Source: Caldifarciminota bacterium
GTDB taxonomy: Bacteria > Hydrothermota > Hydrothermia > LBFQ01 > DSFT01
Reading direction: 5' to 3'
DNA length: 64,000 bases
NCBI GenBank assembly: GCA_025060695.1
Contig: JANXBH010000003.1
Coordinates: 1 to 64,000 of the forward strand
Part shown: positions 1-64,000 of the stretch, in pieces
How the letters are laid out: every line of letters begins with the position of its first letter
Numbering within the stretch: position 1 is the stretch's first letter
The notes under the pieces: generated by a model
What the model was told of the DNA's origin: nothing
Database searches by the model: none
What the model saw: the letters and a program-made list of their open reading frames with translations, nothing else
Translations under genes and position numbers: made by a program

Positions 1-831
1 TGAACCCTTTAAATACTTAGATGCACCGGGAACACTTGTTAAAATTTGAGAAACTTTTCCACCAGTAAAGCTCTCTGCAACTGAAATTGTATAGTTTTTA
101 AACTTTAATTCTTTAGCTAATAACTCCTCTATTTTATCTCCATTATAGCCCCAGATATAATCTTTTAATATTCCATCTAAAAATTCCTTTATACTATTTA
201 ATTTTTCAATATCACCCTTAAATTTTAAATATACACCATCATTTCTTGGAAGATATGCAAAATTTCCAAGTATACCATAATACATAAGTAGTTTTTCTCT
301 TAATTCTGTTTCATATATACCATTTGTTTTTACAACTAAAAACTCCACTTTATCTTCTAATTTCTCTAAAATAGTATTTCCTACTTTTGTTTCTAATAAA
401 AACCCTTCAACCTCGTATGGAACTCCAGGAAGAATAACTATAAGTATATTTTCATAGTATCCCAAGTGTGCGGGTGCTTTTCCCCTTGGATTTTCAACTA
501 ATTCAAATCCTTCAATAGTATACTTATATTTTTCTATATTAGTATGTATTTCCGATTTTACAAGGTTTAAATTCAATGCGTTTGAAACCGATGCTATAGT
601 AATATCGTCCTCAGTAGGACCAATACCGCCTGTAATAATGATAACTTTAGGTTCTTTCTCGATGAAATAATTTATTGCACTTTTTATATCTTCATATCTG
701 TCTCTTACTACTATTGATTCATCTATAGTAATTTTTTTGTTATTTCTTAAAAAGTTTGAAATAATAAAAATATTTCTTTCATTCGTAAAACCTTCAAGTA
801 ATTCATCACCTACTAAGATTAATTTAATCAC
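1..831 (-). CDS. cinA: CinA-family protein (competence/damage-inducible; NMN amidase type), 3' end off window
   Basis: About 277 codons lie in the window. The reading frame is open to base 1, so the C-terminus is missing. The N-terminal MoCF-like domain shows VGDELLEG right after the start and GGIGPTEDD near residue 80. Close to the window edge the frame reads AESFTGG followed by PGASKYLKGS, the hallmark of the C-terminal nicotinamide-nucleotide amidase domain, so both domains are present. In this family the C-terminal domain deamidates NMN to NaMN in pyridine nucleotide recycling, and the N-terminal domain often has ADP-ribose pyrophosphatase activity. The GTG start overlaps the end of the upstream gene by 8 nt, suggesting translational coupling at the end of a five-gene operon. 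Confidence 0.9.
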   Translation of the reverse strand, partial: MIKLILVGDELLEGFTNERNIFIISNFLRNNKKITIDESIVVRDRYEDIKSAINYFIEKEPKVIIITGGIGPTEDDITIASVSNALNLNLVKSEIHTNIEKYKYTIEGFELVENPRGKAPAHLGYYENILIVILPGVPYEVEGFLLETKVGNTILEKLEDKVEFLVVKTNGIYETELREKLLMYYGILGNFAYLPRNDGVYLKFKGDIEKLNSIKEFLDGILKDYIWGYNGDKIEELLAKELKFKNYTISVAESFTGGKVSQILTSVPGASKYLKGS

Positions 832-1447
832 TTAAGGAATTAAAAATCTCTCTAAACTTGTCTTCCGGAAATTCATATATTCTCCAATGACAAACTACAC
901 ACTTAGAAATATCCATAGCCTTTTCATAATCAATAAATCCGTCTTTTGAATAAATGCCTAAAATTTTACCTTCTTCCATAAAAGTAATAAATTCTTGACA
1001 CATTATTACAACATTATTGTTAATTCTTTTGGAATTTAGTATCTCTACTATTCTATCTAAGTCAAAAAATAAACCCTTTTCAATCTCTAATTTCATGCAA
1101 TCAAAATTTTCCATAATTTTATACTTTAGATTGTCAAATATTACATCGTATTTTGTTTCTTTTGTTGATTGCATAGCTTTCCATATTAATACCTTATAAA
1201 ATCCAGATGGTTCTATCTCTTCCTTTGGAATAAAATCCTTAGGTAGTGGTTTTTCAATGACATCTCCATGCCATATAAATAGTCTTGAAAGCTCAGTTTT
1301 GCCATCACCATACATTCCTTCCACATTATATATCTTTCCATTTATCATATATATTCTTATATGTCCACCCTCGTTATTTTGAAATATAAACAAGCCCGTT
1401 CTTTTTTCAAGTATTAGTTTAACAAGTTCAATGGCTAAAATTTTCAT
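824..1447 (-). CDS. DUF4388-like protein, short form
   Basis: 207 residues with no membrane segment. The first ~75 residues have the DUF4388-like pattern: a helix, then RTGLFIF, IRIYMINGKIYNVEG and a GDGKTELSRLFIW stretch. The same block opens the 421-residue protein at 43450-44715 (TGSLVFL, VVLIDGNVKHID, GYGKSEIEKIKIW), so the two are paralogs. The rest (FYKVLIWKAM onward) is an unassigned helical and mixed region. DUF4388 domains occur in bacterial signalling proteins, often joined to response regulators, but their ligand is not established. The gene overlaps the upstream rhodanese by 4 nt and downstream cinA by 8 nt. Function unknown. Confidence 0.7.
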   Translation of the reverse strand: MKILAIELVKLILEKRTGLFIFQNNEGGHIRIYMINGKIYNVEGMYGDGKTELSRLFIWHGDVIEKPLPKDFIPKEEIEPSGFYKVLIWKAMQSTKETKYDVIFDNLKYKIMENFDCMKLEIEKGLFFDLDRIVEILNSKRINNNVVIMCQEFITFMEEGKILGIYSKDGFIDYEKAMDISKCVVCHWRIYEFPEDKFREIFNSLSD

Positions 1448-2277
1448 GGCTCATAACCTCTTTTTATTCTTGTTCTTACAGAATTACCCCACTCAGTCCA
1501 GGAACCATCGTAATTCTTTACCCTCGGATAATTTAGAATTTCCTTAATAACAAACCAAGTTAAAGCACTTCTTTCGCCAATTCTGCAGTAAGTTATGACC
1601 TCCTTATCTCTTGTAACACCTTTGCTTTCATATAATTTTAATAATTCATCTCTACTTTTGAATGTCCAGTCTTTATCGTTTATATTTTCATTCCAAGGAA
1701 TGTTTACCGCACCTGGAATATGACCACCTATATATGCACCCTCTTCAGGTAATATTGAATTTATTTCACCTGAGTATTCCATAGGCGACCTTATGTCAAC
1801 AAGTATAAAGTCTTTCCTATTTTCAGCAAGGGCTCTTTTAATTTCCCATAGATATGCTCTAATAGTTTCATCTCTTTGCTTTGCTATATATCTTGCCTCA
1901 TTAAATATAGGAACTTCTTTACTTTTTGGTAAATTCTCAATTTCCCACTTTTTTCTTCCTCCGTCCATTATATATACAAACGGATGACCATAGTATTTAA
2001 ATAACCAATAACCATTACATGCAAACCAATTTGATTTATCGCCGTATAAAACCACCTTAGTGGTATTGGATATACCTTTTTTTGACATAAGCTCTTCAAA
2101 CTCAGTTTTATTTATAAAATCCCTCCACTCTTTACTTCTAAGTTCATCTTTCCAAGATAACTTTAGTGCATTAGGAATATGCCATTCGTCATAAAGATGT
2201 TCATCCTCAGAAACTTCTAAAATTCTAACTTCAGGATTATTTATATTATCGTATACCCATCTTGTGCTAACCAACAT
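1444..2277 (-). CDS. Tandem-rhodanese sulfurtransferase (thiosulfate/3-mercaptopyruvate sulfurtransferase)
   Basis: 277 residues with two rhodanese domains. The N-terminal domain (about 1-125) has no active-site cysteine loop, as is normal for the structural domain. The C-terminal domain (about 140-270) has FILVDIRSPMEYSGE and the active-site loop TYCRIGERSA with catalytic Cys. A CRxGxR loop is the thiosulfate:cyanide sulfurtransferase version, rather than the CGxGVTA loop of mercaptopyruvate enzymes. The protein moves sulfane sulfur to cyanide, thioredoxin or cofactor pathways. It sits inside an operon with an MTA/SAH deaminase and a YceI protein and overlaps the next gene by 4 nt. No signal peptide is visible, so it is probably cytoplasmic. 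Confidence 0.9.
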   Translation of the reverse strand: MLVSTRWVYDNINNPEVRILEVSEDEHLYDEWHIPNALKLSWKDELRSKEWRDFINKTEFEELMSKKGISNTTKVVLYGDKSNWFACNGYWLFKYYGHPFVYIMDGGRKKWEIENLPKSKEVPIFNEARYIAKQRDETIRAYLWEIKRALAENRKDFILVDIRSPMEYSGEINSILPEEGAYIGGHIPGAVNIPWNENINDKDWTFKSRDELLKLYESKGVTRDKEVITYCRIGERSALTWFVIKEILNYPRVKNYDGSWTEWGNSVRTRIKRGYEP

Positions 2278-2283
2278 AACCTC

Positions 2284-2826
2284 CTAAGATAAAATAAAAC
2301 TACCTTCCACCTCTAATATTATAGGATCGTCAATTTCTATAACTATCGGTACTTTTGGTTTTTTCAGATTAAAATAGTCAAATGGAAACTCGGTTTTTAA
2401 AGATACATATGCCTTTTTATTTTTTATTTCAATCTTTCCACTCCATACTATACTCTTGACAATATCCCTAATTTTTAATTTTCCATGAATTTTTACATTA
2501 TAATTGCCATTTTCTAATGACTTTAAACCTTCTATTCTTTCTGGATAAAACTCTACATATGGATATTTTGAAGCTTCAAGTGTATTGTTTTTAATATATC
2601 TATCTCTTCTTTCTTGATCACTCTTTAAAGTAGTAATGTCAACTTTTAATACGGAACCTTTTTCAAATGTAAAATCATCCTTTAGTATAACTTTTCCTGA
2701 AACTGCGTTAGTTTTACCAACTGCAGTAGTATTTCCAACCTGAACAAGCTTTTCATTTACTTTATATTTTACCTCAATACTATCAGAGTTTATTAATATG
2801 TTTAAGGTTATGAAAATCATAATCAT
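2284..2826 (-). CDS. YceI-family periplasmic (isoprenoid/lipid-binding) protein
   Basis: 180 residues. A short hydrophobic start (MIMIFITLNILIN) can act as a signal peptide, followed by a lipocalin-like YceI body. Family marks are the SGKVILKDD segment, SDQERRDRYI, ASKYPYVEFYPERIEG and HGKLKIRDI. YceI proteins form an eight-stranded barrel that binds long polyisoprenoid or lipid chains in the periplasm. Start and neighbours fit an operon: 4 nt separate it from the upstream deaminase and 6 nt from the downstream rhodanese. Which lipid it binds cannot be told from sequence. A link to the carotenoid genes elsewhere in the window is only a thought. Confidence 0.85.
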   Translation of the reverse strand: MIMIFITLNILINSDSIEVKYKVNEKLVQVGNTTAVGKTNAVSGKVILKDDFTFEKGSVLKVDITTLKSDQERRDRYIKNNTLEASKYPYVEFYPERIEGLKSLENGNYNVKIHGKLKIRDIVKSIVWSGKIEIKNKKAYVSLKTEFPFDYFNLKKPKVPIVIEIDDPIILEVEGSFILS

Positions 2827-2830
2827 AATT

Positions 2831-4132
2831 TTATAGCATAAGCTTTTCTTTTAGCTTATTTGCATTATATTTTAATTTCTCTATATCAATGAACTTTAAT
2901 TCGCCTTTTTCCATTAAGATTTTGCCGTTTATTATAACACTTGAAACATCAAGTCCTGTTGCACTATATACGATTATAGAATATGGGTCGTAGTATGGCA
3001 AAAGGTGAAAGTTATCTAATGAAATGGTTATTATATCTGCTTTTTTATTTACCTCAATACTTCCGATTTTTTCATCTATTCCTAAGACTTTTGCTGAATT
3101 TATAGTTGCCATTTTCAATACTTCTTTTGCACTCATCACTTTTGGATCTAAATTATTAACTTTATGAACTAAGGCACAAGTTCGCATTTCATCTATCATG
3201 TCCAAATTATTATTTGATGCTACTCCATCAGTTGCAAGTCCTACATTAATTCCCTTTTGAACCATCTTTACTATAGGTGCAATACCACTTGCAAGTTTCA
3301 TATTACTCTGTGGGTCATGACATACACCTACATTGTATTCTTTAAAAATCTCAATTTCTTCATCATCTAAATATACACTATGTGCTGATATAAACTTATG
3401 CTCGAATATACCCAATGAATGTAAATATCTTACAGGTGTTAAATTGTATCTGCTTTTTATAATATCTACTTCAGATTTTGTTTCCGCTACGTGCATATGT
3501 ATTGGAATATTGTACTTTTTCGCAATTTCAAAGCCTTCAATTATTAATTCTTTTGAACAAGAATACGGTGCATGAAGACATAAGGTAGGATAAATATATT
3601 CATCTCCCTTGTAGTTTTTAATAAAACTCTCCGCTATTTTTATACCATCTTTTGGATTTTTAAAAGAAGGTGTTGGAAAGTCTATTAGACCTTCTCCAAG
3701 AAATGCTCTAATTCCAATACTTCTTGAAACTTCAGCGGTAATTTCTTCAAAGAAGTACATATCATTATAACAAGTTGTCCCTGTTCTAATCATTTCTGCA
3801 ATAGCTATTTCAGTCGAAAGTCTTATAAATTCCCTATCCACTGCTCTATTTTCAGCAGGCCAAATGTAGTTATTTAACCAATCCATCAAATCCTTATCAT
3901 CCGCGAATCCCCTAAATCCTGCCATTGAGATATGAGTATGAGTATTTATAAACCCCGGAAGCAATATATTAGGTCTATCATCAAGTACATAGTCATATTC
4001 TTTATTTTCAAATTCGCTAATTTTTCCAACTTTCACTATTCTATCGTTATCTGTTAAAACTCCTCCATTTTCAATAACCTCATCCTTTCCATTCATGGTT
4101 AAGATATAACTCGCCTTTATAAAAATACGCAT
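2831..4132 (-). CDS. mtaD: 5-methylthioadenosine/S-adenosylhomocysteine deaminase-type amidohydrolase
   Basis: 433 residues, a full-length amidohydrolase of the TrzA/MtaD group. Metal and substrate motifs appear in order: GFINTHTHISMAGFRG (HxH, near 60-75), HMHVAETKSE, SAHSVYLDDEE, CHDPQSNMKLASG and ATDGVASNNNLDM. This set is characteristic of enzymes that deaminate the adenine ring of MTA, SAH or 5'-deoxyadenosine, the by-products of SAM enzymes. Its ATG lies 7 nt downstream of a TAAAAT box with no Shine-Dalgarno sequence, so the transcript is probably leaderless and this is the first gene of the operon ending in cinA. Exact substrate is uncertain within the family. Confidence 0.88.
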   Translation of the reverse strand: MRIFIKASYILTMNGKDEVIENGGVLTDNDRIVKVGKISEFENKEYDYVLDDRPNILLPGFINTHTHISMAGFRGFADDKDLMDWLNNYIWPAENRAVDREFIRLSTEIAIAEMIRTGTTCYNDMYFFEEITAEVSRSIGIRAFLGEGLIDFPTPSFKNPKDGIKIAESFIKNYKGDEYIYPTLCLHAPYSCSKELIIEGFEIAKKYNIPIHMHVAETKSEVDIIKSRYNLTPVRYLHSLGIFEHKFISAHSVYLDDEEIEIFKEYNVGVCHDPQSNMKLASGIAPIVKMVQKGINVGLATDGVASNNNLDMIDEMRTCALVHKVNNLDPKVMSAKEVLKMATINSAKVLGIDEKIGSIEVNKKADIITISLDNFHLLPYYDPYSIIVYSATGLDVSSVIINGKILMEKGELKFIDIEKLKYNANKLKEKLML

Positions 4133-4136
4133 AGCT

Positions 4137-4165
4137 CTAATTTTAAAGTATTACTTTAAAATTTT
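4137..4165. promoter_or_regulatory. Divergent pair of leaderless-type promoters (mtaD / queD)
   Basis: Only 37 bp separate the two start codons. On the minus strand ctttaaaattag (4148-4137) places TAAAAT 7 nt before the deaminase ATG. On the plus strand ctttaaaatttt (4154-4165) places TAAAAT 7 nt before the queD ATG at 4170. Neither gene has a Shine-Dalgarno sequence. The TAAAAT is read as a -10 element with the start codon at or near +1. Confidence 0.7.
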
Positions 4166-4169
4166 AAAA

Positions 4170-4553
4170 ATGAAGATTTTCTACAAGTCAGAGATATCAA
4201 GCGCTCATAGAATAAAAAACCATATCGGAAAGTGTAGAAATTTACATGGACATAACTATATAATTGAAGTTGAAATTGAAAGTGATAATTTAGATGAAAA
4301 TGGATTTATTATTGATTTTTCAAAGATAAAGGAGATAATACACCAATTAGACCATAAAGTGATTTTACAAAAAGATGATCCACTTGTAGAAAAACTATAT
4401 GACCAGTCTATATTTATAATGGATGAACCTCCAAGTTGCGAAAACATAGCAAAACTAATAGCACATGTAATATCAAAAGAACTAAAAAACTATAAAAGAA
4501 TAAAAGTAAGAGTAAGGGAAAGTAGAAGAAGCTATAGTGAATTTACTCTATAG
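4170..4553 (+). CDS. queD: 6-carboxy-5,6,7,8-tetrahydropterin synthase
   Basis: 127 residues, the normal length for QueD. The enzyme turns dihydroneopterin triphosphate into 6-carboxytetrahydropterin, the second step to queuosine. Zinc ligands are the His of SSAHRIK and the two His of NLHGHNY; the catalytic Cys is in GKCRNLHGH. LDHKVIL corresponds to the usual LDHrxLN, and the C-terminal RVRES supplies the glutamate. The ATG follows the -10-like box by 7 nt with no Shine-Dalgarno. queC, the later pathway step, is 8 kb away in a separate operon. The end of the gene overlaps the next ORF by 17 nt. Confidence 0.93.
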   Translation: MKIFYKSEISSAHRIKNHIGKCRNLHGHNYIIEVEIESDNLDENGFIIDFSKIKEIIHQLDHKVILQKDDPLVEKLYDQSIFIMDEPPSCENIAKLIAHVISKELKNYKRIKVRVRESRRSYSEFTL

Positions 4554-5274
4554 TCTGCTTTCGTTTCCATTTCCTGAGAGAGATATTATTGTAAGTAAAA
4601 CTAATAATATCGGCTTTTTACCATACTTTAGAGTATATGGTTCGTTTTCATTTTATCCATTTAGAAATAGTAAGGACCATGCTTGGAATATTAGACTTGG
4701 TGGAGATGTAGTGTTATTTTCAAATAGTAGTTCTAATTTTGGTTTTTTCGTAAATATGGAATTTATCTCAGATCCATATAGTCCTATATACTTTCATCCA
4801 AGAGCTATTTACTTTTCAGAAGGATTTTACTATATTTACAACAATTTAAAAATTTCATATATTCACAGATGTAAGCATGACATAGACGATTTTAATAGAA
4901 CGCTAATACTTTCAGGTCCAAGATTTTCCTATATTACGGAAAACTTTGAGATGTTTTCTGATATCTATATTTTTAAGTTTGATGAAACAAATAGAAATAT
5001 TGAGAGATTATTATTACACGATATTATTTCAAGCATTGGATTTATTAACTATGGAAGATTTAATGGAATTTACTACGGTGCAAATTTTAAAATGGATATG
5101 TTTAAAAAGTCTATAAAGTTTTTATATGGTCTTGAACTTGGATATAGCTTTAAAGGTAAAGCAGGAGAGCTAAAGCTATTTTCAAACCTTGAAAACTTTT
5201 ATGATACTGGTATGAACGAATATACAAGTAGTAATTTACTTTTTAGAATTTCAATAGGCTCAAAATCTTACTAA
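4537..5274 (+). CDS. Hypothetical beta-rich protein, possible outer-membrane barrel
   Basis: 245 residues, not recognised. The sequence alternates aromatic and polar residues (for example FRVYGSFSFYPF, YGANFKMDMF, LLFRISIGS), is rich in Tyr, Phe, Asn and Ser, and ends in an aromatic residue. This resembles a transmembrane beta-barrel. No clean signal peptide is seen from the GTG start at 4537, which overlaps queD by 17 nt; the opening NLLYSLLSF is only weakly hydrophobic. The gene is co-directional with queD but nothing ties it to queuosine. Its 3' end overlaps the convergent cstA gene by 32 bp. Function unknown. Confidence 0.6.
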   Translation: MNLLYSLLSFPFPERDIIVSKTNNIGFLPYFRVYGSFSFYPFRNSKDHAWNIRLGGDVVLFSNSSSNFGFFVNMEFISDPYSPIYFHPRAIYFSEGFYYIYNNLKISYIHRCKHDIDDFNRTLILSGPRFSYITENFEMFSDIYIFKFDETNRNIERLLLHDIISSIGFINYGRFNGIYYGANFKMDMFKKSIKFLYGLELGYSFKGKAGELKLFSNLENFYDTGMNEYTSSNLLFRISIGSKSY

Positions 5275-7252
5275 TCCACCTATATATTGCAATAGAGAAT
5301 ATTGTAATGACTATAAAAAGATAAATGGAAACCACAATAACGTTTATATAGTCGTTCACTATTACTCTATTTGCAATTTCAACGGAAGGAATATTTTGTG
5401 GTAAACTATTAGATGCTATTGCATTTTTAATATAGTTTGCATGTGAAAGAAATCCAATATCAGTATTAGGATGAAAAATCTTTTGCAGTGCTCCATAGGA
5501 TGTATTTAATACTACAAATAGCATAGGTATGCCAGTAATAAAAGCATATTTTATTTTTCCATTATTTATTAGATATGTCGTTGCAGTAATAAGTGCAAGG
5601 CTTGCAAGTAGCTGATTTGCTATACCAAATATGGGCCAAAATGTTCTAATACCTCCATATGGGTCTACAACACCTGCATATAGAAAATATCCCCAAAGCA
5701 TGACTGTAATAACTGTTGCAATAAATGAAGAGTAAAATGAAGAATAATTTGAAAGTGGTTTTATTAATCTTCCAAATAGGTCGTGAAATAAATACCTTCC
5801 TACCCTTGTCCCTGCATCTATTGTAGTTAAAATAAACAGTGCTTCAAAGAGTATTACAAAATGATAAAAAAATGCAATAAGATGCTTTCCAAATATATCC
5901 GAAAATATCAGTGCCATTCCTATTGCAAGGCTTGGTGCACCACCTGTTCTTGAAAGTATAGTCTTTTCTTCAATTGAAATAGCAAGACTTTGAATCTCTT
6001 CAGCTGTTATTTTAAATCCCCAAGAATTTATCTTATTTACCGCACTTTCTATTGTTTTCCCAATTTCAGAACTTGGTGAGTTTATAGCAAAGTATATACC
6101 CGGTTCCATAGTGACTGCTGCAATTAGTGCCATTACTGCTACAAAGGATTCCATTAACATACCTGTATATCCCACAAATCTTGCGTCAGTTTCCTTATCA
6201 AGCAATTTTGGAGTTGTCCCTGATGAAATTAATGAATGAAATCCAGATATTGCACCACAAGCAATAGTTATAAATAGAAAAGGAAATAAGTCCCCTTTCC
6301 ATACAGGACCACTTCCTTCAATAAATTGAGTAATTGCAGGCATTTTTATATCCGGAAGAGCAAATAATATACCAATTGCTAAAATTATTACTGTCCCAAT
6401 TTTTAAGAATGTGCTAAGATAGTCCCTTGGTGCTAAGAGTAGCCATATTGGCAAAATTGAAGCAATCGCACCATATAATATAATCCCAATAGCAATCTGA
6501 GTTTCTGAAAATGTAAAGAATTTAGATAAACTTGGGTCTATTGCAACATATCTTCCAAGTATAAGACTAACTATTAGTGCAATAATACCAAATATACTTG
6601 GACCTATTACTGAACCGGGTTTTATTTTCCACATCCAAACACCCATTATCATAGCAATTGGTATAGTCATAATAATTGTAAATGTTCCCCAAGGACTTTC
6701 AAAAAGTGCTTTTACTACAACAAGTGCTAATACTGCCATTAGTATAATTAAAATAGAGTAAATACCAATTAGAGCTAAAATTCCCGAAAATTTCCCAAGT
6801 TCATCTGAAATAATCTCTCCAAGAGACTTTGCATCTTTTCTTGTAGAAATTATTAAAATTACCATATCCTGAACTGCACCTGCAAGTATCACACCAAATA
6901 CTATCCACAAAGTAGATGGCAAATATCCCATCTGTGCTGCTAATACTGGTCCTACAAGCGGTCCTGCTCCACTTATTGCAGCAAAATGATGACCAAGCAC
7001 TACAAATTTATTAGTAGGGACAAAATCATATCCATTATTAAATTTATGTGCAGGTGTAATATTTTTATCATCCAATAAAAATACCTTATTTGCAATGAAC
7101 TTACTATAGTATCTATATCCTATATAATAACTTGAAAGAGCTAAGATTAAAACCCAAATTGCAGAAATTGTTTCACCTCTATATATTGCAAGGATAAAAA
7201 GCGATATAAATATTAATAGCGAAATTATTAGGGGGATAATAACTTTTTTCAT
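5243..7252 (-). CDS. cstA: CstA-family carbon-starvation transporter
   Basis: 669 residues with many transmembrane helices. CstA signatures are clear: GHHFAAISGAGPLVGPVLA near residue 87, GYLPSTLWIVFGVILAG with VQDMVIL just after it, and GFHSLISSGTTPK in the middle. Family members import peptides and/or pyruvate when carbon is limiting and sit in the inner membrane. It is shorter than E. coli CstA (about 700) but complete. The start overlaps the stop of the PorX-like gene by 4 nt, so both are read from the promoter at 8696-8707. This suggests that transport and the response regulator are co-expressed. Confidence 0.93.
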   Translation of the reverse strand: MKKVIIPLIISLLIFISLFILAIYRGETISAIWVLILALSSYYIGYRYYSKFIANKVFLLDDKNITPAHKFNNGYDFVPTNKFVVLGHHFAAISGAGPLVGPVLAAQMGYLPSTLWIVFGVILAGAVQDMVILIISTRKDAKSLGEIISDELGKFSGILALIGIYSILIILMAVLALVVVKALFESPWGTFTIIMTIPIAMIMGVWMWKIKPGSVIGPSIFGIIALIVSLILGRYVAIDPSLSKFFTFSETQIAIGIILYGAIASILPIWLLLAPRDYLSTFLKIGTVIILAIGILFALPDIKMPAITQFIEGSGPVWKGDLFPFLFITIACGAISGFHSLISSGTTPKLLDKETDARFVGYTGMLMESFVAVMALIAAVTMEPGIYFAINSPSSEIGKTIESAVNKINSWGFKITAEEIQSLAISIEEKTILSRTGGAPSLAIGMALIFSDIFGKHLIAFFYHFVILFEALFILTTIDAGTRVGRYLFHDLFGRLIKPLSNYSSFYSSFIATVITVMLWGYFLYAGVVDPYGGIRTFWPIFGIANQLLASLALITATTYLINNGKIKYAFITGIPMLFVVLNTSYGALQKIFHPNTDIGFLSHANYIKNAIASNSLPQNIPSVEIANRVIVNDYINVIVVSIYLFIVITIFSIAIYRWISKILSLLKF

Positions 7253-8691
7253 TTTCTTATTTTAAGTATAGGACATATAACTTCCTCAAGTGTAATGCCT
7301 CCATGCATAAAGTAGTTTTCATATTGCTTTGCAAATTTATGCTCTTCAGATTTATATACAAAAAATCCATAACCATCCGCTATACCAAATCTTTGTGAAA
7401 TCCTTGGAAGTCCATATTCTTCCAGCTCCTTAATTAAATATCCATCTTTACTCATAAATCTTAAACTATCACCAAATTTAAATCTTAAACCTTCAGTAAT
7501 ATCACTTCCTCCACTTATTGCAATTGGCTTTTTACCCACTATCCAACCATGGTCAGTAGTAATAAAAACTACATAATCTAAATTTAAGTATTTTTCAATA
7601 ACTTGGACGATTTTACTATCAATTAACATAACATTTAGCATCTTTATTATTGTATCTATGGATTTTATACTTTTTAAACTTTCAATATCCATCCTCTGGT
7701 GCAAAAATTCATCCAAAAAGTTTATAACGTTTATTTCAATATCTCTATTTAAAGGTATAATTTTTGAAACTTCCTCAAAATGATTTATTTTTAAAATTCT
7801 ATAACTACTTGAAATTTTATTTTCTCTTAAAAACTCATCAAAAAGTTCAATTTCATGAAGATTATTATTTAAGTAGTCTGGATGCCTTTTATAAATTTCT
7901 ATAGGTAATCTACCAGAAAATATTGAGTTTCTTGAAAATATAGTGGACGTTGGAATTATTGAATAGTAAAAGTCTATTTCAATATTAAATGAGCTTGGAA
8001 GTTCTTTGCTAAAAAGTAGCATCTGGTCAATTCTAAACGCATCTATTATGAATATAGAGACTTTTTGGTAATTTAAAAATTTATGCATAAACAAATTATG
8101 AGAGAATGTTTTATTTTTTAATAAACTTTTATAGTTCTCTATTAGCCACTTTGCAAACTTTTGGTTTTGACTTTCTATTTCCATATCTATAATTTCCCTA
8201 TCATTTTCATTTAGTTTTACCCTTGTCTCAAATAGAAGTTTTGCTTTTTTTATCCAATTTTCATAGCTATCCTCAATTGAGTTTATATAGCTATAAACTT
8301 CACTAAGTCCAATACCTAAAAATTTTCTCTTTATCTCCTCCTTTTTAATTTTATTAGAAATAGCAATAATCTGTGCTACGTTTACGGGTTTTATTATATA
8401 GTCATATACATCATTTCCCATCGCTTTTTCTATTATTTCCCTATCAGTTATCATAGTTAGCATAATTATGGGAATATTTGGCTTTATTGAATTTATAAGT
8501 TTTAAAGTTTCTATTCCATCTAAATGAGGCATTTTATAATCAAGCAAAATAAAATCATAAGTATTATTTTTTATTTTCTCTAATCCTTCTAACCCACTAC
8601 TTGCAATATCTACACTAAAACCTTCTTTTTCCAAAAGTTCTACTACTGACTTTAAGTCGTATATCTCATCATCTATCCATAAAATTCTCAT
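7249..8691 (-). CDS. porX: PorX-like response regulator with PglZ domain
   Basis: 480 residues from the chosen ATG. An ATG 19 codons upstream is also in frame, but the chosen start gives MRILWIDDEI, the normal receiver opening, and lies 7 nt after a TAAACT box. Residues 1-120 are a receiver domain with the phospho-acceptor Asp in FILLDYKMPHLDG. A helical linker follows, then a PglZ/alkaline-phosphatase-like domain with IDAFRIDQML, the nucleophile region STIFSRNSIFSGRLP, TTDHGWIVG and a terminal HGGITLEEVI. In Bacteroidetes PorX controls and interacts with the type IX secretion system and hydrolyses signalling nucleotides. No PorY kinase or T9SS core gene is in this window. Confidence 0.88.
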   Translation of the reverse strand: MRILWIDDEIYDLKSVVELLEKEGFSVDIASSGLEGLEKIKNNTYDFILLDYKMPHLDGIETLKLINSIKPNIPIIMLTMITDREIIEKAMGNDVYDYIIKPVNVAQIIAISNKIKKEEIKRKFLGIGLSEVYSYINSIEDSYENWIKKAKLLFETRVKLNENDREIIDMEIESQNQKFAKWLIENYKSLLKNKTFSHNLFMHKFLNYQKVSIFIIDAFRIDQMLLFSKELPSSFNIEIDFYYSIIPTSTIFSRNSIFSGRLPIEIYKRHPDYLNNNLHEIELFDEFLRENKISSSYRILKINHFEEVSKIIPLNRDIEINVINFLDEFLHQRMDIESLKSIKSIDTIIKMLNVMLIDSKIVQVIEKYLNLDYVVFITTDHGWIVGKKPIAISGGSDITEGLRFKFGDSLRFMSKDGYLIKELEEYGLPRISQRFGIADGYGFFVYKSEEHKFAKQYENYFMHGGITLEEVICPILKIRK

Positions 8692-8695
8692 TTTT

Positions 8696-8707
8696 AAAAG
8701 TTTAAAG
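8696..8707 (-). promoter_or_regulatory. Leaderless-type promoter for porX-cstA
   Basis: On the minus strand the element reads ctttaaactttt followed by aaaa and ATG. The TAAACT core ends 7 nt before the start codon at 8691, and no Shine-Dalgarno is present. The remaining divergent gap to comM (8708-8830) carries a tandem gtttagaat repeat at about 8799-8818 that could contain the comM -10 (TAGAAT). The comM promoter is not otherwise obvious. Confidence 0.6.
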
Positions 8708-8830
8708 TCATGATTTAAAATTTTGGTTTGAAAATAGTTCCTGCACATGTTTCAAAGTAGGAACTATTAATAAAAACAACTAAATCACTTTTGTTTAGAA
8801 TCTGTTTAGAATAATCCCTATCTATTCAAC

Positions 8831-10351
8831 ATGTATTCAAAAGTTTCTTGTGCTAATGTTATAGGTGTAGATGGTTTTTTGGTAGATGTAGAGGTAGATT
8901 TATCCAATGGAATTCCATCAGTTGTGATAGTTGGACTTGCGGAAACAAGTGTAAAGGAAGCAAGAGAAAGGGTAATTTCAGCTATTAGAAACTCAGGATT
9001 TAACCTTCCTTCAAAAAAGATTAGGATAAACTTAGCACCTGCGGATATGAGAAAAGAAGGCTCATTGTTTGATTTACCTATAGCCATTGGAATACTCTCA
9101 GCACTTGGATATATTGATTATACTGAATTTTATAAAAAATACGTAATAATTGGAGAGTTGTCCTTAGATGGAAAATTGAGAAAAGTAAAGGGAGCACTAT
9201 CTGTTTGTTTAATGGCAAAAGAACTAAATTATGAGGGAATAATTTTGCCTTTTGCAAATAGACAGGAAGCAAGTATAGTTGATGGAATTAAAATATATCC
9301 TTTTGAACACTTAAATGAAGTCGTAGAGTTTTTAAGAAATGAAAAACGCAAAGAGCCTTTTGTTATAGATAGTATAGAAAACTCAGCTCAGGATGAGTTA
9401 GATATAAGTGATATAAGGGGGCAGTGGGCAGTTAAAAGAGCAATTGAAATAGCAGTAGCAGGAAGACATAATTTACTCATGCTTGGACCTCCCGGAAGTG
9501 GTAAAACCATGATAGCAAAAAGAATTCCTGGCTTACTGCCCCCACTTACAAAAGAAGAGGCACTTGAAACAACAAAAATATATTCAATTGCAGGACTATT
9601 AAATGGTGATATAATTAGAAAAAGACCATTTAGAAATCCACACCATTCAATCTCTGATATTGGTCTTATTGGAGGTGGAACAAATTTCCAACCGGGTGAA
9701 GTTTCACTGGCTCATAACGGAGTGCTATTTTTAGATGAACTTCCTGAGTTTTCAAGAAGAACACTGGAGGTTTTAAGACAACCACTTGAAGATGGTTTTG
9801 TGATAATCTCAAGAGCAAACTACAAAGTTAAAATACCTTCAAAATTTATGTTAGTTTGTGCTATGAATCCTTGTCCTTGTGGATATTTTGGATATGGAAA
9901 TTGTAAGTGTACTACGAACCAAATTAGACAATATAGAAACAAAGTATCAGGACCACTATTAGATAGAATAGATATACATATTGAAGTTCCACAAGTTCCA
10001 TACGAAAATCTAAGACAAGAAAACAATAGAGAAAATTCTATAATAGTTAGAGAAAGAATATTAAGAGCAATTGAAATTCAAAACATGAGATTTAAGGATA
10101 CTAATATAAAATACAATAATCAAATGGATGAGAAAAATATCTCGAAGTTTTGCAAAATTAATCCAAAAGCTGAAGAACTTCTGATGAATGCCTCAAGAAA
10201 ATTCAATTTCTCTGCAAGGGCTATACATAAGATTATAAAAGTAAGTAGAACAATAGCGGATTTAGAAGGAGTAGATGAAATAAAATTAGAGCATATTGCA
10301 GAAAGTATAAGTTATAGAATTTTAGATAAATTAAACTACGATGGGATTTAA
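8831..10351 (+). CDS. comM: YifB/ComM-family Mg-chelatase-like AAA+ ATPase
   Basis: 506 residues, full length. The N-terminal Lon-protease-like fold domain runs to about 170 (FLVDVEVDLSNGIPSVVIVG, IRINLAPADMRKEGS). The AAA+ core follows, with Walker A GPPGSGKTMIAKR near 218 and GVLFLDELPEF as Walker B. A cysteine cluster (CAMNPCPCGYFGYGNCKC) and a C-terminal Mg-chelatase helical domain complete it. ComM is a hexameric helicase that promotes branch migration during natural transformation. With CinA also present, DNA uptake is plausible but unproven. The gene's 3' end overlaps the convergent 10331-11155 gene by 21 bp. Confidence 0.93.
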   Translation: MYSKVSCANVIGVDGFLVDVEVDLSNGIPSVVIVGLAETSVKEARERVISAIRNSGFNLPSKKIRINLAPADMRKEGSLFDLPIAIGILSALGYIDYTEFYKKYVIIGELSLDGKLRKVKGALSVCLMAKELNYEGIILPFANRQEASIVDGIKIYPFEHLNEVVEFLRNEKRKEPFVIDSIENSAQDELDISDIRGQWAVKRAIEIAVAGRHNLLMLGPPGSGKTMIAKRIPGLLPPLTKEEALETTKIYSIAGLLNGDIIRKRPFRNPHHSISDIGLIGGGTNFQPGEVSLAHNGVLFLDELPEFSRRTLEVLRQPLEDGFVIISRANYKVKIPSKFMLVCAMNPCPCGYFGYGNCKCTTNQIRQYRNKVSGPLLDRIDIHIEVPQVPYENLRQENNRENSIIVRERILRAIEIQNMRFKDTNIKYNNQMDEKNISKFCKINPKAEELLMNASRKFNFSARAIHKIIKVSRTIADLEGVDEIKLEHIAESISYRILDKLNYDGI

Positions 10352-11155
10352 GTGTTCATCAATTTTTAAGGTTTTTCCTTCTAAAACTGACTTTAAATAT
10401 TGATAGCTTAAAATTGCACCTTTGTGTATTTCTTCTAATAAAAGCTCTTTCTTTGAAAAATTCATTAAGTAATTATATAACCTCCAATCATTTATAATTA
10501 TCGTCCTTTGAGCTTTTGGAGACTCTTCTTCTTCAAGAACTTTAATAAAAAATGCATTTTCTAAATAGTCTATGAAGTTCTTTAATGTTTCAAATCTAAT
10601 ATTTAAATCAGATGCGGACTGTCTAAAACTAAATGGCTTTCCAAAATTTTCAATAATATATAAAATTGTATTTACAAAAGAGAATTTCTCCCTTATTTCA
10701 TAAAGCATAGAAAGAGAATATACGAAGTCTTTTAAAGAAAACTTAATTTTACTATGATAAAAAAGATTAAAATTCGGAATATCAAGGATTTTTATTTTTC
10801 CTTGAGGTGTGAATCTATAAATTTTTAAATTTGCATCGTATTTATCAAAAAACTCGGGGCAAATTATTACAATAAAATTGTCATCACTATTTGATATTCT
10901 TTGTTTAAAAAAATTCAATAATTTTTCAAAATTTAACATAATTTCAATATTTTGAAAATCAAATATAACAATCTGGCTTTTTCTATAGTTTCTTAATGCA
11001 AAGTTCAAAATAGATGAAATAATCTGCTTTTTTGTATAGTAAAAGTAAGGAATAAATAATCTGTCGCTATCTATTTCAAAGCTACTATCAAAACCTACAT
11101 CCTCAAACCAAAAGAAATTATCCCTTAAAAAACTAACCTTTACACTTCTATTCAT
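10331..11155 (-). CDS. Degenerate DUF4143/AAA-like protein lacking a P-loop
   Basis: 274 residues. The last third resembles the winged-helix and DUF4143 end of bacterial ATP-binding proteins: SFRQSASDLNIRFETLKNF, then IDYLENAFFIKVLEEE and IIINDWRLYNYL. The preceding part has hydrophobic strands where Walker B and sensor 1 would be (QIVIFDFQNIEIM, FIVIICPEFF), but no GxxxxGKS/T occurs. It is therefore probably a non-nucleotide-binding relative. The start overlaps the DUF4388-like gene by 4 nt, suggesting the two proteins work together. The partner and role are not known. Confidence 0.45.
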   Translation of the reverse strand: MNRSVKVSFLRDNFFWFEDVGFDSSFEIDSDRLFIPYFYYTKKQIISSILNFALRNYRKSQIVIFDFQNIEIMLNFEKLLNFFKQRISNSDDNFIVIICPEFFDKYDANLKIYRFTPQGKIKILDIPNFNLFYHSKIKFSLKDFVYSLSMLYEIREKFSFVNTILYIIENFGKPFSFRQSASDLNIRFETLKNFIDYLENAFFIKVLEEEESPKAQRTIIINDWRLYNYLMNFSKKELLLEEIHKGAILSYQYLKSVLEGKTLKIDEHLNPIVV

Positions 11156-12135
11156 ATTTTAAAAAGTTCATCAAGCAATTTTCTTAATTCCTCATTAGCT
11201 ATTTCCTTTACTCCCTCAGAAATTTTATTTATATTCTTTTTAATCCAACCTGTCCCACCAATAACTTTTGCCTTCTCTAATAACTCCTTTATACAACTTA
11301 TCACACTAGTTGGGTCATTTACGTTTGGATTATATTTCATAATTGCATTATTGACCGCTTCTTTTCCTACTTTTTCTGATAACAATTTTAGGCTACTTTC
11401 CAGAATATAGCTTAATACTTTCATATCTTTATCAGTCAAAATTGGAGTTTCTGTACTTTTTACTACACTCTCTCTTTCAAATCCAAACATAAATTTATTA
11501 GCATTTACTGGAAACTCATCAGTAATATTCATGATTCTAATACCCTTTTCAAAAACTTCGAACCTTTCAAAACTTAATATAATTCCACTTTCTCCACTAA
11601 CAGCAAAATCCATCCTTATATTTCGAATATTATCCAAATTATCCTCTTTTAAATCTGCCAAAGATTTTGATATAATCTGTAAAGTTTTTAAAGGTATTTC
11701 ATACACATTAAAAGGTCTTACACCCTTATATAAACCAATTGAATAAACTAATTTCCCTTCAATAAAAATATCTATAAATTCACTACTTGTAGTTAGACCG
11801 TTAAAAGAATTAATTTTCATCCAACTTACAAACTTAAGAAACTCATCCTCACTTAATTTTAGTTCCTGAAACAGCATAGTTTCGTTATTAAATATTAAGT
11901 TCTTTATTTCTTCCCATCCATTCGTTATTGTAGTAATAGGGATGTCCTCCAAGACTTCTACCTTATACTCTTTAGCATTTTTAATTATATCAACCAATAT
12001 ATCAATACCATATGAGCCATCATTTTTCTCCGCATTCACTATTTTACCATTATAAATTTCAATAAAACCAGTATCCGTCATAATTTTTACTGATGAGCTA
12101 AATATAATTGATTTTTGTATTTCATTCAATATCAT
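11152..12135 (-). CDS. DUF4388-like protein, medium form
   Basis: 327 residues. Near the N-terminus, GFIEIYNGKIVNAEKNDGS with a following helix and strand (IDILVDII, YKVEVLEDI) matches the second half of a DUF4388 unit. A middle domain (about 85-190) and a C-terminal helical domain (about 235-327; LLSEKVGKEAVNNAIMKY, NEELRKLLDELF) recall the organisation of the 43450-44715 protein. No membrane segment or catalytic motif is seen. It lies between queC (overlap 14 nt) and the pseudo-ATPase (overlap 4 nt). I infer a cytoplasmic regulatory or polarity-type protein. Function is unknown. Confidence 0.55.
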   Translation of the reverse strand: MILNEIQKSIIFSSSVKIMTDTGFIEIYNGKIVNAEKNDGSYGIDILVDIIKNAKEYKVEVLEDIPITTITNGWEEIKNLIFNNETMLFQELKLSEDEFLKFVSWMKINSFNGLTTSSEFIDIFIEGKLVYSIGLYKGVRPFNVYEIPLKTLQIISKSLADLKEDNLDNIRNIRMDFAVSGESGIILSFERFEVFEKGIRIMNITDEFPVNANKFMFGFERESVVKSTETPILTDKDMKVLSYILESSLKLLSEKVGKEAVNNAIMKYNPNVNDPTSVISCIKELLEKAKVIGGTGWIKKNINKISEGVKEIANEELRKLLDELFKI

Positions 12136-12772
12136 ATAAACCTGCTTCTAAAAATGCTTTTTTTCTATCTACACACGAGGGGCAAATTTTACATGGCTCA
12201 TTCTCACCTTTATAGCAACTCCAAGTTTTAGTATAATCTACCCTAAGTTCAATTCCTAATTTTACTATTTCACTTTTTCTCATATTAACAAATGGAGCAA
12301 GTATTTTTATTTTTTTCTTTGGATTTAAACTTGTTAACTCATTTAGTCTATTTACAAAATCCTCTCTGCAATCCCAATAGCCTATATAATCTTGCCTTTG
12401 TGCTGCATAGTATATCTCATCAATATCATTACTTTCCGCATAAGATAGGGAAATAGATAAAAATACGAGGTTTCTAAATGGCACATATGTTATGGGCATT
12501 TCTTTTTGTGCATCTTTCCAGGTTGGGACATTTATATCTTTATTTATTAATGCTGAATTTTTTATTAAGTTAGAAAAAAAGGAAATATCTACAATTTTAT
12601 ATTCAATAGGCTCTAATAAGTTTGCTTGATATGTTGCATATTCAATTTCTTTACTATGCCTTTGACCATAGAAAAAGCTAATTAGATAAATTTCTCTTTT
12701 AAGCTTTTTCTTCACATAATGGCTAAGTGTGGTAGAATCAATTCCTCCACTTAATAATATCAATGACCTCAA
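12122..12772 (-). CDS. queC: 7-cyano-7-deazaguanine synthase
   Basis: 216 residues. QueC converts 7-carboxy-7-deazaguanine to preQ0 with ATP and ammonia. The PP-loop LLSGGIDSTTLSHY is at residues 5-18. The C-terminal zinc-binding cysteines are in CYKGENEPCKICPSC, followed by VDRKKAFLEAG, all as in the family. Translation starts at TTG (12772); TAAAAT ends 7 nt upstream and there is no Shine-Dalgarno, so the message is probably leaderless with a UUG start. It heads an operon with a DUF4388-like and a pseudo-ATPase gene, an unusual association. Confidence 0.93.
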   Translation of the reverse strand: MRSLILLSGGIDSTTLSHYVKKKLKREIYLISFFYGQRHSKEIEYATYQANLLEPIEYKIVDISFFSNLIKNSALINKDINVPTWKDAQKEMPITYVPFRNLVFLSISLSYAESNDIDEIYYAAQRQDYIGYWDCREDFVNRLNELTSLNPKKKIKILAPFVNMRKSEIVKLGIELRVDYTKTWSCYKGENEPCKICPSCVDRKKAFLEAGLYDIE

Positions 12773-12776
12773 TACT

Positions 12777-12806
12777 AAAATTTTAAAGTAATAGCTATAA
12801 AATTTT
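12777..12806. promoter_or_regulatory. Divergent pair of leaderless-type promoters (queC / kelch lipoprotein)
   Basis: The whole gap between start codons is 39 bp. Minus strand: ctttaaaatttt (12788-12777), TAAAAT 7 nt before the queC TTG. Plus strand: ctataaaatttt (12795-12806), TAAAAT 8 nt before the ATG at 12812. There is no room for a conventional 5' UTR. Confidence 0.65.
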
Positions 12807-12811
12807 ACCCT

Positions 12812-13711
12812 ATGAGAAAGTACCTTTATATTTTTCTTTTTCTATATGCATGTGCAAGAGACGAAGAAGAAAAGTATTGGACAAGTGCAAAACCCTTACC
12901 ATATAAGGTAGCGAACTTTGGATACACTTACTATTTAAGTAGCTTCTATATCTTTGGAGGAGATACTATTGCTAATGACTACTCTACTTCAAGAATGATA
13001 ATTTATAATAATGGAAACTACAGTATTTCTGATACTCTAAACGCACCATTACATTTAAAAAACCCTTGTATTGCATACTATAATAATAGAATTTATATCT
13101 TTGGTGGATACATTGCAAATACTCCTACGAATAACTTTTTTGTCTATAATATAAATTCAAATAGTTATCAAGATTTAGGAAATTTACCTTTTGATGCAGG
13201 TGGATGTTTTGCTATTACATTAAATAATAGAATTTATGTAGTAGTTGGGAGGAATTCCACCTCATTTTATGAATTTAATCCTATAAACAATAGTTTTATT
13301 CAAAAACCATCTTTAAAATATAGTAGAGATGGTTTATGTGCAGTTGTTTTAAATGGAAGGATTTATGCTATTGGTGGTGGGACTGACAAAGTTGAATACT
13401 ACGATTTCTCCACAAATACGTGGAATGAAGTAAAAAGCTTAGATTTCAGTTTAAAATACCATACTTGTGCGGAACTTGACGGCAAAATTTATGTTTTTGG
13501 TGGTCAAACAGGAGGCTCAATATCCTCAAAAGTCCTTAGATATGATCCAAATAGCGACAGTTGGTCGTATATTACAGACATGAAAACTCCGAGAAAATCT
13601 TTAGGTTGCGCAAGAATTGGAAGTGAGATATATGTTTTTGGTGGAATAGACGACAATGGTAAGATTACTAACATAGTAGAAGTATTTAGCATTTCACCTG
13701 TTGCTTTTTAA
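12812..13711 (+). CDS. Kelch-repeat lipoprotein
   Basis: 299 residues. A short N-terminal hydrophobic stretch ends in a lipobox (FLYAC, Cys at 14), followed by acidic residues, so the mature protein should be lipidated. Six kelch repeats follow, each marked by a version of IYIFGG: FYIFGGD, IYIFGGY, IYVVVGR, IYAIGGG, IYVFGGQ and IYVFGGI. They form one predicted beta-propeller filling the rest of the chain. Kelch propellers bind proteins or glycans; the ligand here is unknown. It precedes a flippase gene with an 11-nt overlap. Confidence 0.88.
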   Translation: MRKYLYIFLFLYACARDEEEKYWTSAKPLPYKVANFGYTYYLSSFYIFGGDTIANDYSTSRMIIYNNGNYSISDTLNAPLHLKNPCIAYYNNRIYIFGGYIANTPTNNFFVYNINSNSYQDLGNLPFDAGGCFAITLNNRIYVVVGRNSTSFYEFNPINNSFIQKPSLKYSRDGLCAVVLNGRIYAIGGGTDKVEYYDFSTNTWNEVKSLDFSLKYHTCAELDGKIYVFGGQTGGSISSKVLRYDPNSDSWSYITDMKTPRKSLGCARIGSEIYVFGGIDDNGKITNIVEVFSISPVAF

Positions 13712-14795
13712 TTCCCTTTTAAATATATTCTCCATATTTTTGACATTTCTAAGTATGAAAATACTATTTAGTATATTAGAAATTTCAATTTTAGACCAGT
13801 TTTTCTTCTTTCAAGCAATAAGTCTCTCAATATCAAGTATTTTTATAGTAAATTTTGAAGTAGTATTTCAAAACTTTATTCCAAAGATAGAAGACTTTAA
13901 TAGCAGAATTCTTCTTTTTGAGGCAATTTTCATTACTTCTTTATTTTATGCCCTCATTTCACTTATAAAACCTATTTTAATACTACTCTTACCATATTCA
14001 ATCCTACCGTTGTTTTTAAGTTTTTTATACGCAAAAAAACTTTATACTCTATCTAATGCCGTTAACATATTTTCAATTTTGCTCTTTATTTTTGCACTAA
14101 TTGTATTTAAACCAAACTCCTTAGAAAAACTCCTATACATTTATTTTTTTACATACCTGCCGTTTGTAATTATTTCTCTTTTCATAACAAAACCCAAGGC
14201 TTCATTTAAAAAACTCATCTTAAATGAAATATGGAGCTATTTTAAAATATCATTTATTTCCGCACTTACATCTCCTATATATAGATACTTGGATAGATTT
14301 ATACTTGGATTTTTAGGAAGTACTGGAGATGTTTCAGCATTTACATTAATTAAAAAAACTGATAATACTATACGCCAAATTCTAAATGCACCACTTTCTA
14401 TTGCAACTGTAGAAATAAGTTCAAATGAAATTTACTTTTATAAGTTTTTCCCAAAATACACTATACTTGTTCTTTTGTTCTTTTTTCTTGAGTTATTGGC
14501 AGGTTATTTTATACTTTTATATATTGGAGGAAAAAGCTTTATAGCATTTTATCCTAATGTTATTGTCTTCTCTTTTGCATTCTTAATATCCGCATTCTTT
14601 ACAATTTATATAATAAAACAAAGAGTAAGAAACAATCCAAGTCCATTCCTTATATATAACATCTCATTTGTTATCCTTTACTTTGTTTTTGCAATTATTT
14701 TATTTAACTACTTCAAATCACTTTCAATTTCCATATCATTTTTAATTAGCACGGTATTATCAGGATTGTTGGCAATTTATATAAAAAAGCTTTAA
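13701..14795 (+). CDS. MOP/polysaccharide-flippase-like membrane protein
   Basis: 364 residues, almost entirely hydrophobic, with about ten transmembrane helices. The segment YRYLDRFILGFLGSTGDVSAF is typical of Wzx/MurJ-like transporters of the MOP superfamily, where a helix with a charged YxDR motif lines the cavity. The protein is shorter than usual (400-480), so it may have lost helices. It probably flips a lipid-linked sugar across the inner membrane. It overlaps the kelch gene by 11 nt. Its last codon and stop (CTT TAA) are also the first bases of the next promoter. Confidence 0.7.
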   Translation: MLFNSLLNIFSIFLTFLSMKILFSILEISILDQFFFFQAISLSISSIFIVNFEVVFQNFIPKIEDFNSRILLFEAIFITSLFYALISLIKPILILLLPYSILPLFLSFLYAKKLYTLSNAVNIFSILLFIFALIVFKPNSLEKLLYIYFFTYLPFVIISLFITKPKASFKKLILNEIWSYFKISFISALTSPIYRYLDRFILGFLGSTGDVSAFTLIKKTDNTIRQILNAPLSIATVEISSNEIYFYKFFPKYTILVLLFFFLELLAGYFILLYIGGKSFIAFYPNVIVFSFAFLISAFFTIYIIKQRVRNNPSPFLIYNISFVILYFVFAIILFNYFKSLSISISFLISTVLSGLLAIYIKKL

Positions 14796-14801
14796 AATTT
14801 T
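14790..14801 (+). promoter_or_regulatory. Leaderless-type promoter overlapping the flippase stop codon
   Basis: ctttaaaatttt; TAAAAT ends 6 nt before the ATG at 14805. The CTTTAA is simultaneously the final Leu codon and stop of the flippase gene. Confidence 0.55.
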
Positions 14802-14804
14802 TTC

Positions 14805-15629
14805 ATGCACTATATTATAATTTTTTTAATTTTTTCCTTTGCTTGTTCTAAAAAATCATCTGATTCTCAACAAAATCCACCATTCTCTAAATATGATATA
14901 CTAACTTACTGGGGATATGGAATTGGTAAAACTCATAAATACTATACAAAAGATAGTTTAAGAGTGATTATCTCACCATCTATTGACTCAACCTATATAC
15001 GAAACGATACAATGCTAAAAGTCATAGGTGATACCTTTGGAAATTTAAATGTTGTATTTTCTGATTCATTTTATCTTGCACAAATTAAGAGATATGACAC
15101 ATTTTTCGTATATAGCCCATTTGTAGCTGATTCGGTTAAATCAATAAATTTCATACGCGATACTATAAAAGTAAACTTAGAATATAAGATATTTAAAGCA
15201 CCATTACAGTTGAATGAAATTTGGACACCTATAGAAGCTCAGTCAAGACCTGTAAACGATACCATCATTATTACGAACCAACAAATTCAACCCTGTTCTT
15301 TAAGAATATATTTTGACTCTTTAAAGATAGATAGTTCTAAAAAAGTAGTAATAGAAACAGGAAACGATAGCACCTATAAGTTATTTTCTAAGACACATTC
15401 AAAAATTAAATATCGCTATCAAACAAAACCCCAAAGTAATATATGCTCTGACACCACTATTAAAAAAGATACCGCATATTTAGTAAACTACGATACTACC
15501 TATCTTAAAGCCTATACAGGAATAGTAAGATACTTTAGTTTTGATTCATTAACCGCAAGTGCATTAATCGGACCTATACCCATTCAAGTAAATACCAAAA
15601 ACTATACAAGGAGAATTAAAGTTCAATAG
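14805..15629 (+). CDS. Hypothetical lipoprotein
   Basis: 274 residues, family not recognised. The hydrophobic N-terminus ends in the lipobox FSFAC (Cys at 14) followed by KKSSDSQQNPP, a typical flexible tether. The rest is rich in Thr, Asp, Ser and Tyr and reads as alternating short strands (for example DTFFVYSPFVADSV and KVVIETGNDSTYKLF), so it is probably a beta-sandwich or barrel in the periplasm. Its stop is just inside the region where the next gene's open frame begins. It has its own predicted promoter but is packed with the flippase and E1-alpha genes. Confidence 0.65.
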   Translation: MHYIIIFLIFSFACSKKSSDSQQNPPFSKYDILTYWGYGIGKTHKYYTKDSLRVIISPSIDSTYIRNDTMLKVIGDTFGNLNVVFSDSFYLAQIKRYDTFFVYSPFVADSVKSINFIRDTIKVNLEYKIFKAPLQLNEIWTPIEAQSRPVNDTIIITNQQIQPCSLRIYFDSLKIDSSKKVVIETGNDSTYKLFSKTHSKIKYRYQTKPQSNICSDTTIKKDTAYLVNYDTTYLKAYTGIVRYFSFDSLTASALIGPIPIQVNTKNYTRRIKVQ

Positions 15630-16566
15630 AGAAGAACTTATTAAACTTTACTATTATCTTTTAAGGGCAAGGTTATTTGACGAAAAATGCTTTATATATA
15701 GAAGACAAGGAAGGATTGGTGTGTATCCAGGTTTTAGGGGACACGAAGCTGTTCAAGTAGGTTGTGCCCTTGCATTAGATAAGAATGATTGGATAATGCC
15801 ATACTATAGAGGAACAGGACTTGCAATTACATTTGGATTGGATTTATATAGAGCATTTTTATATTGGAGAGGAAATCCAATTGGTGAAAAGATTCCTGAA
15901 AATATCAATATGACTAATTTTTATGTAACTATTGCAAGTCAGTGTCCCCAAGCTGTAGGGTTAGCACTTGCAGGAAAACTAAAAGGAGAAAATTATTGGG
16001 TTTTAACGAACTTTGGAGATGGAGCAACAAGTGAAGGTGAATTTTATGAAGCACTAAATCTTGCTACGATTTTCAATGTAAATGTAATATTCGTATGTGA
16101 AAATAATGGACTTGCAATTAGCGTTCCGTCAAGAAGGGATATTCCTATGAAAAAGGAGGGTATTGGATATCAAAGCATTAATGAAAACCTTGCTCAAAAG
16201 TTTTCAAATATTATAGACAGCTATAGAATTGACGGAACGAATGTTGTTGAAGTATACAAAACTATTAAAAAAATCAAGTCAGAAAATAAACCTGCATTCG
16301 TTGAAGCAATAGTATATAGACTATCACCCCATACAACTGATGAAGACCAGTCTAAATACCTTGATATGGAAAAATATACAAACATTACTAAAATGTTTGA
16401 TCCTGTAAAGAGATTTGAAAGTTATTTAAAAAGTGAAAATATCATAGATGATGAAACTATTGATAAATTTAAAGCTCAAATAGAAGAAGAAATAGAAAAT
16501 GCTATAAAACTTGCTGAAGAAACACCTATACCTTCACTAAAAGAAATTATTGCAAATCATTACTAA
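15604..16566 (+). CDS. Thiamine-pyrophosphate E1-alpha subunit (pyruvate/branched-chain dehydrogenase type), non-canonical start
   Basis: About 320 residues. The TPP-binding motif is complete (NFGDGATSEGEFYEALNLA through VCENNGLAISVP, GDG to NN), and GFRGHEAVQVG matches the conserved GxEA segment. The expected N-terminal helix (REELIKLYYYLLRARLFDEK) is encoded upstream of the first canonical start (GTG 15721). No ATG, GTG or TTG occurs in frame between the preceding stop (15589) and 15721. AAGGAG lies at 15608-15613. The start given (ATA, 15604) is a guess; an AUU/AUA start or an assembly indel is possible. The E1-beta, E2 and E3 genes are not adjacent, and the gene lies among envelope genes. 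Confidence 0.8.
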   Translation: MQGELKFNREELIKLYYYLLRARLFDEKCFIYRRQGRIGVYPGFRGHEAVQVGCALALDKNDWIMPYYRGTGLAITFGLDLYRAFLYWRGNPIGEKIPENINMTNFYVTIASQCPQAVGLALAGKLKGENYWVLTNFGDGATSEGEFYEALNLATIFNVNVIFVCENNGLAISVPSRRDIPMKKEGIGYQSINENLAQKFSNIIDSYRIDGTNVVEVYKTIKKIKSENKPAFVEAIVYRLSPHTTDEDQSKYLDMEKYTNITKMFDPVKRFESYLKSENIIDDETIDKFKAQIEEEIENAIKLAEETPIPSLKEIIANHY

Positions 16567-16578
16567 TAAAAATCACTC

Positions 16579-16603
16579 TAAAATTTCTTACCTAAGAGGT
16601 AAG
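16579..16603 (+). promoter_or_regulatory. Promoter with inverted repeat upstream of the FTR1 gene
   Basis: TAAAAT at 16579-16584 is followed by the inverted repeat cttacc-taaga-ggtaag (16587-16603), with perfect 6-bp arms. The right arm overlaps GAGGT, a Shine-Dalgarno-like match 8 nt before the ATG at 16609. If transcription starts about 7 nt after the TAAAAT, the repeat straddles +1. It would then fit a repressor operator better than an RNA hairpin; either could control an iron transporter. Confidence 0.5.
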
Positions 16604-16608
16604 GAATT

Positions 16609-18402
16609 ATGATACTTATTTTACTAAGTATATCCGAGCCAATAAAAGTGCTAAATATTGTAGATTACATAGCTTATGATTATGAAGCTGCTTTAAATAA
16701 TCAAGAAGAATACAAGGAAATGCTTGAATTTTCAGAAAATCTTCTAAAACTTTCCGATAGTTCCATAATGGATTATTCAAAAACGCTATACGAACTTATA
16801 AGAAAAAAAGCAAGTGTAAATGAAATAAAAGATATTACAGCAAAAATCAGAAATATTATCTTATCTAATCCTAACTTTGATATATATCCAAGAGGAAGCA
16901 TTTCACTAAAAAGAGGAAAAGAAATTTATTTAAATAATTGTTCTGTCTGTCATGGAGAAAAAGGATATGGAGATGGACCGATTAGTAATACCTTAGAACC
17001 AAGACCTACAAATTTTCATCAAAGAAACGACCTTAGTGCACTGAGAGTATATGTAGTATTAAATACAGGTCTTGTGAACATGCCTCCATTTAATAATTTA
17101 TCCGAAAGCGATAAATGGAATACTGCATTTTATGTATTATCACTAATTCATGAAAATAAGAAAGTAAAAAAAGTTAAGGATACTTTAAGTTTAGCTCTGC
17201 TTTCAAAACTTTCTGATAATGATTTATTAAATATGGGATATAATCAAAATGAAATTTCATATATTAGAACATATGTTGAAGAATTTTCAAAAAAGGACTA
17301 TTTTTCATCCTTGATAAACAATCTTGAACTTATAAAAAGCTTATACAATAACAAAGAATATGAAAAGGCATATTCATTATCTGTAAGTATATACTTTGAT
17401 GATTTTGAACCTATTGAAAAACAGCTAATTTCAAAGGATTTTAACTTTGCGATGAATTTAGAACAAAAATTTACTCAACTTAGAGCACTTGTAAAAGAGA
17501 AAAATAAAACAAAAGAAGTAGAAAATTTAATTTCAAGTATAAAGATGGATTTACTAAAAGCAAAGGATTTAGTGGATAAAAAAATATTTTCGGGTTATTG
17601 GGCATTTTTCAATTCTTTTACTATAATATTTAGAGAAGGACTTGAAGTTGCAATACTCCTTGGAATAATATTAAGTATAGTAAGTTTAAGCCAAAATAGA
17701 ACTGCAATAAAACTAGTTCATTTTGGCTGGATAAGTGCTATAATTCTCGGTATTATAACATTTCTAATATCGCAGTTTGTAATAAACATTACCACACTAT
17801 CAAGAGAGGTTATTGAAGCAATAGTAGGATTACTTGCAGCAATTGTCTTATTTCAAGTTTCATATTGGTTAATAAGTAAAGCTGAAAGTAAAGTATGGAT
17901 AAATTATATTAAAGAAAAACTAAAAACATCACTAAGTAAAGGAAAACTCACATTTGTATTTTTCTTAAGTTTCTTAGCGACATATAGAGAAGCCTTCGAA
18001 ACAGTGCTATTTTATCAAGCAATGTTAATTAATACTGAAAAGTCTAGCATAAACACTATAATTTTGGGGTTTATAATAGGTCTAATAGTTGTAGTTCTAA
18101 TAGCAATTGGAATTATAAAACTTCAGCTTAAATTACCTTTAAAATATCTATTTCCTATAACAGGTTCAGCATTATATTTACTTTCGTTTATATTCTTAGG
18201 TCAATCAATAAGAAGTTTTCAAGAAGCAATTATTATCCCTACTACCCATTTAGAATTCATTCCACTTATAGATTTTCTTGGAATATATCCTACACTTGAA
18301 ACAACTATAGCACAAGTTATACTTATAGTTTTAGCACTTTTGTTAGTTATAGTAATTAAGAGGAAAGTCAAAAAAGAGGAAATTACTTTACAGAAAACTT
18401 AA
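16609..18402 (+). CDS. Cytochrome c - FTR1 iron permease fusion
   Basis: 597 residues. Residues ~1-90 are a helical periplasmic region after a short signal-like start. Residues ~100-180 form a class I cytochrome c with haem motif CSVCH (111-115) and a likely Met ligand in NMPPF (Met158). A helical region to ~325 follows, then an FTR1/EfeU membrane domain with REGLE (342-346) and a second motif TYREAFET near 456. FTR1 REXLE glutamates conduct iron across the membrane, usually coupled to ferrous oxidation; here the fused haem domain may take the electron. Some bacteria have such fusions. The 3' end overlaps the convergent KhtT-like gene by 15 bp. Confidence 0.9.
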   Translation: MILILLSISEPIKVLNIVDYIAYDYEAALNNQEEYKEMLEFSENLLKLSDSSIMDYSKTLYELIRKKASVNEIKDITAKIRNIILSNPNFDIYPRGSISLKRGKEIYLNNCSVCHGEKGYGDGPISNTLEPRPTNFHQRNDLSALRVYVVLNTGLVNMPPFNNLSESDKWNTAFYVLSLIHENKKVKKVKDTLSLALLSKLSDNDLLNMGYNQNEISYIRTYVEEFSKKDYFSSLINNLELIKSLYNNKEYEKAYSLSVSIYFDDFEPIEKQLISKDFNFAMNLEQKFTQLRALVKEKNKTKEVENLISSIKMDLLKAKDLVDKKIFSGYWAFFNSFTIIFREGLEVAILLGIILSIVSLSQNRTAIKLVHFGWISAIILGIITFLISQFVINITTLSREVIEAIVGLLAAIVLFQVSYWLISKAESKVWINYIKEKLKTSLSKGKLTFVFFLSFLATYREAFETVLFYQAMLINTEKSSINTIILGFIIGLIVVVLIAIGIIKLQLKLPLKYLFPITGSALYLLSFIFLGQSIRSFQEAIIIPTTHLEFIPLIDFLGIYPTLETTIAQVILIVLALLLVIVIKRKVKKEEITLQKT

Positions 18403-18873
18403 ATTTTTTAAATAAACCTTTGCTTTTTCTATATTTTCAATAGAACCAAGTAAAACTAAAACATCGTCTTTTAAAACTTTTTCAGAAGGTTGGGGCATGA
18501 CTATTGAAATTTCGTTTCTTATTATTGCTATTATATAAGTTTGGGTAAGCGTTCTAAACTTTATCTCTTCAATAGTTTTATTTATTGACTTAAAGTTTTC
18601 TTCAATTTTAACAGTTTCAATCGCTATATTTCTAAAAATTACATCTATTCGTTTTTCAAGGAAATCCTTTAAAAAAACTCCTGAAAGTATTATAGCCAAT
18701 TGATCAGATTCGTCCTCATTTAACTTTATAGTACCAATAGTTTCACCATTTCTTAAGAAATATATTTCTTTATATCCAGAAAAGTAATCAATCAGGACAA
18801 AACTATTTCCACTCTCGGTAGTAAAATCGTATCTTCTTCCAATAGAGGGTAAATCAATTGTTTTTATTTTCAT
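18388..18873 (-). CDS. KhtT-like regulatory subunit with RCK_C domain
   Basis: 161 residues. The opening DLPSIGRRYDFTTESGNSF matches the N-terminal segment of KhtT-type proteins, and the C-terminal half (about 85-160) is a TrkA-C/RCK_C domain (YIIAIIRNEISIVMPQP, then LVLLGSIENIEKAKVYL). KhtT regulates the K+/H+ antiporter KhtU, but no antiporter gene is next to it, so the partner may be elsewhere or different. It is the last gene of the carotenoid/DNA-repair operon and overlaps the UV endonuclease gene by 20 nt. Its inclusion in a photoprotection operon is unexplained. Confidence 0.75.
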   Translation of the reverse strand: MKIKTIDLPSIGRRYDFTTESGNSFVLIDYFSGYKEIYFLRNGETIGTIKLNEDESDQLAIILSGVFLKDFLEKRIDVIFRNIAIETVKIEENFKSINKTIEEIKFRTLTQTYIIAIIRNEISIVMPQPSEKVLKDDVLVLLGSIENIEKAKVYLKNLSFL

Positions 18874-19726
18874 TTAAGTAATCTAAAATTTTATAGCAAG
18901 ATTTTTCTTTCATTTTTACTTCAGGCATAAGGTCAATAGTTATATTTTTGTTTTTAAATAATTTCAAAAACTCCTCAAGATCAGAAATTTCAAGATAATC
19001 ACTATGTTCGTATTTTTTCCTGCCTTGACTAGAAATGTGAAACTTTGGTATTCTTTTTCCCCAAGTTTCTATAACTTCAGATATGTCAAAGTCAGATGGA
19101 TTAAGCCTATGATGGAAAAAATCGAAAACTACTGGAAGGTTGGTATATTTAGAAATTTCCAATACATCCCTAACTGTATATATCTTATCGTCATTTTCAA
19201 TTGCAAGTCTTCTTTTTAAAAAACTATAATTTTCAATAGTATTTATAAAATTATCAATTGACTTTTGTTTATTTTCATACTTTCCACCTATATGAATAAT
19301 AATGATAGAATTTTCATCTAAGTCTAAGCTGTCTAAAATAAAAAAGTGATACATAAGCTCTTTTATAGAGTTTTCTACTACTTGTCTTTTTGGTGAGTTT
19401 AGTATTACAAATTGTGGAGGATGCATAGTTAGTCTTATGTTAAAACTTTTAATATAATTACTTTGCGATTTTAATATATCTTCAACTTCGTATTTCCACT
19501 TGTCTTTAAATTTCCTATGAGAAAAGAATGGGACAAGATAACTACCTATTCTAAAGATTTCAAAGTGAGATAACTTTGAAAATTCTAATAATTTTCTCAA
19601 GTCTTCTAAGTTCTTTAAAAATGTATTTATGACATTTTCATAGCTTAAATTCTCTAATCTAAATCTTCTATTTGTAGTAAGAGAGTTATCCGAAAGAGAA
19701 CAAAATATTCCTATTCTTACTTTCAT
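18854..19726 (-). CDS. uvsE: UV-damage endonuclease (UVDE family)
   Basis: 290 residues, family length. The TIM-barrel metal-site motifs are present in order: LTMHPPQFVILNSP, IIHIGGKYENK, RLAIENDDK, VVFDFFHHRL and KFHISSQGR. UVDE cuts 5' of cyclobutane dimers and 6-4 photoproducts and starts an alternative excision repair. The gene overlaps the methyltransferase by 4 nt upstream and the KhtT-like gene by 20 nt downstream. It therefore belongs to one transcript with a photolyase and carotenoid enzymes, which makes a UV-defence role for the whole operon likely. Confidence 0.92.
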   Translation of the reverse strand: MKVRIGIFCSLSDNSLTTNRRFRLENLSYENVINTFLKNLEDLRKLLEFSKLSHFEIFRIGSYLVPFFSHRKFKDKWKYEVEDILKSQSNYIKSFNIRLTMHPPQFVILNSPKRQVVENSIKELMYHFFILDSLDLDENSIIIIHIGGKYENKQKSIDNFINTIENYSFLKRRLAIENDDKIYTVRDVLEISKYTNLPVVFDFFHHRLNPSDFDISEVIETWGKRIPKFHISSQGRKKYEHSDYLEISDLEEFLKLFKNKNITIDLMPEVKMKEKSCYKILDYLNENKNN

Positions 19727-20553
19727 TTTTTTACAACTATCGTAAGAATGTCATCGGAAAATGTATAAATTGGATAAAGTAAAAACATAAATATTGTCCA
19801 TCTTATAAAGTTTTCTTCATTTGGCTTAAATAGTGTTAGACCATATAGAATATACTTTGAATAACTTGAGAAGTTTGAATATTTCAGGATTTTAAATCTT
19901 TGTAAAACAGTAAAAAGACCTTTCTTTGAAAAAACTACGAAGTGTCTTGGAGTATGCAAACCTGCCCACTTGTCTTTAAATATGCTAAAGCCAAATGACG
20001 GAAATTTCGGAGTTTCTATTATAAATATACCACCAGTTTTTAACAACTCATATACCTTATCTACTATAATTCTTGGATTTTCCTCATGCTCTAAGTAATG
20101 ATAAGCTGTAATTATATCAAACTTATATGGAATGCTATCCAAATTGTCAAAAATTTCAATATCTTTTCTTAACTTTACTATGTCAAAGCCAAAGATATTA
20201 GAACTATAATTTTTTAAACCAATTAAAAAGCTTCCATCTCCGCATCCAAGGTCAAGTATGAATTTATTTTCTAAACTTGTAAATTTTTTAATGTAATTAA
20301 TTCTTCTTTTTACCACGTTTTGCATTTCAAACTCTACGAACTTGTAGTATTTGCCCCAAGTTCTCCTCATATCAAATAGTGGATAGTCTTTACTATATAG
20401 CATCTTTAGTTCCTCTATAGAAAAACTTGCTTCTAAGTTAAGACTTTTACAATCTTTGCATATGTAGAAGTTAAAGTTTCCAAGCTCTATTAGCTGAGAT
20501 TTTGAAGTAATATAAAAATCTAAATTTTTACTGTTGCAAGCTCTACAATTCAC
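19723..20553 (-). CDS. Class I SAM methyltransferase with N-terminal zinc ribbon
   Basis: 276 residues. The first ~40 residues carry two CxxC pairs (CRAC and CKDC), a likely zinc ribbon. The Rossmann domain follows with FILDLGCGDGSFLIGL as motif I, TAYHYLEHEENP as the post-motif loop and GGIFIIETPKFPSFG. The C-terminal ~50 residues include a hydrophobic segment (WTIFMFLLYPIYTF). The architecture resembles Methyltransf_23-type enzymes that modify sugars or lipids. Because it follows crtB-cruF-crtI and the photolyase in the same operon, methylation of a carotenoid hydroxyl is a testable idea, but the sequence alone does not show the substrate. Confidence 0.75.
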   Translation of the reverse strand: MNCRACNSKNLDFYITSKSQLIELGNFNFYICKDCKSLNLEASFSIEELKMLYSKDYPLFDMRRTWGKYYKFVEFEMQNVVKRRINYIKKFTSLENKFILDLGCGDGSFLIGLKNYSSNIFGFDIVKLRKDIEIFDNLDSIPYKFDIITAYHYLEHEENPRIIVDKVYELLKTGGIFIIETPKFPSFGFSIFKDKWAGLHTPRHFVVFSKKGLFTVLQRFKILKYSNFSSYSKYILYGLTLFKPNEENFIRWTIFMFLLYPIYTFSDDILTIVVKK

Positions 20554-21809
20554 AACCTTAGATATTCTCTTACCTTTTTTATATAGTTTTCTCTACTTTC
20601 TATAAAATCTACAATGGGCTTTACATGACTCTTATAGTCAGGTATGTATTTTTCTATATATTTAAAGTCTTTATCAAACTTTTCTCTTTGAAGTTCCGGA
20701 TTAAATATTCTAAAATATCCGCTTTTGTCTAATCCAAACCCTCCAGTCCACTGCCAATTTCCAACATTTGCACTCAAGTCCGCATCTACAAGATTTTCAT
20801 AAAACCACCTCTCTCCAAGTCTCCAGTCTATCATTAAATTTTTTATTAAAAAACTTGCACATATCATCCTTACTCTATTGTGAATATAACCTTCCTCTAA
20901 AAGTTGTCGCATACCTGCATCTACAATCAAATATCCCGTATTACCTTCTTTCCACCTATTAAACTTTTCTTCATCTATTTGCCAAGGAAAATTTCTCCAT
21001 CTTTTATCGTATTCTAAATTTACACAATCTTGATTATAATATAGCCATAGTCTATAAAACTCCGCCCAAGCAATTTCACTTTTAAATTTTTCATCTTCAC
21101 TATTTAAAAGCACATATCTATATGAAATCTGTCCCATTCTAAAGTATACAGAAAGCCTTGAAGTTCCATCTATAGCTGGATAATCCCTATTTTTTTCATA
21201 ATCTTTCATTTTCTCCATCTTAAATTTATGAAAATGCGAAAGTACTTCATTCTCACTTTTAAAATATAGCCTTATTATCTTTTCATTTTCAATAACTGGA
21301 AGTTCTATTTCTTCTACTTTTATATCTGGTGTAGTTAAGTATTTTGGTTTTGAAATTACATTTTCAAAATTATAGTTTTTAAAAAGTTTCTTGTAAAATT
21401 GACTAAAGCTCTGAAAATAAAAATTTTCAAAGTTTGGTTCTATTAAAAACTGATAGACTTTTTCTATTTTTACATTATGTTTTTTGCATATTTGTTCTAT
21501 GTATCTTACTCTTTCATTAGTTCTTGGTTCGCTATCATAGCAAATTCTAACAACATCAGGCTTTGAAACATAGATAAACTTTTCAAAATCCTCAAGCTTA
21601 ATCTTATACAATTTGCTATTTAACTTTTTTAACTCTTCATCAAAGCTTCTTACAACTTTAAAAAATAAGCTCTTTAAATTTTTACCATGCTCCTTTTGAT
21701 TATATTCATCAAAGAGAAAAAGAGGAATAATTTCATTTTCCTCATATCCTAAAAAAAGTTTATTATCTAACAGCCTAAAGTCCCTTGAGAATATACTTAC
21801 TATACGCAT
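20550..21809 (-). CDS. phrB: Deoxyribodipyrimidine photolyase (class I CPD type)
   Basis: 419 residues. The N-terminal antenna-type Rossmann domain begins IVSIFSRDFRLLDN. The C-terminal FAD domain has the family stretch HNRVRMICASFLIKNL, then DWRLGERWFYENLVDADL and GNWQWTGGFGLD. The enzyme splits cyclobutane pyrimidine dimers using blue light and FADH-. It is slightly shorter than typical (about 450-480). The start overlaps the end of crtB by 35 nt, a large overlap, but the ATG gives the expected N-terminus. It lies in the seven-gene photoprotection operon. Confidence 0.94.
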   Translation of the reverse strand: MRIVSIFSRDFRLLDNKLFLGYEENEIIPLFLFDEYNQKEHGKNLKSLFFKVVRSFDEELKKLNSKLYKIKLEDFEKFIYVSKPDVVRICYDSEPRTNERVRYIEQICKKHNVKIEKVYQFLIEPNFENFYFQSFSQFYKKLFKNYNFENVISKPKYLTTPDIKVEEIELPVIENEKIIRLYFKSENEVLSHFHKFKMEKMKDYEKNRDYPAIDGTSRLSVYFRMGQISYRYVLLNSEDEKFKSEIAWAEFYRLWLYYNQDCVNLEYDKRWRNFPWQIDEEKFNRWKEGNTGYLIVDAGMRQLLEEGYIHNRVRMICASFLIKNLMIDWRLGERWFYENLVDADLSANVGNWQWTGGFGLDKSGYFRIFNPELQREKFDKDFKYIEKYIPDYKSHVKPIVDFIESRENYIKKVREYLRL

Positions 21810-23049
21810 ATCTCTTCAACCTCCTATATCTCATTTCAAAAAATAAATTGATTAAGAACTTTGGTATAAATCCTCTATATGAAAAAATTTCAATAATCTT
21901 ACCATCATAAAATCTATGAACATGAAAAAAACCCAAGAAGCTATCACACAATTCATTACTATTAAAATCTAAAATGTATAGTTTCAATGAAATTTTAAAA
22001 ATACCAAATTCTATTTTAAAATCAATAATCTTTTCACTTTCTATTTTACTATCCTTTAAAGTTAGCTTTCCGAATGGTAAATTTACATTTGCATTTTTAA
22101 AATCACTATGAAATTCTACTATTTTGCCCTTATCTAAATCCAAAACTTCGTAGAATTTAAAGTATCTATACCCATTCATTTTCTTTAAGACTGACTTTCT
22201 AATATGATATCCTCCTAACTTTGAAATTATTTTAAATACTCTATTTACATAAGCTCGCTTTTTAAAATTATCGTACTTATTAAACCTAATTGCATTTAAT
22301 ATTTCAAGATACCAAGTCCCTGCACTTAAAATTGCATCCCTTACTTCTTTTCTTAAGTATTTCACATATCCTACAGTTTGATGATACAAACTTTCAGCTA
22401 TTTCCATTAAAAATTCCAACATATCCACATAATTAGGCGTAATAATTTCATTTTTAATTTGAAACTCCTTAATTCCAAATTCATTTAATATGCTTTTTGG
22501 AATATATACCCTTTTCCTTAATTTATAGTCCTCACCCACATCCCTCAATATATTTACAATTTGCATGAATATACCATAATTATACGCTTTTTCTTTAATA
22601 TCTTCTTCTGTATCAGAAATAATAGGAATTAGCATAGCTCCGACCGAGCCTGCAACAAGCTTTGAATACTCAAAAAGGTCATGCATATTTTCTATTACTT
22701 TACCCTCAATATCCCACAAAGCACCCTTTAATAATTCTAAAAACGGTCCAATATCAAATCTATATAAACTAAATGTATCTTTAAGCGCTAAAAAAACATA
22801 CTCATTACCTTTATATTTATTTTCATAGGAACTAAGCAGCTTATCTTGAATTTCATATATTCTTGAAATTGAAGATTTTCTATCATTCTTAATAAAAAAC
22901 TCATCAGCAATATTGTCTACTAACCTGCAATATGCATATATGCTCCAAAAGTGCTTTCTTAAATCAATGGGTAAGTTAAGACTTGCAAGATAAAAAGTTC
23001 TTGCATTTTGCTTCATTATTTCTTCACATTTTCTAAAATATTCTACCAT
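21775..23049 (-). CDS. crtB: Phytoene/squalene synthase family protein with C-terminal extension
   Basis: 424 residues. Residues ~1-285 are a prenyl synthase of the CrtB type with both aspartate motifs: LVDNIADE near 43-50 and NILRDVGEDYKLRKRVYIP near 165-185. It should condense two GGPP into 15-cis-phytoene. Residues ~290-424 are an extra domain not found in ordinary CrtB (about 300 aa). It is rich in strands (LPFGKLTLKD, IDFKIEFGIFKISLKLYIL, GFFHVHRFYDGKII) and ends with a basic amphipathic stretch. The position between cruF and the photolyase supports carotenoid rather than squalene synthesis. Confidence 0.9.
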   Translation of the reverse strand: MVEYFRKCEEIMKQNARTFYLASLNLPIDLRKHFWSIYAYCRLVDNIADEFFIKNDRKSSISRIYEIQDKLLSSYENKYKGNEYVFLALKDTFSLYRFDIGPFLELLKGALWDIEGKVIENMHDLFEYSKLVAGSVGAMLIPIISDTEEDIKEKAYNYGIFMQIVNILRDVGEDYKLRKRVYIPKSILNEFGIKEFQIKNEIITPNYVDMLEFLMEIAESLYHQTVGYVKYLRKEVRDAILSAGTWYLEILNAIRFNKYDNFKKRAYVNRVFKIISKLGGYHIRKSVLKKMNGYRYFKFYEVLDLDKGKIVEFHSDFKNANVNLPFGKLTLKDSKIESEKIIDFKIEFGIFKISLKLYILDFNSNELCDSFLGFFHVHRFYDGKIIEIFSYRGFIPKFLINLFFEMRYRRLKRYAYSKYILKGL

Positions 23050-23831
23050 AGCTTCACACTTCTAATCCTTGAGAGTATTATCACAATCATTATGCCGTTT
23101 AAACCAAGCAAAAATGCAAAAGCTCCTCCTCCAATAAGCGACATTACTATAGGAAAACCTACAATAAGAACATATAAATAAAATACATAACCTGTATACT
23201 TTTCATTTTTATATTCAGGTCTATCTAAAATATAAAATAGAAAGTTAATGATAAACAAAGTAAAAAGCCATCCTGCCCAATTTACTATTGGCATATCGTA
23301 AAAGAAACCCTTTTCTTGCCATACCCAAAATGGATATACTTTTGTCATTGCATAATCTAATGACAAATCCCAAAAGAAAGCAAATATCGTAGAAACTAAA
23401 ACAAGATAATAACCACTATATAGTAGTCTTTTTGAGATTATATAGGATAGAACTACTATGGAAAACCAAGAAGGAGGAATGAGATATGGCACTTCATTCA
23501 GTATTTTTGGACCAAGCAAATCAGTATACTTATAGTACCCAAAAGGAAAGCCATTATATGTAGAAGATAATTCCATAATAAGTGAGACCGAAACTGAAAT
23601 CAGGAATATTAAAATATTTCTTTCAAAACCAAGTGCATATATACCAATTAAAAATGCACAAATAATGGTAAGAAAAGTAAATCCAATAGAACCTAAGCTA
23701 ATAAAAAACGGAATAAAATTAGATATATTAGTAGTATATTCAGGAAAGTTTCTTAAAATAAAAAGACCAAGCAAACTAAATATTCCAACAATAAGAGATA
23801 TAAAAAAAGTTATTTTAATAAGAAATTTCAT
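23043..23831 (-). CDS. cruF: CruF-type carotenoid 1,2-hydratase (DUF422)
   Basis: 262 residues, polytopic membrane protein. The DUF422/CruF blocks are visible: NGFPFGYYKYTDLLGP, EVPYLIPPSWFSI, FFWDLSLDYAMTKVYPFWVW and PIVNWAGWLF. CruF adds water to the psi-end of acyclic carotenoids, giving 1-hydroxy-1,2-dihydro ends as in Deinococcus. It is placed between crtI and crtB, overlapping the former by 17 nt and the latter by 7 nt. No lycopene cyclase, C50 elongase or CruG glycosyltransferase is in the locus, so an acyclic hydroxylated product is predicted. Confidence 0.9.
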   Translation of the reverse strand: MKFLIKITFFISLIVGIFSLLGLFILRNFPEYTTNISNFIPFFISLGSIGFTFLTIICAFLIGIYALGFERNILIFLISVSVSLIMELSSTYNGFPFGYYKYTDLLGPKILNEVPYLIPPSWFSIVVLSYIISKRLLYSGYYLVLVSTIFAFFWDLSLDYAMTKVYPFWVWQEKGFFYDMPIVNWAGWLFTLFIINFLFYILDRPEYKNEKYTGYVFYLYVLIVGFPIVMSLIGGGAFAFLLGLNGIMIVIILSRIRSVKLW

Positions 23832-25248
23832 AAAAATCCCTTTTTACTCTTTCTAATAGTAATTTAGATGATATAAGAACCATAGGAATACCACTTCCAG
23901 GTATTGTAGATGCACCTACGTAGTATATACCTTTAGTTTCATAGTTCTTCGGTCTAAAATACGCACTTTGTAAAAATTTATGCGAAAGACCAAAAGCTGA
24001 ACCATAGTCTAAATTATACAAAATTTTCCAGTTTTCTGGCAATCTATATATCATTTCCCTTATTCTTTCTCTTTTGAAGTCAGTTTCAATTTCCAATCTA
24101 TCTAAAACTTTGTTTATAATTTCTTTTAACTTTTTGGAAATATCCTCTTTTGAAATTTTTAAGTTTGGTACAGGAATTAGAATATATATATTTTCTGAAT
24201 TCTTCGGAGAAAGTGAGTTATCAGTTTTGCTTGAAATGTTTACATAAAAAGACGGTTCGTTTGGAACTTTTCCATATCTAAATATCTCATCAAATGAAAG
24301 TTTATAATCTTTTGCAAAAAACACATTATGATGTAGCATATTAGTTTTTCCCTCATACAGAATATATAGCATAATAGTTGAGCAAGAATATTCATAGTTA
24401 TCTGTATTCTTTTTTAATAGTTCTCTTCTTGCATATGGTAAGTCTGCATTTAAAACTATTACATTTGCATTAAATGAATCTCTATTTGTATATACTACTT
24501 TATTTTTTTCGTCTATTTCATTAACTTCAATTTCTTTTAATATTTTAACTCCAAGCTTATTACACATTTTTTCCAATGCTTCAACTAATTTATACATGCC
24601 TCCCATTGGAAAGTAAATTCCTTCTACAGTTTCCATATAGTTTATAACCGTATATACAAATGGTGCGGAAAATGGAGAAATACCAAGATACATAGATTGA
24701 AAACTATTTGCATATACAAGTCTATAGTCATCAAAATAACTCTTTACTCTTTTATATAAATTTGAAAGCATTTTATGTCTTAACAATGCCCTTATGTTTT
24801 TTATATTTATAAAATCAAAAACTGAATAAAAATTTCTTTCTACAAAATTGTCTATCGTATCTATATACATTGATGTAATATCGGAATAGAACCTTAAAAG
24901 ATTAGAAAAGTCTTTTTTTGAAATTTGACTAATATAGTAAGACAAATTTAGTGAAGGTTCAAGTCTTTTTCCATCTTGATAATAGATTCTATATAGTGGG
25001 TCTATAAGCTTTAAATCTAAATAGTCTTCAATTTTCTCATTCAATTCATTAAAAAGTTCCTTTAATGGTTTTAGCATTAGAAGTAAGGTTGGACCTGTAT
25101 CAAAATAATACCCATCCTTTTTTATATAACCTACTCTACCTCCTATAGTTTCATTTTTTTCTAAAACCAAAACATCGTATCCTAATTTTCTAAGTCTTAA
25201 AGCACTTGCAAGACCACCAATTCCTGAACCAATCACTATTGCTTTCAT
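23815..25248 (-). CDS. crtI: Phytoene desaturase (CrtI family)
   Basis: 477 residues from ATG 25248. An in-frame TTG lies two codons upstream, but the ATG is preferred because the TAAACT box then lies 8 nt away. The FAD-binding Rossmann motif opens the protein (VIGSGIGGLASALRLRKLGY, EKNETIGGRVG). FDTGPTLLLM and the C-terminal GIYYVGASTIPGSGIPMVL are characteristic of CrtI-type desaturases. It removes hydrogens from phytoene to give lycopene or a similar polyene. It is the first gene of the operon that continues through cruF, crtB, phrB, a methyltransferase, uvsE and a KhtT-like gene. Confidence 0.94.
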   Translation of the reverse strand: MKAIVIGSGIGGLASALRLRKLGYDVLVLEKNETIGGRVGYIKKDGYYFDTGPTLLLMLKPLKELFNELNEKIEDYLDLKLIDPLYRIYYQDGKRLEPSLNLSYYISQISKKDFSNLLRFYSDITSMYIDTIDNFVERNFYSVFDFINIKNIRALLRHKMLSNLYKRVKSYFDDYRLVYANSFQSMYLGISPFSAPFVYTVINYMETVEGIYFPMGGMYKLVEALEKMCNKLGVKILKEIEVNEIDEKNKVVYTNRDSFNANVIVLNADLPYARRELLKKNTDNYEYSCSTIMLYILYEGKTNMLHHNVFFAKDYKLSFDEIFRYGKVPNEPSFYVNISSKTDNSLSPKNSENIYILIPVPNLKISKEDISKKLKEIINKVLDRLEIETDFKRERIREMIYRLPENWKILYNLDYGSAFGLSHKFLQSAYFRPKNYETKGIYYVGASTIPGSGIPMVLISSKLLLERVKRDFYEISY

Positions 25249-25253
25249 AGTCA

Positions 25254-25322
25254 AAAAGTTTAAAGGATTTTTCCAATTTATTTTTTTTATTGTTTTTTTC
25301 TATTTTTTCGCTTTAAAATTTT
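25254..25322. promoter_or_regulatory. Divergent control region of the photoprotection locus
   Basis: The 78-bp gap 25249-25326 separates crtI (-) from the MerR/B12 regulator (+). Minus element: ctttaaactttt (25265-25254), TAAACT 8 nt before the crtI ATG. Plus element: ctttaaaatttt (25311-25322), TAAAAT 7 nt before ATG 25327. Between them is a T-rich tract without an obvious long inverted repeat. It is the natural place for regulator binding. Confidence 0.6.
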
Positions 25323-25326
25323 GAAA

Positions 25327-26172
25327 ATGTATTACAAAACGAAAGAAATTGCAAAAATACTTGGTGTAAGTGAAGGAACTATTAAAAATTGGTCAAGAAA
25401 AAATTTAATACAATCTCATAGAACCATTGGCGGGCACAGGAGATTTTCTCTATTAGATGTAATAAAATTTATAAAAGAGAACAATATTAAGGATATTGCA
25501 GGTTTTTATAAAATTAAATTAGATATTCTAAACTACATTCTAAAAGAAGACTATCAAAATTTGTCTGATATTTTATTAACGTATATTTTAAGGGAGGAAG
25601 CTAATGAAGTTGAAGATTTTCTGAAAATACTTTTGTTTTCAATTGGTATATATAAAACATTTGATATTATTGTAAGTAGAAGCTTAAATAAGCTTGGTAA
25701 ATTTTCGGAAGCGAGGAAAATAGGAATAGATGAAGAACACATAGCATCTTCAAAATTAATTGAAGCCATTATCAATTTAAAAAATATATTCAAATCTAAA
25801 AAAAATATAAATACTAAAGTAATACTCTCCTCGCTTGAAGGAGATATCCATGAAATACCACTTAGAATATTGGATTTTATTCTAAATTACGAAGGATTTA
25901 AGGTTATATATGTAGGTATAAATACTCCGTATGAGGAAATATTAAAGACCATAAAAAGAGAAAAGCCAAAATTTTTAGTAATTTCTTCAGTCTTTGTATT
26001 AGATAGAAGAAAATTTGAAAAGTCCATAAAATTTCTCGAAGAAAGCTGTGAAGAGATATCCTGCATACTACTTATAGGAGGTCCTATATATGGAGAAAAA
26101 CCAAAGATAGAAAAGAAGATATATACAACTTATGAGCAATTGATAAATGATATAAAAAGGAGGAAAAAATGA
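25327..26172 (+). CDS. MerR-type regulator with B12-binding domain (CarH/LitR-like)
   Basis: 281 residues from ATG 25327, with a TTG two codons upstream as the alternative start. Residues 1-65 are a MerR winged helix (KTKEIAKILGVSEGTIKNWSRK, IGGHRRFSLLDVIKFI). About 75-150 is the B12-binding cap with DEEHIAS. About 160-280 is the cobalamin-binding Rossmann domain with GDIHEIPLRI (candidate lower-ligand His), followed by VIYVGINTPYEEI and LVISSVFV. CarH uses adenosylcobalamin as a light sensor to repress carotenoid genes, and this gene faces a carotenoid/photolyase operon. However, the Trp of the W-x9-EH photoreceptor motif is replaced (Ser at that place), so light sensing by the CarH mechanism is not assured. 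Confidence 0.85.
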   Translation: MYYKTKEIAKILGVSEGTIKNWSRKNLIQSHRTIGGHRRFSLLDVIKFIKENNIKDIAGFYKIKLDILNYILKEDYQNLSDILLTYILREEANEVEDFLKILLFSIGIYKTFDIIVSRSLNKLGKFSEARKIGIDEEHIASSKLIEAIINLKNIFKSKKNINTKVILSSLEGDIHEIPLRILDFILNYEGFKVIYVGINTPYEEILKTIKREKPKFLVISSVFVLDRRKFEKSIKFLEESCEEISCILLIGGPIYGEKPKIEKKIYTTYEQLINDIKRRKK

Positions 26173-27047
26173 GAATATTAGTTTTTGGAGGAACTGGTTT
26201 TGTAGGAAAGGCTATAGTCAAAAAGCTTATAGAATACAACTATAAACCTATACTTTTTGCAAGGAAATCTTCTATAAATAAACTACCGAGGGAGTATATA
26301 GATAAGAGTGAAGTGATATTTGGAGATGCAAAAGAATTAGATAATTACGAAAATGAGATATCAAATAAAAAACCTGATGCAGTAATATATCTAATTGGTT
26401 TAATAAGAGAATTTCCAAGCAAAGGAATAACATTTATGGATTATCATTATAATTGGCTAAAGAAAGTAGTTGATATATCAGTTAAATTGAATATAAAAAG
26501 ATTTATACTTATGAGTGCAAATGGTGTAAAAAAGGATGGAACCACTTATCAAAGAACAAAATATATGGGGGAAGAATATTTAAAAAGTACTAATTTAAAT
26601 TGGACAATTTTTAGACCAAGTATTATAATTGACGACGATGAATTATTCAACTTTAAAAAACTCATATTAGAACTTTCTAAAACTATATTCTTTCCAATAT
26701 TTTCTACTGGAAAATATAAAGTTAGTCCTGTCCATAGAGAAGATGTAGCGGAGATATTCGTAAGGTCAATAAACATTGAGAAAACATACAATAGAACTTT
26801 TGAAGTTTGCGGTTTAAGGGAATATACCTATCTTGAGCTTGTAAAGGAAATTACTAAGAGAAATAGAAGATTTATAATTCCAGTGTTTATTCCAAGTTTT
26901 ATTATCTTACCAATATCAAGAATTTTCAGATATGTAGAGTTTTTTCCAGCATCAGACGAACAGATAAAAATGCTATTGGAAGGGAATACTTGTAAAGATA
27001 AAACTATTTGGGAAATTCTAAATATAAATCCAAGAGATGCTATTTGA
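26169..27047 (+). CDS. NAD(P)-binding SDR / NDUFA9-like epimerase
   Basis: 292 residues. Atypical or extended SDR: GGTGFVGKAIVKKL at residues 7-20 binds the dinucleotide. DAVIYLIGLIREFP, RFILMSANGV and TTYQRTKYMGEEYL (YxxxK-like) follow, with HREDVAEIFVRSI later. The pattern fits NDUFA9/39-kDa-like proteins and related hydroxysteroid or epimerase-type enzymes. It overlaps the regulator gene by 4 nt and the isoprenoid kinase gene by 11 nt, so it is read with them. A redox role in carotenoid or quinone chemistry is possible but not shown. Confidence 0.75.
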   Translation: MRILVFGGTGFVGKAIVKKLIEYNYKPILFARKSSINKLPREYIDKSEVIFGDAKELDNYENEISNKKPDAVIYLIGLIREFPSKGITFMDYHYNWLKKVVDISVKLNIKRFILMSANGVKKDGTTYQRTKYMGEEYLKSTNLNWTIFRPSIIIDDDELFNFKKLILELSKTIFFPIFSTGKYKVSPVHREDVAEIFVRSINIEKTYNRTFEVCGLREYTYLELVKEITKRNRRFIIPVFIPSFIILPISRIFRYVEFFPASDEQIKMLLEGNTCKDKTIWEILNINPRDAI

Positions 27048-28260
27048 AGTTTTAACAGTTTTATATATTTTACTCTCAATATTCTTAGTCCAGATTATTA
27101 AGGATGAATTCATTTCAAGGAAAATTCTTCATATTCTTATTTCCATAGGTATTATTATCTCAAGTTATTTTATTTCAAAAACAAGTATGATAGTTCTATG
27201 TGCTACATTTGTTGTTTTCAATTTAATTCTAAATATTTTAAAACTAACGAAATACGACGAAAAGGGAAATTTTGGAACAATCCTCTATCCACTTGCAGTT
27301 TTAATTTCTACGATAATTTATTATGAAGATAAGAATTACTACTTTTTATCACTATTTGCTATGTTTTTTTCTGATCCAATTAGTGCTATCCTGGGAAGAA
27401 AGATAAATAAATATAACATTGAGGGAAAAACCTTAATTGGAAGCTCTACATTTTTTTTATTAACTTTCCTATTTTCCTTTCTTTCTACAAAAAATATACT
27501 ATTTTCCTTATCTTTTTCACTTTTCCTAACAGCTGTTGAATTTATACTAAAAAGAGGTTTAGACAATTTATTTATAGTGCTTTTTGCGATAGTTTTATTG
27601 AATGTAAGGCTCGAAAACTTTGCTATTGCTATGTTTTTTGGAATTTTAATTTCTATAATATCGTATAGACTAAATTGGTTAGATCTAAATGGTTCAATTG
27701 GGACATTTATTATAGGTAGCATAATTTTATATTCAGGAGGATTTAATTGGGTTCTTCCATTATTACTATTTTTGGTCTTAGGTTCAATTCTATCTAAGCT
27801 AAATGATAAAAAAACTAAGAGAAATTTAGCTCAAGTTTTGGCAAACGGTGGAGTTAGTCTAATTTTAAGTATTTTAAACATATTTTATCCAAACGATATA
27901 TTCTACTTCATCCATCTTTGCGTAATTAGTGCAATGAGTAGTGATACATTTTCTACTGAAATTGGTATGAAGTTTTCAAAAAAAGCATACTTAATTACTA
28001 ATTTCAAAGAAGTAGAAAAGGGGACTTCTGGTGGAATTAGTTTTATTGGATTTATTGGAGGAATTATTGGAAGTTTTATAATCTCCATATTTCATCCGCT
28101 TTGGTTCTATATTTTTATTATAGGAATAGTTGGAAATTTGTTTGATTCTATAATTGGTGCAACATTGGAAAGAAATTTTATATTAAGCAATAATATGACC
28201 AACTTTATAAGTTCTTCATTTTCTTCAGTTTTAGGATTTTTAGTAGCTTTAAAATTTTGA
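27037..28260 (+). CDS. Fused VTE5-like isoprenol kinase and VTE6-like (DUF92) kinase
   Basis: 407 residues, polytopic. The N-terminal half (about 1-190) resembles SEC59/VTE5 CTP-dependent kinases: SRKILHILIS, FSDPISAILGRKINKYNIEGKTLIGS. The C-terminal half (about 205-407) is a DUF92/TMEM19 domain: GSIGTFIIGSIILYSGG, AMSSDTFSTEIGMKFSK, KGTSGGISFIGFIGG. In plants VTE5 phosphorylates phytol and VTE6 (DUF92) phosphorylates phytyl-phosphate, together making the diphosphate. A single protein with both domains beside crt genes suggests salvage of geranylgeraniol-type alcohols into the GGPP pool. Its end carries the next gene's promoter element. Confidence 0.82.
   Translation: MLFEVLTVLYILLSIFLVQIIKDEFISRKILHILISIGIIISSYFISKTSMIVLCATFVVFNLILNILKLTKYDEKGNFGTILYPLAVLISTIIYYEDKNYYFLSLFAMFFSDPISAILGRKINKYNIEGKTLIGSSTFFLLTFLFSFLSTKNILFSLSFSLFLTAVEFILKRGLDNLFIVLFAIVLLNVRLENFAIAMFFGILISIISYRLNWLDLNGSIGTFIIGSIILYSGGFNWVLPLLLFLVLGSILSKLNDKKTKRNLAQVLANGGVSLILSILNIFYPNDIFYFIHLCVISAMSSDTFSTEIGMKFSKKAYLITNFKEVEKGTSGGISFIGFIGGIIGSFIISIFHPLWFYIFIIGIVGNLFDSIIGATLERNFILSNNMTNFISSSFSSVLGFLVALKF
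28247..28258 (+). promoter_or_regulatory. Promoter element inside the end of the DUF92 gene
   Basis: ctttaaaatttt lies within the last codons of the fused kinase gene. TAAAAT ends 11 nt before the GTG at 28267, longer than the usual 7. No Shine-Dalgarno is present. Confidence 0.4.
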
Positions 28261-28266
28261 GATTTT

Positions 28267-29250
28267 GTGAATCAAGTAAAACATGTTGAAAATTGGATAA
28301 ATGCAGAAGACAAACCTTATATCTTATTACTTGAAGATGAGTATTTTAATGATTTTCTACAAAATGCAAAGTTTAGCAAAAAAGAAAAGAAATTCTTTGA
28401 AACACTGAAAAATAGCTTTTCAGGATATTTTGAAATTTTAAATGTAAATAGAAAAGAAAGGAAGATAAAACTTAAAAATCTTAAAACTAACGATACAATC
28501 GAAGTTATTAGTGAATTAAATGCTATTAAATACGATATTCTTATTTCAAGAATATACGAATATAAAGGGAATTTTTACATATTTGAAGATGCTTCACTTT
28601 TATTACCTAGAAGCTATCTTTACTATATTGACCTAAATGAGAATTTTATAAATAATTATAAAAGAATAGTGCATGTGAGATTAGATATTGGGGTTAAAAT
28701 GTGGGATGGATTTTATAGAAAAAGATATGCTATTACTGGAGACTCGTTTGAGTATAGGGAATTTATAAAAATTCTTAAAAAGTCGAACGCTTTTAAAGAA
28801 CAGAAGAGTGAAGATATTGGTAATTATTATATTGCTCTATTACGAGGAGAAATTTCTAAAAGAATAAAAAGAATGCCTATACTTATTGAAGAAAAACCTA
28901 TAGTTGATTATATTATTGGATTTGTATGGATAACAAGCTTAAAGTTTTACATTATAATAGGAGGTTATTCTGCAAATTTTACTTTGGCAATTTTAGATAT
29001 ATTTAAAGACATATACAAAGTAGAGGGAACATCAATTGTTTTTACATACAAGGATAAGGACTATTATGCAAGTATTGATATCTGGCAAGACTTCAATGAA
29101 CAATATGATAAAGATGCAATTTACGATTTTTATCATTCAAATAGATACTATAGTGAAGAGGAGTTTAAATTTTACTACAATTTGGAAGCAAGGTTTAAAG
29201 AAATTGGTGCTTTAAACTTCTTGGAAATTTTAGAGAGTAAATATGTTTAA
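28267..29250 (+). CDS. Unknown protein, first of a tandem paralog pair
   Basis: 327 residues, not recognised. The N-terminal part has a GYFEILNVN...KIKLKNL pattern like a small beta-barrel, then KYDILISRIYEYKGNFYIF. A KMWDGF motif sits near residue 140, and the C-terminus contains YDFYHSNRYYSEEEFKFYY and ends with FKEIGALNFLEI. The next gene has the same landmarks in the same order, so they arose by duplication. No membrane segment, signal peptide or catalytic motif is evident. It overlaps its partner by 8 nt. Translation starts at GTG. Function unknown. Confidence 0.6.
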   Translation: MNQVKHVENWINAEDKPYILLLEDEYFNDFLQNAKFSKKEKKFFETLKNSFSGYFEILNVNRKERKIKLKNLKTNDTIEVISELNAIKYDILISRIYEYKGNFYIFEDASLLLPRSYLYYIDLNENFINNYKRIVHVRLDIGVKMWDGFYRKRYAITGDSFEYREFIKILKKSNAFKEQKSEDIGNYYIALLRGEISKRIKRMPILIEEKPIVDYIIGFVWITSLKFYIIIGGYSANFTLAILDIFKDIYKVEGTSIVFTYKDKDYYASIDIWQDFNEQYDKDAIYDFYHSNRYYSEEEFKFYYNLEARFKEIGALNFLEILESKYV

Positions 29251-30196
29251 TGAAATTTTACATATACATTTTAAGAAGTGGTTAGAAACTATTCAGGAGG
29301 AAAATCCAAGAAAAGAGATATTAATGGAAAATACTTATTTGGACGACTTTTTTGAAAAGAGAAAAAACTTAATGAACTCAAGTCATATAAAATTTATAGA
29401 AAAAATAAGAAACGGGTTTTCAGGCATATTTGAAGTTTTAGACTATGAAGAAAATAATTTAAAATTGAAAAACTATGTAAATAACGAAACTATTTACATT
29501 AAATCGGTTTTAAAATCAATTAAATATGATATATTAATTGGAAGAGTTTATGAGGACGAAAATGGCTTTCATTTAGTAGAAGAAATTTCTGAGTTTTTTC
29601 CTTATTTATATAGAAAGAAAATTGATTTAAACGAAAGTCCATATAGAAATTACTTAAAACTAAAGGAAATTATTGCTAAGAAGTGTTGGGATGGTTTTGA
29701 GTGTGCTAATTACTATTCTGTAGTTAAGATTAGTGATATAAAGAGGTTCAAAAGAGTATTGCAAAGCTTAAACTGCCTTGCAAGATTAGAGAATAAGCTT
29801 GTTATTTACTTAGGTGGTGAGTTAGCAAGAAATATAAGAAGAAATTTAATAAGAACAGAGGAAGATATTACTCATGTAGTGTGGGGAATTATGAACTTTG
29901 TAAATGAGCAAATAGTTATATATTTTCAAAATATAAATCTTGCAAAAACATTTTTAGAACTGTTAAAAAAGGTAATTAACATAGAAAACTTTTACATAGA
30001 GGAAAGTGGAAACTATAGAAGAGTGAATTTGGAAGAAGAATTTAATAGTCAATATAGAGAAAATGAGATTTTAGATTTTTATCATTCAAAAAAAGATTGG
30101 GGTGAAGAAGAATTAAAATTTTACTATAATTTAGAAGGACACTTTAAGAAGATAGGTGCAAGAAACTATTTAGAAATTTTCCAGAATTATGGATGA
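29243..30196 (+). CDS. Unknown protein, second of a tandem paralog pair
   Basis: 317 residues, paralog of the preceding gene. Shared landmarks are GIFEVLDYE...LKLKNY, KYDILIGRVYEDENGFHLV, KKCWDGF near residue 150, LDFYHSKKDWGEEELKFYY and a closing FKKIGARNYLEI. Divergence is high apart from these blocks, so the duplication is old and both copies are kept. It overlaps the type-4 uracil-DNA glycosylase gene by 8 nt, so it is co-transcribed with a DNA repair gene. No function can be given from sequence. Confidence 0.6.
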   Translation: MFNEILHIHFKKWLETIQEENPRKEILMENTYLDDFFEKRKNLMNSSHIKFIEKIRNGFSGIFEVLDYEENNLKLKNYVNNETIYIKSVLKSIKYDILIGRVYEDENGFHLVEEISEFFPYLYRKKIDLNESPYRNYLKLKEIIAKKCWDGFECANYYSVVKISDIKRFKRVLQSLNCLARLENKLVIYLGGELARNIRRNLIRTEEDITHVVWGIMNFVNEQIVIYFQNINLAKTFLELLKKVINIENFYIEESGNYRRVNLEEEFNSQYRENEILDFYHSKKDWGEEELKFYYNLEGHFKKIGARNYLEIFQNYG

Positions 30197-30815
30197 GCTT
30201 AAGTTTTTAGCTGAAATACTTGGCATAAAGGAAGTGTTTTTAGATGAGAACTATATGGATAAAGCAAGGGTTTTAAAATTATACGAAGAGAGGATTAAAA
30301 ACTGTACTAAGTGTGAATTACATAAAAGTAGAACAAAGTTCGTATTTTCAAGTGGAAATCCATATGCAAGAGTTGTTTTGATAGGAGAAGCTCCCGGCTA
30401 TGAAGAAGACAAAAAAGGGCTACCTTTTGTAGGAAAAGCAGGAAAACTATTAACTAAAATCTTAGAAGAAATAAATATAGATAGAGAAAAAGATGTATAT
30501 ATTACAAACATTATAAAGTGTAGACCTCCAAACAACAGAGATCCAAATAATGAAGAAATTTCAACTTGCGAGCCTTATCTTAAACACCAGATAAGAATTA
30601 TAAGACCAAGCCTTTTGGTAGCACTTGGAAGATATTCAGGAGGACTTTTAAGTAATAAGCCGTATGACAGGGCTTTAAAGAATAGGGGCAAAATTATAGA
30701 GAGTATATACAAAATACCACTTTTAATAACCTATCATCCTGCAGCAGCACTTAGAAATCCAAGTTTAGAATTAATAATTAAATCAGATTTGGAAAAAATA
30801 AAGAAATTTTTATGA
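30189..30815 (+). CDS. udg: Type-4 uracil-DNA glycosylase (4Fe-4S)
   Basis: 208 residues. Four cysteines for the iron-sulfur cluster are at about 39 and 42 (NCTKC), 111 (IKCRPPN) and 127 (STCEPY). Active-site motifs are IGEAPGYEED near 65-74 and ITYHPAAALRNP near the C-terminus, and LPFVGKAGKLL is typical. The enzyme removes uracil from deaminated cytosine, a frequent lesion at high temperature; family 4 is common in thermophiles. A ~27-residue N-terminal extension precedes the conserved domain. Overlaps: 8 nt upstream and 4 nt downstream. Confidence 0.94.
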   Translation: MDELKFLAEILGIKEVFLDENYMDKARVLKLYEERIKNCTKCELHKSRTKFVFSSGNPYARVVLIGEAPGYEEDKKGLPFVGKAGKLLTKILEEINIDREKDVYITNIIKCRPPNNRDPNNEEISTCEPYLKHQIRIIRPSLLVALGRYSGGLLSNKPYDRALKNRGKIIESIYKIPLLITYHPAAALRNPSLELIIKSDLEKIKKFL

Positions 30816-31702
30816 TATCTATTTTTCTATTCTTTAAAAATGGCGACTTTAAGGAATTGGAAGAAGTAGGATATAGAAACTGGATAGTATCTAATGTGGA
30901 GATTGAAAAGCAAGAAAACTCAGTTGAAATTTTTACAAAAGAGAAAGGTTATTTATATCAAGTAGAATACAATGTAAAGGATCCATATGTAGAAATTTAC
31001 TATTTAAACGAATGTTTTGGGGCAAAATTTAAAGTTAGTCTATTGGATGAAAGTGAAAACTTAAAAAGAAGTAGTAGTGTGGTTTCTATAAAAATTGAAA
31101 AGAATGGAAATTACGACAGCGTAAAATTTTCAATTAGTTTGTATAATAGTGCAAGTGAAAACTGTAAGTTAAAAATATATAAAATTGAAAGCAATTTCCT
31201 AAAAAATATTAGTTTTTCTGAAAAGGAATATAAACCAAAGTATTGGAATTTTGATAAGAACAAGTTTTGGCAAAGTTTTGAATTTAAACCGGGGACAATT
31301 TATAAGATAAAGATAAAATCAAATGGAAAATATAGATTTTACATAGATTGTATTGATTATAGAGAAAAAACATTAAAACTAATGGATTATAGCGAAATTT
31401 TAGATACCATTAGTGCATACTGTTTTAAGCAGCATTTTGTTTTCATATTGGATAGCGGTAATATAAATGAAGTAATTGGAGAAACATTAGGTATTTTAAA
31501 TTTCGTTGTTTCTTCAAAATCAAAAAAAATTTTTATATACAAAAATATAGAATACAATGGGAAAATTCTAATTTACGATAAAAATGGAAAGTTAGTAAAA
31601 AGTGAGGTTTTTGATGAAAATCCAAAAGTTTTTGAATTTGAAAAAAGAGGAAAATATTTAGTTGTAATACCAAGGAAACTTAGAAAGGAAGTAAGAATAT
31701 GA
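30812..31702 (+). CDS. Hypothetical beta-rich protein with T9SS-tail-like C-terminus
   Basis: 296 residues, family not recognised. Mostly beta structure with many charged residues; the first eight residues (MISIFLFF) are hydrophobic but too short for a clear signal peptide. The C-terminal ~60 residues, with NGKILIYDKNGKLVKSEVF, EFEKRGKYLVVI and a basic ending, resemble the type A sorting tail of T9SS cargo (iyDxxGkxv then GxYxvxi). This is of interest because a PorX-like regulator is encoded at 7249-8691. The resemblance is short and could be just a generic beta-sandwich. It overlaps the neighbours by 4 nt on both sides. Confidence 0.5.
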   Translation: MISIFLFFKNGDFKELEEVGYRNWIVSNVEIEKQENSVEIFTKEKGYLYQVEYNVKDPYVEIYYLNECFGAKFKVSLLDESENLKRSSSVVSIKIEKNGNYDSVKFSISLYNSASENCKLKIYKIESNFLKNISFSEKEYKPKYWNFDKNKFWQSFEFKPGTIYKIKIKSNGKYRFYIDCIDYREKTLKLMDYSEILDTISAYCFKQHFVFILDSGNINEVIGETLGILNFVVSSKSKKIFIYKNIEYNGKILIYDKNGKLVKSEVFDENPKVFEFEKRGKYLVVIPRKLRKEVRI

Positions 31703-32235
31703 GAATAGAAAGTGGAGAAAAAAAAGGACATATTTTAAAATCTCCAAAGGGCATAAGACCTACTACTTCTTTTTTAAAAAAGTCAATATTTGATATGTTA
31801 GGTAATTATATCTTAGATAAAGAAATATTAGAGCTTTTTGCAGGAAGTGGAGCACTTGGTCTTGAAGCACTTTCAAGAGGGGCAAAAAGTTGCACATTTG
31901 TAGATATTTCAAGAAGCTCACAAAAAGCAATTTTAGATAACATAAAGAATTTAGGATATATAAATAGAACAAAGTTTGTCAAGTCAGAAGCACTAAAATT
32001 TTTAAGAAATTGTAATGATAAATTTGACATTATCATAGCAGATCCGCCATATAATTATAAAGACTACGAAAAACTCTTGAACTTAGCACACTCTAAACTA
32101 AAAGAGGGAGGAATTTTAATTCTACAACTATCATCTAAGGTAAGTTTAGAAATAGAAAACTATAAGATAATTAAGGACTATAAGAAAGGAGAAACAAGGA
32201 TTATTGTATTATCCGTTAATCACGAAGAAAAGTAA
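31699..32235 (+). CDS. rsmD: 16S rRNA (guanine966-N2)-methyltransferase
   Basis: 178 residues, family length. MRIESGEKKGHIL and IRPTTSFLKKSIFDML open the protein as in RsmD. The SAM motif ILELFAGSGALGLEALSRGA follows, and the catalytic IIIADPPYNY is near residue 113. It methylates G966 of 16S rRNA in helix 31. It is the last gene of the 28267-32235 unit, and its end overlaps the convergent 32209-33276 gene by 27 bp. Confidence 0.94.
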   Translation: MRIESGEKKGHILKSPKGIRPTTSFLKKSIFDMLGNYILDKEILELFAGSGALGLEALSRGAKSCTFVDISRSSQKAILDNIKNLGYINRTKFVKSEALKFLRNCNDKFDIIIADPPYNYKDYEKLLNLAHSKLKEGGILILQLSSKVSLEIENYKIIKDYKKGETRIIVLSVNHEEK

Positions 32236-33276
32236 AATATCAATGACTATTACTAAAATAATAATAATTTCCAAAAGTTCAAGTCTTCTATTTGAAACCT
32301 GAGTACTTAAAAAGTTATAAATCTCAAAGAGTGTCCTTTCCTTACTTTCTATACTTCTTTGCCAGTTGTATACACCAAGTATTTCAAGCATTTTAGTATA
32401 AACTCTTGCAAAATACGAGTCTTCAAATATTTTCAAACTATTTAAAATCATCTCTTTTGATTCAGTAATTTCATTATATAGCAAAAGCAGTTTTTTTAAA
32501 ACCTTTTGATACTTCGCATATTCAAAAAAAGAGCCTCTGAACTTTTCAATAGCACTATAAGTCTCATCTAATACGCTATCTAAATAACTATCGTAATATC
32601 TAAATTCTAAAAGTTGAGCATTAGCAAATTCTATTAAATCAGGTATATCCATAATCCCATCCGGTTCATATATAAAACCTGTATCCCAATTCAAAACTAC
32701 TAAATCTTCATCCGAATAAGAAAATCTATTTTTCAAAACATTATCCCTTAGTTGCTTACTAAGATTATACCTTTCTCCCAATAACAACTTAGGAATATCT
32801 ATGTGGTTTATAATCTCCCTACTCTTTAAATTTCTATCAAATTCTAATATGTAAATTATAGCGTAGTCTTCATAATCTCCATAAAAATAAGGCTTTTTAA
32901 AAAAACCTTTATATTGTTCAAAAATTGACTTTAAATAATTTTGAGAAATATTGTCAATGTTTTCATTATTTAAAATTTCATGAAAGTTTCTAAAAACTTG
33001 ATTTATATCAAAATCGTTAATGTATATTTTAAAAATTATGCCAATTGCTCCAAATTCATAGAACTTTGCAAACACATCACAATTTAAATTATTATACGAA
33101 CACTGTTCTATAAATACCAAAATGGGAGGATTTCTAAAGTAAGCAAGTTTTATACCGTACTTTTTAGAAAGTTCAATCCTTTTTAAGTCAAATGTCTTTG
33201 AAATGCCATTTAGATCTATTTCACTTGCAACATCGTAAATTCTATAAATAAGAAAAAAACCCTTTCTTACTTTCAA
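32209..33276 (-). CDS. RMD1/YagE-like (DUF155-like) membrane-anchored protein
   Basis: 355 residues. The pattern fits the RMD1/DUF155 family: an N-terminal mixed domain (AKFYEFGAIGIIFKIYIND), then FANAQLLEFRYYDSYLDSVLDE. A long helical region with predicted coiled-coil character (about 235-330) precedes a single C-terminal transmembrane helix (LLEIIIILVIVIDILLFFV). In eukaryotes relatives (RMND1, Sif2/3) act in mitochondrial translation; bacterial roles are not settled. It begins at TTG 33276 after the palindromic promoter 33284-33297. Overlaps convergent rsmD by 27 bp. Confidence 0.55.
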   Translation of the reverse strand: MKVRKGFFLIYRIYDVASEIDLNGISKTFDLKRIELSKKYGIKLAYFRNPPILVFIEQCSYNNLNCDVFAKFYEFGAIGIIFKIYINDFDINQVFRNFHEILNNENIDNISQNYLKSIFEQYKGFFKKPYFYGDYEDYAIIYILEFDRNLKSREIINHIDIPKLLLGERYNLSKQLRDNVLKNRFSYSDEDLVVLNWDTGFIYEPDGIMDIPDLIEFANAQLLEFRYYDSYLDSVLDETYSAIEKFRGSFFEYAKYQKVLKKLLLLYNEITESKEMILNSLKIFEDSYFARVYTKMLEILGVYNWQRSIESKERTLFEIYNFLSTQVSNRRLELLEIIIILVIVIDILLFFVING

Positions 33277-33283
33277 AGGAAGC

Positions 33284-33297
33284 CTTAAAATTTTAAG
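33284..33297. promoter_or_regulatory. Perfectly palindromic bidirectional -10-like element
   Basis: cttaaaattttaag is a perfect 14-bp palindrome. Read rightward, TAAAAT ends 7 nt before GTG 33299 (PEBP gene). Read leftward it ends 13 nt before TTG 33276, with AAGG between. One sequence may serve both directions. Confidence 0.55.
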
Positions 33298-33298
33298 T

Positions 33299-33772
33299 GT
33301 GTTTACTTTACTATTAGAAGTTATAAATATGAAAGTTTATAGTAATTCTTTTAAGGAAAAAGAGAATATACCAATCAAATATACGTGTGAAGGAGAGAAC
33401 ATAAGTCCTCATGTAAGGTGGGAAGAGTTTCCAAAGGAAACTAAAAGTTTTGTCCTTATAATGAGTGATCCGGATGCTCCTTTTGGTACATTCTACCATT
33501 GGATACTATACGATATTCCTAATAATATAGGTGAAATAAAGGAAGGAGAAAGTATTGGGAAAAAAGGTAAAAATGACTTTGGAAAGCTTGGATATGGAGG
33601 ACCTTGTCCACCAAGGGGACATGGGAAACATAGATACTATATTACTATCTATGCTCTAAATGTAGAAAGTTTAGGAATTAAAGAAGGTGCAAGTGCAAAG
33701 GAAGTTTTAAAAGCAATAGAAGGGAAAATTATTGCTAAAGGTGAATTTTATGGAATTTACGAAAGAAAATGA
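33299..33772 (+). CDS. PEBP-family protein (YbhB/YbcL type)
   Basis: 157 residues from GTG 33299, which lies exactly 7 nt after TAAAAT. The family-conserved start would be ATG 33329 (MKVYSNSF), so the first ten residues may be absent. PEBP motifs: YTCEGENISPHVRWEEFP, VLIMSDPDAPFGTFYHWILYDIP, GYGGPCPPRGHGKHRYYITIYAL. The fold binds phosphate or phosphate esters in a pocket with DPDAP and GPCPP; bacterial functions are mostly unknown. The stop overlaps an ATG of a 31-residue ORF (ATGA). Confidence 0.9.
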   Translation: MFTLLLEVINMKVYSNSFKEKENIPIKYTCEGENISPHVRWEEFPKETKSFVLIMSDPDAPFGTFYHWILYDIPNNIGEIKEGESIGKKGKNDFGKLGYGGPCPPRGHGKHRYYITIYALNVESLGIKEGASAKEVLKAIEGKIIAKGEFYGIYERK

Positions 33773-33864
33773 TATTAGGCATTATTATATATAGTTTAGG
33801 TGTACTTATAATAGCTATTTTATTTTTAATAATTGGTTATTTTTTAGCCTTGAAATTTAGATGA
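33769..33864 (+). CDS. 31-residue small membrane protein
   Basis: A 32-codon frame including the stop, with ATG at 33769-33771 overlapping the PEBP stop (ATGA) and TGA at 33862-33864 overlapping the next gene's ATG (ATGA). The product opens MILGIIIYSLGVLIIAIL and ends YFLALKFR: one hydrophobic helix with a positive C-terminus. The exact fit between two 4-nt overlaps, the style of many other junctions in this window, argues that it is translated. No family recognised. Confidence 0.6.
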   Translation: MILGIIIYSLGVLIIAILFLIIGYFLALKFR

Positions 33865-34871
33865 TAGTTTTTGTAATTTTAAACATAGATAGTGCATATA
33901 GTTATCTTATAAAGAACTTAAAACTAAATCAAAAGAATACAAGCTATAAAGCGGAAACACTTGGACTTAATTTTTATAATATAACTATAAAGAGCTATGA
34001 CAAAAAAGCAAATATTTCAAAGATTTTAAAAAGACTAAAAGAATTAGAATTTTCACAAAAAGATAGCTTTTTCCTTAAGAAATTTGAAAATATGGAAATA
34101 ACTGAGTTGTATTCAAAAATAATGAACGATACTTTAATTATTAATTTTAAACTAAGGACTAAATTTGGAAGTATTTTTGAAAGAAGCAAGTTAGAAAACT
34201 TTTTTATAAACCTTATAGAAAGCTCAACATCTTTGAAAATTGATAAGAAGAAAGTAAACAGTAATTTAGAAACGAAATCCGACTTTTACAATTTAAAAAT
34301 GAGTATAAAAAACTCATTTTCTCAAGATGATATTACCAAAATTAGAAATTCGATGCTTAAAGATAATATCTATGCACTTGACTATCAACTTGGAAGACTA
34401 ATATACATAAGATTTTCAGGACTTATAGAAAATTATCTCATTTACGATAGCTATATAAAATATCTTCAAGATTCACTATTTTTAGATATAAAAATTAAAA
34501 AGCCAGAACTAAAAACTGTTAGAGTTGCAAAAAATATTTTATATATACTGAAATTAGCATCTAAGGATAAAATTATAGGCTATGGCTTTAAGGAATTGTG
34601 GCAAGATGTATTGGATAATAAAATAGTAAATACTATTAAGCTTGATGTAATATTCAGAAAAGATGTTGTTCTTGAAGAAATAAAAAATAGAATTGTTAAT
34701 GAAGGTAGTAGGATTTCTATTAATAAGAATGCATATGTAGTTTCAGAAATAATAGTAATAAGCAATCCACAAATAGAGGCAGAAAATTATAAAACTATAA
34801 GAATTGAATTTAGCAATTTTTCAGAGTATGATATTTTTAAAGTAGGAACTATTAATGTTGAAGTTCAATAA
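33861..34871 (+). CDS. Hypothetical protein, unknown family
   Basis: 336 residues. The first 15 residues (MIVFVILNIDSAYSY) could be a short signal or a buried strand. The body is lysine-, serine- and isoleucine-rich with alternating amphipathic stretches, for example LIINFKLRTKFGSIF and TIKLDVIFRKDVVLEEI, and a central YLQDSLFLDIKIKKPEL. No catalytic motif or cysteine pattern stands out. It is coupled to the 31-residue membrane ORF by an ATGA overlap, and its 3' end overlaps the convergent propeller gene by 20 bp. Function unknown. Confidence 0.55.
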   Translation: MIVFVILNIDSAYSYLIKNLKLNQKNTSYKAETLGLNFYNITIKSYDKKANISKILKRLKELEFSQKDSFFLKKFENMEITELYSKIMNDTLIINFKLRTKFGSIFERSKLENFFINLIESSTSLKIDKKKVNSNLETKSDFYNLKMSIKNSFSQDDITKIRNSMLKDNIYALDYQLGRLIYIRFSGLIENYLIYDSYIKYLQDSLFLDIKIKKPELKTVRVAKNILYILKLASKDKIIGYGFKELWQDVLDNKIVNTIKLDVIFRKDVVLEEIKNRIVNEGSRISINKNAYVVSEIIVISNPQIEAENYKTIRIEFSNFSEYDIFKVGTINVEVQ

Positions 34872-35601
34872 TTTCAAAGCCTTCTTCATCAGAAAAGGCA
34901 ACATATAGCTTTCCACTATAATAAAATACACTAGTAGGATGGGACTTAGTTCTATAAATTTCTCTCTCTGTAAGATTTTCAATATCAATTTCAACAACAT
35001 TATCAGACAAAAGACCTGTTGCGTATAATTTATTACCATTTATAGTAAGACCATATCCAGACCTAATAAGATTACTCCTTAGTAGTAATCTCACACTGTC
35101 GTTTTCGTATACATATATACTTGCCGGACTAGTAAATGTTATTATATAAATTCTGCCATTTTCGTCAACAGCCATACCTGCAGGTCTTCTAATTGAAAAT
35201 GCAGGCTTTATATTGCCTGAAGAGTTAAATTTATATACCATATCAGAAAACACATCTGATACATAAAAAACTCCATCTTTATCCAAAACAATATCTAAAA
35301 GTAAGCCTACACTACTCGGAAAATCTTTTATATCTATAAGCTTAGTAAGCGACATATTACTTAGTGAAAGTTTCCATATTCCGTTTAAATCCGCAATAAA
35401 AAAGTAATTTCTTTGCTTTTTAAAACCTTTTGGATCTACTAAAATTCCTGAAATATCAATATATTCAAAATTTTTAGAACCATCTCTAAATCTATAAATC
35501 TTACCATCACTTAAATTAACCTCACCTATACTGGTAAAGTAAATATAATCGTCTACATTACAAAATCCACCTATTCTCAAAAACGAGATTAAGAAAAGCA
35601 A
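34852..35601 (-). CDS. Secreted NHL/SMP-30-like beta-propeller protein
   Basis: 249 residues. The N-terminus MLFLISFLRIGGFC may be a signal sequence or a weak lipobox-like end at Cys14. The rest is built of repeated four-strand units typical of six-bladed propellers: GILVDPKG..YFFIADLNGIWKL, DIVLDKDGVFYVSDVFSDMVYKF, GMAVDENGRIYIITF, GYGLTINGNKLYATGL and TSVFYYSGKLYVAF. Such proteins are periplasmic or extracellular; no lactonase metal site is obvious. It follows the O-antigen-ligase-like gene by 3 nt and is probably co-transcribed. Confidence 0.7.
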   Translation of the reverse strand: MLFLISFLRIGGFCNVDDYIYFTSIGEVNLSDGKIYRFRDGSKNFEYIDISGILVDPKGFKKQRNYFFIADLNGIWKLSLSNMSLTKLIDIKDFPSSVGLLLDIVLDKDGVFYVSDVFSDMVYKFNSSGNIKPAFSIRRPAGMAVDENGRIYIITFTSPASIYVYENDSVRLLLRSNLIRSGYGLTINGNKLYATGLLSDNVVEIDIENLTEREIYRTKSHPTSVFYYSGKLYVAFSDEEGFEIIELQH

Positions 35602-35604
35602 TTT

Positions 35605-36909
35605 TTATAATTTTAAACTTAATTTAATATTTGAAAGACCAAGTATAGAAAATACAAATAGATCAATAATTACTCTATCTAAGTTTTTTTCAAAAAATCC
35701 AGAGATTAACATTAAAACAACAATCCATCCACCGGAAATAGCCAAAAAATTATTCTCACTATAACCCTTTTTGAGAAATTTTATAGCAAAGTAAATGTAA
35801 GCTATTATAAACGCCAAAAAACCTAATATGCCAGTTTCTGCTAATGCATCAGTGTAAATATTATGCGTATGAGAAAAATTATCAATAATACCAAGTTTTG
35901 CATAATCTTTTAGATAATCTGAAACGTGATTATAACCTATACCAAATATAGGACTTTTTTGAAATATCTCCAAACCTACCATATAAAAATTTTTTCTAAG
36001 TTCAAGAGCACGATTAAATGCAGGATTGAATATTAAGAGAAATAACGAAATAGAGAAAAATAAAATAATTGGAAATAAGATTAGCCTTGGATTTTTATAT
36101 TTTGTAAGAAAAATAGTAGTTAAAATCAACAAAACTATAGGTATGTAGGATTTTGAAAATGTAAGAATAAGAGAAATAAAACTTATTAAAAAAGCAAAAA
36201 AGTAAATCTTCTTGTAAAATATGAATGCACAAAAAAATAAAACTGAAACTGTAGAAAACACTCCACTGGCAACTAATTTATGTCCAAAAGGTCCTTCAAA
36301 GTTATTAGTTTCATTCCAAAAACGTTTAATAAATATATAATTTTCAGATATCCTTTGCTTTGTATGTAAAAAGAAGCTATCAGTTGAACTTATGGTATAG
36401 TTTCCTTCTTTTAATTTTAAAAAAGTTAGGACACTATTCCCTGGAACTAAAATTTTATTTTCATTTATAAAAATTTCAATGGGTTTATCCTTGATATTTC
36501 TTATAACAACTTTATCCTTTTTATCTAATTTCAAGTTATATTCATTTACATATACGTAGTAATACTTCGTCCAAAACATTGGAAGAAACCTATCAAAAAT
36601 TCCAACAACAAGTATTATAAAATTTGAAAAAAATATGGAAAATAAAATACGGTCTATAATTTTCTCATTTATGGAAATATTAGAAAAAATCACATAAACG
36701 AACTTATCAAATATCTCCTTAATAGGTAAGACAGAAAGATTGTTAAATATCAGGGATATCGCCCTTATTATATAAAGCAGTATAAATAAAATAAAATCTT
36801 TAGGAATATGAAATTTCTTGTTTATAAAAAAATAAGCATACGCTATAACATAACCAATAGAAACTGAAAATGGAAGTAAAAAGTAATAAAGATAGATGAG
36901 AACTGCCAG
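35605..36909 (-). CDS. O-antigen ligase / polymerase-like membrane protein, non-canonical start
   Basis: About 435 residues with roughly ten transmembrane helices and a large periplasmic loop near 150-230. The C-terminal loop GIGYNHVSDYLKDYAKLG followed by SHTHNIYTDALAETGILGFL is the Wzy_C signature of O-antigen ligases. The first helix (LAVLIYLYYFLLPFSV) starts only 2 nt after the tRNA-His gene. No in-frame ATG, GTG or TTG occurs between the tRNA and residue ~60; the GTG at 36951 lies in the tRNA anticodon. CTG 36909 (used here) or ATC 36897 may start it, or the message begins at the tRNA 3' processing site. Confidence 0.78.
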   Translation of the reverse strand: MAVLIYLYYFLLPFSVSIGYVIAYAYFFINKKFHIPKDFILFILLYIIRAISLIFNNLSVLPIKEIFDKFVYVIFSNISINEKIIDRILFSIFFSNFIILVVGIFDRFLPMFWTKYYYVYVNEYNLKLDKKDKVVIRNIKDKPIEIFINENKILVPGNSVLTFLKLKEGNYTISSTDSFFLHTKQRISENYIFIKRFWNETNNFEGPFGHKLVASGVFSTVSVLFFCAFIFYKKIYFFAFLISFISLILTFSKSYIPIVLLILTTIFLTKYKNPRLILFPIILFFSISLFLLIFNPAFNRALELRKNFYMVGLEIFQKSPIFGIGYNHVSDYLKDYAKLGIIDNFSHTHNIYTDALAETGILGFLAFIIAYIYFAIKFLKKGYSENNFLAISGGWIVVLMLISGFFEKNLDRVIIDLFVFSILGLSNIKLSLKL

Positions 36910-36911
36910 AG

Positions 36912-36985
36912 GGAGGGCGACCCGATTTGAACGGGCGACCTGCGGATCCACAGTCCGCCGCTCTAACCAGCTGAGCTACGCCCTC
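36912..36985 (-). tRNA. tRNA-His (GTG)
   Basis: Cloverleaf with acceptor GAGGGCG/CGCCCTC, anticodon GTG in the GGACTGTGGATCC stem-loop, and T-arm with GTTCAAATC. The genome supplies G at position -1 (36986) opposite discriminator C, the hallmark of tRNA-His. No CCA is encoded. It is the last tRNA of the four-gene cluster and abuts the O-antigen-ligase-like gene. Confidence 0.95.
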
Positions 36986-36989
36986 CTAA

Positions 36990-37061
36990 TCGGGGTGCCG
37001 GGACTTGAACCCGGGACCTCTTGGTCCCAAGCCAAGCGCGCTACCACTGCGCTACACCCCG
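36990..37061 (-). tRNA. tRNA-Pro (TGG)
   Basis: Acceptor CGGGGTG/CACCCCG with discriminator A, anticodon stem CTTGG/CCAAG around loop CTTGGGA (anticodon TGG), T-arm with GGTTCAAGTCC. The D-loop is short and no CCA is encoded. Confidence 0.93.
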
Positions 37062-37063
37062 TA

Positions 37064-37139
37064 TGGTGGGGCGTGCAGGACTCGAACCTGCGACCCGCGG
37101 ATTAAGAATCCGCTGCTCTACCAACTGAGCTAACGCCCC
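37064..37139 (-). tRNA. tRNA-Lys (CTT), CCA encoded
   Basis: Acceptor GGGGCGT/ACGCCCC, discriminator A, anticodon stem GCGGA/TCCGC around TTCTTAA (anticodon CTT), T-arm CAGGTTCGAGTCCTG. The genome encodes the 3' CCA (37064-37066), unlike the three neighbours. Only 2 nt separate it from tRNA-Pro. Confidence 0.94.
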
Positions 37140-37141
37140 AA

Positions 37142-37215
37142 CGCCCCCGGCGGGACTCGAACCCACAACCCTCGGATTAGAAATCCGATGCTCTATCCAA
37201 TTGAGCTACGGGGGC
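37142..37215 (-). tRNA. tRNA-Arg (TCT)
   Basis: Acceptor GCCCCCG/CGGGGGC, anticodon stem TCGGA/TCCGA around TTTCTAA (anticodon TCT), T-arm with GGTTCGAGTCC. It reads AGA/AGG, the arginine codons that dominate this AT-rich window. First gene of the cluster; the promoter is at 37229-37240 on the minus strand. Confidence 0.95.
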
Positions 37216-37224
37216 AATATAAAG

Positions 37225-37240
37225 CTATAAAATTTTAAAG
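37225..37240. promoter_or_regulatory. Shared bidirectional promoter: tRNA cluster (-) and rsmA (+)
   Basis: ctataaaattttaaag reads as ctataaaatttt rightward (TAAAAT 8 nt before the rsmA ATG) and ctttaaaatttt leftward. The leftward start would fall near 37225, leaving a leader of about 10 nt before tRNA-Arg. The two -10 cores overlap. Only 26 bp separate the genes. Confidence 0.65.
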
Positions 37241-37241
37241 G

Positions 37242-37976
37242 ATGAAATTCAGTCAGATTTTCCTAATAGATAAGTTTTATATAAACAAAATTATAGAAGC
37301 TTTAAATATAAGGGAAAATGATATATTTCTTGAGATTGGACCAGGAGATGGAACTATTACTTATGAAATATTAAAAAAAGGTGCAATAGTTATCGCAATT
37401 GAAATTGATTATAATCTTTTTAAAATGCTAAATGAAAAATTTTCACTAATCTTAGGAAAGAAATTTTATTTATATAACGAAGATTTTTTAAAATTTAACC
37501 TTAATAAATTAGATTTTCAGAGTATGAGATTTTTTTCAAATCTTCCATATCACATAACTCACGACGCGCTATTTAAAATTCTGAAAAATAAAGGAAAGTT
37601 TATAGATATACATATTATGCTTCAAAAAGAAGTTTCAGAAAAATTATTAAAAGAAAAAAATTACTTACACTTCCTTTTTAACTACCATTTTGAAATTTAC
37701 GAACTATTTAAAATTCCACCTTGGGCATTCGTCCCAAAAGTAAGTGTATTTTCTTCTTTTCTAAGGATGATTCCAAGAAAAAATTTAATGGCAAAAGAAT
37801 TGGAAGATAAGGTATTTGAAATTATCAAAAGGTCCTTTTTAGAAAGAAGAAAAAAATTAAAAAATACTATAAAAATAGTTCCCGAAGAGTATAGTCAGAA
37901 AAGACCAGAAGAATTAGAATTTAAGGATTTTGTTGAAATTGCTTTATACTATTTACAATCAAGTCAAAAGTTATAG
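37242..37976 (+). CDS. rsmA: 16S rRNA dimethyladenosine transferase
   Basis: 244 residues. KsgA/RsmA motifs: KFSQIFLIDKFYINKII at the start, IFLEIGPGDGTITYEIL (SAM motif I), FFSNLPYHITHDAL (catalytic NLPY) and the C-terminal helical domain with SFLERRKKLKNTI. It dimethylates two adenines of helix 45 in 16S rRNA. It is slightly short (usually 260-280) because the C-terminal domain is trimmed. The last 56 bp overlap the convergent TlpA-like gene, the longest overlap in the window. Confidence 0.94.
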   Translation: MKFSQIFLIDKFYINKIIEALNIRENDIFLEIGPGDGTITYEILKKGAIVIAIEIDYNLFKMLNEKFSLILGKKFYLYNEDFLKFNLNKLDFQSMRFFSNLPYHITHDALFKILKNKGKFIDIHIMLQKEVSEKLLKEKNYLHFLFNYHFEIYELFKIPPWAFVPKVSVFSSFLRMIPRKNLMAKELEDKVFEIIKRSFLERRKKLKNTIKIVPEEYSQKRPEELEFKDFVEIALYYLQSSQKL

Positions 37977-38439
37977 GACCTCTAAAGTGAAACTTAATAT
38001 AACCCTCTTTAATAACAATAGTTTCAGGAACACCCCTTATTCCATAATCTACGCTAACAGAAACTCCTTTTGCATATAAATTTAAAAACTTCACATTATA
38101 ATTTTTTATAAAATCCAAAGCACTTTCCCTTCTATCCCATATATTTATACCAATTAAAACAACACTATCTCCTGAATATTCATATATTCTATTAAGTTCA
38201 TTAACCTCTTCCTTACAAGGCTCACACCAACTTGACCAAAAATTAAGAATAACTATTTTATTCATAAAATCACTTAGCTTTATGCTATCATTTAAATTCT
38301 CAAGTCTTGGTAGTTTAAAATCTATAGCCTTTCTATCTATTTTCAGATTTTTTTCTACCCTCACTTTTGATGCCTGATATAAAGACCAAAAGAAAACTAT
38401 AGAAATTATTAAAGTAGATAAGATAAAGAATAATCTCAT
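37921..38439 (-). CDS. TlpA/ResA-like membrane-anchored thioredoxin
   Basis: 172 residues. An N-terminal membrane anchor (LFFILSTLIISIVFFWSL) is followed by a thioredoxin fold with active site FWSSWCEPCKEE and the cis-proline loop GVPETIVIKEG. This is typical of periplasmic reductants such as CcmG/ResA that keep apocytochrome c cysteines reduced. ccmF is encoded at 58569-60425 and a cytochrome c domain at 16609-18402, so cytochrome c maturation is the likely role. TAAAAT (38453-38448) ends 8 nt before the ATG. Confidence 0.88.
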   Translation of the reverse strand: MRLFFILSTLIISIVFFWSLYQASKVRVEKNLKIDRKAIDFKLPRLENLNDSIKLSDFMNKIVILNFWSSWCEPCKEEVNELNRIYEYSGDSVVLIGINIWDRRESALDFIKNYNVKFLNLYAKGVSVSVDYGIRGVPETIVIKEGYIKFHFRGPITFDLIVNSIKQFQQNP

Positions 38440-38447
38440 TTCCTATA

Positions 38448-38508
38448 ATTTTAAAATACAAACAAAAAGCTTGAAAGATAAAATATAACAAAATTGCTTT
38501 AAAATTTC
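38448..38508. promoter_or_regulatory. Divergent promoters (TlpA-like / band-7 protein)
   Basis: Minus: TAAAAT at 38453-38448, 8 nt before ATG 38439. Plus: ctttaaaatttc at 38497-38508, TAAAAT 6 nt before GTG 38512. The plus-side gene has no Shine-Dalgarno; the minus side has only a weak agga. Confidence 0.6.
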
Positions 38509-38511
38509 TAT

Positions 38512-39435
38512 GTGAATGTATTCAATTATATTCTAATAATCATAGGAATAATTATTCTATTTTTCTCAATATACAGACATACATCGCAAGAAGTAGTAGT
38601 TGAAAAAAGTGGAGAAATCACAACAACAAGCAGGTTTACATTCAATAAAAAAGTTATTCCATTTATATTAATCTCAATTTTTTTGATCCTTTTAGGTATT
38701 TTATTAAGATTGTCCACACCTGAGAACTATATGCTTATATATAATTCAATTTCAAGAAGTTATTATTTATATCGTGGAGGTATAGGTCTTTATATTCCAT
38801 ATATAAATGAAATTAACATATACGATGCAAGGATGAAAGTTTTTCCCGACGAAAAAAAAAGCTGGACAATTTGGTCCTCAAGCTCGGATGGAATACAGGT
38901 AGGTTTAGAAATGAAAGTATGGTTTTCAGTTGATAGTAGTAATATAGTTAAACTACATAAGATGCTTGGACCTAAAAACTACAAAAATTTTATAGAGCCT
39001 GAACTTAAATCTATCACAAAGAGTGAACTATCTAAATATAGTGCAATAGATATTTGGACAACAGCAAAGCAGAAATTAGCCGAGGAACTGAAATTATCAC
39101 TAAATCACAAATTTAAGTACTACGGAATAGTTATAAACTCGGTTTCTATAGAAGAAGTAAAAATAAATCCTGAGTTTTTAAAAACTATAGAGGAAATTGC
39201 AATTTCAAAGCAAAAATCAGAAAAATTAAAATATGAACTACAAGCGGAAGAATTAGAAGCCCAAAAGAAAAAGATACAAGCTCAATCAAAAGCCCAAGAA
39301 ATTGAAATAATTGCAAAAGCTCTTAGTCAAAACCCTAAGTATATTGACTATTTATATGTAGATAAAATTTCAGATAAGGTTCAGGTTATCATATCAGATA
39401 AACCAAATATAATAAATTTTAATGAGAGAAAATGA
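38512..39435 (+). CDS. Band 7 / prohibitin-like (SPFH) membrane protein
   Basis: 307 residues. Two transmembrane segments lie near 5-25 and 50-70, then an SPFH domain (about 75-250; GGIGLYIPYINEINIYDARM, DGIQVGLEMKVWFSVD). A charged helical tail (KYELQAEELEAQKKKIQAQSK) is typical of prohibitin or HflC-type coiled coils. SPFH proteins form ring-like membrane assemblies that modulate proteases and membrane order. It starts at GTG with TAAAAT 6 nt upstream. It overlaps pyrD by 4 nt, an operon partner with no obvious functional link. Confidence 0.88.
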   Translation: MNVFNYILIIIGIIILFFSIYRHTSQEVVVEKSGEITTTSRFTFNKKVIPFILISIFLILLGILLRLSTPENYMLIYNSISRSYYLYRGGIGLYIPYINEINIYDARMKVFPDEKKSWTIWSSSSDGIQVGLEMKVWFSVDSSNIVKLHKMLGPKNYKNFIEPELKSITKSELSKYSAIDIWTTAKQKLAEELKLSLNHKFKYYGIVINSVSIEEVKINPEFLKTIEEIAISKQKSEKLKYELQAEELEAQKKKIQAQSKAQEIEIIAKALSQNPKYIDYLYVDKISDKVQVIISDKPNIINFNERK

Positions 39436-40334
39436 AATTTAGATTTTTAGATATTGAATTTAAAAACCCTGTCATTTTAGCATCTGGTCCTTGGTGGTTC
39501 GGTGAGGAATATGAAGGAAAGATAAACTTTGAAAAGCTTGGTGCAATTACATTTAAAAGCTTAACTAAAGAAGAAAGAGTCGGAAATCCTACTCCTTATA
39601 TATTAGTAGAAGACTACGTAGTTTATAACTCCGTAGGTTTAAAAAATCCAGGCATAAATAAGTTTATAAGCGATATTTATGAAAAATTTAAGAATTTAGA
39701 TACAGTTCTGATTGTTTCTATAGCAGGTCATAGTGAAGACGAATTTATAGAAAACTTTGAAAAACTATCCAAATTAGAAAAAGTATCACTACTTGAGTTA
39801 AATCTCTCATGCCCTAATGTAAGTGGTGGTTTATTTTGCTTTAACAAACAATCAATTAAGTATATATTGGAGAATGTTAAAGCTATTTCAAAAAAACCAA
39901 TAATTGTAAAATTTTCTCCAGAAGGTGAAATTTTACCATATATAGAAACTTCACTAAATTACGGTGCAGATATTATAAATCTTGCAAATAGTCCAATAGG
40001 TTTAAAAATAGATATTGAAAACAAAAAACCATTCTTTTACAGGATTTTTTGTGGATACTCAGGAAAAGCTGTTAAACCCTTAATTTTGAAAAAAGTATAT
40101 GAAACATATAAAGCATTCAAATGTCCCATTATTGGTCTCGGTGGTATATTTAGCTATCAAGATGCTCTTGAATATATATTCTCAGGTGCTCTTTTTGTAA
40201 GTGTTGGAAGTGCTATATACTATGACTATAAAATACCTGAGAGAATCGTAGCTGATTTGCAAAACTATTTAAAAGAGAATGGCTTGAAAAATCACTTAGA
40301 ACTCGTAGGCATAGCATCGAAAGATAGTTTCTGA
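39432..40334 (+). CDS. pyrD: Dihydroorotate dehydrogenase (class 1 type)
   Basis: 300 residues. The FMN TIM-barrel has NPVILASGPWWFGEEYE at the start, YNSVGLKNPGI, LLELNLSCPNVSGG, PIIVKFSPEG, the FMN-phosphate loop IIGLGGIFSYQDALEYI and then LFVSVGSAI. It oxidises dihydroorotate to orotate in pyrimidine synthesis. The length and lack of an N-terminal membrane helix place it with cytosolic class 1 enzymes; a pyrK partner is not adjacent, so 1A against 1B is open. The 3' end overlaps the convergent regulator gene by 43 bp. Confidence 0.9.
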   Translation: MKFRFLDIEFKNPVILASGPWWFGEEYEGKINFEKLGAITFKSLTKEERVGNPTPYILVEDYVVYNSVGLKNPGINKFISDIYEKFKNLDTVLIVSIAGHSEDEFIENFEKLSKLEKVSLLELNLSCPNVSGGLFCFNKQSIKYILENVKAISKKPIIVKFSPEGEILPYIETSLNYGADIINLANSPIGLKIDIENKKPFFYRIFCGYSGKAVKPLILKKVYETYKAFKCPIIGLGGIFSYQDALEYIFSGALFVSVGSAIYYDYKIPERIVADLQNYLKENGLKNHLELVGIASKDSF

Positions 40335-42079
40335 TTTAAACTATAAATCCTAAACCAAAGCCTATGTATAAAGCTATATTTATCAACAAACCTATAAAAA
40401 GGAAAATATCTGTAAATTTTCCTATCTTTTTTGTTTAAGAAGTCTAAAATATCCAAATAGAAAGAGCAATTAAGAAAAATATATCCACTCTTGAAGCTTA
40501 ATATTTTCCACTTGAACTTACGATTTATACCATATACCATGGACCTAACATTTTTAGAAATTCCCTCATCCTTTATATCATTTATATGAACTTTGCCCTT
40601 ATTCAACATAACAAAAAGTAAAAATAATATTGACTTACTTATCTTTGAAAACTCAAATTTTTGATAACCTATATAAATTACCGGTTTCCTTCTTAAAAAA
40701 TATGCCCTTATTGATATTCTTTTCAAGTCTCTATATTCTAAAATCTTTACGATATCTTTAAATTCTTCGTATCTCCTGAGAATTCTTATAGACTTATTCA
40801 AAAGTATTGAATATAAATGCAAGTTATAAAAATTCCCATATCTCCTCGCAATATTAACAGCAGCTTTAATATTTGATTTACTAAAATATTTAAGCATTAA
40901 TTCTTGTTTTCTGTATTTTGAAAGGTTATTAAAATCGTTATCTCCTATGCACTTTAAAGTTCTCGTTTTACACGCCCTTAACACTTCTTTTGATTTTTCA
41001 TAGTTATTATCCAAAGCATATTTTATTGCTAATATAACATTGAAATTCTCAATACTTACCTTTCTTCTCTCTATTTCCTTTTCTATTTCATTTATTTTCT
41101 GTGAAATATTGGATATATTACCAATAAGAAGGCGAGATATTAATCTATTACATTTTAAAACTAACCTATTACCTATAAGTTTAGGTTCGTACTTGTTTGA
41201 ATGTTTTATAAAATTCCTATAGTTTCCTAAGGAAAAGTCATCAGTTATATCCTTCTTTATTTCAATAGATTTATAGTTATAACCTAAATTCTTATATAAA
41301 GTCTTTAGTACTTCACTCATTTCATCATTCAGTTTGTATTTTCTTACTATACTTAAAATTTTGTATCCAATTTCAGGGTATATATATTGCAAGTTTGCAA
41401 ATGTAAATAATAAGTTCATTTTAGTATACTTTGGAAGCCTTATTATTTCATTAATGTAATTATAGTATAGTTCTTTTGCTTCCTCATACTTTAAAAGATG
41501 TATAAGTAAATATATTTTGAGTTCAAGTAAAATATAGAAACTATATTTACCTCTTCTTTTTCTTAGCATTTTTTCAAGCTTTTCAAGATAAGCTAATTTT
41601 ATTTCATCATTCAGTTTGTAATCCTCACAAAGTCCTATAACTTTCTCCACAAAATTATTCTCATCCAAGTACTCATCAGGTATTTTTTCTAATATTTTCA
41701 AGTTCTTTAAATAACTAATCTTATAAAACTTTATTATTTTACTTAATTCAGAAAATCTTCCCTCTTCAATTAGCATTTCAAAAAATTCTCTCGTCTCGTT
41801 GTCTAATTCTTCTTTTTGTAGTTTATAATAAATATTTGAAGTTGAAATTTTTATATTATAGTGAGAAATAAGGTATTTTCTTATATCACTTAATGTAAAA
41901 AATGGATTTTCTTCTCTTATTTTATATATAATTTCTCTGATTTCATCTATTTTTAGAAAACCTTCCCTTTTTATTTTTATAACTTTATTTGGAGAACACT
42001 TATAAACCTTACATATTTCGTTTATTTTCATTTGTTTTTCTAATGCTTTTTTTATTAAGTAATTTTTCATTATTATCAC
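40292..42079 (-). CDS. Large HTH regulator-like protein with C-terminal winged helix
   Basis: About 595 residues, not assigned to a family. The N-terminal ~90 residues hold two helix-turn-helix-like segments (MKINEICKVYKCSPNKVIKIK and FTLSDIRKYLISHYNI..STSNIYY). The middle (about 100-480) is basic and all-helical, like degenerate TPR repeats. The C-terminal ~120 residues (FVMLNKGKVHINDIKDEGISK, VYGINRKFKWKI) look like an OmpR/SARP-type winged helix. The start is GTG 42079 (10 nt after TAAAAT) or ATG 42070. It is divergent from a strongly ribosome-bound lipoprotein gene it may control. Confidence 0.5.
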   Translation of the reverse strand: MIIMKNYLIKKALEKQMKINEICKVYKCSPNKVIKIKREGFLKIDEIREIIYKIREENPFFTLSDIRKYLISHYNIKISTSNIYYKLQKEELDNETREFFEMLIEEGRFSELSKIIKFYKISYLKNLKILEKIPDEYLDENNFVEKVIGLCEDYKLNDEIKLAYLEKLEKMLRKRRGKYSFYILLELKIYLLIHLLKYEEAKELYYNYINEIIRLPKYTKMNLLFTFANLQYIYPEIGYKILSIVRKYKLNDEMSEVLKTLYKNLGYNYKSIEIKKDITDDFSLGNYRNFIKHSNKYEPKLIGNRLVLKCNRLISRLLIGNISNISQKINEIEKEIERRKVSIENFNVILAIKYALDNNYEKSKEVLRACKTRTLKCIGDNDFNNLSKYRKQELMLKYFSKSNIKAAVNIARRYGNFYNLHLYSILLNKSIRILRRYEEFKDIVKILEYRDLKRISIRAYFLRRKPVIYIGYQKFEFSKISKSILFLLFVMLNKGKVHINDIKDEGISKNVRSMVYGINRKFKWKILSFKSGYIFLNCSFYLDILDFLNKKDRKIYRYFPFYRFVDKYSFIHRLWFRIYSLNQKLSFDAMPTSSK

Positions 42080-42086
42080 TTTTTTG

Positions 42087-42098
42087 AAAATTTTAAGG
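42087..42098 (-). promoter_or_regulatory. Promoter element for the HTH regulator
   Basis: Minus strand ccttaaaatttt. TAAAAT ends 10 nt before GTG 42079 and 19 nt before ATG 42070. No Shine-Dalgarno. Confidence 0.5.
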
Positions 42099-42159
42099 TA
42101 AAAATATAATTTTTTAAAAATATTTCCTAAACTATTTATAGTCATAAACTAAAATTAAG

Positions 42160-42203
42160 CTTATAAAATTATAACCAGCTTAAAATTTATGCAAAATAGG
42201 AGG
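42160..42203 (+). promoter_or_regulatory. Promoter and strong ribosome-binding site for the 42210 lipoprotein
   Basis: Two -10-like boxes are repeated: cttataaaatt (42160-42170) and cttaaaattt (42179-42188). A short leader carries AGGAGG (42198-42203), 6 nt before the ATG. This is one of the few first genes here with a canonical Shine-Dalgarno, consistent with a higher or different mode of expression. Confidence 0.6.
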
Positions 42204-42209
42204 TAAAAG

Positions 42210-43430
42210 ATGAAGCGAATGCTAATAACCTTATTTGCAACACTCGCAATATATGCCTGTGGGAAGAAGGGTGATGGTGGTGATTCAGGTGAAAAAGTAA
42301 GGGAAATAGCTATTGGTGGTGATCTTGCTATGAATAGGGCAGTATCAAGAGTTAAACCCGCACAAACCAACCCCATGCTTTTATACAATAAACTAAAAGA
42401 ATACAACAACTCAATAAACGGAAGTTGTCCGTTGGGTGGAGGCTATGCCACAGGTGGAGATCTAACTGACAATGACTTGGACGGGGTTTATAGAGGTGGA
42501 TATTTCGTATATTCAGACTGTATAGTTCAAATTCCTAATGAATATGCGATACCAGTTTATGTTTATGTTGATGGTAACTTTATAGGATTAGATGGACCAA
42601 ACGACAATAATCCATATATATATAAGGCAGTTTTATTTGATTTATTTTTCCTAATTTATGTACAGGACCCAAGTACAGATAATGGCTATTTCTTTGCAGA
42701 TTACTACGAATTTGACACACTTACCGCAAGTGGTCAAGCAAGCGGCATTTCATTAGATGAAGAAGTAGAAGAAGATATAGGTTGGGGTGTAGACACAAGT
42801 GCAGGAGGCGGTGGAGATGTAGTATTATGCGAGTATATGGGTCAAGACATAGATACTCTTGGCGCTACATATAAGCCAGATGACAACCAGTTTAATCCAA
42901 ATGCTGATGAAGATGCTAACTACAAGGTTACAGGTTCGTACAACTACGTCTATGAAGACTATCAATTAGGAAACGGATGTGATGATACTAAACAACAAGA
43001 TTCAATAGGGGCAAGTATTGATATCAATCCGGGTGGAAGTGGAACTGACTTGCACGATGATGCCGATTGTAAATACGATCCATCTAATGGAGGCGATGAA
43101 GGAACAAAGGAGTTTAATAGTGGTAAGGCAAGATTAAAGAATAAAGTTAGTGGGGCAATTACTGAGATAAGCTATGGTTCTAACTGTAAATCTTCATTTA
43201 GTGGTGCAGGAGTATATGGTTATATTCCAAACTTTGGTCCAAGAGGTGGTATACTCGGTATGGAAAGATTTATAAATCATCAGCTAAAAACTCTCACCGC
43301 CCAAAAACTATTCTCTAATCAAACTGCAACTATTAATATTCAAAGTAAATTCTTACAGATAAAAAACAAAGTTCAAAAGAAACACTTAGAGTTTCAAACA
43401 AAACTACAAGCTATTAAATCTCTATACTAG
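42210..43430 (+). CDS. Hypothetical lipoprotein, Asp/Gly/Asn-rich
   Basis: 406 residues. The signal peptide MKRMLITLFATLAIYAC ends in a lipobox (Cys17), followed by GKKGDGGDSG. The mature part is acidic and rich in Gly, Asp, Asn and Tyr, with several cysteines that may form disulfides (SCPLGGG, YSDC, DADCKYD, GSNCKSS). Its GC content looks higher than that of its neighbours, perhaps from selection on a highly expressed exported protein or from transfer. The last ~50 residues are helical and basic. A strong Shine-Dalgarno and a hairpin after the stop frame the gene as its own unit. Function unknown. Confidence 0.7.
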   Translation: MKRMLITLFATLAIYACGKKGDGGDSGEKVREIAIGGDLAMNRAVSRVKPAQTNPMLLYNKLKEYNNSINGSCPLGGGYATGGDLTDNDLDGVYRGGYFVYSDCIVQIPNEYAIPVYVYVDGNFIGLDGPNDNNPYIYKAVLFDLFFLIYVQDPSTDNGYFFADYYEFDTLTASGQASGISLDEEVEEDIGWGVDTSAGGGGDVVLCEYMGQDIDTLGATYKPDDNQFNPNADEDANYKVTGSYNYVYEDYQLGNGCDDTKQQDSIGASIDINPGGSGTDLHDDADCKYDPSNGGDEGTKEFNSGKARLKNKVSGAITEISYGSNCKSSFSGAGVYGYIPNFGPRGGILGMERFINHQLKTLTAQKLFSNQTATINIQSKFLQIKNKVQKKHLEFQTKLQAIKSLY

Positions 43431-43446
43431 GGGGCTTCTTGCCCCT
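43430..43446. terminator. Hairpin between convergent genes
   Basis: ggggc (43431-43435), loop ttctt and gcccc (43441-43445) form a 5-bp GC stem directly after the lipoprotein stop, followed by only two T. It lies in the only convergent junction of the window that is not inside coding sequence, so it is probably a terminator, possibly for both directions. Confidence 0.55.
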
Positions 43447-43449
43447 TAA

Positions 43450-44715
43450 CTAAATATTCCAACTTGATTTTAATACTTCACCAACTCCTAATAGCTCAAT
43501 TATCTCCTTTTCATCATTGTAGAATTTTTTAAGTCTTTCATCAAGCCAATCACCACCTATAAATGTCCTTAAATCATTCAGTGCAACGGAAACTATTTCA
43601 ATTAAAGCTGCAAATAGTACATAACTATTTTTTTCTGATGACACTAACTTTAAAATACCGTCTTTTACCTGAAACAAATCTATATAATCACTATCCTTAA
43701 TCACTTTTTCAAATACTTTTTGAACAACTTTTTTACCAACTTTATTTACTATTTCGTTATTCAATTTATACCATTTTTTGAAAAACTCCTCAAATTCTTC
43801 TTTAGAAGGTATTTTCAATGCTGATTTTAGTAAATCTCCCTCAGGAATTTTCCCAAATTTATATATTTTAGAAAATTTTAAATCTAAGCTTGTTGGTAAT
43901 TCAATGTATCTAATAACTTCATCAAGTTTTAGTATATGCATTATCTCACCATTTACAAAGTCTAAAAGTATTCTAATATTTCCATCAATCCAAACTATTC
44001 CATTAAACAAATTTATTTTACAATCTTCGATTATATCAAAAAAGTTTATATTTGAACCATCTAAACCTGAAATCATTATCTTATTTATGAATAGAGTTAT
44101 AATACTATATGCAATTTCATTCTCAAGATTATAAACTAAAATCTGATTATTGTTATCCATAACTTGTTTTAGAATATAATAGTTCTTTAATCTTTGAGAA
44201 GGTGGAAAATCAACAAAACCTTGAAGTATTCTACCTTTATAAAATAGAAGTATATTATTTGAAGGTTTTACTTTCAAAAATCCGCTAATACCTGCTTGCT
44301 GGATATCTGACAAAATCTCATCAAAAGTATCTATCCCTCCATCGAGAATTCTATAAGGCAATAGTTTAGTAGTTTTTATAGTTTCCACTTTAATAGTAGG
44401 TTTTGTAGGCGCTTTTTCCTTTTCTGGTTTTGGAAAAATATCTAATTCTATATTACTCATTTTGGAAAATGTTTCCTTATCTTTATTAGTTAAGGTTTTT
44501 ACTAAACAAGAGCCCTGTGCCCATATCTTTATCTTCTCTATTTCACTCTTCCCATATCCCCACGTGCTATCTATATGCTTTACATTACCATCTATTAAAA
44601 CAACTCTTACTATACCACCATTAGGTCCTAAAAATACTAATGAACCAGTAAATTTATCATTAATTGCTTTTTCTAAAATTTTTAAAAAATTACCTTGTAT
44701 GGACTTTTGCGCCAT
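43450..44715 (-). CDS. DUF4388-like protein, long form
   Basis: 421 residues. Residues ~1-80 match the 824-1447 protein (TGSLVFL, VVLIDGNVKHIDS, GYGKSEIEKIKIWAQG). A proline/lysine linker (85-115) leads to further DUF4388-like units near 125-200 (AGISGFLKVKPSNNILLFY..GRILQGFVD) and 220-300 (INLFNGIVWIDGNIRILLDF, VNGEIMHIL). A C-terminal helical domain (VSVALNDLRTFIGGDWLDE) closes it. I infer a regulatory scaffold with several DUF4388 copies. It overlaps the ABC exporter gene by 26 nt. Confidence 0.6.
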   Translation of the reverse strand: MAQKSIQGNFLKILEKAINDKFTGSLVFLGPNGGIVRVVLIDGNVKHIDSTWGYGKSEIEKIKIWAQGSCLVKTLTNKDKETFSKMSNIELDIFPKPEKEKAPTKPTIKVETIKTTKLLPYRILDGGIDTFDEILSDIQQAGISGFLKVKPSNNILLFYKGRILQGFVDFPPSQRLKNYYILKQVMDNNNQILVYNLENEIAYSIITLFINKIMISGLDGSNINFFDIIEDCKINLFNGIVWIDGNIRILLDFVNGEIMHILKLDEVIRYIELPTSLDLKFSKIYKFGKIPEGDLLKSALKIPSKEEFEEFFKKWYKLNNEIVNKVGKKVVQKVFEKVIKDSDYIDLFQVKDGILKLVSSEKNSYVLFAALIEIVSVALNDLRTFIGGDWLDERLKKFYNDEKEIIELLGVGEVLKSSWNI

Positions 44716-46423
44716 AGCCTATTTCGGAAATTTTTTGCATACTATACATGTTATAGTAAAATCCTTTAAGTTCCATAAGTTCTTCATGTGTTCCTTTTTC
44801 CTTTATCTTACCATTTTCAAGCACGACTATATAATCACAATCCATAACTGCCGAAACTTTATGTGAAACTATAATGGTAGTTAAGCCTTTTATATATTCT
44901 CTTAAATTGTTTAATATATTTTTTTCTGTTCTATTATCGACAGCGGAAAATGTGTCATCAAGTAAGAGAATCTTAGGTTTTCTTATTAGTGCCCTTGCAA
45001 GTGCTAATCTCTGCTTTTGACCCCCACTAAGTGTTATGCCCTTTTCACCTACTACAGTATCTATACCTTTAGAAAACTTTCTAATTTCATCTCCAATTTC
45101 TACAATTCTAAGCACTTCCCAAATTTCACTTTCTTCTGCATCAGGTTTACCAAGTTGTATATTTTCCCTTATTGAAAGAGAGAATATAAAACTCTCTTGA
45201 GGAACATAACCTATATTATCTCTTAATACTTTTAAATCCCAATCGTTTATATCTACACCATCTAAAATTATTGTTCCATCTGGAGGATTATATAGTCTTA
45301 ATAAAAGTTTTAAAATTGTAGATTTTCCTGAACCCACTTTCCCTATTATACCTATACTTTGACCTTGATTTATTTTAAAACTAATATTCTCCAATACATT
45401 TCTATCTTCGTATTTAAAACTAAGGTTTATAAATTCAATATTACCAGAGACTTCCCCTTTGTAACTACTTTCCTTTGAAAATATTAGTGGTTTTTCCTTC
45501 AACAATTCCTCTATCCTTTCATATGATGCACTTCCTCTTTGAAATAGATTTACACTCCAACCAATAGCTATCATAGGCCAAACAAGCATATTTAAGTATG
45601 CAATGAAAGCGGTTAGCTTTCCAAGCGTAATTTCATTATTTATTACACTATAACCTCCAAAAATCAAAACAAAAATTATAGACAAACCTGCTAAAACTCT
45701 AATAATAGGCTCATAAAATCCCCAACTTTTTGCTAAAGATAAGTTCGATTTTAAATAGTCTAAACTTTTTCTTTTAAAATTCCTTGAAAATTCATTTTCT
45801 CTCGTATATGCCTTAATTACACTTATACCTTCAAATGTTTCTCTTGCTCTTTCAGATAACTCGCCGAAAATATGCTGTACTTTCATGAATTTATCATGAA
45901 TAATTTTACCAAGTATCATGGAAACTGGAATTATAAATAATATAGGAATTATACTAACAACTGTTAGTTTAAATGAAATTATGAACATTGCAATAGCCGA
46001 AAATGATATATAAATTATTGCATCTGAAATAGATAATATACCCATAGAAAGAGCCATTCTTAATGCTTCTAAATCATTAGTTGCTTTCGCCATTATATCA
46101 CCAGTTTTAGTTTCATTAAAGTAGCCTACATGTAGTTTTAAAATATGGTTGTAGATTTTAGCTCTTAATTCTCTTTCAATTTCTCTTGAAGAACCAAATA
46201 TAAATATTCTCCAAAAGAATCTTAGAATTGCAACTAAAATTGCAAGTAAAATTAATATTAAGAAATAATCAAATAGTTCCTTCATTGTAATTTCTAATTT
46301 AGCGATTTTGTCTATTACAATAGCAACGATTATTGGAACTACAAGCTGTCCTAAGTCAACTATAAGTAAAATAAATAACCCTATTAAATACTTTTGCCAT
46401 TTTAATTTTATTAAATTTAACAT
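44690..46423 (-). CDS. ABC exporter, fused membrane and ATPase domains (MsbA-like)
   Basis: 577 residues. Six transmembrane helices lie in 1-310. The nucleotide-binding domain contains Walker A GIIGKVGSGKSTILK, Q-loop GYVPQESFIFS, signature LSGGQKQRLALARAL, Walker B ILLLDDTFSAVD and H-loop IIVSHKVSAV. As a half-transporter it should act as a homodimer or pair with another half-transporter. MsbA-type lipid export is a possibility in a diderm, but drugs or peptides cannot be excluded. It sits 3 nt after rpsU and overlaps the DUF4388-like gene, which may regulate or accompany it. Confidence 0.88.
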   Translation of the reverse strand: MLNLIKLKWQKYLIGLFILLIVDLGQLVVPIIVAIVIDKIAKLEITMKELFDYFLILILLAILVAILRFFWRIFIFGSSREIERELRAKIYNHILKLHVGYFNETKTGDIMAKATNDLEALRMALSMGILSISDAIIYISFSAIAMFIISFKLTVVSIIPILFIIPVSMILGKIIHDKFMKVQHIFGELSERARETFEGISVIKAYTRENEFSRNFKRKSLDYLKSNLSLAKSWGFYEPIIRVLAGLSIIFVLIFGGYSVINNEITLGKLTAFIAYLNMLVWPMIAIGWSVNLFQRGSASYERIEELLKEKPLIFSKESSYKGEVSGNIEFINLSFKYEDRNVLENISFKINQGQSIGIIGKVGSGKSTILKLLLRLYNPPDGTIILDGVDINDWDLKVLRDNIGYVPQESFIFSLSIRENIQLGKPDAEESEIWEVLRIVEIGDEIRKFSKGIDTVVGEKGITLSGGQKQRLALARALIRKPKILLLDDTFSAVDNRTEKNILNNLREYIKGLTTIIVSHKVSAVMDCDYIVVLENGKIKEKGTHEELMELKGFYYNMYSMQKISEIGYGAKVHTR

Positions 46424-46426
46424 GGA

Positions 46427-46621
46427 CTATTCTTCTTTCTTAATTCTGCGTAGCCATCTTCTTCTTGCTGCGATTAGTTCTTTTTTTCTTTCTTCGGATG
46501 GTTTTTCATATACCATAGCTTTTTTTGCATCTTCTATGATTTTTTCTTTTGTTACAACTTTTCTAAATCTCTTTATTAGACTTTCAAAGCTTTCACCTTC
46601 TCTTATTTTAACACCTGCCAT
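46427..46621 (-). CDS. rpsU: Small ribosomal subunit protein bS21
   Basis: 64 residues, rich in Arg and Lys. GESFESLIKRFRKVVTKE is the typical bS21 opening, followed by RRRWLRRIKKEE. A perfect AAGGAGG precedes the ATG by 7 nt, unlike the leaderless first genes. bS21 sits near the anti-Shine-Dalgarno in the 30S subunit. It lies between a HIT hydrolase gene and an ABC exporter gene in one operon. Confidence 0.94.
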   Translation of the reverse strand: MAGVKIREGESFESLIKRFRKVVTKEKIIEDAKKAMVYEKPSEERKKELIAARRRWLRRIKKEE

Positions 46622-46635
46622 AAACTACCTCCTTT

Positions 46636-46965
46636 TTATCCGGGTGGCCAAGAAAATTTTCTTCCTGCCAAAATGTGAAAATGTACATGGTATATTGTTT
46701 GAAGTGCATCTGGACCAAAATTATTAACTACTCTAAAAGAATTAAGATTTAATATCTTTGAAACTTCTTTAATTGCATTAAAGATTGAAGTTGATGTCTT
46801 TTCATCAATATCTACAATTGTTGGAATATGCAACTTTGGAATTACTAAAATGTGAACAGGTGCTTGTGGATTAATATCCTTTATTGCAATAGTATCCCTA
46901 TCTTCAAACACTATTTCAGACTTAATTTCACCCTTAATTATTTTACAAAAAACACAGCCATTCAT
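46636..46965 (-). CDS. HIT-family nucleotide hydrolase (HinT-like)
   Basis: 109 residues from ATG 46965. An ATG 32 codons upstream exists but lies inside purD and before the promoter; MNGCVFCKIIKGE is the standard HIT start. NPQAPVHILVIPK and the histidine triad HVHFHIL complete the family pattern. HIT proteins hydrolyse aminoacyl- or phosphoramidate-adenylates; HinT is the nearest common form. The promoter is at 46984-46973 on the minus strand with TAAAAT 10 nt before the ATG. It is the first gene of the HIT-rpsU-ABC-DUF4388 unit. Confidence 0.93.
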   Translation of the reverse strand: MNGCVFCKIIKGEIKSEIVFEDRDTIAIKDINPQAPVHILVIPKLHIPTIVDIDEKTSTSIFNAIKEVSKILNLNSFRVVNNFGPDALQTIYHVHFHILAGRKFSWPPG

Positions 46966-46972
46966 AATCTTG

Positions 46973-46984
46973 AAAATTTTAAAG
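46973..46984 (-). promoter_or_regulatory. Promoter of HIT-rpsU operon overlapping the purD stop
   Basis: Minus strand ctttaaaatttt; CTT TAA is the last codon and stop of purD. TAAAAT ends 10 nt before the HIT ATG. Confidence 0.55.
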
Positions 46985-48205
46985 TCCAATATCTTTTCTA
47001 TAAAACTTGTTTTCGAAGTTAACAATACTTGCGTATTTATATGCTCTTTCCCTTGCAACATTTAAGCTATCTCCAAAACCTACAATATTTAAAACTCTTC
47101 CACCATTCGTAATAACTTTATTGTCTACTATCTCTGTACCTGCATGAAAAACTATGGCTTCACTTTTGTCTACTTTTTCAATATTTTCTATTTTATATCC
47201 CGTTTTATATTCAAAAGGATAGCCTTTTGAAGTTAAAACTACATTTAAAAAATATAGTTCATTAAATGACACTATAAAGTCCTTCAATTTTCTTTCTTTA
47301 ATTGAAGTCAATAGTTCTAAAAAATTAAAAGACCAACTTAAAACTAAAACTTGCGTTTCAGGATCGCCAAGTCTTATATTATATTCCAAGACAAAAGGTT
47401 CATTATTTTTTATAATTAAACCGAAAAATAAAAATCCTTTATAGCCCTCAATTTTTTCCACAGTTTTTTCTATAATGTTTTTTATAATTTTTCTATGAAG
47501 ATTTTCATCTATGCTAACAGGTGTATATGAACCCATACCTCCTGTATTTGGACCATTGTCGCCATCCAATAACCTTTTGTAGTCCTTTGCATATCCTAAA
47601 AATTTATAGTCTTTTCCATCCATCACAATAAATGCGGAAACTTCAAAACCATCAATATATTCTTCAATTACTACTTTTTTACTCGCATCTTTAAATTTTC
47701 CTTCAAAGTACTCAATTAATATTATTCTTGCTTCATCTAAAGAATAAGCTATACTAACACCTTTTCCACCTGCAAGTCCATCAGCCTTTATTACATATGG
47801 TGGTTTTAACGACTTTATAAAATCAAAGGCACTACTAAAGTTATCAAAATATCCAAAATAAGGTATAGGAATATTATTTTCTTTCATAAATTCCTTTGAT
47901 TTTCCTTTACTTGCTTCAAGAAATGCAAATTTTAAGTTTGGTGCAATAGTAAATATACCATAGCTTTCAAGATAGTCAGAAATCCCATTTGCTATTGGCT
48001 CTTCTGGTCCAACAATCACCATTTTAATTTCATTTTCAATGCAAAATTCCTTTATATCTTCAAAATTTTCTAAATTTACTCTTTTTGCATATTCAATACT
48101 TCCACCATTTCCGGGAAAGATATAAAGTTGTAAATTCTTATTCTCACTTAACTTATATAAAATTGCGTTTTCTCTTCCACCACTTCCAATTACAAGGACC
48201 TTCAT
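46979..48205 (-). CDS. purD: Phosphoribosylamine-glycine ligase
   Basis: 408 residues, family length. VLVIGSGGRENAILYKL opens the N-domain. The ATP-grasp core includes PYVIKADGLAGGKGVSIAYS and VVIEEYIDGFEVSAF, followed by GPNTGGMGSYTPV and LEYNIRLGDPETQVL. It performs the second step of purine synthesis (GAR formation). It overlaps ispG by 4 nt at the start and shares its stop region with the HIT promoter. No other purine genes are nearby. Confidence 0.95.
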   Translation of the reverse strand: MKVLVIGSGGRENAILYKLSENKNLQLYIFPGNGGSIEYAKRVNLENFEDIKEFCIENEIKMVIVGPEEPIANGISDYLESYGIFTIAPNLKFAFLEASKGKSKEFMKENNIPIPYFGYFDNFSSAFDFIKSLKPPYVIKADGLAGGKGVSIAYSLDEARIILIEYFEGKFKDASKKVVIEEYIDGFEVSAFIVMDGKDYKFLGYAKDYKRLLDGDNGPNTGGMGSYTPVSIDENLHRKIIKNIIEKTVEKIEGYKGFLFFGLIIKNNEPFVLEYNIRLGDPETQVLVLSWSFNFLELLTSIKERKLKDFIVSFNELYFLNVVLTSKGYPFEYKTGYKIENIEKVDKSEAIVFHAGTEIVDNKVITNGGRVLNIVGFGDSLNVARERAYKYASIVNFENKFYRKDIGL

Positions 48206-49290
48206 TTATATCCCATTTCTTCTTTAATTTTCTCAATTTCTTCAAGTAAACCATTTAACAGCTCTTCTTCCTTTAATCTTTTTATAGGAACCCCTTTTCT
48301 AAATATTACACCTTGATTTTTCCCCGCTGCAATACCAACATCCGCAATACTTGCTTCTCCGGGTCCATTTACCTCACAACCCATTACTGCAACTTTTATT
48401 GGCAATTTTTCATTTTCCAATGCCTTTTCTACCTTTTCCGCAAGAGATATTAAGTCTATTTTAGTTCTTCCACAGGTAGGACAAGCAATAATATCTACTC
48501 CTCTACTTCTAATACCAAGTGCTTTTAGTATTTCCCATGCAACTTTTACTTCTTCAACAGGTTCTGCGGTAAGTGAAACCCTAAACGTATCTCCAATACC
48601 ATCATATAGTAAGCTTCCTATTCCTATTGCGGACTTTATTATGCCCGTCTTTGGCGTTCCTGCCTCAGTTACACCTAAGTGCAACGGAAAATCTACTTTC
48701 TCTGATAATTTTCTATATGCTTCTATCATTTGTGGTACAATTGAACTTTTTACTGATATAACTATATCTAAAAATCCTTCCTTATCAAAAAAGTCTATCC
48801 ACCTTATTGCACTCTCTACGAGTGCATCTGCGGTAACCCCATTGTATTTATCAATTAAGTCCTTCTCAAGTGAACCACTATTTACACCAATTCTTATAGG
48901 AATACCATTCAGTTTACAAGCACTTATGACTTCCCTTACTTTTTGAAATCCTCCTATATTTCCGGGATTTATTCTAACTTTGCTAACTCCGACCTCTGAA
49001 ACCATTATTGCTATTTTATAGTCAAAGTGAACATCCGCAACAATTGGAATAACATTATTAATTTGCTCTACTATTTTTTTAATACTTTCAACGTGCTTTC
49101 TTGAAGGAACAGCTACTCTTACAATTTCACATCCTGCCTCTTTTAATTCTAAGATCTGCTTTACTGTTGCTTCTACATCTTCAGTTTTAGTGCTTGTCAT
49201 GGACTGAACTCTAATGGGATTATTTCCACCAACACCTATATTACCTATTTTTACTTCTCTTGTTTTTTTTCTTTTTATTGGAGTATACAT
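48202..49290 (-). CDS. ispG: 4-hydroxy-3-methylbut-2-en-1-yl diphosphate synthase
   Basis: 362 residues. GGNNPIRVQSMTSTKT and VADVHFDYKIA mark the TIM barrel. The 4Fe-4S cysteines lie in IIACPTCGRT and VAVMGCEVNGPGEA. IspG reduces MEcPP to HMBPP in the MEP pathway, so isoprenoids for carotenoids and quinones come from MEP here. The ATG is 7 nt after TAAAAT with no Shine-Dalgarno, a clear leaderless-type start divergent from the acyl-CoA dehydrogenase gene. Confidence 0.95.
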   Translation of the reverse strand: MYTPIKRKKTREVKIGNIGVGGNNPIRVQSMTSTKTEDVEATVKQILELKEAGCEIVRVAVPSRKHVESIKKIVEQINNVIPIVADVHFDYKIAIMVSEVGVSKVRINPGNIGGFQKVREVISACKLNGIPIRIGVNSGSLEKDLIDKYNGVTADALVESAIRWIDFFDKEGFLDIVISVKSSIVPQMIEAYRKLSEKVDFPLHLGVTEAGTPKTGIIKSAIGIGSLLYDGIGDTFRVSLTAEPVEEVKVAWEILKALGIRSRGVDIIACPTCGRTKIDLISLAEKVEKALENEKLPIKVAVMGCEVNGPGEASIADVGIAAGKNQGVIFRKGVPIKRLKEEELLNGLLEEIEKIKEEMGYK

Positions 49291-49294
49291 ATTT

Positions 49295-49324
49295 AAAATT
49301 TTAAAGTTTTTGCTTTAAAATTTA
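49295..49324. promoter_or_regulatory. Divergent pair of leaderless-type promoters (ispG / acyl-CoA dehydrogenase)
   Basis: Minus: ctttaaaatttt (49306-49295), TAAAAT 7 nt before ATG 49290. Plus: ctttaaaattta (49313-49324), TAAAAT 7 nt before ATG 49329. The start codons are 38 bp apart. Confidence 0.7.
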
Positions 49325-49328
49325 TATC

Positions 49329-50489
49329 ATGCTTTTTAGTTTAATTGAAAAAATAGAAAATGAAGAGCACAAAGTTTTAAGAAGTAGTATTAGAAAATTT
49401 GTAGAGACGAAAATTGCACCTATTTCAAGTAAAATAGATAAAGATGATTATTTTCCTATTGACATTTTCAAAGAAATGGGTGATTTAGGATTTACTGGAA
49501 TTTTAATTCCAGAGGAGTATGGAGGAATTGGAGAAGACATTATAAGTGCGGTTATTGTTTTAGAGGAAATAGCAAGAGAAAGTCCAGCACTTTCTTTATC
49601 ACTTCTTGCACACAATGTTCTTTGTGCATATCCAATAGTAAAGTATGGAAATGAGGAGCAAAAATCATACTATTTACCAAAATTAGCAAGAGCTGAACTT
49701 ATAGGTGGTTTGGCATATAGTGAGCCAAATGCAGGTAGTGATGCGGAAGCTATAACTACAAAGGCTATTTATAAGGAAGGTTATTTTTATATTTCTGGCT
49801 CAAAAAACTTTATAACTAATGGTCCTATTGCGGACATATTGCTTACTTATGCAAGAACAGGTAAAGAAGGTAAGGACGGTATAAGTTGTTTTATATTTGA
49901 TACAAAAACTGAAGGATTTTATGTATCTAAGAAGTTAGATAAGCTTGGTATGAGAGGTTCACCTACTGCACTTTTATACTTTGATAATGCAAAAGTTCAA
50001 GAAAGCAAATTACTTGGAAAAATAAATGAAGGATACTATATGGTAGTAAAAGGTTTTGAAATTGAAAGAATAACAATTAGTGCGATATCCACAGGCATTG
50101 CCCTAAGATGTCTTGAGGTTATGGTAAAATATAGTAAAGAGAGAATTGCATTTAATAGACCAATTAGTGAATATCAGTTAATTCAGGAAAAAATTGCAAG
50201 AATAGCTTCAAAGTTAGAAACAATTAGAACTTACTTGTATTTAGTATCAAAATATTATGACCCAAACAAAGATAATAGAGTTAGTGCAAGCACTTTAAAG
50301 TATCTTTCTGGAAAACTTGGAGTAGAAGCAGGTTTAGAAGCAATACAAACACTTGGTGGATATGGATACACAAAGGACTATATTGTAGAGAAACTCATGC
50401 GAGATGCAAAATTAAATGATATAGGAGCGGGTACTACTGAAATGATGATATTACAACTTGCAAAAATGGTGTACAAGCATTTTAAGTGA
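49329..50489 (+). CDS. Acyl-CoA dehydrogenase (isovaleryl-CoA-dehydrogenase-like motif)
   Basis: 386 residues, complete ACAD fold. Seen: YSEPNAGSDAEAITTKA, FNRPISEYQLIQEKIA and QTLGGYGYTKDYIVEKLMRDAK. The C-terminal motif reads IGAGTTEMM rather than YEGT, so the usual catalytic Glu of butyryl/medium-chain enzymes is absent at that place. In isovaleryl-CoA dehydrogenase the same IGAGT motif occurs and the base is on another helix; GFEIERITI supplies a Glu here. It therefore probably acts on branched acyl-CoA. It overlaps waaA by 4 nt. Confidence 0.9.
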   Translation: MLFSLIEKIENEEHKVLRSSIRKFVETKIAPISSKIDKDDYFPIDIFKEMGDLGFTGILIPEEYGGIGEDIISAVIVLEEIARESPALSLSLLAHNVLCAYPIVKYGNEEQKSYYLPKLARAELIGGLAYSEPNAGSDAEAITTKAIYKEGYFYISGSKNFITNGPIADILLTYARTGKEGKDGISCFIFDTKTEGFYVSKKLDKLGMRGSPTALLYFDNAKVQESKLLGKINEGYYMVVKGFEIERITISAISTGIALRCLEVMVKYSKERIAFNRPISEYQLIQEKIARIASKLETIRTYLYLVSKYYDPNKDNRVSASTLKYLSGKLGVEAGLEAIQTLGGYGYTKDYIVEKLMRDAKLNDIGAGTTEMMILQLAKMVYKHFK

Positions 50490-51553
50490 AAGTTTGGTTT
50501 CATTGCTCTTCAATAGGAGAATTAAATGCCATTTCACCACTTATAAGTAGATTTGAAGATACAATTATATCAGTTTTTACAAAAACAGGATATGAATATG
50601 CAAAAAAGAATTTCAAAAATTCCATAGTTTTTAGATATTTTTTGGATAACCCATTCGTTTTAAGAAAAATTCTTTCACTAAAACCTAAAATCTTAATAAT
50701 AGCGGAAACTGAAATCTGGCCAAATTTAATAAATTGCTCTAAAAAGAAAGGTATAAAGCTATTTCTTGTAAATGCAAGACTATCAAATAGGTCATTTAGA
50801 CTTTATAGAGCTTTTTCATTTTTCTTTAAAAATTTAATTGAGAAATTTGACAAAATATATACAAGAAGTGAAAGTGATAAATTAAGATTTAAAATGCTTG
50901 GTGCTAAAAATTTAGTATTTTTTGGAAATATAAAAGTAGATGCAGTAAGTTTTAATGTAAAAGATATAAGAAGAGAGGAATTAGGTTTTAGTAATGACGA
51001 TTTTATTATAACTTTTGGAAGTGTTAGGTCAAAGGAAATAAAAAAGATTCTAAAGGTAGTAGAATATTATAAGGATTTTAAGTTTATTATAGCACCAAGG
51101 CATTTAGAGAATATTGAGAAGATAGTAGATGAGTTAAAGCATAAGAACATAGACTGGAGTTTTAGAACCAAGAATAACCTAAGTAGAGTTTTAATACTTG
51201 ATAGTTTCGGTGAACTAAAGAGCATATATAAAATATCTGATATTTGTTTTGTTGGTGGAACACTTGAAAATTATGGAGGTCATAATATATTAGAAAGTTT
51301 GTATTTTGGGAAACCTACCATAATTGGAAGTTTTTACAGAAACATAAAGGAGCAAGTTGAGTACTTCAAGAGTAGAAATGCTATATTTATTGTAAAAGAT
51401 GAAAATGCAATGATTGAAGTAATAAAACTAATTAGAAACAATGAGAAAATTAGGGAACATGTTAAATTAGTGTGCGATGAGTTTTTTAAAAACCATATCG
51501 GTGCAACACAAAGAATTTACGAAGACATCTTGGAAAGTATAAAATATTCCTGA
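50486..51553 (+). CDS. waaA: 3-deoxy-D-manno-octulosonic acid (Kdo) transferase
   Basis: 355 residues. VWFHCSSIGELNAISPLI, ILIIAETEIWPNLINCSKKKG, LFLVNARLSNRSFRLYR, SDKLRFKMLGAKNLVFFGNIK and VGGTLENYGGHNILE are the WaaA/KdtA landmarks. It transfers Kdo to lipid A precursor at the inner membrane. The first helix that anchors E. coli WaaA is missing, giving a shorter protein (usually about 420). This gene is the best evidence for LPS and an outer membrane. Its end overlaps convergent tlyA by 37 bp. Confidence 0.92.
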   Translation: MKVWFHCSSIGELNAISPLISRFEDTIISVFTKTGYEYAKKNFKNSIVFRYFLDNPFVLRKILSLKPKILIIAETEIWPNLINCSKKKGIKLFLVNARLSNRSFRLYRAFSFFFKNLIEKFDKIYTRSESDKLRFKMLGAKNLVFFGNIKVDAVSFNVKDIRREELGFSNDDFIITFGSVRSKEIKKILKVVEYYKDFKFIIAPRHLENIEKIVDELKHKNIDWSFRTKNNLSRVLILDSFGELKSIYKISDICFVGGTLENYGGHNILESLYFGKPTIIGSFYRNIKEQVEYFKSRNAIFIVKDENAMIEVIKLIRNNEKIREHVKLVCDEFFKNHIGATQRIYEDILESIKYS

Positions 51554-52245
51554 TTCCCCTTACTTCCAAGTGGATAACTTTTGCATGTATTTATAATTTC
51601 AAAGTTCAATTCCTTTATAAATTTGCTTATTTTTTCTACTGCTTGCATTCTCAAAGTTTCATCCTTTACTACGCCTTCTTTTACGAACTTTTTAGATAAT
51701 TCAAATTGCGGCTTTACTAAAACAAGCAAATAACCATTTGTTTTTAAAAACTTTATAACATTTGGGATAATTTTCGTTAAACTAATAAATGAAACATCTA
51801 TAGTTATAAGGTCAACTTTCTGAGGAATTTCCTTTTCACTTAGTTCTCTTGCATCTTTTTTTTCATATGAAATAACTTTCTCATTCTTTCTTAAACTCTC
51901 ATGAAGCTGATTTTTACCTACATCTATAGCATATACAAGTTTTGCACCATGTTTAATTAAGCAGTCTACAAATCCACCTGTTGAAGAGCCTATATCAAGA
52001 CATATAAAATTTTCCACACTTAGCTGAAATTCCTTAAGAGCAGTTTCTAACTTATATCCTCCTCTTGAAACGTACTTCAGTTTTTCCTTAACTAATATAT
52101 TTGAATTTATATCTACTAATCTTCCTGGTTTGTCTACTACTTTACCATTTACTATAACATTGCCTGACATTATTAATGCCTTTGCCTTTTCTCTACTTTC
52201 AGCTATGTTCTTTATCACAAGTAATTGATCTATCCTTACTTTCAT
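51517..52245 (-). CDS. tlyA: TlyA-family rRNA 2'-O-methyltransferase / hemolysin
   Basis: 242 residues from ATG 52245; an in-frame ATG three codons upstream overlaps the promoter element. An N-terminal S4 RNA-binding domain (VRIDQLLVIKNIAESREKAKAL, NGKVVDKPG) is joined to an FtsJ-like methyltransferase (FICLDIGSSTGGFVDCL, LLVLVKPQFELS, KSYPLGSKGNQEYF). TlyA methylates cytidines in 16S and 23S rRNA in mycobacteria. TAAAAT precedes the chosen ATG by 11 nt. Confidence 0.92.
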   Translation of the reverse strand: MKVRIDQLLVIKNIAESREKAKALIMSGNVIVNGKVVDKPGRLVDINSNILVKEKLKYVSRGGYKLETALKEFQLSVENFICLDIGSSTGGFVDCLIKHGAKLVYAIDVGKNQLHESLRKNEKVISYEKKDARELSEKEIPQKVDLITIDVSFISLTKIIPNVIKFLKTNGYLLVLVKPQFELSKKFVKEGVVKDETLRMQAVEKISKFIKELNFEIINTCKSYPLGSKGNQEYFILSKMSS

Positions 52246-52253
52246 AAGACACA

Positions 52254-52297
52254 TTAATTTTAAAGTTTTATAAGTTCTTGATTTACTTTAAACTTTT
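52254..52297. promoter_or_regulatory. Divergent promoters (tlyA / nuoK)
   Basis: Minus: ctttaaaattaa (52265-52254) toward tlyA. Plus: ctttaaactttt (52286-52297), TAAACT 9 nt before the nuoK ATG. No Shine-Dalgarno on either side. Confidence 0.55.
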
Positions 52298-52303
52298 AGC
52301 ACT

Positions 52304-52609
52304 ATGAATGAAACCTACTTTATTATTCTCATAAGTTTACTATACTTTTTTATTGGAACCCTTGTTGTTCTTTTTAGAAGAGATACTATAATCATGCTAA
52401 TGGGTCTTGAGCTTATGCTAAATTCTGCCAATTTTTTCCTTATTACTGTGGGAAATGTGGTAGATAATCTTGAGGGTCAAATATTTGCTCTTTTAGTGCT
52501 TGCTATTGCTGCCTGTGAAGTTGCACTTGGTCTTGCTATAGTTGTAAATCTTTTTAGATTAAGACAAACTACGAATATTGACCAATTTCATAGTTTAAGG
52601 AGTAAGTAA
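52304..52609 (+). CDS. nuoK: NADH-quinone oxidoreductase subunit K
   Basis: 101 residues, three transmembrane helices. GTLVVLFRRDTIIMLMGLELM, then LNSANFFLITV and VLAIAACEVALGLAIVVNLF, contain the conserved membrane glutamates of the proton path. It is the first gene of nuoK-L-M-N, and the other subunits are not in the window. The transcript is probably leaderless. nuoL follows after 2 nt. Confidence 0.95.
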   Translation: MNETYFIILISLLYFFIGTLVVLFRRDTIIMLMGLELMLNSANFFLITVGNVVDNLEGQIFALLVLAIAACEVALGLAIVVNLFRLRQTTNIDQFHSLRSK

Positions 52610-52611
52610 AC

Positions 52612-54468
52612 ATGTTAGACCTTGCAATTTTAATTACTCTGCTTTCCCCACTTTTTGGCTTTCTTATAAATGGAATTTTTGGAAAATACATATATAGAGC
52701 TTCGGGCTGGATTGCAACATCAATGCTTTTAATATCATCGGTTTTCGGAATATACATTCTTATAGAGGCTATTTCTAAAAATCTTGTATACGAAAAAGTT
52801 TTCTATACATGGATAGTTTTAGATAAAATTAAGGTAGATTTTGGGATTTTAATTGACAATCTATCAGCTATAATGATATTTGTTGTAACATTCGTTTCAT
52901 TTTGGATACACTTTTACTCTATTGAATATATGAAAAAAGATGAAAGTTATGCAAGATATTTTGCATATTTAAATCTCTTTGTATTTGCAATGCTACTACT
53001 TGTAATGGCAAATAATTATCTTTTAATGTTTGTAGGATGGGAGGGTGTAGGACTTGCATCTTATCTTCTAATTGGTTTTTGGTATAAAAAGAGAAGCGCG
53101 ACTGATGCGGGAAACAAAGCATTTATAGTAAATAGAATAGGAGATGCTGGATATTTACTTGGTATTTTCTTAATTTTTACCTACTTTCTAAGCTTTAACT
53201 ATCTTGAAATTTTCAAAAATGTTAGTTTTGTAGAAAAAAACGTTCTTACACTTATAGGAATTTTACTATTTATTGGAGCAACAGGAAAGTCTGCACAGTT
53301 TCCACTATATACTTGGCTTCCCGATGCCATGGAAGGTCCAACTCCTGTCTCTGCACTAATACATGCAGCAACTATGGTCACTGCCGGTGTATACATGGTT
53401 GCAAGGTCTTCTCCGATTTATTCACTTTCACCAGAGGCAAGTTTTATAGTTGCATTCGTTGGTGCATTTAGTGCGGTTTTAGCTGCCACTATGGCTCTTG
53501 TAAATAACGATATTAAAAGAATTATTGCGTATTCAACTATTTCTCAGATAGGCTATATGTTCGTAGGTGTTGGAGTTGGTGCATATTGGGCAGGAATATT
53601 CCATCTATATACACACGCATTTTTTAAGGCATTACTCTTTCTTGGAGCAGGCTCAGTAATGCATGCTCTAAAAGACAATTTAGATATTAGATTAATGGGT
53701 GGTTTATATAAGAAAATGAAAATAACTTGGCTTACATTTTTAATTGGAAGCTTGGCACTTGCTGGCATATTTCCACTTGCAGGTTTCTTTTCAAAAGATA
53801 AAATCATAGAATATGCGTACATTTCTGGATATAGTATAGTTTTCTATCTCGTAATTTTTGGAGTATTCCTTACCGCATTTTATACGTTTAGGTTATTTTT
53901 CCTTGTATTTCATACAAAACCAAGAGATGAAAGTTTATATAGCATTGCACATGAAAGTCCAAAAATCATGACTATTCCAATGATAGTTCTTGCTATATTT
54001 TCAATAATTGGTGGTTTTGTATATTTGCAATTTGAAAACGCCTTGTCTTATTTACCTCATATTAAATTTCAAGAAAGCCATTTGCATATTCCCATTCCAG
54101 CAATTACACTAACATTATCCTTACTTGGAATAGTTTTAGCATTTTTCATGTATCAAAAGCCAATAATTCCAAGTTTTATAGGTAATCTAATTATTACAAA
54201 ATTAATCTATAACATTCTTTATCAAAGATGGGGTATTTTATCGGACTGGTATGAAATGTTAGTTTTAAGATTATTAAGAAAATTTTCGGGATTTTCCCAT
54301 AGATTCTTTGACATACTTGTAATAAGTGGTTTAGATAGAGCTTTTGCATATACCGGACTAATAATTAGTGGTATATTGAGATTTATACAGGATGCTAAGT
54401 TTAGCACATACATAATTCTAATTGCTTTGCTTTTTACAATTATGGTCTATATTGTAATTTTAAGCTAA
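52612..54468 (+). CDS. nuoL: NADH-quinone oxidoreductase subunit L
   Basis: 618 residues. FVGWEGVGLASYLLIGFWY, PLYTWLPDAMEGPTPVSALI and IIAYSTISQIGYMFVG are standard NuoL antiporter-like motifs. The C-terminal part (about 470-618) has the lateral helix and final TM segment. It is the distal proton-pumping subunit of complex I. A Shine-Dalgarno (aaggag) precedes the ATG, in contrast to the first gene. Confidence 0.95.
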   Translation: MLDLAILITLLSPLFGFLINGIFGKYIYRASGWIATSMLLISSVFGIYILIEAISKNLVYEKVFYTWIVLDKIKVDFGILIDNLSAIMIFVVTFVSFWIHFYSIEYMKKDESYARYFAYLNLFVFAMLLLVMANNYLLMFVGWEGVGLASYLLIGFWYKKRSATDAGNKAFIVNRIGDAGYLLGIFLIFTYFLSFNYLEIFKNVSFVEKNVLTLIGILLFIGATGKSAQFPLYTWLPDAMEGPTPVSALIHAATMVTAGVYMVARSSPIYSLSPEASFIVAFVGAFSAVLAATMALVNNDIKRIIAYSTISQIGYMFVGVGVGAYWAGIFHLYTHAFFKALLFLGAGSVMHALKDNLDIRLMGGLYKKMKITWLTFLIGSLALAGIFPLAGFFSKDKIIEYAYISGYSIVFYLVIFGVFLTAFYTFRLFFLVFHTKPRDESLYSIAHESPKIMTIPMIVLAIFSIIGGFVYLQFENALSYLPHIKFQESHLHIPIPAITLTLSLLGIVLAFFMYQKPIIPSFIGNLIITKLIYNILYQRWGILSDWYEMLVLRLLRKFSGFSHRFFDILVISGLDRAFAYTGLIISGILRFIQDAKFSTYIILIALLFTIMVYIVILS

Positions 54469-54479
54469 GGAGGTAAGCT

Positions 54480-55940
54480 ATGAATGGAATTTTAAGTATA
54501 CTTATATGGTTTCCCATATTCTCTGCAATTCCTCTTTTATTTTTTAAAAATAGAAATTTCATTTTAGGCTATGGTTTTGTAGTCTTGCTCTTTGAATTCT
54601 TGCTAAGTTTATTACCAATATCAAACTTTAAGCTTGATGGAGGTTTTCAATTTATTGAAAAATATAATTGGATTAAAAATTTCAATATAAACTACTATCT
54701 TGGAGTTGACGGTCTTAGCTTTTTAATTATTATTTTAACAACATTGTTATCGCTAATTGGATTTTTATCATCCGTAAATTTAATAAGAAATAGGGAAAAT
54801 GAGTTTGCGTTTTGGTATTTAATTTTAACTGGTTCATTAGTAGGAGTATTTTCTTCACTTGATTTATTTTTATTTTTTATATTCTATGAATTTTCACTTA
54901 TTCCCTCATACTTCTTAATACTTATTTGGGGAGATGAAGAGAGAGTTAGGGCAAGTTATAAGTTTATTTTATATACAGCATTTTCCTCAGTCCTTCTTTT
55001 AGTTTCCATAATAATTATCTACTTGCAATTTAGAACTTTTGACTATATTCAACTATTAGAGCAAATACCGCTATTGAAACAGCAGATATCTATATTATTA
55101 TTTATTTCATTTGCTATTGCTTTTTCTGTAAAAACTCCAGTATTTCCCTTACATGGTTGGCTTCCTGATACCTATACAAATGCTCCAACTAGTGTGGCAC
55201 TTATTATTGCAGGTATTATGGCAAAAATTGGAAGCTATGGATTTTTAAGATTTCTCATTCCATTCTTTCCTCAACTTTCAGTGGATTATAGTAGTGTATT
55301 TATAGTTCTTTCAATAATCTCAATAATTTACGGTGGAATACTTGCATATACTCAAGATAATCTCAAAAGACTAATAGCGTATTCTTCTTTTTCGCATATG
55401 GGCTTTATAACTCTTGGTATATTTTCACTAAATTACTACGGCATTGCAGGTTCAAGTATTCAAATATTAAATCATGGAATATCTACTGGAGCTTTATTTT
55501 TAATTGCAGGTATGATTTATGAAAGATATAAAACTAATAGTATTTCTGAGCTTTCAGGTCTTGTAAGGTCTATCCCTGTTTTAATTGTATTTTTTGGAAT
55601 ATTTATGCTTTCTTCAGTTGGTCTTCCCGGAACTAATGGTTTTATAGGTGAATTTTTAATTCTACTTGGGACAAGTTTAAATAACTTTAGCTATGCAATT
55701 CTTGCAGTTATTGGTATAGTCATTTCAGTAATATATATGTTGCCTGCATTTCAAAATATTTCGTATTTAGAACTAAAGCTAAAAAAAGTAAAGGACTTGG
55801 AAATTAGAGAATGGTTCATCCTAACACCACTTTTAATATTAGTGTTTTCCATAGGCATATATCCAAACTTTATTCTAAATTATCTAAAGAAACCATCTGA
55901 ATATATGGTAAATATAATAAAAAAGGGAGGTGATAGATGA
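54480..55940 (+). CDS. nuoM: NADH-quinone oxidoreductase subunit M
   Basis: 486 residues. YYLGVDGLSFLIIILTTLLSL, FYEFSLIPSYFLILIWG, FPLHGWLPDTYTNAPTSVAL and IAYSSFSHMGFITLGIF identify NuoM. AAGGAGG lies 5 nt before the ATG. It overlaps nuoN by 4 nt. Inner membrane, central antiporter-like subunit. Confidence 0.95.
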   Translation: MNGILSILIWFPIFSAIPLLFFKNRNFILGYGFVVLLFEFLLSLLPISNFKLDGGFQFIEKYNWIKNFNINYYLGVDGLSFLIIILTTLLSLIGFLSSVNLIRNRENEFAFWYLILTGSLVGVFSSLDLFLFFIFYEFSLIPSYFLILIWGDEERVRASYKFILYTAFSSVLLLVSIIIIYLQFRTFDYIQLLEQIPLLKQQISILLFISFAIAFSVKTPVFPLHGWLPDTYTNAPTSVALIIAGIMAKIGSYGFLRFLIPFFPQLSVDYSSVFIVLSIISIIYGGILAYTQDNLKRLIAYSSFSHMGFITLGIFSLNYYGIAGSSIQILNHGISTGALFLIAGMIYERYKTNSISELSGLVRSIPVLIVFFGIFMLSSVGLPGTNGFIGEFLILLGTSLNNFSYAILAVIGIVISVIYMLPAFQNISYLELKLKKVKDLEIREWFILTPLLILVFSIGIYPNFILNYLKKPSEYMVNIIKKGGDR

Positions 55941-57415
55941 AAATTCTATACTTCTTTTCACCTGAGATTACCATTACTATTGCTCTTCTTTTACTTCTTA
56001 TTATTGAGGTTATTTTCCCAAAAAGAGGAAGTATTGCGTTTTTATTTTCAATATTGGCACTTTTGATTGCAGGTTATTTTAGTTTTAATCAGCTACTAAC
56101 TATAGATAGAAAGTTCTACGAAGATATAGCAAATCTTTATCAAACGCAAGAATATGTAAAGTATATATTGCAGTCAGTTTCAGTAGGACCAATAGAAAGA
56201 ATGTTTGATATTATATTTATATTGGGGACGTTGCTTTTTGTTTTTCTTTCTTATGGCTATTTTAAAAATAAAGCTAGTGGTGATTACTATTTTTTAGTTT
56301 TTTGTGCACTTCTTGGCTCTCTTATAATTCAAAAAAGTGAAAACTGGGCTACTTTCATTCTATCTCTTGAAATTTTATCATTTTCACTATATGCACTTGT
56401 AGGATATAGAAGGGATTACTTTTCTTATGAGTCAGCTACGAAGTATTTCTTTATTGGTGCATTCTCAAGTTCATTTTTAATAATTGGTATAGGATTTTTC
56501 TACTTAATAACAGGGACTATGTCATTTGAAGGAATATTTCAGTACTTTTCAATAAAGAGTTTATTTCAGCTATTTCAATCAAAAGACTTTATTGCATTAC
56601 TTGGATTATTGTTTTTATTCGTAGGATTTGGATTTAAAATCTCTGCAGTTCCATTTTACTTTTGGACTCCCGATGTGTTTGAGGGTTCACCCTCTCCTGT
56701 TGCAGGCTATATAGCAACCATTTCAAAGGCTGCAATCTTTGCTATTTTGCTAAAGTTATTACAGGGTATGCTTTCAAGCTATCCAAAGTTATGGGAAAGT
56801 ATAATTTTATGGATTAGCGTATTTACTATGATTATTGGAAACTTAGCAGCACTAAGGGAAAATAGTATAAAGAAAATTCTTGCATTTTCTACTGTTGCTA
56901 ATGCAGGTTATATTCTTACCGCAATATACTCAGGCGGAATTTCTGGTTTTGAATCAATTCTATTTTTCTTATTTACATATACAATCGTAACATTTGGTGC
57001 ATTTGCTATAGTTCAGTTAACACTAGAAAATAATACAAATATTGAAAATCTTAGAGGTTTATATAAAACTTCTCCTTTTCTTGCAATAAGTTTAGCAGTG
57101 TTTATGCTATCACTTGCGGGCATTCCTCCACTCGTAGGTTTCTTTGCAAAATTCTACATTGCTTATTCTATTTTAAATGCAGGAGATATAGGTCTTGCAA
57201 TTTGGCTATTTATAAATGGAGTAATTTCATATTATTACTATTTAAAAGTAGTATACTATGCATTTTCTGATGGACAAGAAGTTAAGGTAATTTCTGAGCC
57301 AGTTGTATTGTTTTTAATACCAATTTTGGCTATACTTACCATATTCCTTGGTATATTCCCAAATACTATATTAGAGCTTATTAGTTCAATATTTATCAGA
57401 TTTACAGGAGGATAG
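55937..57415 (+). CDS. nuoN: NADH-quinone oxidoreductase subunit N
   Basis: 492 residues. YRRDYFSYESATKYFFIGAF, SAVPFYFWTPDVFEGSPSPV followed by AGYIATISKAA, and ILAFSTVANAGYILTAIYSG identify NuoN. Last of the nuoKLMN block. The stop shares one base with the start of the glycosyltransferase gene, so the latter is translationally coupled to a complex I subunit. Confidence 0.94.
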   Translation: MKILYFFSPEITITIALLLLLIIEVIFPKRGSIAFLFSILALLIAGYFSFNQLLTIDRKFYEDIANLYQTQEYVKYILQSVSVGPIERMFDIIFILGTLLFVFLSYGYFKNKASGDYYFLVFCALLGSLIIQKSENWATFILSLEILSFSLYALVGYRRDYFSYESATKYFFIGAFSSSFLIIGIGFFYLITGTMSFEGIFQYFSIKSLFQLFQSKDFIALLGLLFLFVGFGFKISAVPFYFWTPDVFEGSPSPVAGYIATISKAAIFAILLKLLQGMLSSYPKLWESIILWISVFTMIIGNLAALRENSIKKILAFSTVANAGYILTAIYSGGISGFESILFFLFTYTIVTFGAFAIVQLTLENNTNIENLRGLYKTSPFLAISLAVFMLSLAGIPPLVGFFAKFYIAYSILNAGDIGLAIWLFINGVISYYYYLKVVYYAFSDGQEVKVISEPVVLFLIPILAILTIFLGIFPNTILELISSIFIRFTGG

Positions 57416-58560
57416 TGAAAAAAATTCTATTCGTCTCTTATTATTTTCCACCTTATGGAATTCCCGTTGGCTATTTAAGAGTATACAAAATAGCGAAATT
57501 TCTAAAAGAAAATGGCTTTGACGTTCTTGTATTTTCCAACAAAGGGGAGAATAAAATTAATACTAAAATTGGAAATGAGTTTAATATAATATGGGTTGAA
57601 AATGAACCGATAAGTAGTAGTTTTAAAAAATTAGGTTTAGTTAACTATTTAGCATGGCCTGACAGAAGAATTTCATTTTTTATTAAAGGATATAGTAAAT
57701 TTAAAGAAGTATTAAAAAGCTTCTCTCCTGATTATGTGTTTATTACAGCACCTCCGTTTAGCACTTTACTATTTTCCTTATTTGTCCCAAAAAATAAACT
57801 AATAGTTGATTTTAGAGACATTTGGAGTTATGATGCACTTGAACTAATTAAAAGTCCGATACAGAAGTTTTTGACTAATATCTTTGAAAAATATGTAATA
57901 AAAAAATCTAAGTTCTGTATAGTTTTAAATAGTTTAGCAAAAGAATATTTAGAGAAAAAACACATGACTAATAAAATTATAGTTATCCCTCAATTTTACG
58001 ACAGTTCAATAAAAGTAAATAGTGAAAATGGGAAAAATAAGGAACTGACTATTGGATATTTTGGGACAATTGACAGAAGACAAGGTTTAGTAAAGGTATT
58101 AAGAGAAATTGATAGATTGAGTTTAAATATTAAGGTTATAATTTATGGAGTTAGCACTGATGAAACAATTAGAGATATACAAAAATTTAGTTTTATAGAA
58201 TACAAAGGTGCTATTGGTTTTGAGGAAATTCCGAAAGTTAATGTAGATGTATTATTGATTACATTAGATAGAATAAAGGGATATGAGATAATAACTAAAA
58301 ATAAGGCAAAAGAACTATTAGCTCTAAGAAAGCCTATGTTCGCTGTTATTCCAAAAGATGGAATAATGTATAAAGAATTTCTTGAAATTGAAAATGTATA
58401 CTTAGCTGATATTGACAATAACCAAGAGATAAAAGAAACTATTTTGAAGCTATATGAAGACTGGGAAAATAAAAAGCTCTTAATTCCAAAGAATATAGAA
58501 ATTTACAAGGACACTGTAGTTCTTCCTAAGATATTAAGTCTGATTGAGAATAAGCTTTAA
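57415..58560 (+). CDS. GT4-type glycosyltransferase
   Basis: 381 residues with a GT-B fold: ILFVSYYFPPYGIPVGYLRVY opens the acceptor domain, VDFRDIWSYDAL is the central loop, and the donor domain includes LTIGYFGTIDRRQGLVKVL. The last helix contains KNKAKELLALRKPMFAVI in place of the usual E-x7-E region. It probably moves a sugar from an NDP-sugar to an envelope glycan. It is coupled to nuoN by a one-base overlap (GTG start), and its last codon and stop are in the ccmF promoter. Confidence 0.82.
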   Translation: MKKILFVSYYFPPYGIPVGYLRVYKIAKFLKENGFDVLVFSNKGENKINTKIGNEFNIIWVENEPISSSFKKLGLVNYLAWPDRRISFFIKGYSKFKEVLKSFSPDYVFITAPPFSTLLFSLFVPKNKLIVDFRDIWSYDALELIKSPIQKFLTNIFEKYVIKKSKFCIVLNSLAKEYLEKKHMTNKIIVIPQFYDSSIKVNSENGKNKELTIGYFGTIDRRQGLVKVLREIDRLSLNIKVIIYGVSTDETIRDIQKFSFIEYKGAIGFEEIPKVNVDVLLITLDRIKGYEIITKNKAKELLALRKPMFAVIPKDGIMYKEFLEIENVYLADIDNNQEIKETILKLYEDWENKKLLIPKNIEIYKDTVVLPKILSLIENKL

Positions 58561-58566
58561 AATTTA
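58555..58566 (+). promoter_or_regulatory. ccmF promoter overlapping the glycosyltransferase stop
   Basis: ctttaaaattta; CTT TAA ends the glycosyltransferase, and TAAAAT ends 5 nt before the ccmF GTG at 58569. Confidence 0.5.
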
Positions 58567-58568
58567 GG

Positions 58569-60425
58569 GTGATTTCTGAATTTGGAACATTAATTTTAAC
58601 ATTATCATTTTTGTTTATACTATACGCGTTTATTTCTACTGCAATTGGAAGTTTTTTAAAGAAGGAAAAATTTATTACTTCGGGCAAAAGGGCATTAATA
58701 GTTTCCTTTATTTACATTCTACTTGCTTCTATATTGCTAATTTTTGCTTTAATCATAGGGGACTACTCTATACATTACGTTGCACTTCAGGTTTCTAATT
58801 CTACTCCAATAGTATATAGAATTGCAGGTTTTTGGGCTGGTATGGATGGTTCCATGTTATTTTGGAATTTAATTTATGGTATATATATCATAGTATTTCT
58901 AAACTCAGAAGCAAAAAAATACAAAGATGTATATAATTTTTCATTAGTTTTATTTGCTATGGTATATTTATTTTTTATTAGTGTAGTTTTATTCTTTTCT
59001 AATCCATTTAAACCAACTGAGGAATTTGTAAATGACGGAAGAGGATTAAATCCACTATTATTTACTTGGTGGATGCACGTTCATCCACTAACTTTGTATT
59101 TGGGTTATACTGGTATAGCTATTCCATTCGCCATTACTATTGGAATGCTAATTGCAAGAAACTTTGAAAATGAGATATTTAAGATACTTAGAAAGTGGTT
59201 AATTTTGCCTTGGATATTTTTGACTATAGGTATATATTTTGGAGGAAGATGGGCATATTTAGAGCTTGGATGGGGTGGTTATTGGGCGTGGGACCCAGTT
59301 GAAAACGCATCATTTATTCCATGGCTAACTTTAACCGCACTAATACATTCTACTATTCTATCAGAAAAATTTGGAATGTTCAAAATGTGGAATGTGTTTT
59401 TATCTATTATAACATTTACTTTTGTTTTACTTGGGACTTATATAACAAGAAGCGGTGCACTTGTATCAGTTCATAGCTTCGCCCAAAGCGAATTAGGAAA
59501 CATTTTCTTTGGATTTATGGTTTTTATATTATTTTTAGGCTTAGTTCTATTTTTTATAAATTACAATAATTTAAAGTCTCAAAGAACAATTGAAAACTTA
59601 ATTTCAAGAGAAGGAGCATATTTACTAAATAATTGGATACTTACAATTTTGGCATTTATAGTTGCATTTGGAACTTTATTCCCATTTATATCAAATATTG
59701 TCATAAATCAGCAAGTAGTGGTAGGTGCAACGTTTTTTGAAAAGTCTACATATTTACCATTTACAATCATGTTATTTCTAATGGCTTTTGCCCCATATAT
59801 TCCATATGGTAGTCTTCCAAAAGGACATTTAAAAAGATTTATTATTCCAATTATCATTAGTACTATTTTGACTGTCATTTTTTATTTCTTTATAAAAGAC
59901 CTAAATATTATCCTTTATATTGCAATATTTTCAATTTTTCTAATAATTTCAAACTTTGTGTTTTTTGATATGAAAAGGACAAGAGCAGGAATGTTAGTTC
60001 ATCTTGGTGTTGCAATACTATCAATAGGTATAGTTGCTAATACCATCTTTAAGGAGAGGAAGGAAGTAATCTTAAAAGTTGGAGAAAGTGTAGAATTTTC
60101 TAATTACAAGATAAAAGTTAAAAGTATTGAAAATGGTTCTAAAGAAGACTATTTTTATAACAACATAAAATTAGAAATTCAATCAAATGGTAAGAACTAT
60201 ATAAGTAATCCTCAACTAAGATTTTATCATAAGTGGAATATGAAAACTCCTGAGGTAGATATTATTTCTTCAATTAAAGGTGATATGTATGTGGCAATTG
60301 GTGAAGTAGATGAGGAAACTAATGAGGTTTATATGGTTCTATTTTTTGAGCCATTTATACAACTTGTATGGCTTGGACCTATACTAATGGCAATTGGTGG
60401 AATATTAAGATATAGATTGCTTTAA
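58569..60425 (+). CDS. ccmF: Cytochrome c biogenesis protein CcmF
   Basis: 618 residues, about 15 transmembrane helices. The WWD-like haem-handling motif WGGYWAWDPVENASFIPWLT is near residue 240. GFWAGMDGSMLFW, WMHVHPLTLYLGYTG and TYITRSGALVSVHSF are family blocks. CcmF with CcmH attaches haem to apocytochrome c at the outer face of the inner membrane. The C-terminal soluble loop (about 500-590) is present. Other ccm genes are not here. The start is GTG 5 nt after TAAAAT. Confidence 0.94.
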   Translation: MISEFGTLILTLSFLFILYAFISTAIGSFLKKEKFITSGKRALIVSFIYILLASILLIFALIIGDYSIHYVALQVSNSTPIVYRIAGFWAGMDGSMLFWNLIYGIYIIVFLNSEAKKYKDVYNFSLVLFAMVYLFFISVVLFFSNPFKPTEEFVNDGRGLNPLLFTWWMHVHPLTLYLGYTGIAIPFAITIGMLIARNFENEIFKILRKWLILPWIFLTIGIYFGGRWAYLELGWGGYWAWDPVENASFIPWLTLTALIHSTILSEKFGMFKMWNVFLSIITFTFVLLGTYITRSGALVSVHSFAQSELGNIFFGFMVFILFLGLVLFFINYNNLKSQRTIENLISREGAYLLNNWILTILAFIVAFGTLFPFISNIVINQQVVVGATFFEKSTYLPFTIMLFLMAFAPYIPYGSLPKGHLKRFIIPIIISTILTVIFYFFIKDLNIILYIAIFSIFLIISNFVFFDMKRTRAGMLVHLGVAILSIGIVANTIFKERKEVILKVGESVEFSNYKIKVKSIENGSKEDYFYNNIKLEIQSNGKNYISNPQLRFYHKWNMKTPEVDIISSIKGDMYVAIGEVDEETNEVYMVLFFEPFIQLVWLGPILMAIGGILRYRLL

Positions 60426-60431
60426 AATTAT
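60420..60431 (+). promoter_or_regulatory. Promoter for the 60437 gene overlapping the ccmF stop
   Basis: ctttaaaattat; CTT TAA is the last codon and stop of ccmF. TAAAAT ends 8 nt before TTG 60437. Confidence 0.5.
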
Positions 60432-60436
60432 TTAAC

Positions 60437-61183
60437 TTGCATATAGTATTTTTTCTGCCATTAATAGTATATTGGTTATCAATGATCTTAGGAGGTATTT
60501 ATAACAATAAAGTTTTACTGAATATAGGTCCTGCTATCGGATTTGCATTTGCAGGTATATGGGGCGTTGTTTTGCTATTAAATAAGTATTCTTCAATTGT
60601 GGACAAAAGGATACTTTTATTTATATCACCAGGGTTAATTAGTTTTGGTATAGGGGATGCTGTTTGGGCTTATTATGAGTTAATTCTCAAAATTGAACCA
60701 GAAGAGCCATTCGCTTCAACATTCTTTTATTATATATTCTATATCACATCCATATTAGCACTTATTTCCATAAACTACTTCATTTATAAGGAATTTCATG
60801 ACAAAGAAGATAATATAGTATTAACTATTGCTTATACTTTTTTTCCAATTATTTCTATAGCTTTGGTTTTCTTTGCTTTTTCAAAAACAGCATTAGAGGA
60901 ATATGGGACTATAATTTCGTTTATAGTAAATTTTGGGTATATCATTTTTAATGTGATAATTTTATCCTTGCTTGTCTATCCTGCTTATAAATTTAGAGGT
61001 GGTGAAATATCTAAGTTTTATATGTTCTATGCCACTGGTATGTTCTTTATTACAATTGCAGATTTAGTCTATTGGATAATTGGAAGTTCATATCAAGTTG
61101 GTTCAATTCCAGACTATATCTGGTTAATAGGCACAAGTTTTATTTATATTGCACTTTATCAAAGATGGAAGGACGTTTTTTAG
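60437..61183 (+). CDS. Seven-helix membrane protein, unknown
   Basis: 248 residues with about seven transmembrane helices and a short C-terminus. SFGIGDAVWAYYELILKIEPEEPFAS-like spacing and a late FITIADLVYWIIG give a repeated pattern of Asp and aromatic residues in helices. This resembles the 7TM sensor modules attached to some histidine kinases and GGDEF proteins, but no output domain is attached here. Translation probably starts at TTG after a leaderless-type box. Function unknown. Confidence 0.6.
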   Translation: MHIVFFLPLIVYWLSMILGGIYNNKVLLNIGPAIGFAFAGIWGVVLLLNKYSSIVDKRILLFISPGLISFGIGDAVWAYYELILKIEPEEPFASTFFYYIFYITSILALISINYFIYKEFHDKEDNIVLTIAYTFFPIISIALVFFAFSKTALEEYGTIISFIVNFGYIIFNVIILSLLVYPAYKFRGGEISKFYMFYATGMFFITIADLVYWIIGSSYQVGSIPDYIWLIGTSFIYIALYQRWKDVF

Positions 61184-61191
61184 ATTAGATT

Positions 61192-61758
61192 ATGATGATT
61201 TTAATTTTATCAGACCTTATTGAAGTTTGGTCAGCAAGGTCAGATGAAAGGTACGTGGGTGTTTATAACTATTTATATAGAGGCAGTGAATGGTACGAAA
61301 ATCTTACCTACATCTCATCTTCACCTCAAGACTATGTAGATTTTGGACTTTACTATGCAATTTCAGATAATACAAAAGGTTATGGTTTTTATGGGATATT
61401 TGAAAGCTTTAGAAATGAAAAGACTTCATTCGGTTTTCAAATAGATATTTCTTATTTTAATGAGATTGATGTCTCAGCTGGTATACTATATGAATATTAC
61501 ATATGGAAATTTGCAAACTATTTAAACGGAATATATTCTCCAAAGACTAATGAATACTTCTTGGGCTATGGGTTGGAATTTTGGTTAATAGATAATTTTT
61601 CAATTGGGTTTGAATTTATTAGGCAAAACAATACAACTACTTATTCTCCACAAGTATACTTTTTGTATAGATTTATAGACCTAAACTTCTCTTATAGGAT
61701 ATCAGATGAAAGATTTTATGCAATATATCTTGGATTAACTTTCCCTTACAATTTTTAG
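61192..61758 (+). CDS. Hypothetical outer-membrane beta-barrel-like protein
   Basis: 188 residues. A short hydrophobic start (MMILILSDLIEVWSA) may be a signal peptide. The rest alternates aromatic and polar residues in strand-length units (GYGFYGIFESF, SAGILYEYYIWKFANYL, FSIGFEFIRQNN) and ends in Phe, as expected for an outer-membrane barrel recognised by BamA. It may be a small 8-stranded barrel. It sits 8 nt after the 7TM gene and overlaps convergent rmlA by 24 bp. Function unknown. Confidence 0.6.
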   Translation: MMILILSDLIEVWSARSDERYVGVYNYLYRGSEWYENLTYISSSPQDYVDFGLYYAISDNTKGYGFYGIFESFRNEKTSFGFQIDISYFNEIDVSAGILYEYYIWKFANYLNGIYSPKTNEYFLGYGLEFWLIDNFSIGFEFIRQNNTTTYSPQVYFLYRFIDLNFSYRISDERFYAIYLGLTFPYNF

Positions 61759-62586
61759 AAGATATTCTCCATATCCACTATTTTTGTAATTTTTTGAAAG
61801 TTCAACTAATTGCTCCCTAGTAATAAATCCCATTCTATATGCAACTTCCTCAATACAGCCAATTTTAAGTCCTTGTCTTTTTTCAATAGTAGAAATAAAT
61901 ATGCTTGCTTCAAGCATACTATCAAAAGTGCCACAGTCTATAAAAGTAAATCCTCTTCCTAAAATCCTATAGTTTAACTTACCTTCATTTAAATATGCTT
62001 TTAATACATCCACTATTTCTAATTCGTTTCTTTTTGAAGGTTTTAAACTACTTGCAACTTCAAGTGCAAACCTATCAAGATAGTATAAACCAACTATAGC
62101 AAGATTACTTTTAGGTCTTTTAGGCTTTTCTTCAATTAATACAATTCTATCTTCCTTTATATGTGCAATTCCATATCTTTTTGGGTCATTTACGTAATAT
62201 AAAAAAATTGTTGGCGGTTTTGTATTTCTTAAAATATCAGGAAGTCCATGACCATATAATAAATTATCTCCTAATATCAGAGCAAACTCATCTTCTATAA
62301 AATCCTTTGCTATGATAATAGCTTCAGCAATACCTCTTGGCTTTTCTTGAACTTCATAGCTAATACTTATTCCAAGAATTTCTCCATTTCCCAAAAGAAT
62401 TTTTATCTTTTCAATATTTTCCTTATCACTAATTATAAGAATATCTCTAATGTTTGCAAGCATTAAAACGGAAAGTGGATAGTATATAAGTGGTTTATCG
62501 TAAATTGGAAGTAGTTGTTTTGTAATAACTTTTGTAATAGGATATAGCCTCGTACCAAGTCCTCCCGCTAAAATTATACCTTTCAT
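61735..62586 (-). CDS. rmlA: Glucose-1-phosphate thymidylyltransferase-type nucleotidyltransferase
   Basis: 283 residues. GIILAGGLGTRLYPITKVITK (nucleotide loop) starts the protein, with KQLLPIYDKPLIYYPLSVLM, LILGDNLLYG and VGLYYLDRFAL following. RmlA makes dTDP-glucose from dTTP and glucose-1-phosphate, feeding rhamnose and other deoxysugars. The length is close to the short RmlA type; other NTP sugars are possible. It overlaps the mrp gene by 4 nt. RmlB/C/D are not in the window. Confidence 0.9.
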   Translation of the reverse strand: MKGIILAGGLGTRLYPITKVITKQLLPIYDKPLIYYPLSVLMLANIRDILIISDKENIEKIKILLGNGEILGISISYEVQEKPRGIAEAIIIAKDFIEDEFALILGDNLLYGHGLPDILRNTKPPTIFLYYVNDPKRYGIAHIKEDRIVLIEEKPKRPKSNLAIVGLYYLDRFALEVASSLKPSKRNELEIVDVLKAYLNEGKLNYRILGRGFTFIDCGTFDSMLEASIFISTIEKRQGLKIGCIEEVAYRMGFITREQLVELSKNYKNSGYGEYLLKIVRES

Positions 62587-63614
62587 AAGAAACTTACAAT
62601 TTTGTTAAATGATTTTACAACCTCAAGTTGAGATTGGTTCTTCGGTTCTTGCGTAATAAAAGGAATGCCTTTGTCTGAAAGTTCTAAAAATTCAACATCT
62701 ATTGGTATTTGACATATTAATGGTATACCAAATTCTTCTGATAGTACTTTCCCTCCATCTCTTCCGAAAATATGGATTTTTCTTTCACAAGTATCTATTA
62801 GATAACTCATATTTTCTATAATACCAATAATTTTAACTCCAAGCTTTATGAATGCATTTATTGCTCTTCTTACATCATCAAGCGAAACTATCTGTGGCGT
62901 GGTAATTACTAAAATACCGTCAAGCTTTACAAGCTGGCAAGTGGATATTTGTGCATCCCCTGTCCCGGGAGGAAAATCAATTATCAAATAGTCCAATTCT
63001 CCCCATAGTGTATTAAAATACAAATCAGTAAAAACTTTATGAAACATCGTCCCTCTCCAAATTACAGGCATGCCTTCATCCAAAAGACTTGAAAAACTTA
63101 CAATTTTAACTCCATAGTTTTGAATAGGTATAAACTTATTATCTTGACTAATTTTTAATACTTGTCCTTTTATATTCAAAAGTGTTCCAACAGATGGACC
63201 ATAAATATCCGCATCAAATAGTCCAACTTTATAACCTTTCTTCGCAAGAAAAACTGCTAAATTTACCGCAATAGTAGATTTACCAACACCTCCTTTTCCA
63301 CTTGCAACCCCAATAATTTTTTTAACACCTTCAATTTTCTTTGGATTGAATATATTTGATTCAGCTTGTTTAGTTTTAAATTCAGCTTTTTCCTTAATTA
63401 CTATCTCAACTTCTTTAAAATCAAAGTGCTCATTTATTGCCTTTTTTATAATACTTGAGATATTATTTGAAAAGTTCATATACTCCTTTGGTATTCTTAG
63501 GAAAATTCTTAGTTTCTTATCCTCAAATAGCACCTCACTAACCCACCCTAAACTTACTATATCTGAGCCATCTATTTTTACTTCTTTTAAAACATTGTAA
63601 ATTTCTTTGAGCAT
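62583..63614 (-). CDS. mrp: Mrp/NBP35-type iron-sulfur carrier ATPase
   Basis: 343 residues. Residues ~1-90 are a MIP18/DUF59-like domain. The P-loop GVASGKGGVGKSTIAVNLA follows near 102-120, with GLFDADIYGPSVGTLL, DFPPGTGDAQIS and IIGIIENMSYL. In most Mrp proteins a CxxC after NMSY binds the bridging Fe-S cluster; here that place reads IDTCERK, with a single Cys. Cluster binding may differ. TAAACT ends 8 nt before the ATG. It is the first gene of mrp-rmlA. Confidence 0.9.
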   Translation of the reverse strand: MLKEIYNVLKEVKIDGSDIVSLGWVSEVLFEDKKLRIFLRIPKEYMNFSNNISSIIKKAINEHFDFKEVEIVIKEKAEFKTKQAESNIFNPKKIEGVKKIIGVASGKGGVGKSTIAVNLAVFLAKKGYKVGLFDADIYGPSVGTLLNIKGQVLKISQDNKFIPIQNYGVKIVSFSSLLDEGMPVIWRGTMFHKVFTDLYFNTLWGELDYLIIDFPPGTGDAQISTCQLVKLDGILVITTPQIVSLDDVRRAINAFIKLGVKIIGIIENMSYLIDTCERKIHIFGRDGGKVLSEEFGIPLICQIPIDVEFLELSDKGIPFITQEPKNQSQLEVVKSFNKIVSFL

Positions 63615-63619
63615 AGTTT

Positions 63620-63655
63620 CAAAGTTTAAAGAATAAATCTAAGCTTTAAAATTTT
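63620..63655. promoter_or_regulatory. Divergent promoters (mrp / GlmU-like)
   Basis: Minus: ctttaaactttg (63631-63620), TAAACT 8 nt before ATG 63614. Plus: ctttaaaatttt (63644-63655), TAAAAT 13 nt before ATG 63666. There is no Shine-Dalgarno on the plus side. Confidence 0.55.
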
Positions 63656-63665
63656 CAAAGTTTTT

Positions 63666-64000
63666 ATGATTACTCTACTTGTTGATTACAAATGGGAAAA
63701 CTTTTTACCATTCTCCTGGACAAGACCAATTTGGGACCTTAGAATGGGTATATTTACATTTCTTGAGAGAATTGGGAAGCTATATGGAAATGTATATGGA
63801 TATACTCATAGAGAATATCTTAGAGGATTATTTCCTTCGTATTCTGAAGAAAAATGGAAAGGTCAAACCCTGCTTTTAATACCAACTATATATTTTGAAG
63901 AACCATACCCCGATTTTAGAAGAGATAGAGATACACTATTTTTAGATAAACATAATAGACCATTTGGAGTATTTTTAAAGAGCCTTAGAGTGTTTGACTT
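63666..64000 (+). CDS. GlmU-like sugar nucleotidyltransferase, N-terminal part, runs off the window
   Basis: An open frame of 111 codons from ATG 63666 to the window end. The start ITLLVDYKWENFLPFSWTRP followed by IWDLRMGIFTFLERIGKLY has the TRPxxxLRxGIxT pattern found at the N-terminus of the Bacteroidetes-type GlmU-like putative nucleotidyltransferases, and LDKHNRPFGVFLKSL comes later. Such proteins have a C-terminal left-handed helix acetyltransferase domain that would lie outside the window. They are candidates for UDP-GlcNAc synthesis. The assignment rests on a short N-terminal stretch. Confidence 0.7.
   Translation, partial: MITLLVDYKWENFLPFSWTRPIWDLRMGIFTFLERIGKLYGNVYGYTHREYLRGLFPSYSEEKWKGQTLLLIPTIYFEEPYPDFRRDRDTLFLDKHNRPFGVFLKSLRVFD

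Follow-up and report, generated by a model that had tools for sequence, protein, structure and literature searches.

Gene content of the locus

The window, the entire 64,000-nucleotide stretch of DNA analysed here (contig JANXBH010000003.1 of a Caldifarciminota bacterium), contains two runs of genes that leave a common divergent gap: leftward, on the reverse strand, crtI-cruF-crtB-phr-methyltransferase-uvsE-khtT, and rightward, on the forward strand, a regulator gene, an SDR gene and a VTE5/6-like fusion. An ORF check of the window recovered all ten open reading frames with the positions, strands and limits assigned in the first-pass annotation, and the family names given there were backed by Pfam and NCBIfam matches.

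The pigment genes lie closest to the gap. The first of these, crtI (23815-25254, reverse strand), encodes a 479-residue member of the phytoene desaturase family (TIGR02734, E = 1.1e-119), with TTG at 25254 and ATG at 25248 as alternative start codons, and it is followed by cruF (23043-23831, reverse strand), the 262-residue product of which belongs to the carotenoid 1,2-hydratase family (Caroten_synth/CruF; PF04240, E = 1.8e-35). The product of crtB (21775-23049, reverse strand) comprises a phytoene synthase in residues 1-270 (PF00494, SQS_PSY, matched over residues 13-270; E = 1.8e-53) and a C-terminal extension of approximately 150 residues (window 21775-22240) for which neither a Pfam match above cut-off nor a PDB sequence match was found; the AlphaFold model of CrtB including this extension has a pLDDT of 38, too low to be informative. 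The locus contains no cyclase gene.

Next in the run is phr (20550-21809, reverse strand), encoding a DNA photolyase of 419 residues (PF03441, FAD_binding_7; E = 1.7e-59) with a near full-length match to the photolyase 2E0I. Beyond it are a gene for a class I methyltransferase (19723-20553, reverse strand; Methyltransf_23, PF13489, E = 5.5e-15) with an N-terminal zinc-ribbon-like CxxC..CxxC arrangement, and uvsE (18854-19726, reverse strand), for a UV damage endonuclease of 290 residues (UvdE/UvsE, E = 1.2e-53; TIGR00629, above cut-off, E = 5.5e-50) that aligns nearly end to end with the UvsE structure 2J6V (E = 3.3e-45). The run closes with a khtT-like gene (TrkA_C/KhtT; 18388-18873, reverse strand), the product of which matches Bacillus subtilis KhtT (7AGV) over nearly its full length (E = 1.2e-17). 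Converging on khtT with an overlap of 15 bp is a gene for a cytochrome c domain fused to an FTR1 iron permease (16609-18402); elsewhere in the window, at 7249-8748, a response-regulator receiver is fused to a PglZ domain.

On the rightward side, the regulator gene (25321-26172, forward strand) is followed by that of an NDUFA9-like SDR of 292 residues (26169-27047, forward strand), which matches the SDR encoded after carH-ldrP in Thermus thermophilus with 32% identity (E = 1e-37), and by the fusion gene (27037-28260, forward strand; 407 residues). The latter had been identified as a VTE5-VTE6 fusion; its C-terminal half is recognized as DUF92 (VTE6-like; PF01940, E = 2.7e-43), whereas the VTE5-like assignment of the N-terminal half comes from motif reading only, this half having no Pfam match even at an E value of 5.

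Each leftward gene does overlap the next, by 17, 7, 35, 4, 4 and 20 bp in order from crtI, but the feature is not specific to the locus: 26 of the 39 same-strand neighbours in the window overlap, as do nine of its ten convergent neighbours. Overlap is thus usual throughout the window, and it was rejected as the sign of a special operon. The divergent gap measures 78 bp (25249-25326), as first annotated, if the ATG starts are used, but 66 bp (25255-25320) with the TTG starts; the divergent gaps of the window range from 22 to 357 bp.

The regulator and its presumed target

The regulator joins a MerR-type HTH (HTH_17) to a four-helix/Rossmann cobalamin-binding domain, the architecture of CarH (class I LitR) and of CtMerR. 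A CarH photoreceptor binds AdoCbl, is a tetramer in the dark and leaves its DNA when lit. Its best PDB sequence match, spanning both the DNA-binding and cobalamin domains, is CtMerR (8JBS, E = 3.7e-19), and a Foldseek search with its AlphaFold model (of moderate quality, with a pLDDT of 66 overall and below 50 for residues 126-135) ranked CarH and CtMerR structures at the top. The corrinoid-binding motif D/ExHx2G/P...SxT/V...GG with its lower-ligand His is present, as DIHEIP at position 175 with SxV (SSV) and GG at allowed spacing, and a direct motif test found EH at 139-140, GxxH and GxxxP to be retained. The Wx9EH (GxxW) light signature at the adenosyl group is broken: Ser129 (TCG, codon 25705-25707) replaces the Trp, a call made from one codon of a single metagenome consensus set against four comparator sequences.

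This Trp is treated as crucial for CarH photoreception (PMC9304148, PMC11796333). Among myxobacterial proteins, it is the complete Wx9EH that tells CarH apart from CarA, a B12-independent protein in which EH and the B12 motif are retained (PMC9304148). CtMerR, a verified photoreceptor despite its divergent DNA-binding domain, binds AdoCbl, and green light turns its tetramer into monomers (PMC11796333). The gap likewise shows no operator of the CarH kind. No TnnACA motif was found on either strand of 25231-25340, so that the tandem 11-bp nnnnTnnACAn repeats of a CarH operator are missing, and no match to the sigma-70 consensus, nor any recognizable promoter, was found in the divergent gap; the divergent DNA-binding domain of the regulator may direct it to another operator site. 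The anatomy of the protein fits the regulator of a CarH cluster, yet with Ser129 for the Trp it lacks a defining feature of the CarH photoreceptors, and with no TnnACA in the gap it cannot be classed among them from sequence. The cobalamin-dependent light control put forward in the first-pass annotation is accordingly not established for this regulator.

An ordinary AdoCbl photoreceptor of the CarH type, working as the standard B12 light switch, nevertheless has some claim, though we think it rather unlikely. Ser129 would then be tolerated, with Phe128 perhaps filling the pocket, or would be a consensus error; TGG to TCG takes a single base change, the remaining corrinoid-binding motifs are all kept, and CtMerR too departs from CarH in having no bis-His light state (PMC11796333). 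Against such a reading stand the presence of the Trp in all four comparators (the homologue at locus L018 of a Bacteroidetes MAG, Thermus CarH, a Rhizobium plasmid homologue and CtMerR) and the fact that its loss marks the B12-independent CarA in myxobacteria (PMC9304148).

CarH-like cobalamin-binding proteins of about 350-370 residues were also noticed in other genomes of the phylum (L151, 7112-13000; L152, 1-5101; L154, 4085-8892; L155, 5053-13065). These carry an intact GxxW-x9-EH and lower-ligand motif with no recognized DNA-binding domain, and the gene that follows each encodes a MacB/FtsX-type permease; an ABC ATPase, an HlyD-like gene and a RudS-like DUF523-DUF1722 gene are among the neighbours, as are uvsE in L151 and L152 and a photolyase-family gene in L155. 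Possibly, these proteins are B12 light sensors coupled to an ABC transporter.

Distribution among relatives and extent of the cluster

CruF, UvdE, the FAD_binding_7 photolyase, SQS_PSY and the full-length regulator each occur in single copy in the assembly (1.497 Mb in 77 contigs), and all five lie within 10 kb. By a rough estimate, independent placement would bring them together with a probability of about 1e-8; the clustering exceeds chance. It was compared with 147 genomes of the phylum, two named-genome matches and plasmid records, the organism itself being represented by one assembly. CruF was found in 18 of the 147 genomes and, within the class, in this genome only; its class relatives all lack CruF, and none carries a FAD_binding_7 photolyase that is intact. 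Outside the class, the stretches examined around CruF in this phylum yielded no regulator, photolyase or uvsE homologue, and the CrtI proteins near it are only 27-33% identical to that of the window; the CrtI of the Bacteroidetes locus L018, which also has a CarH-like gene, is 45% identical.

That the class relatives are without CruF and an intact photolyase might suggest a chance or assembly-made collection of genes, on a chimaeric or contaminant contig. We regard this as highly improbable, given that the SDR, fusion, KhtT and methyltransferase encoded on the contig have 60-73% identical orthologues in a genome of the same genus (G001), that the composition of the locus is the same as that of the rest of the window, and that five single-copy families fall within 10 kb.

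The same-genus genome preserves parts of the locus. In G001 the fusion follows the SDR (L103; 64 and 72% identity, respectively), and an intact methyltransferase gene (60% identity) comes immediately behind a stub encoding the final 55 residues of a photolyase (L104). Its uvsE, at a separate location (L077), survives as pieces in different frames with stops, and neither phytoene synthase nor CruF was found in searches of this genome, which is 86% complete. At that completeness absence alone is weak evidence; it is the relics of photolyase and uvsE that make a real loss likely. No full-length regulator was found in G001, although the contig breaks off shortly before the SDR and synteny could not reveal one there; a partial match (C94), considered as a decayed regulator, was rejected, being the gene for a small B12-binding subunit. 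With the SDR-fusion pair and the methyltransferase retained, but the photolyase and uvsE reduced to relics, G001 suggests that loss of light protection can occur as a block. After the methyltransferase beside the photolyase stub, at 1826-3013 of L104, is a gene for an FAD-dependent CrtI-like oxidoreductase of 395 residues.

The two outermost genes of the locus have a different distribution. Searches with the fusion matched it, in whole or as one half, in a further 26 genomes of the class, all lacking CruF, and gave no match among plasmids; in G002 it comes after an SDR of another type, YfcH-like as read from the translation. It is probably a class-wide gene linked to an SDR and not specific to photoprotection. 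Orthologues of KhtT occur in G001, G002 and G003 (73, 41 and 39% identity, respectively), all three of which are without cruF and crtB. In G002 the orthologue is followed by a Na+/H+ exchanger gene; the corresponding search for a KhtTU antiporter in the window found no Pfam-recognized exchanger among the flanking genes scanned beside khtT. The khtT gene is probably a core gene of the family that stands at the end of the leftward run, outside the module. Relatives lacking cruF still carry the fusion and khtT, and both are therefore taken as lineage genes that flank the cluster.

These data bear on the earlier proposal that one master switch governs all of 18388-28260, isoprenoid salvage and KhtT included. 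The proposal draws on the arrangement of all the genes in two contiguous, overlapping divergent runs, but overlaps are typical of the entire window and the fusion and KhtT persist in relatives without cruF. Moreover, the genome encodes IspH, an MEP-pathway enzyme, and two polyprenyl synthases; salvage is therefore unnecessary for pigment precursors, and it was rejected as the sole source of GGPP. Membership of salvage and KhtT in the unit is thus not borne out, and we judge a switch of this reach to be unlikely.

Proposed function and known systems

The core of the locus, comprising crtI, cruF, crtB, phr, the methyltransferase gene, uvsE, the regulator and the SDR, looks like a light-response cluster of the CarH/LitR type, in which such a regulator is linked to carotenoid and photolyase genes. 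Given its gene content and order, single copies, homology and a parallel arrangement in Thermus, we consider it probable that this is a compact light/UV-protection cluster of that known type, with both divergent units putatively repressed by the regulator until light or light stress. The regulator would occupy the divergent gap and, in darkness or in unstressed cells, repress the crtI-to-uvsE genes as well as itself and the SDR; a light-derived signal (light or light stress) would then release it. Derepression would lead to an acyclic hydroxylated carotenoid through CrtI, CrtB and CruF, and to two independent routes of UV repair, photoreversal and UVDE incision. The regulator keeps the corrinoid-binding motif but not the Trp, which in CarH makes contact with the adenosyl group; its light step may for that reason rely on a modified response to cobalamin or, as in CarA, be independent of B12 and answer to a different input.

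More speculatively, the protein may be a Trp-less, cobalamin-domain repressor of the CtMerR type whose sensing of light or UV stress does not go through the AdoCbl photolysis of CarH but through a different corrinoid or a B12-independent partner, having arisen separately from Myxococcus CarA; it would drive an operon for pigment and two UV-repair pathways from an operator unlike that of CarH. For the light/UV-protection cluster as a whole, what stands of the single photoprotection switch first suggested is the placing of a CarH/LitR-like regulator opposite genes for pigment and UV repair, with a parallel in Thermus and, in part, in the Bacteroidetes MAG; the VTE5/6-like fusion and KhtT are probably bystanders.

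The closest parallel is on pTT27 of T. thermophilus HB27, where carH is divergent from crtB-phr, ldrP and an NDUFA9-type SDR gene come after carH, and uvsE is close by. Both loci thus have a MerR/B12-domain regulator that faces crtB-phr, an NDUFA9-type SDR downstream of it and uvsE at the locus; identities to the Thermus proteins are 35% for UvsE, 32% for CrtB and the SDR, 28% for Phr and 23% for the regulator. The Thermus cluster, which the LdrP paper cited in PMC11417400 calls light-inducible in its title, differs in having LdrP, a P450, a lycopene-cyclase-domain protein and a CarH with Wx9EH. Its uvsE is a separate unit that adjoins the carH units and does not lie inside them, and no cruF, khtT or VTE5/6-like fusion is annotated in the 20.8-kb stretch. 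A CarH-type regulator grouped with UVDE, photolyase and carotenoid genes is therefore not new, contrary to the initial view that UVDE and photolyase in such a unit were unusual; recurrence of the CarH-crt-phr-uvsE-SDR association of Thermus in an unrelated uncultured lineage supports its being a functional unit. A partial parallel is found in the Bacteroidetes MAG WY5.bin159 (L018), where a CarH-like gene, an SDR, crtI, crtB and a photolyase are linked in a collinear row; here, all the genes are on one strand, the SDR is of the YfcH type, folE and a CrtZ-like gene are present, no uvsE was seen and the sensor Trp is intact.

With regard to the regulator itself, CtMerR of Chloracidobacterium thermophilum (8JBS/8JBT) has a similar HTH and likewise no bis-His ligand position, but it has the GxxW Trp and a verified response to green light where the window protein has Ser. 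Myxococcus CarA shares with the window regulator the retention of EH and the B12-binding motif and the missing Trp (PMC9304148), but differs in its CarH-type RxWERRY DNA-binding helix and its specialized partner proteins, and no orthology is claimed. The regulator offers a natural test of whether B12 photosensing outside the myxobacteria depends on the Wx9EH Trp.
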